DNA of 10,991 nucleotides from Methanobacteriota archaeon (GTDB taxonomy: Archaea > Thermoplasmatota > Poseidoniia > Poseidoniales > Poseidoniaceae): NCBI GenBank assembly GCA_002725275.1, contig PBOE01000012.1, positions 14,570-25,560 of the forward strand. The letters run 5' to 3'. Below the pieces are notes generated by a model. It worked only from the letters and a program-made list of their open reading frames with translations, had not been told where the DNA came from and made no database searches. Position numbers and translations under genes: made by a program. Shown here piece by piece: positions 1 to 10,991 of the stretch. Positions within the stretch are counted from its first letter, which is position 1, and the number at the start of each line of letters is the position of its first letter.

Positions 1-1395
1 CTGATGATCGCCATCACCACCGACATCGTCGGTTTCCTCTCCTTCCGTCTGTCCACGTTGGCGTTCCTTCAGGTCTTTGGCACCGTGATCGCGATCGGGT
101 TGTTCCTCATCTACCTCCTCAGCATTTCTGCGCTGCCAGCGCTCATGCTCATCTTCCCAACCAAGAAACTGCCCTTGGAGAAGGCGAGCAAGGTGGGGGT
201 CGGCCCAGTGGCTTTAGCACTGGGCAGGTTGTCCACCCAACCGCTGAAAGTGGGCGCGATTGCGCTGCTTCTCCTCGTGCCGATGGCCGCAGGTTTTCAG
301 CAACTCGAGGTGGCGTTTGAGCAACGAGATCAACTGGACGATTCGGTGCCCGTTGTGCAGGACTTCCTCCTCATCAGCGACGAATTCGGAACCAGCCGCT
401 CACCGCTGTACGTGGTCATTGACGGCGACGTTATCAGCGCCACCGGTTCCATGGTGTGGACCGAAGTCTACGAACTGATGTCGGCTCGCGACGATATCAG
501 CGGCTTGCCCAGCGGCGTTTGGAACGTGTACGAACAGGCTCGCCTCCAAGACCCGGTCCTCGACCAAATCATGGCGGGGGCTGAAACCGGAGACGAAGCG
601 GCGTTTGACACCCTGCTGGCGTGGTCAACGCTCAACGAAACGGGCATTGAAGCGACCAAGAGTTTGCTGGCGCGAGACGGCCAACAAACCCTGCTCTCCT
701 TCCAGGCCGACACCCTCGGCTGGAGTGAAACGGTGGACCTTGCCCAGAGCATCGAGGCGGCCTTGGACGAGCTGTCCGATGAAATCGGTGGCGATTACAC
801 CTTGCGCCTCAGCGGACGCGCCCTGATCAACGCCCAGACAACGTCCGACGTCGCCACCGCCTCGGTCCAGTCGACCGGCATCGTGGCCGTCGTCATCCTG
901 TTCATGCTCGTGGGCATTCACACGGTCCGAAACGGCAACGACGTGAAGGAAGGTCTGCAGCGCGGCGTCGTGTCATGGATTCCGCTCATGATGGTCGTCG
1001 TGTGGGTGTACGGCATCATGGGCTACACGGGCTACAACATCAACTCGCAAACCGTCACCATCGGTGCCCTTTCGCTGGGACTTGGCGTTGATTACGCCGT
1101 CCACTTTACCACACGGCTGGAAGAAGAGGCCGAACATCAACCGCTCGCTCCCCCTGAGGTGTGGGTGGCCAAATCCTCCGCCACGACCGGGCGAGCCATG
1201 GCGGGCGCTGCGTTGACCACAGCGGGTGGATTTGCCGTGCTCAACCTCTCTGCGCTTTTGCCGCTGCGTCTGTTCGGTCAGGCGTTCGTTGTGGCCATCA
1301 GCCTGGCCTTGCTCTCAAGCCTGCTCATCCTGCCCGCCCTTTACAGCCCGTTCCTCAAGCGCACGGCGGCCAAAGCACGGGGTGAAAGCGAATGA
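1..1395 (+). CDS. RND/MMPL-family exporter, C-terminal half (5' end outside window)
   Basis: C-terminal part of a resistance-nodulation-division superfamily permease, a proton-driven exporter in the cytoplasmic membrane; the substrate cannot be told from sequence. The reading frame is open from base 1, so the first ATG (position 4) is probably internal. About 464 residues are visible. Residues 8-51 are the last two helices of the first transmembrane bundle, residues 82-97 the first helix of the second bundle. Residues 100-285 are a soluble extracytoplasmic loop matching the RND porter domain, followed by five helices (about 291-307, 320-340, 349-368, 394-413, 425-447). The helix with GVDYAVHF (361-368) carries the conserved intramembrane Asp (D363) of the RND proton relay. 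The C-terminus is a short basic tail. The stop overlaps the next start (ATGA), so the two genes are almost certainly co-translated. Family call firm; transport role of this member inferred. Confidence 0.9.
   Translation: MMIAITTDIVGFLSFRLSTLAFLQVFGTVIAIGLFLIYLLSISALPALMLIFPTKKLPLEKASKVGVGPVALALGRLSTQPLKVGAIALLLLVPMAAGFQQLEVAFEQRDQLDDSVPVVQDFLLISDEFGTSRSPLYVVIDGDVISATGSMVWTEVYELMSARDDISGLPSGVWNVYEQARLQDPVLDQIMAGAETGDEAAFDTLLAWSTLNETGIEATKSLLARDGQQTLLSFQADTLGWSETVDLAQSIEAALDELSDEIGGDYTLRLSGRALINAQTTSDVATASVQSTGIVAVVILFMLVGIHTVRNGNDVKEGLQRGVVSWIPLMMVVVWVYGIMGYTGYNINSQTVTIGALSLGLGVDYAVHFTTRLEEEAEHQPLAPPEVWVAKSSATTGRAMAGAALTTAGGFAVLNLSALLPLRLFGQAFVVAISLALLSSLLILPALYSPFLKRTAAKARGESE
1381..1385 (+). 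promoter_or_regulatory. GGTGA ribosome binding site of the five-helix membrane protein gene
   Basis: GGTGA lies 6 bases before the ATG at 1392, inside the end of the exporter gene. It matches the anti-Shine-Dalgarno end of 16S rRNA and supports translational coupling with the exporter. Confidence 0.55.
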
Positions 1396-1934
1396 AGCGC
1401 TCCACGGTCTTTTGGTTCGCCAACATGGTCGGGCCGCTCATTTTGGTGTCGTACTGGCGCGGGGTGGGGGCGTTCGATGACCCGAGCGTTTACTGGGGCG
1501 ATGTCCCGACCTCGATGCAATCGTTCATCGTGCCGTGGATGTTTGTGGCTGCGGCCGGCTATCTGATGATGTTTCACCGATTGTTCTTCGCCTGGACCGA
1601 GGCGCAGGTGGCTTCCCTGCACTGGCCGTGGGCCACCGACGACGGGCGGGGTGTTCAGCGCCTCATGGTGCTTTTTGCAGCCTTCTTGTTGTGTTCACTG
1701 GTGTGGATCGACCTGACACGTCTCTACATCGAAGGACCGTCCACGCTGGGCATGGTCGCCATCGTGGCCGTGCTTTGGATGGCGGGAGTGGCGTCCGTCG
1801 GCTTTGCTGTGCTCGTCTGGCCGGCCCGTGGGCGACTTCAAGGCGCCAACGTGGTCGTCGCTGGCTCGGTCATGCTCTCGATACAATGCACCTGGTGGGA
1901 CGCCATCTACTGGGTCATGAACTTCGGATTTTGA
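1392..1934 (+). CDS. Five-helix membrane protein of unknown function, coupled to the RND exporter
   Basis: A 180-residue integral membrane protein that I do not recognise. It has five hydrophobic helices at about 5-22, 42-64, 87-110, 118-140 and 151-175, separated by short loops rich in Trp, Asp and Arg, and there is no signal peptide with a cleavage site. No catalytic motif is evident. A WWDAIYW cluster near the C-terminus and a single Arg-rich cytoplasmic-type loop (PARGRL) are the most distinctive segments. The start is fixed by the 4-bp ATGA overlap with the exporter and by GGTGA six bases upstream. The coupling suggests a subunit, assembly factor or partner of the exporter, but that is inference from position only. 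The next gene has its own promoter-like box, so this gene probably closes the exporter operon. Confidence 0.8.
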   Translation: MKRSTVFWFANMVGPLILVSYWRGVGAFDDPSVYWGDVPTSMQSFIVPWMFVAAAGYLMMFHRLFFAWTEAQVASLHWPWATDDGRGVQRLMVLFAAFLLCSLVWIDLTRLYIEGPSTLGMVAIVAVLWMAGVASVGFAVLVWPARGRLQGANVVVAGSVMLSIQCTWWDAIYWVMNFGF

Positions 1935-1941
1935 ACAGGCG

Positions 1942-1949
1942 TTGATATA
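1942..1949 (+). promoter_or_regulatory. TATA-like box of the thioredoxin-fold lipoprotein gene
   Basis: TTGATATA begins 30 bp before the ATG at 1972 in a 37-bp gap. An archaeal TATA box centred about 26 bp upstream of the transcription start would place that start at or next to the ATG, giving a leaderless mRNA. The same 8-mer occurs at 3118-3125 with nearly the same spacing. Confidence 0.55.
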
Positions 1950-1971
1950 CGGTACGGGCGGGTTAACACAC

Positions 1972-2592
1972 ATGATTCGAGCCAAACAAATCGTTTCGCT
2001 GATGGTGCTGTTGATGATGCTCGCCGGCTGCACGGCTGCGCCCATGGAAGAGGCCGCTGACACCGAAGAAGAAGCGGTGCTCTCGCCGGTCCCCGAACGG
2101 CTTTCCTTCGTCGCGCCCACCTTTGACCGAGACGTGGACAACGGCGCCACCCACGACCTTCGAAACTCGTTTGATGGCCCCGTGCTGATGCTTTGGGTGG
2201 CCGCAGGCTGCGCCGGTTGTCACGACTGGACGGCCATGCTCAACGAAGAACTGCAAGCCGGTAATGTCTCCAACACCACCAACATCGTTTCCGTTCACCG
2301 CTATCCATCGTTTGAATCGATGGACGATGTGCGTGAGCGCTACACCGACAACAACAGTTCGACCTACACGCCCTGGCCGTTGTTGCTCCCTTCACAGTCG
2401 ACCACCGTGATCGACGCTGAATCCGGTGAAATGACCGATGTGGGCCTCTACCGAGCGTTTGAGATGCCGGTGACCCCCACGCTTCAGGTGCTGGACAGCG
2501 AAGGTCGGCTCGTGTGGACGTCCAAGACGTACTGGGCCAACGCGACCGTGCTGGAGGAAGCCTTGAACATCATGGAGACGGGTGGCCTGTGA
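1972..2592 (+). CDS. Lipid-anchored thioredoxin-fold protein (TlpA-like)
   Basis: A 206-residue predicted extracytoplasmic lipoprotein with a thioredoxin-like fold. Residues 1-19 are a lipoprotein signal peptide ending in the lipobox LAGC, so Cys20 is the probable lipid-anchored residue. Residues 21-45 are an acidic Ala/Glu/Pro linker. The core has strand VLMLWVAAG followed by CAGC (80-83), the position of the redox CxxC of thioredoxins. The conserved cis-Pro loop is at MPVTPTLQVLD (165-175, Pro169). The family reduces, forms or isomerises disulfides on the outer face of the membrane; the partner is not known. The ATG at 1972 is preferred over the in-frame TTG at 1942: the latter lies inside the TATA-like box and would add a polar stretch before the signal peptide. 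The stop is one base before the ABA4-like gene, so the two form an operon. The specific redox role is inference. Confidence 0.85.
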   Translation: MIRAKQIVSLMVLLMMLAGCTAAPMEEAADTEEEAVLSPVPERLSFVAPTFDRDVDNGATHDLRNSFDGPVLMLWVAAGCAGCHDWTAMLNEELQAGNVSNTTNIVSVHRYPSFESMDDVRERYTDNNSSTYTPWPLLLPSQSTTVIDAESGEMTDVGLYRAFEMPVTPTLQVLDSEGRLVWTSKTYWANATVLEEALNIMETGGL

Positions 2593-2593
2593 C

Positions 2594-3046
2594 ATGGTGG
2601 CTTTCATCGACGTCTTGTTCTGGTTTTCCAGCATCTACATCTTCCCGTTCTGGCTGATGATGTGGTTTGCTCCCACCCACGAGCGAACGGCGGCCCTGAT
2701 GCGAAACGAATGGGTCTACCTCGCCCCGTTGGCCGCCGCCTACAGCCTCGCCGTGCTTCCGAACCTCGTTGACATCCTCGTGCTGCTGGGAAGCGACATG
2801 CCGAGCCCCGACATCGTGGTGGAGATGTTCTCCGAGCGAGAGGTCATCCTCATCGGCTGGCTTCACTACTTGGCGTTCGATCTCTTCGTGGGCCGCTGGA
2901 CCTGGCAGCGCCTGGTGGCGACGGGGAAGCCGATTTACGTCTCCTTTCCCGTCTTGCTGATCTCCATGTTCGTGGCCCCACTCGGCGCCCTGATCGGCAT
3001 GGTGGTCACCCGCGAATACAGCGAATCAGCCGTGGCTGGTGCATGA
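2594..3046 (+). CDS. ABA4-like (DUF4281) four-helix membrane protein
   Basis: A 150-residue membrane protein with four hydrophobic segments (about 3-27, 40-66, 83-102, 115-137). The block HYLAFDLFVGRW (91-102) is the signature of the ABA4-like family, known mainly from plants and cyanobacteria, where plant ABA4 is needed for neoxanthin formation in carotenoid metabolism. A biochemical activity for prokaryotic members is not something I can assign. FWLMMWFAP near the N-terminus and the PLGALIG segment near the C-terminus also fit the family. The ATG at 2594 lies one base after the lipoprotein stop, with a GGTGG element (2581-2585) upstream. An in-frame GTG at 2582 would add four residues and overlap the previous gene, and is less likely. 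Co-transcription with the thioredoxin-fold lipoprotein is expected. Family call good from the signature; role open. Confidence 0.8.
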   Translation: MVAFIDVLFWFSSIYIFPFWLMMWFAPTHERTAALMRNEWVYLAPLAAAYSLAVLPNLVDILVLLGSDMPSPDIVVEMFSEREVILIGWLHYLAFDLFVGRWTWQRLVATGKPIYVSFPVLLISMFVAPLGALIGMVVTREYSESAVAGA

Positions 3047-3117
3047 CGTCGGTGAGGGCAAGGAACGGCGCCGTCCACCGCAAAAGAGCGGTGTTGTCTT
3101 AGGGTTTGAGACCATCT

Positions 3118-3125
3118 TTGATATA
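3118..3125 (+). promoter_or_regulatory. TATA-like box of the OmdA-domain gene
   Basis: TTGATATA begins 29 bp before the ATG at 3147. It is identical to the box at 1942-1949 and similarly placed, and it predicts a leaderless transcript starting at or beside the ATG. A GGAAGGTGG stretch at 3128-3136 could alternatively act as a ribosome binding site if transcription starts further upstream. Confidence 0.55.
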
Positions 3126-3146
3126 TTGGAAGGTGGTTTTCTAACC

Positions 3147-3359
3147 ATGCCTGAACTGAGTGAATTCGCCGAGCCCGAAGCACTGATCCTTGCGTTGCGA
3201 GCAGGGCGGGCGAAATCATGGTGGGACAGCGCCGAAGCCTCTTACCGTCATGGTGTTCTCCAGTGGATCGCCGAAGCAAAGCGAGCAGGCACCAAAGACA
3301 AGCGGATCACCACCGTGGTCGACCATTGCATCCGAGGCGAAAAAATGCCCATCCGGTGA
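3147..3359 (+). CDS. Small OmdA-domain (YdeI/OmpD-associated type) protein
   Basis: A 70-residue soluble protein corresponding to a single OmdA domain, the C-terminal part of YdeI-type proteins (Pfam: bacteriocin-protection, YdeI or OmpD-associated). The visible pattern is KSWWDSAEASYRHGVLQWI (23-41), then AEAKRAGTKDKRI (42-54) and the ending HCIRGEK. It matches the family's W...s.r..l.WI..AKr..T...RI...v....G.k order. Larger family members carry an extra N-terminal region that is absent here. The molecular function of the family is not well established; it should not be read as proof of bacteriocin resistance. The ATG at 3147 is chosen because of the TATA-like box 29 bp upstream. A longer frame from a GTG at 3039 would add 36 residues that resemble no part of the family and overlap the ABA4-like gene. 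Codon use resembles its neighbours. Confidence 0.8.
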   Translation: MPELSEFAEPEALILALRAGRAKSWWDSAEASYRHGVLQWIAEAKRAGTKDKRITTVVDHCIRGEKMPIR

Positions 3360-3429
3360 AGTCAACTCCGGCACGCCTTGACTGCACATGCCCACGCCAA
3401 GCCTTCGTTTCGGTCGTGTTCCGGGATGA

Positions 3430-3588
3430 GTTGCAGGGACGGTCCCGTTGTTCACGCTGAACCCGTTTTCAGACGGCTACGGCATTGGCGATGTTGAAAC
3501 ACAAGCGTTGCCGTTCACGGCGGATAACGAAGAAGAGGTCACCATCACGCTTGACATCATCGCGTTCAGGGCCGTTGCTCAACCGTGA
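3430..3588 (+). pseudogene. Truncated or broken ORF remnant, 52 codons, unidentified
   Basis: An open stretch of 52 codons with no ATG or GTG start, ending in TGA at 3586-3588. Its codon choice looks like that of real genes in this window. Its product would read like the C-terminal strands of a beta-sandwich or Ig-like domain, for example LNPFSDGYGIGD then PFTADNEEEVTITLDIIAF. In the same frame an ATG at 3388 opens 13 codons and is closed by TGA at 3427-3429. In the +2 frame, plausible coding (FVSVVFRDELQG) runs into the same spot near 3433-3440. This suggests a nonsense change or a frameshift in a once longer gene, or a sequencing or assembly error. No family recognised; a TTG start at 3448 giving a 46-residue protein cannot be excluded. 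Confidence 0.35.
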
Positions 3589-3605
3589 ACCAAAGGATTC
3601 ACGGT
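3582..3605. repeat. Perfect 8-bp inverted repeat at the end of the ORF remnant
   Basis: ACCGTGAA (3582-3589), an 8-base loop, then TTCACGGT (3598-3605). The first arm contains the TGA that ends the remnant ORF. It could be a transcription-terminating or transcript-stabilising hairpin, or an operator for the YgaP-like gene that starts 57 bp later. No U-tract follows, so a classical intrinsic terminator is unlikely. Confidence 0.4.
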
Positions 3606-3645
3606 CTCGCTACACATTTGAAACAATCCATTAAGTGCGAAACCC

Positions 3646-3650
3646 GAGGA
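3646..3650 (+). promoter_or_regulatory. GAGGA ribosome binding site of the YgaP-like gene
   Basis: GAGGA ends 11 bases before the ATG at 3662. The spacing is long but usable. It favours the ATG over the in-frame GTG at 3635, which lies upstream of it. Confidence 0.4.
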
Positions 3651-3661
3651 ATTTGAAGCAA

Positions 3662-3874
3662 ATGAAGAACGTTGGAGGAAGGGAACGTACGCTCCGTGCC
3701 GTCTTTGGTTCGTGCGTCGTCATCGTTGATTTCCTCGCGTCGGTGCAAATCGAAATCCTGTTCTTGCTCGTTGGGTTGTGGGGCGTCCTGACCTCCGCGT
3801 TTGGCTACTGCCCGTTCAACGGGTTGCTCAACCGCAACACCTGCACCATTGACGTGCAACCGAACCAATCCTGA
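3662..3874 (+). CDS. YgaP-like (DUF2892) small membrane protein
   Basis: A 70-residue membrane protein matching the DUF2892 / YgaP transmembrane domain. It begins KNVGGRERTLRAVFG (2-16), the usual N-G...R..R...G start, followed by two hydrophobic helices (about 12-28 and 30-48). It ends with the diagnostic GYCPFNGLLNRNTC (48-61), which includes two conserved cysteines (C50, C61). In YgaP of Escherichia coli this domain is fused to a rhodanese sulfurtransferase domain; here it stands alone, as in many prokaryotes, and no rhodanese gene is adjacent in the window. A link to sulfur or thiol chemistry is therefore only suggested. The ATG at 3662 starts exactly at the family's conserved N-terminus; a GTG at 3635 would add nine residues. 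It is convergent with serS, with 20 bp between stop codons. Confidence 0.8.
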   Translation: MKNVGGRERTLRAVFGSCVVIVDFLASVQIEILFLLVGLWGVLTSAFGYCPFNGLLNRNTCTIDVQPNQS

Positions 3875-3894
3875 ACGCCGTTCTTTGAGCTCAA

Positions 3895-5187
3895 TCAACC
3901 CCAGTTGCAGGGTTCCAGCACCGTCTGACCGTCCATGTAGGGCTGAAGAACGTCAGGCACAGCGACACGCCCGTCGTCCAGTTGGTACTGCTCCATGATG
4001 GCCACCAAAGCACGAGAGGTGGCCACAGCGGTCGAGTTGAGGGTGTGGACGATGGGTTGGTTGGGGTGGCCGGGTTGGCCGTATCGGATGCTCAACCGGT
4101 TGGCCTGATAGTCGGTGCAGTTGGAACACGACACGATTTCCTTGTACTGGTCGGCGCCGGGAATCCACGCTTCAAGGTCGTATTTCTTGGCGGCCACCGT
4201 GCCCATATCACCGGTGCAGATGTTGACCACCTCGTAGTGAATGCCGAGGCTGTTCCACAAGTCAACGCAGTTCTGGAGCAACTCTTCGTGGAGCGCCCAG
4301 GAGTCTTCGGGTTTTGAGATGATGATTTGTTCGATTTTGGTGAACTGGTGCACTCGCCAAATACCGAGGTCGCTCTGGCCGTGGCTCCCGACCTCACGGC
4401 GGAAACACTGGGACACGCCGACCATGCGCAGCGGCATTTGCTCTTCGGGGATGGTCTCGTCCATGTACATGGCCGTGAGCGGGTGTTCTGAGGTGGCGAT
4501 CATGTAGTACTTGTCGGGTTCAATGCCGTACATGACGGTCTCAAAGTCCCCGAGGTCGGTGACGCCTTCGTAGGCCTCCCTGTTCATCATCACGGGAGGT
4601 TGAACGAACGTGTAAGCGCGCTCACGGAGGAAGTTGACAGCGTACTGTTGCAGCGCGAATTCGAGGCGAGCCAAATCGCCTTTGAGGAAGTAGAAGCGGC
4701 TGCCCGTGATTTTGGCAGCACGCTTGAGGTCGACCCACTTGTTCATCTCGATGAGTTCGTTGTGGGTTCGTGGCTCAAAGGTGAAGGCGGGCTTGGTGCC
4801 GTGCACAGCATGAACGGTGTTGCCCGACTCGTCGGCGCCCACCGGCACGTCCTCGTGGAGGATGTTGGGGATGGACATGCGAAGCCGGTCGCGAACGGTC
4901 ATGGCCTCGTTGGTTTTGGCTTCCATCTCAGCGATTTTCGCCCCGAGGTCCGCCACCTCAGCGAGGATGGCTTCGGCAGCAGCGTGGTCTCCGGCTTTTT
5001 TGGCCGCCCCGATGCCCCGGGCGGCTTCGTTCTTGGCGCGTCGAAGCTGGTCGGTCTCGTGAAGCAAGTTGCGCCAAGCCAGGTCAAGTTCGATGACCTT
5101 GTCGATGTTGTCGTGGGGCAGGCCTCGCTTGGTGTGGTCGGCACGGACGATGTCAGCGTGTTCTCGGAACATGTTCATGTCAAGCAT
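3895..5187 (-). CDS. serS: Seryl-tRNA synthetase (type 1, class II)
   Basis: A 430-residue cytoplasmic enzyme that charges tRNA-Ser (and tRNA-Sec where present) with serine using ATP. Length and order fit the common type-1 SerRS, not the divergent methanogen type. An N-terminal MLDMNMFREH start is followed by a long charged antiparallel coiled-coil arm (about 30-100) that grips the tRNA long variable arm. The class II catalytic core then follows. TSEHPLTAMYM (232-242) is the serine/ATP region in its archaeal form, motif 2 is FRREVGSHGQSDLGIWRVHQF (start 262), and motif 3 is LNSTAVATSRALVAIMEQYQ (383-402). The ATG at 5187 is chosen: it begins the conserved family N-terminus and lies 5 bases after GGTGA. 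A GTG at 5199 would overlap the upstream gene. It is the second gene of an operon with the presenilin-type protease, 5 bp apart; the functional connection is unclear. Confidence 0.97.
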   Translation of the reverse strand: MLDMNMFREHADIVRADHTKRGLPHDNIDKVIELDLAWRNLLHETDQLRRAKNEAARGIGAAKKAGDHAAAEAILAEVADLGAKIAEMEAKTNEAMTVRDRLRMSIPNILHEDVPVGADESGNTVHAVHGTKPAFTFEPRTHNELIEMNKWVDLKRAAKITGSRFYFLKGDLARLEFALQQYAVNFLRERAYTFVQPPVMMNREAYEGVTDLGDFETVMYGIEPDKYYMIATSEHPLTAMYMDETIPEEQMPLRMVGVSQCFRREVGSHGQSDLGIWRVHQFTKIEQIIISKPEDSWALHEELLQNCVDLWNSLGIHYEVVNICTGDMGTVAAKKYDLEAWIPGADQYKEIVSCSNCTDYQANRLSIRYGQPGHPNQPIVHTLNSTAVATSRALVAIMEQYQLDDGRVAVPDVLQPYMDGQTVLEPCNWG

Positions 5188-5192
5188 AGCGA

Positions 5193-5197
5193 TCACC
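5193..5197 (-). promoter_or_regulatory. GGTGA ribosome binding site of serS, overlapping the protease stop codon
   Basis: On the minus strand GGTGA ends 5 bases before the serS ATG (5187), and its last three bases are the TGA of the protease gene. This decides the serS start and indicates coupled translation. Confidence 0.55.
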
Positions 5198-7403
5198 ACG
5201 AGATGTTGAAACTGAAAATATCGCCGCCGAGGAACAACACGCCGCCGATGAAATAACCGAGAATCGCCCCACCGTTCAGCAGCGGAAGGCCCGCCTGGGC
5301 TTTCCCACGGGCCACGTACGTCATCAACGCAAAGTAACCGGCGAGCGAGCCGACCAAGGTGGCCATGGCGACTTCAAACGCCGCGCTCGGGTCCAACCAT
5401 TGAATGGCAGAAAGCACCAGCATGCCCGGGAAAATGATGTCGCCCAAGCCCATGAACATGGCTTCACTTCGCTTCTTCTTCCCGGTCGGTCTGGCGGCGG
5501 GTTGGGTTTGCTGCTCACCGGTGATTGGCCGCTTGGCCCGTTCGGTCTCTTCAATGAGCGAATAATCGCCGTCTTGCGGTGCCACCAAGAGAATCGGGAG
5601 GCGCAAGCCCACCATGGTGTCAGCAAGGTCGAGCATGTGCTTCGATTTGTAAACGGCCCAGAAGTCGTACACTGCAGCCAGGATCATGAACAGGATGGCC
5701 AGGGGCGGCACGAAGGTTACCCCCAGCATCACGCAAACACCCGCACCGAGGAGCACGCCCGTGGTGTTCACCACGTACCATTCGCTGTGAACGAAGAGCA
5801 GGAGCAACAGCAGGGCCGTTGCGAGCAGACCGGCGATCGTGGGTCCAGCAAGGAGTTGCAGCCCGTAAATCGGGAACATGTCGGCGGTCAACTCGCCGCG
5901 TTCAATCAGCGTCGCATCGGCGGCCTCACCGGTGCTGACAGCGACCAGGTCAGCTTCGTCGCCCTCGAGGGCAAAGAACACCGTTTGGGCGTCTTCAGCC
6001 ACCGGGAAACTGGCCCGATTTACCAGCGAAGTGGTGTAGAGCCAGTGCGCTTCACCGTCGCCCGAAATGAGAAGGTCGCTGTAGCCCGATGCGTCGAGGT
6101 CCGTGATGCGGACCGAAGAGACGGTGTCGACAAGGCCGTCAAGGTTCATGCGGTCCTGGACCGCATACGCCGCCTCACCGTTGACGCTCCCGTTCCACTC
6201 CACACCGGAGACGGCCCCGCTGGATTCACCGAGCAGGATGAGGCGTTGGTGGCGGGTGTCGGGCTGTGCGCTGGCTTCCTCGATGGTTTGATTCATGAAC
6301 GGAGACCAACCGATGTCGACCGAGGTGAACGTGCCGTTGTTCACCGGAACCTGTTCCATGAGGTAGGTGGCGTTGGTGGCGGCGCCCGTGCCAAAGTCGA
6401 GCGGCGGTGAGGTGGTTTCGAGGAGAACGCTGGCGGATTGGGCGGCCGTGGCCAAGAACCACTCGTCGCTGTCCAGAAGAACGCTCTTGACGACGCCTTT
6501 GCCGGTGGAGAAGCCAGGTAGGTGCCACCGTGCTTCTTGGGTCAGCACCCCGGGGCTGTCCTCAAAGGTCCGGTATCGAATCAAATCATCGTAAGCGTTG
6601 GCGAGGTACATTGCATCCTCGGTGGACACGGCAATGGCGCAACCGCCGATCATGTTGGCCAACGGTGTGGGTTCTCCGTCCTGCCAGGTGTAGCAAGCAT
6701 AACTCTCGGTCAACTCGCCGGTGTTGATGTCGACGGACCACGCATACGCACCGGATGCGAACGTGAGTTGGTCGTTTGAGGTCGACACGCTCACGGGCGA
6801 CGCCGCATCGCTGAGTTGATGCGGGTGCGTGACCGTCCAAACGGGTTCTTCGTATTCGTTGGAGGCGTCCCAGGCCGTGATGTCCACGCTGGTGTTGAAG
6901 TCCCCTGCGCTGACGTTGTAGAGCAGGAATCCGTCCTCGCCCCACGTGTCGAGGAACACGCCGTTGCGTTCCTCTGAGGACTGAACGACGTAGGGTTCGG
7001 TATCAAAGTCGAGCACCAGCATGTGGGCGAGCGGGATCATGGTGTACAACATGGCCAACGTGAGGACCGCATACATGCCGTACTTGATGATGTACTCCTT
7101 GCCCCATCGTGCGAGGAAAATGATCAGCGCGGTGAACGCGAAGATGGCAAGGAGTTCAATCAACACGTAGCGGGCCTGGGTGGCGCCCGACGCACCGAAG
7201 GCGTGGAGTTCCCCCACGTCGTAGTAGGGGCGGATGTACATGGCGAGCGCAATGGTCGCCACGAACATCCCGGCCATGCCGGCCATGCCGCGCCACTGTT
7301 GAGTCATCAGTTCGCCGAGGCTTTCGCCCTGTCGAAGTTCATCCTCGACGTCTGCGAAGCGCTGAGAGACCTCGCGTCCCTCATCGACCTCAGCATCGCT
7401 CAT
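5193..7403 (-). CDS. Presenilin/signal-peptide-peptidase-type intramembrane aspartyl protease with large ectodomain
   Basis: A 736-residue polytopic membrane protein of the archaeal presenilin-homologue family (GxGD proteases, Pfam SPP_2 type). Members cleave transmembrane segments of substrate proteins inside the membrane. Nine helices are predicted: about 42-58, 78-98, 109-130, 514-538, 544-563, 566-584, 651-670, 677-696, 706-726. Catalytic Asp580 sits in the YD motif of helix 6 and Asp655 in GLGD of helix 7; PLL (707-709, in GLPLLNGGAILGY) is the PxL motif of helix 9. Basic loops between helices 2-3, 6-7 and 8-9 put the N-terminus inside, so the insert between helices 3 and 4 (about 133-510) faces out. 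That insert is beta-rich, with a PQQ-like piece (AWSVDINTGEL) and an FG-GAP-like piece (ITDLDASGYSDLLISGDG), two cysteines (237, 255) and six N-glycosylation sequons. Typical archaeal relatives are around 300 residues. The ATG at 7403 is preferred for the TATA-like sequence 29 bp upstream; an ATG at 7427 would add eight residues. Substrate unknown. Confidence 0.88.
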   Translation of the reverse strand: MSDAEVDEGREVSQRFADVEDELRQGESLGELMTQQWRGMAGMAGMFVATIALAMYIRPYYDVGELHAFGASGATQARYVLIELLAIFAFTALIIFLARWGKEYIIKYGMYAVLTLAMLYTMIPLAHMLVLDFDTEPYVVQSSEERNGVFLDTWGEDGFLLYNVSAGDFNTSVDITAWDASNEYEEPVWTVTHPHQLSDAASPVSVSTSNDQLTFASGAYAWSVDINTGELTESYACYTWQDGEPTPLANMIGGCAIAVSTEDAMYLANAYDDLIRYRTFEDSPGVLTQEARWHLPGFSTGKGVVKSVLLDSDEWFLATAAQSASVLLETTSPPLDFGTGAATNATYLMEQVPVNNGTFTSVDIGWSPFMNQTIEEASAQPDTRHQRLILLGESSGAVSGVEWNGSVNGEAAYAVQDRMNLDGLVDTVSSVRITDLDASGYSDLLISGDGEAHWLYTTSLVNRASFPVAEDAQTVFFALEGDEADLVAVSTGEAADATLIERGELTADMFPIYGLQLLAGPTIAGLLATALLLLLLFVHSEWYVVNTTGVLLGAGVCVMLGVTFVPPLAILFMILAAVYDFWAVYKSKHMLDLADTMVGLRLPILLVAPQDGDYSLIEETERAKRPITGEQQTQPAARPTGKKKRSEAMFMGLGDIIFPGMLVLSAIQWLDPSAAFEVAMATLVGSLAGYFALMTYVARGKAQAGLPLLNGGAILGYFIGGVLFLGGDIFSFNISW

Positions 7404-7424
7404 GGTGGGGCCAACCCCCTCTTC

Positions 7425-7432
7425 CATATCAG
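7425..7432 (-). promoter_or_regulatory. TATA-like box of the presenilin-type protease gene
   Basis: On the minus strand CTGATATG begins 29 bp before the ATG at 7403. It matches 6 of 8 positions of the TTGATATA boxes at 1942 and 3118, at the same distance. If real, the alternative ATG at 7427 falls inside the promoter and is not used. Weaker than the two plus-strand boxes. Confidence 0.35.
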
Positions 7433-7438
7433 CGTCGC

Positions 7439-7457
7439 GTTCTTCCGTAGGAAGAAC
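7439..7457. promoter_or_regulatory. Perfect 19-bp palindrome between divergent genes, candidate operator
   Basis: GTTCTTCC, a GTA centre, then GGAAGAAC: two perfect 8-bp arms. It sits in the 71-bp spacer between the protease gene (minus strand) and folC (plus strand), just upstream of the folC ribosome binding site and overlapping or abutting the protease promoter region. Size and position fit a dimeric regulator site that could control both genes. Which protein binds is unknown. Confidence 0.45.
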
Positions 7458-7461
7458 ACTC

Positions 7462-7466
7462 GAGGA
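7462..7466 (+). promoter_or_regulatory. GAGGA ribosome binding site of folC
   Basis: GAGGA ends 8 bases before the ATG at 7475 and supports that start over the in-frame ATGs at 7502 and 7556, which have no comparable element. Confidence 0.45.
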
Positions 7467-7474
7467 AAAGAGCC

Positions 7475-8782
7475 ATGGAGAAGGGACGGCCGTTCGCCCA
7501 CATGGTGGAGGCGGTGAGCGCACGAGCGTGGCTTGAATCCACCAAGGAAAGGGGCATGGCGCTGGGCCTCGAGCACACGGCCCGAGCCATCGAGGCGCTT
7601 GGACTGCCGGCACCGACCTACGAAACCGTCCACGTGGCGGGCAGCAACGGCAAGGGCACGACCGTGGCTGCGCTCGGGAGCGCCCTCCACCGCATCGGTT
7701 GCCGCCATCTCTCGTTCACCTCCCCGCATCTCGTTCGCGTGGAAGAGCGGGTTCGTCTTGACGGGCGACCGGTGTCGACCGCTGTCTTCGACGCAGCCCT
7801 AGCTGACGTTCACGCCATGGCCGCACGCACCGGGCTCTCCTTGACCTTCTTCGAAGTGACCTTGCTGGTGGCGCTGGTCGTGGCTGCGGACCAACGTCCC
7901 GACGTGCTCGTGTTGGAAACCGGGCTGGGCGGTCGATTGGACGCCACGCGCGCCGTGCCCGCCGACCTCGCCATCATCACCTCGCTCAGCCTCGAACACA
8001 CCGATGTTCTGGGCGGGACCTTGGAGGCCATCGCCGCCGAAAAGGCGGCCATTGCTCGCCCAATGAAACCGATGTTTGTCCGGGACGTTGCGGACCAGAG
8101 TGCCCGTCGCTCCATCCAACGCGCAGCCGACGACGCCGGCAACCCTGAGATCGGTGAACAGCCTGCACCCGCCCAGCTCCACTGGGTCGAGATTGAGCCT
8201 GAGGCGGACTACTTCGATGAGGCCCGAGCAATGGCAGCGGCGGCTTGGGGTTCGCTCACATGCGCGGAGAAGACGAAGTTCCCAAATTTCCGCGGACTGC
8301 ACTGGCCGGGAAGAATGCACGAAGTCGTCCGGGCCGGTTCAGGTCAGCGGTGGCTTCTGGAAGGCGCCCACAACCCCAGCGGGATGGAAACTTCGTGCCG
8401 GGCGCTGCAGCGCGACGAGCGATGGAAGAACCCGTGGGCCCTGTTGTTCGGAAGCACGCCCCAAGCCGAGATGGGCGCCATGCTGGAACCGCTGGTCAAC
8501 CTTTGTCGCCGCCACCCACCCGTCGCCATCGTGCTCACCGAACCTCAATTTGGACGCTACCCCGGTGTGCCTTGCACGGAACTCGCGGGCGCGCTCGCTC
8601 GGCACGATCTCCAGATCAGCGCGTCGTTCGCCAACCCTCAAGAAGCGGTGGCGTGGGTCGAAGCGCAGTCCTCGACCCTCACCGACGTGTTGTGCATCGG
8701 TTCACTCTATCTCGCAGGCAACGTCCTTCAGGCCCTCGGTGCAGACGATGACGAAGCCCTTTCCATCGTGGCGAAGGACTGA
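7475..8782 (+). CDS. folC: Folylpolyglutamate / dihydrofolate synthase (Mur ligase family)
   Basis: A 435-residue cytoplasmic ATP-dependent ligase that adds glutamate to folates (and, in bifunctional members, to dihydropteroate). Visible Mur-ligase motifs: P-loop HVAGSNGKGTT (53-63), FTSPHLVRVEERV (81-93), ETGLGGRLDATRAV (148-161), then SLSLEHTDVLGGTLEAIAAE (170-189) followed by Lys190, the position of the carbamylated lysine. Further motifs are WPGRMHEV (277-284) and EGAHNPSGM (296-304), the latter with Glu where Asp is usual. Length fits the family. The first ATG is taken because of GAGGA eight bases upstream; ATG at 7502 would also keep the whole domain. Folate polyglutamylation rather than the coenzyme F420 gamma-glutamyl route is inferred from similarity. 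A dCMP deaminase-like gene starts 35 bp downstream, so the pair may serve thymidylate synthesis. It is divergent from the protease gene. Confidence 0.93.
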   Translation: MEKGRPFAHMVEAVSARAWLESTKERGMALGLEHTARAIEALGLPAPTYETVHVAGSNGKGTTVAALGSALHRIGCRHLSFTSPHLVRVEERVRLDGRPVSTAVFDAALADVHAMAARTGLSLTFFEVTLLVALVVAADQRPDVLVLETGLGGRLDATRAVPADLAIITSLSLEHTDVLGGTLEAIAAEKAAIARPMKPMFVRDVADQSARRSIQRAADDAGNPEIGEQPAPAQLHWVEIEPEADYFDEARAMAAAAWGSLTCAEKTKFPNFRGLHWPGRMHEVVRAGSGQRWLLEGAHNPSGMETSCRALQRDERWKNPWALLFGSTPQAEMGAMLEPLVNLCRRHPPVAIVLTEPQFGRYPGVPCTELAGALARHDLQISASFANPQEAVAWVEAQSSTLTDVLCIGSLYLAGNVLQALGADDDEALSIVAKD

Positions 8783-8808
8783 AACGCTGAAGCGGATTCA
8801 TGCTGGAC

Positions 8809-8813
8809 GGTGA
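8809..8813 (+). promoter_or_regulatory. GGTGA ribosome binding site of the dCMP deaminase-like gene
   Basis: GGTGA ends 4 bases before the ATG at 8818. It favours this start over the in-frame ATG at 8800, which has no such element and would read through this site. Confidence 0.5.
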
Positions 8814-8817
8814 GAGC

Positions 8818-9294
8818 ATGAAGGACAAGCACTTGGCCATCCGCATCCAACAATGCCTTGCCCTCGCCGAAGCCTCCAATTGCCCTCGGCGCACCTTTGG
8901 AGCCCTGTTGGTGGACCCGAAGCGGAACGTCGTGTTGATGGACGGCTACAACGGCGGCCCCCGAGGCGGTGGCCGGCTGTGCGGTGGGGAGGAATGCCTC
9001 CGGGACACGATGAACATCGAGTCGGGAACCCGCGTCGAAATCGGTTGTCACCACGCCGAGATGAACCTCATCTGCAACGCTGCGGCCAACGGCGTGCCGA
9101 CCAACAACGCCTGGCTCATCGTCACCGGTGAACCCTGCATGATGTGCGCCAAACTCATCCATCACGCCGGCATTCAGCGCGTGGTCATCGTGGATGGTGG
9201 GTTCATGGGCGAGAACGGCGTGGGCTACCTCGAGAACCACGGCGTTGAAATTCAGCGTACGGAAGGACCGCAAGACCCACGTACTGGGGCATGA
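8818..9294 (+). CDS. dCMP deaminase-like zinc enzyme (ComEB type)
   Basis: A 158-residue cytoplasmic protein of the cytidine/deoxycytidylate deaminase superfamily. The zinc site is clear: His79 and the proton-shuttling Glu81 in CHHAEMNLI, then Cys107 and Cys110 in EPCMMCAKLI. The N-terminal block NCPRRTFGALLVD and GYNGGPRGGG are typical of dCMP deaminases, in which the latter segment helps bind the nucleotide. The product of dCMP deamination is dUMP, the substrate of thymidylate synthase. An extra cysteine-bearing segment (LCGGEEC, about 54-60) is common in the family. The ATG at 8818 is chosen for its GGTGA; ATG at 8800 would add six residues. It follows folC by 35 bp on the same strand and is probably co-transcribed. 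Specificity for dCMP rather than another cytosine or guanine compound is inferred from overall similarity. No thymidylate synthase lies in the window. Confidence 0.88.
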   Translation: MKDKHLAIRIQQCLALAEASNCPRRTFGALLVDPKRNVVLMDGYNGGPRGGGRLCGGEECLRDTMNIESGTRVEIGCHHAEMNLICNAAANGVPTNNAWLIVTGEPCMMCAKLIHHAGIQRVVIVDGGFMGENGVGYLENHGVEIQRTEGPQDPRTGA

Positions 9295-9299
9295 GAGGA

Positions 9300-9317
9300 C
9301 GAGTGCGTCGGCGCTCG
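9300..9317. terminator. Hairpin between convergent genes, possible terminator
   Basis: A 7-bp stem (CGAGTGC with GCGCTCG, one G-U pair) and a 4-base loop lie in the 32-bp gap between the deaminase stop and the stop of the convergent GIDE/BAM gene. The flank toward 9327 is moderately T-rich. Position suits a bidirectional terminator, but archaeal termination relies more on U-tracts, and none is strong here. Confidence 0.35.
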
Positions 9318-9326
9318 CTGTTGATT

Positions 9327-10991
9327 TCAGGGGGTGTAGTTGATGAACATGAAGATGCCAAAAAGGAAAATGAACAGCGGGACGATGAAGATCTCAAACA
9401 GGGATCGGTTCGTTGACAGCACGTCCATCTCCGTCCCGTAGTGCAACACCGTGGCGTCACCCGTCCCCGTCGTGGGGACCATCGTCAACAGCGCTTGAGC
9501 CAACGTTTCATCGCTGCCCCACTTCTGAAGGTGGTCGGCGTCGCGAGGAACGCAGTCACCCAGGATGTAAACCGGGTCGCCGATGCCCAGCCCGACCAGG
9601 TTCCACTTCCAATCGCCTCGCTGCCAAGAGTCGAGGACGGGGCCGTAATCAATCGGCTTCTTGGCCCAAAGTGCCGGGTCGATGAGCATCCCGCCCGAAC
9701 CGTCGTGAATCATGAACGGTACGCCGCCCTCCCTCGTTTCCCGGTGCTCCCATGAACAGTGAGTGTCGCCGTCCGAATCGGTTCGACAGACGTACTGATA
9801 CGACTTCCACTGCCAAGCGCTCAAGCCCTTGTGCGTTCGGCCCCCAACGGACATTTCCGGCGTTCCGGCGATTGAGGGTCGGACTTGACCGACGAGTTCA
9901 GCTTGTCCGACAGCCACGCTTCGGATGGGCGACGTGGGGAGGTCTCGAATCAACCGGTTCAACTTGAACTGCTTCCATGCACTACGGAACCAGAGGAGGT
10001 TGATGACGGACACGACGAGGGTCATCACCCACCCAACCGTGGTGTGAAAGTCGGACCCGTCCCTCGCTCTCAGGTCGGCTGAAAGCCAAATGAACGAGGT
10101 GGCGAACACCACGGCACCGAGGCTGTAAGGGGTGATCAACGCGGCTTTTGGGGTCCCGATGTTGTTGGGATGCTCTCGTATGAGACGCCCCCCTTCGTCG
10201 CCAGCGTAGGGGTCATCAAAGTTCGTGGGCACAGGTGCTCCGAACAACCAGTCATCTTCGGAAGAGCGAGTCGGGCGGTCGGCGTAGGGCAGCGGCGTGA
10301 AATTCGGTCCAAAGTGCGGAAACATTCGTCCGCTTGAACCGAGCACGCCGGGCGCCGAGGAGATGTCCTTCACCGCCGAACGGTTGGCCTTGCGAATCTT
10401 GCGAAGGCTGTCCAGCAGCGGAGGCGACGTGCTGTACATGAAAATCAAGCCGGCGAGACCGGTGTTGAGCAAGGCCCAACGGCCGCGGTCTTCCCGCTGC
10501 GTGACCTCTTGAGGGTCGTTGGTTGGGTTGTTGAGGTTCCTGATTTCCTTCACCGACAGCAGCTGGTGGCGAGGCGGATTCTCCTCCACCAGAACAAAGG
10601 CATTGAACAGGAAATTGTCGCCCCCGATGCCGTCGCCTGCGATGGTTCGGGACCATTCACTGCCGCACGCAGGGTCGTCCATTTCACCTTCTGGAGAGAG
10701 CGACCCTTCCAGGGAAAACGCCGCTTGAATCACCGTGCCTTCGGCGTCCACCATGGTCAGCGGTTGGGCGTCCTCCATGTAGAAACCATAATCCCAGCTC
10801 CCCCCACCTTCGTCGTCGTCGTTCCACTTACATTCATCGTAGGCCAGGGTCCCTTCGACCAATTCAAGGGGCACCAAGATAAAGGCGGCTTGATCGGCGT
10901 ATTCGTCGCTGTCATAACCGTCCTGCAGCGGTCCGTATTCGTAAGCAGCCATGTCCTCGTAAAGGTAAGGCAGAACGGTGGCCTCCTCCAC
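9327..10991 (-). CDS. Membrane protein with GIDE/BAM domain, no RING finger (5' end outside window)
   Basis: The last 554 residues of a larger membrane protein; the frame is still open at the window edge, so its start is not seen. Residues 1-165 are acidic, soluble and probably extracytoplasmic. Predicted helices lie at about 172-190, 283-304, 317-337 and 531-550 (the C-terminal end). Between the last two, residues 349-500 match the GIDE domain, also called BAM, of MUL1/MAPL-type proteins. It opens with RDLPTSPIRSVAVGQAELVG (349-368), has a Trp/Tyr strand (WQWKSYQYVC) and FMIHDGSGGMLIDP (426-439), and ends with DPVYILGDC. Basic residues after the third helix suggest the domain faces the cytoplasm. 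MUL1 also places this domain between two helices but adds a cytosolic RING; none is present here, so a ubiquitin ligase role should not be assumed. The function of prokaryotic GIDE/BAM proteins is unknown to me. Convergent with the deaminase gene. Confidence 0.7.
   Translation of the reverse strand: MEEATVLPYLYEDMAAYEYGPLQDGYDSDEYADQAAFILVPLELVEGTLAYDECKWNDDDEGGGSWDYGFYMEDAQPLTMVDAEGTVIQAAFSLEGSLSPEGEMDDPACGSEWSRTIAGDGIGGDNFLFNAFVLVEENPPRHQLLSVKEIRNLNNPTNDPQEVTQREDRGRWALLNTGLAGLIFMYSTSPPLLDSLRKIRKANRSAVKDISSAPGVLGSSGRMFPHFGPNFTPLPYADRPTRSSEDDWLFGAPVPTNFDDPYAGDEGGRLIREHPNNIGTPKAALITPYSLGAVVFATSFIWLSADLRARDGSDFHTTVGWVMTLVVSVINLLWFRSAWKQFKLNRLIRDLPTSPIRSVAVGQAELVGQVRPSIAGTPEMSVGGRTHKGLSAWQWKSYQYVCRTDSDGDTHCSWEHRETREGGVPFMIHDGSGGMLIDPALWAKKPIDYGPVLDSWQRGDWKWNLVGLGIGDPVYILGDCVPRDADHLQKWGSDETLAQALLTMVPTTGTGDATVLHYGTEMDVLSTNRSLFEIFIVPLFIFLFGIFMFINYTP

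Follow-up and report, generated by a model that had tools for sequence, protein, structure and literature searches.

The window, i.e. the whole stretch of 10,991 nucleotides that was analysed, carries at 5193..7403 a minus-strand gene that runs from an ATG at 7403 to its last base at 5193 and encodes a PSH-type (presenilin-like) intramembrane aspartyl protease of 736 aa with a propeller insert. The preliminary description had placed the gene at these positions; the coding strand is the minus strand, and stops interrupt plus-strand frame 1 across the same interval. An alternative in-frame ATG at 7427, 24 bases upstream, could give a 744 aa product, and similar 8-residue starts in relatives such as P0041, P0092 and P0254 point to a possible N-terminal extension at 7404..7427 on the same strand. 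Two neighbours outside the protease serve as syntenic markers. The seryl-tRNA synthetase gene serS (3895..5199, minus strand, starting with GTG at 5199 or ATG at 5187) lies directly downstream, and a Mur-ligase/folC-like gene (7475..8782, plus strand) is the divergent upstream neighbour. Among the best 80 of 293 confirmed relatives in species genomes, serS is downstream on the same strand in all 80 loci and a relative of the folC-like gene is present in 77, reversed in four of them (L035, L043, L046 and L052). Farther along the window, an open reading frame on the minus strand (9327-10991, 554 aa or longer) has a relative in 18 of the 80 protease loci and no Pfam match at 1e-3.

Membership of the PSH family follows from profile scores, motifs and predicted helices. 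Pfam places PF06550 on residues 522-723 with 153.7 bits (cut-off 23.9), and NF041679, 'presenilin family intramembrane aspartyl protease PSH', scores 201.2 bits against a cut-off of 125. Residues 515-723 align with the solved PSH 4hyc (1.9e-28), which we take to be MCMJR1. On the minus strand, the YD motif (Y579 and catalytic D580, TM6) is encoded at 5664..5669, the GLGD motif (residues 652-655 with catalytic D655, TM7) at 5439..5450 and the PAL-type PLL motif (residues 707-709, TM9) at 5277..5285, exactly as previously assigned; the first two motifs are also supported by the 4hyc alignment. Y579, D580, G652, D655 and P707 are invariant in 50/50 aligned homologues. With the profiles, the motifs and both aspartates in place, the protein looks like an active PSH, as had been proposed, and propeller-PSH is probably proteolytic as judged from its sequence.

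Nine long hydrophobic helices with the N-terminus inside are predicted from the structural model and the charge pattern. TM1-TM3 comprise residues 29-132 (7008..7319, minus strand), where the short-PSH profile matches 33-132, and the TM4-TM9 catalytic core comprises residues 519-730 (5214..5849, minus strand), as delimited by PF06550, the 4hyc alignment and the model. A hydropathy scan yields nine windows as well, of which seven match model helices, one runs across TM5/TM6 and one lies at 590-608, so that the nine helices of the preliminary description are retained with agreement for seven. Loops rich in K/R lie on the side predicted as inner, and the segment between the model helices at 131-518 has 60 D/E against 12 K/R; the positive-inside rule, already invoked for this segment, thus predicts an outer location for the insert. 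Sequons (N-X-S/T) are more frequent in the 50 inserts (302) than in shuffled sequences (mean 147), but they add little weight to that location because the controls also exceed their shuffles: 175 against 114 in the cytosolic serS (1.53-fold, 71 sequences), 13 against 8.3 in the cytoplasmic tail and loop, and 90 against 13.3 in the membrane core (6.8-fold). Since the open frames of the listed insert-free homologues are mostly 280-380 aa, the 736 aa are about 2.4 times the usual length, in line with the earlier estimate of more than twice.

The additional length is a beta-propeller ectodomain at residues 135-511 (5871..7001, minus strand), predicted to be outside on the combined basis of the model, Foldseek, the charge pattern and the break in the short-PSH profile. 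This break occurs at position 113 of 314 in the short-homologue profile, i.e. between TM3 and TM4, where the insertion had been proposed. The insert is modelled as all-beta, pLDDT being 82-96 in 36 of the 37 ten-residue blocks that span 141-510 and 60 in the remaining one, and its top matches among solved structures are beta-propellers; the 50 listed Foldseek matches comprise diverse propellers at 8-13% identity. A folded ectodomain, and specifically a propeller, is therefore predicted with high confidence, and the strand count of the model suggests seven blades. The full model has a pTM of 0.65, with blocks of 521-730 at pLDDT 41-88 and the minimum in the TM6-TM7 loop, so that its placement of the propeller relative to the membrane domain is tentative; the fold searches hardly tested the membrane part because propellers filled the match lists. 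Taken as a whole, we are highly confident of the anatomy of a protease core with a built-in outer propeller.

The proposed PQQ-like and FG-GAP-like segments fared unequally. Pfam gives no match in the insert and no PQQ or FG-GAP repeats in the whole protein up to E 1, so PQQ repeats have no Pfam support, and the window protein likewise has no FG-GAP/VCBS repeats at that threshold, whereas P0131 from another lineage has PF13517 and PF01839 over cut-off. What stands is a single FG-GAP-like calcium-loop motif, DLDASGYSD at residues 435-443 (6075..6101, minus strand), conserved among 50 homologues with D435 and D443 in 50/50, D437 in 46/50 and G440 in 48/50, although it is not kept by all of 11 diverse deeper Poseidoniia inserts. 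This loop may bind calcium. Cys255 (6639..6641, minus strand) and Cys237 (6693-6695) both occur in 50/50 homologues, and Cys255 in 11/11 of the more diverse inserts, suggesting a possible disulphide between them. Overall, the major-residue fraction among the 50 homologues is 0.85-0.87 in the membrane parts and 0.57 in the insert, whose best-kept stretches (387-402, 419-466 and 499-514, the last being the link to TM4) reach 0.69-0.76. The cytoplasmic TM6-TM7 loop, at 0.63, is nearly as variable as the insert. Across the 63 Poseidoniia inserts measured, the length is 334-405 aa.

An insert of this size could in principle derive from a neighbouring gene through misassembly or a frameshift. The architecture is, however, recurrent: in 99/106 database homologues the alignment takes in 94% or more of the query, and the insert is spanned in 80/80 loci, the best 80 of 293, whose specific record titles are Poseidonia, Poseidoniaceae or Poseidoniales and which include L007, L040 and L042, not titled as MAG. 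Judging by these named relatives, the window would come from a marine archaeon of the Poseidoniales (marine group II). Together with the conserved folC-like and serS neighbours, these observations lead us to reject an artefact, whose probability we regard as negligible; the relatives whose absence would have spoken for a misassembled neighbour are in fact widespread. P0049, named PSH by NCBI, is also insert-bearing, and the name PSH therefore spans at least two very different architectures.

A broader search for PSH homologues gave 624 matches, 120 of them among the matches listed, and a class-level survey was centred on genome G001 (the Poseidonia record of L011), in whose class 300/339 genomes have a match, 288 of them over cut-off. 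Size classes were counted by eye in the roughly 150 best-scoring matches among those listed. About 11 are insert-free with frames of 283-337 aa, about 85 have an unbroken or nearly unbroken profile with frames of 289-496 aa, and about 54 match with the C-terminal part only, in frames mostly of 684-902 aa. All seven of the middle-sized propeller-free genes examined are flanked by folC and serS, like the window gene, while neither marker was found around the three small insert-free genes examined; among 19 long class members, folC is present in 19 and serS in 18, the contig ending in the remaining one. No insert-like ORF was found with five insert HMMs beside insert-free PSH in the 10 loci L189-L198. 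We would guess that the middle-sized group corresponds to marine group IIb. Two insert-free PSH frames of middle size, 390 aa and 388 aa long, occur in genome G146 (contigs C45 and C43), reflecting either duplication or a mixed bin.

In an 81-row tree, the middle-sized group forms one clade (100/90), and a 100/100 group holds this clade together with the long Poseidoniia proteins, which as a clade of their own receive 66/90 support only. The same-locus gene of a sister group within this class lacks the propeller, a point that the preliminary description did not contain, and because that sister group keeps the gene, the catalytic core persists without the propeller. The insert state changes at least four times on either of two trees. 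A single clade of all 47 insert-bearers is rejected by the AU test (p 2.5e-7, under one model and for a group picked after the first tree). Gain and loss of the insert are inseparable on these trees.

The origin of the propeller was approached by comparing a 63-sequence profile of the Poseidoniia propeller with other propellers. The match to T3, from another lineage, reaches 81.8% but covers a single blade and is off register; that to T5 reaches 48% over 47 columns and is approximately in register, an argument for shared ancestry with the other-lineage propeller, and T1, T2, T4 and T6 give 0.1-8.1%. A rotation scan of the Poseidoniia and T3 pair ranks the in-register frame 6 of 48, which says little because in the sole positive control, T1 against T3, rotation 0 ranks 12 of 45 and lies on a plateau. 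A search with the insert profile returned 37 matches, 24 with PF06550. The other 13, read by eye, all look like PSH frames that are partial, truncated or chimeric, nine with a PSH N-terminus and four starting inside the propeller, and the search thus gave no sign of a free-standing propeller that could be the source or partner of the insert; remote propellers would escape this search since it needs shared words. As to a viral origin, the pattern had no match in viral_contigs. As a tentative scenario, which we consider possible rather than probable, the TM3-TM4 loop of Thermoplasmatota PSH would have taken up propellers at least twice at the same position: one of FG-GAP type, present in several lineages, and another in Poseidoniia that is either unrelated or too diverged to be recognised. 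The result would be a modular, swappable substrate gate within one chain, an archaeal answer to the nicastrin problem, with a sister group that lacks or lost the propeller at the same locus.

Other inserts were seen along the way. P0213, P0214, P0215 and P0216 carry theirs, of 114-125 residues, in the outer loop TM7-TM8 rather than between TM3 and TM4; that of P0213 appears PKD-like by eye, and Pfam gives no such match in P0213 or P0216. P0155, P0219 and P0224 have TM3-TM4 inserts of 187, 277 and 345 residues without a Pfam propeller match, the first being apparently too short for a seven-bladed propeller. As a separate observation, 4/6 genomes searched have their oligosaccharyltransferase match (STT3/AglB-type, PF02516) within one open frame of 3147-3237 aa. 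PF02516 frames are located at L201:3387-12938 (+) and L202:1142-10576 (+) and also in G002, G540 and G398, the frame being 2365 aa long in G398 and, close to the end of a contig, 605 aa in G003. The L201 and L202 frames carry STT3 at residues of about 390-750 and, around residue 2500, a CarboxypepD_reg match; in L201 a CARDB match lies close to the end of the frame, and a subtilase gene follows immediately downstream.

What the propeller does can be approached by analogy with gamma-secretase. The propeller would sit in the predicted outer TM3-TM4 loop, on the same side as nicastrin; the core would cut and the ectodomain would select, and the likeliest role of the propeller would be to control the access of membrane proteins to the two aspartates, either by keeping out large ectodomains sterically or by binding the external portions of substrates, or both. 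The near-fixed membrane parts, the drifting insert and the propeller-free sister locus fit such a cutting core with a selecting ectodomain, and we give substrate selection or gating by the propeller an even chance. The fast divergence of the insert would also fit a decoration with little function, and the insert-free sister group means that the job of the propeller is not shared by all or is carried out there by other means. Propellers commonly serve as binding platforms, and this one might instead bind an external ligand, a glycan, calcium or a partner and thereby switch or localise the protease. In favour of such a sensor or docking module, the FG-GAP-like loop, with D435 and D443 in 50/50 homologues, lies within the best conserved insert stretch 419-466, but the insert is variable overall and its more diverse Poseidoniia members do not all keep the loop; we regard this reading as possible but less likely than gating.

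It is unlikely, in our judgement, that the propeller is a weakly constrained addition serving at most as a shield or spacer, in a TM3-TM4 loop that tolerates insertions and captured propellers repeatedly. The repeated changes of insert state on either tree, the sequence divergence and the inserts in the TM7-TM8 outer loop of P0213-P0216 would be expected in that case, but a neutral domain of such size should presumably decay, whereas the length is held within 334-405 aa and the cysteine pair is kept in all 50 closer homologues. Still more improbable is a fusion of the protease with a propeller that is itself an enzyme, e.g. of lyase or dehydrogenase type: the propeller lyase 7esl appears among the Foldseek matches, but at rank 46 of the 50 listed, which are scattered over diverse propellers at low identity, and the insert has no Pfam match.

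Presenilin is the membrane-cutting enzyme of Alzheimer's disease, and the substrate choice of presenilin-type proteases is still poorly understood and difficult to study in gamma-secretase with its four subunits. With protease and ectodomain in one chain, and with genes with and without the ectodomain at the same locus, the idea of an ectodomain gate becomes directly testable. The propeller-PSH architecture and its with/without distribution are new. We know of no propeller-bearing presenilin homologue, and no description of one was found in the literature searched (titles and abstract starts, with few subscription journals and no bioRxiv).

Among soluble serine-type proteases, as opposed to intramembrane ones, prolyl oligopeptidase and tricorn use a propeller to limit access. 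The archaeal PSH/MCMJR1 (PDB 4hyc, 4hyd, 4hyg, 4y6k) shares the family, the YD and GxGD motifs and an alignable TM4-TM9 with the window protein, but its 301-residue chain lacks the insert of about 380 residues; the Methanoculleus marisnigri enzyme MCMJR1 cleaves without protein co-factors (PMC2947513). Gamma-secretase (presenilin and nicastrin) has in common the catalytic core family and a large outer-side ectodomain, which is there a separate subunit said to exclude bulky substrates or large ectodomains (PMC6551803), whereas the propeller is inserted within the protease chain. The comparison with nicastrin drawn earlier must be amended, because the eukaryotic SPPL2a/b/c, likewise GxGD proteases, already have a built-in luminal ectodomain: an N-terminal PA domain reported to affect substrate recognition (PMC12043953). 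In the window protein, just 28 residues precede TM1, with no PA domain there in Pfam up to E 1, and the ectodomain is a propeller between TM3 and TM4. The site-2 protease RseP, a metalloprotease unrelated to the PSH family, similarly carries its ectodomain, a PDZ tandem, between two TM segments, and these PDZ domains are described as a size-exclusion filter (PMC7728848).
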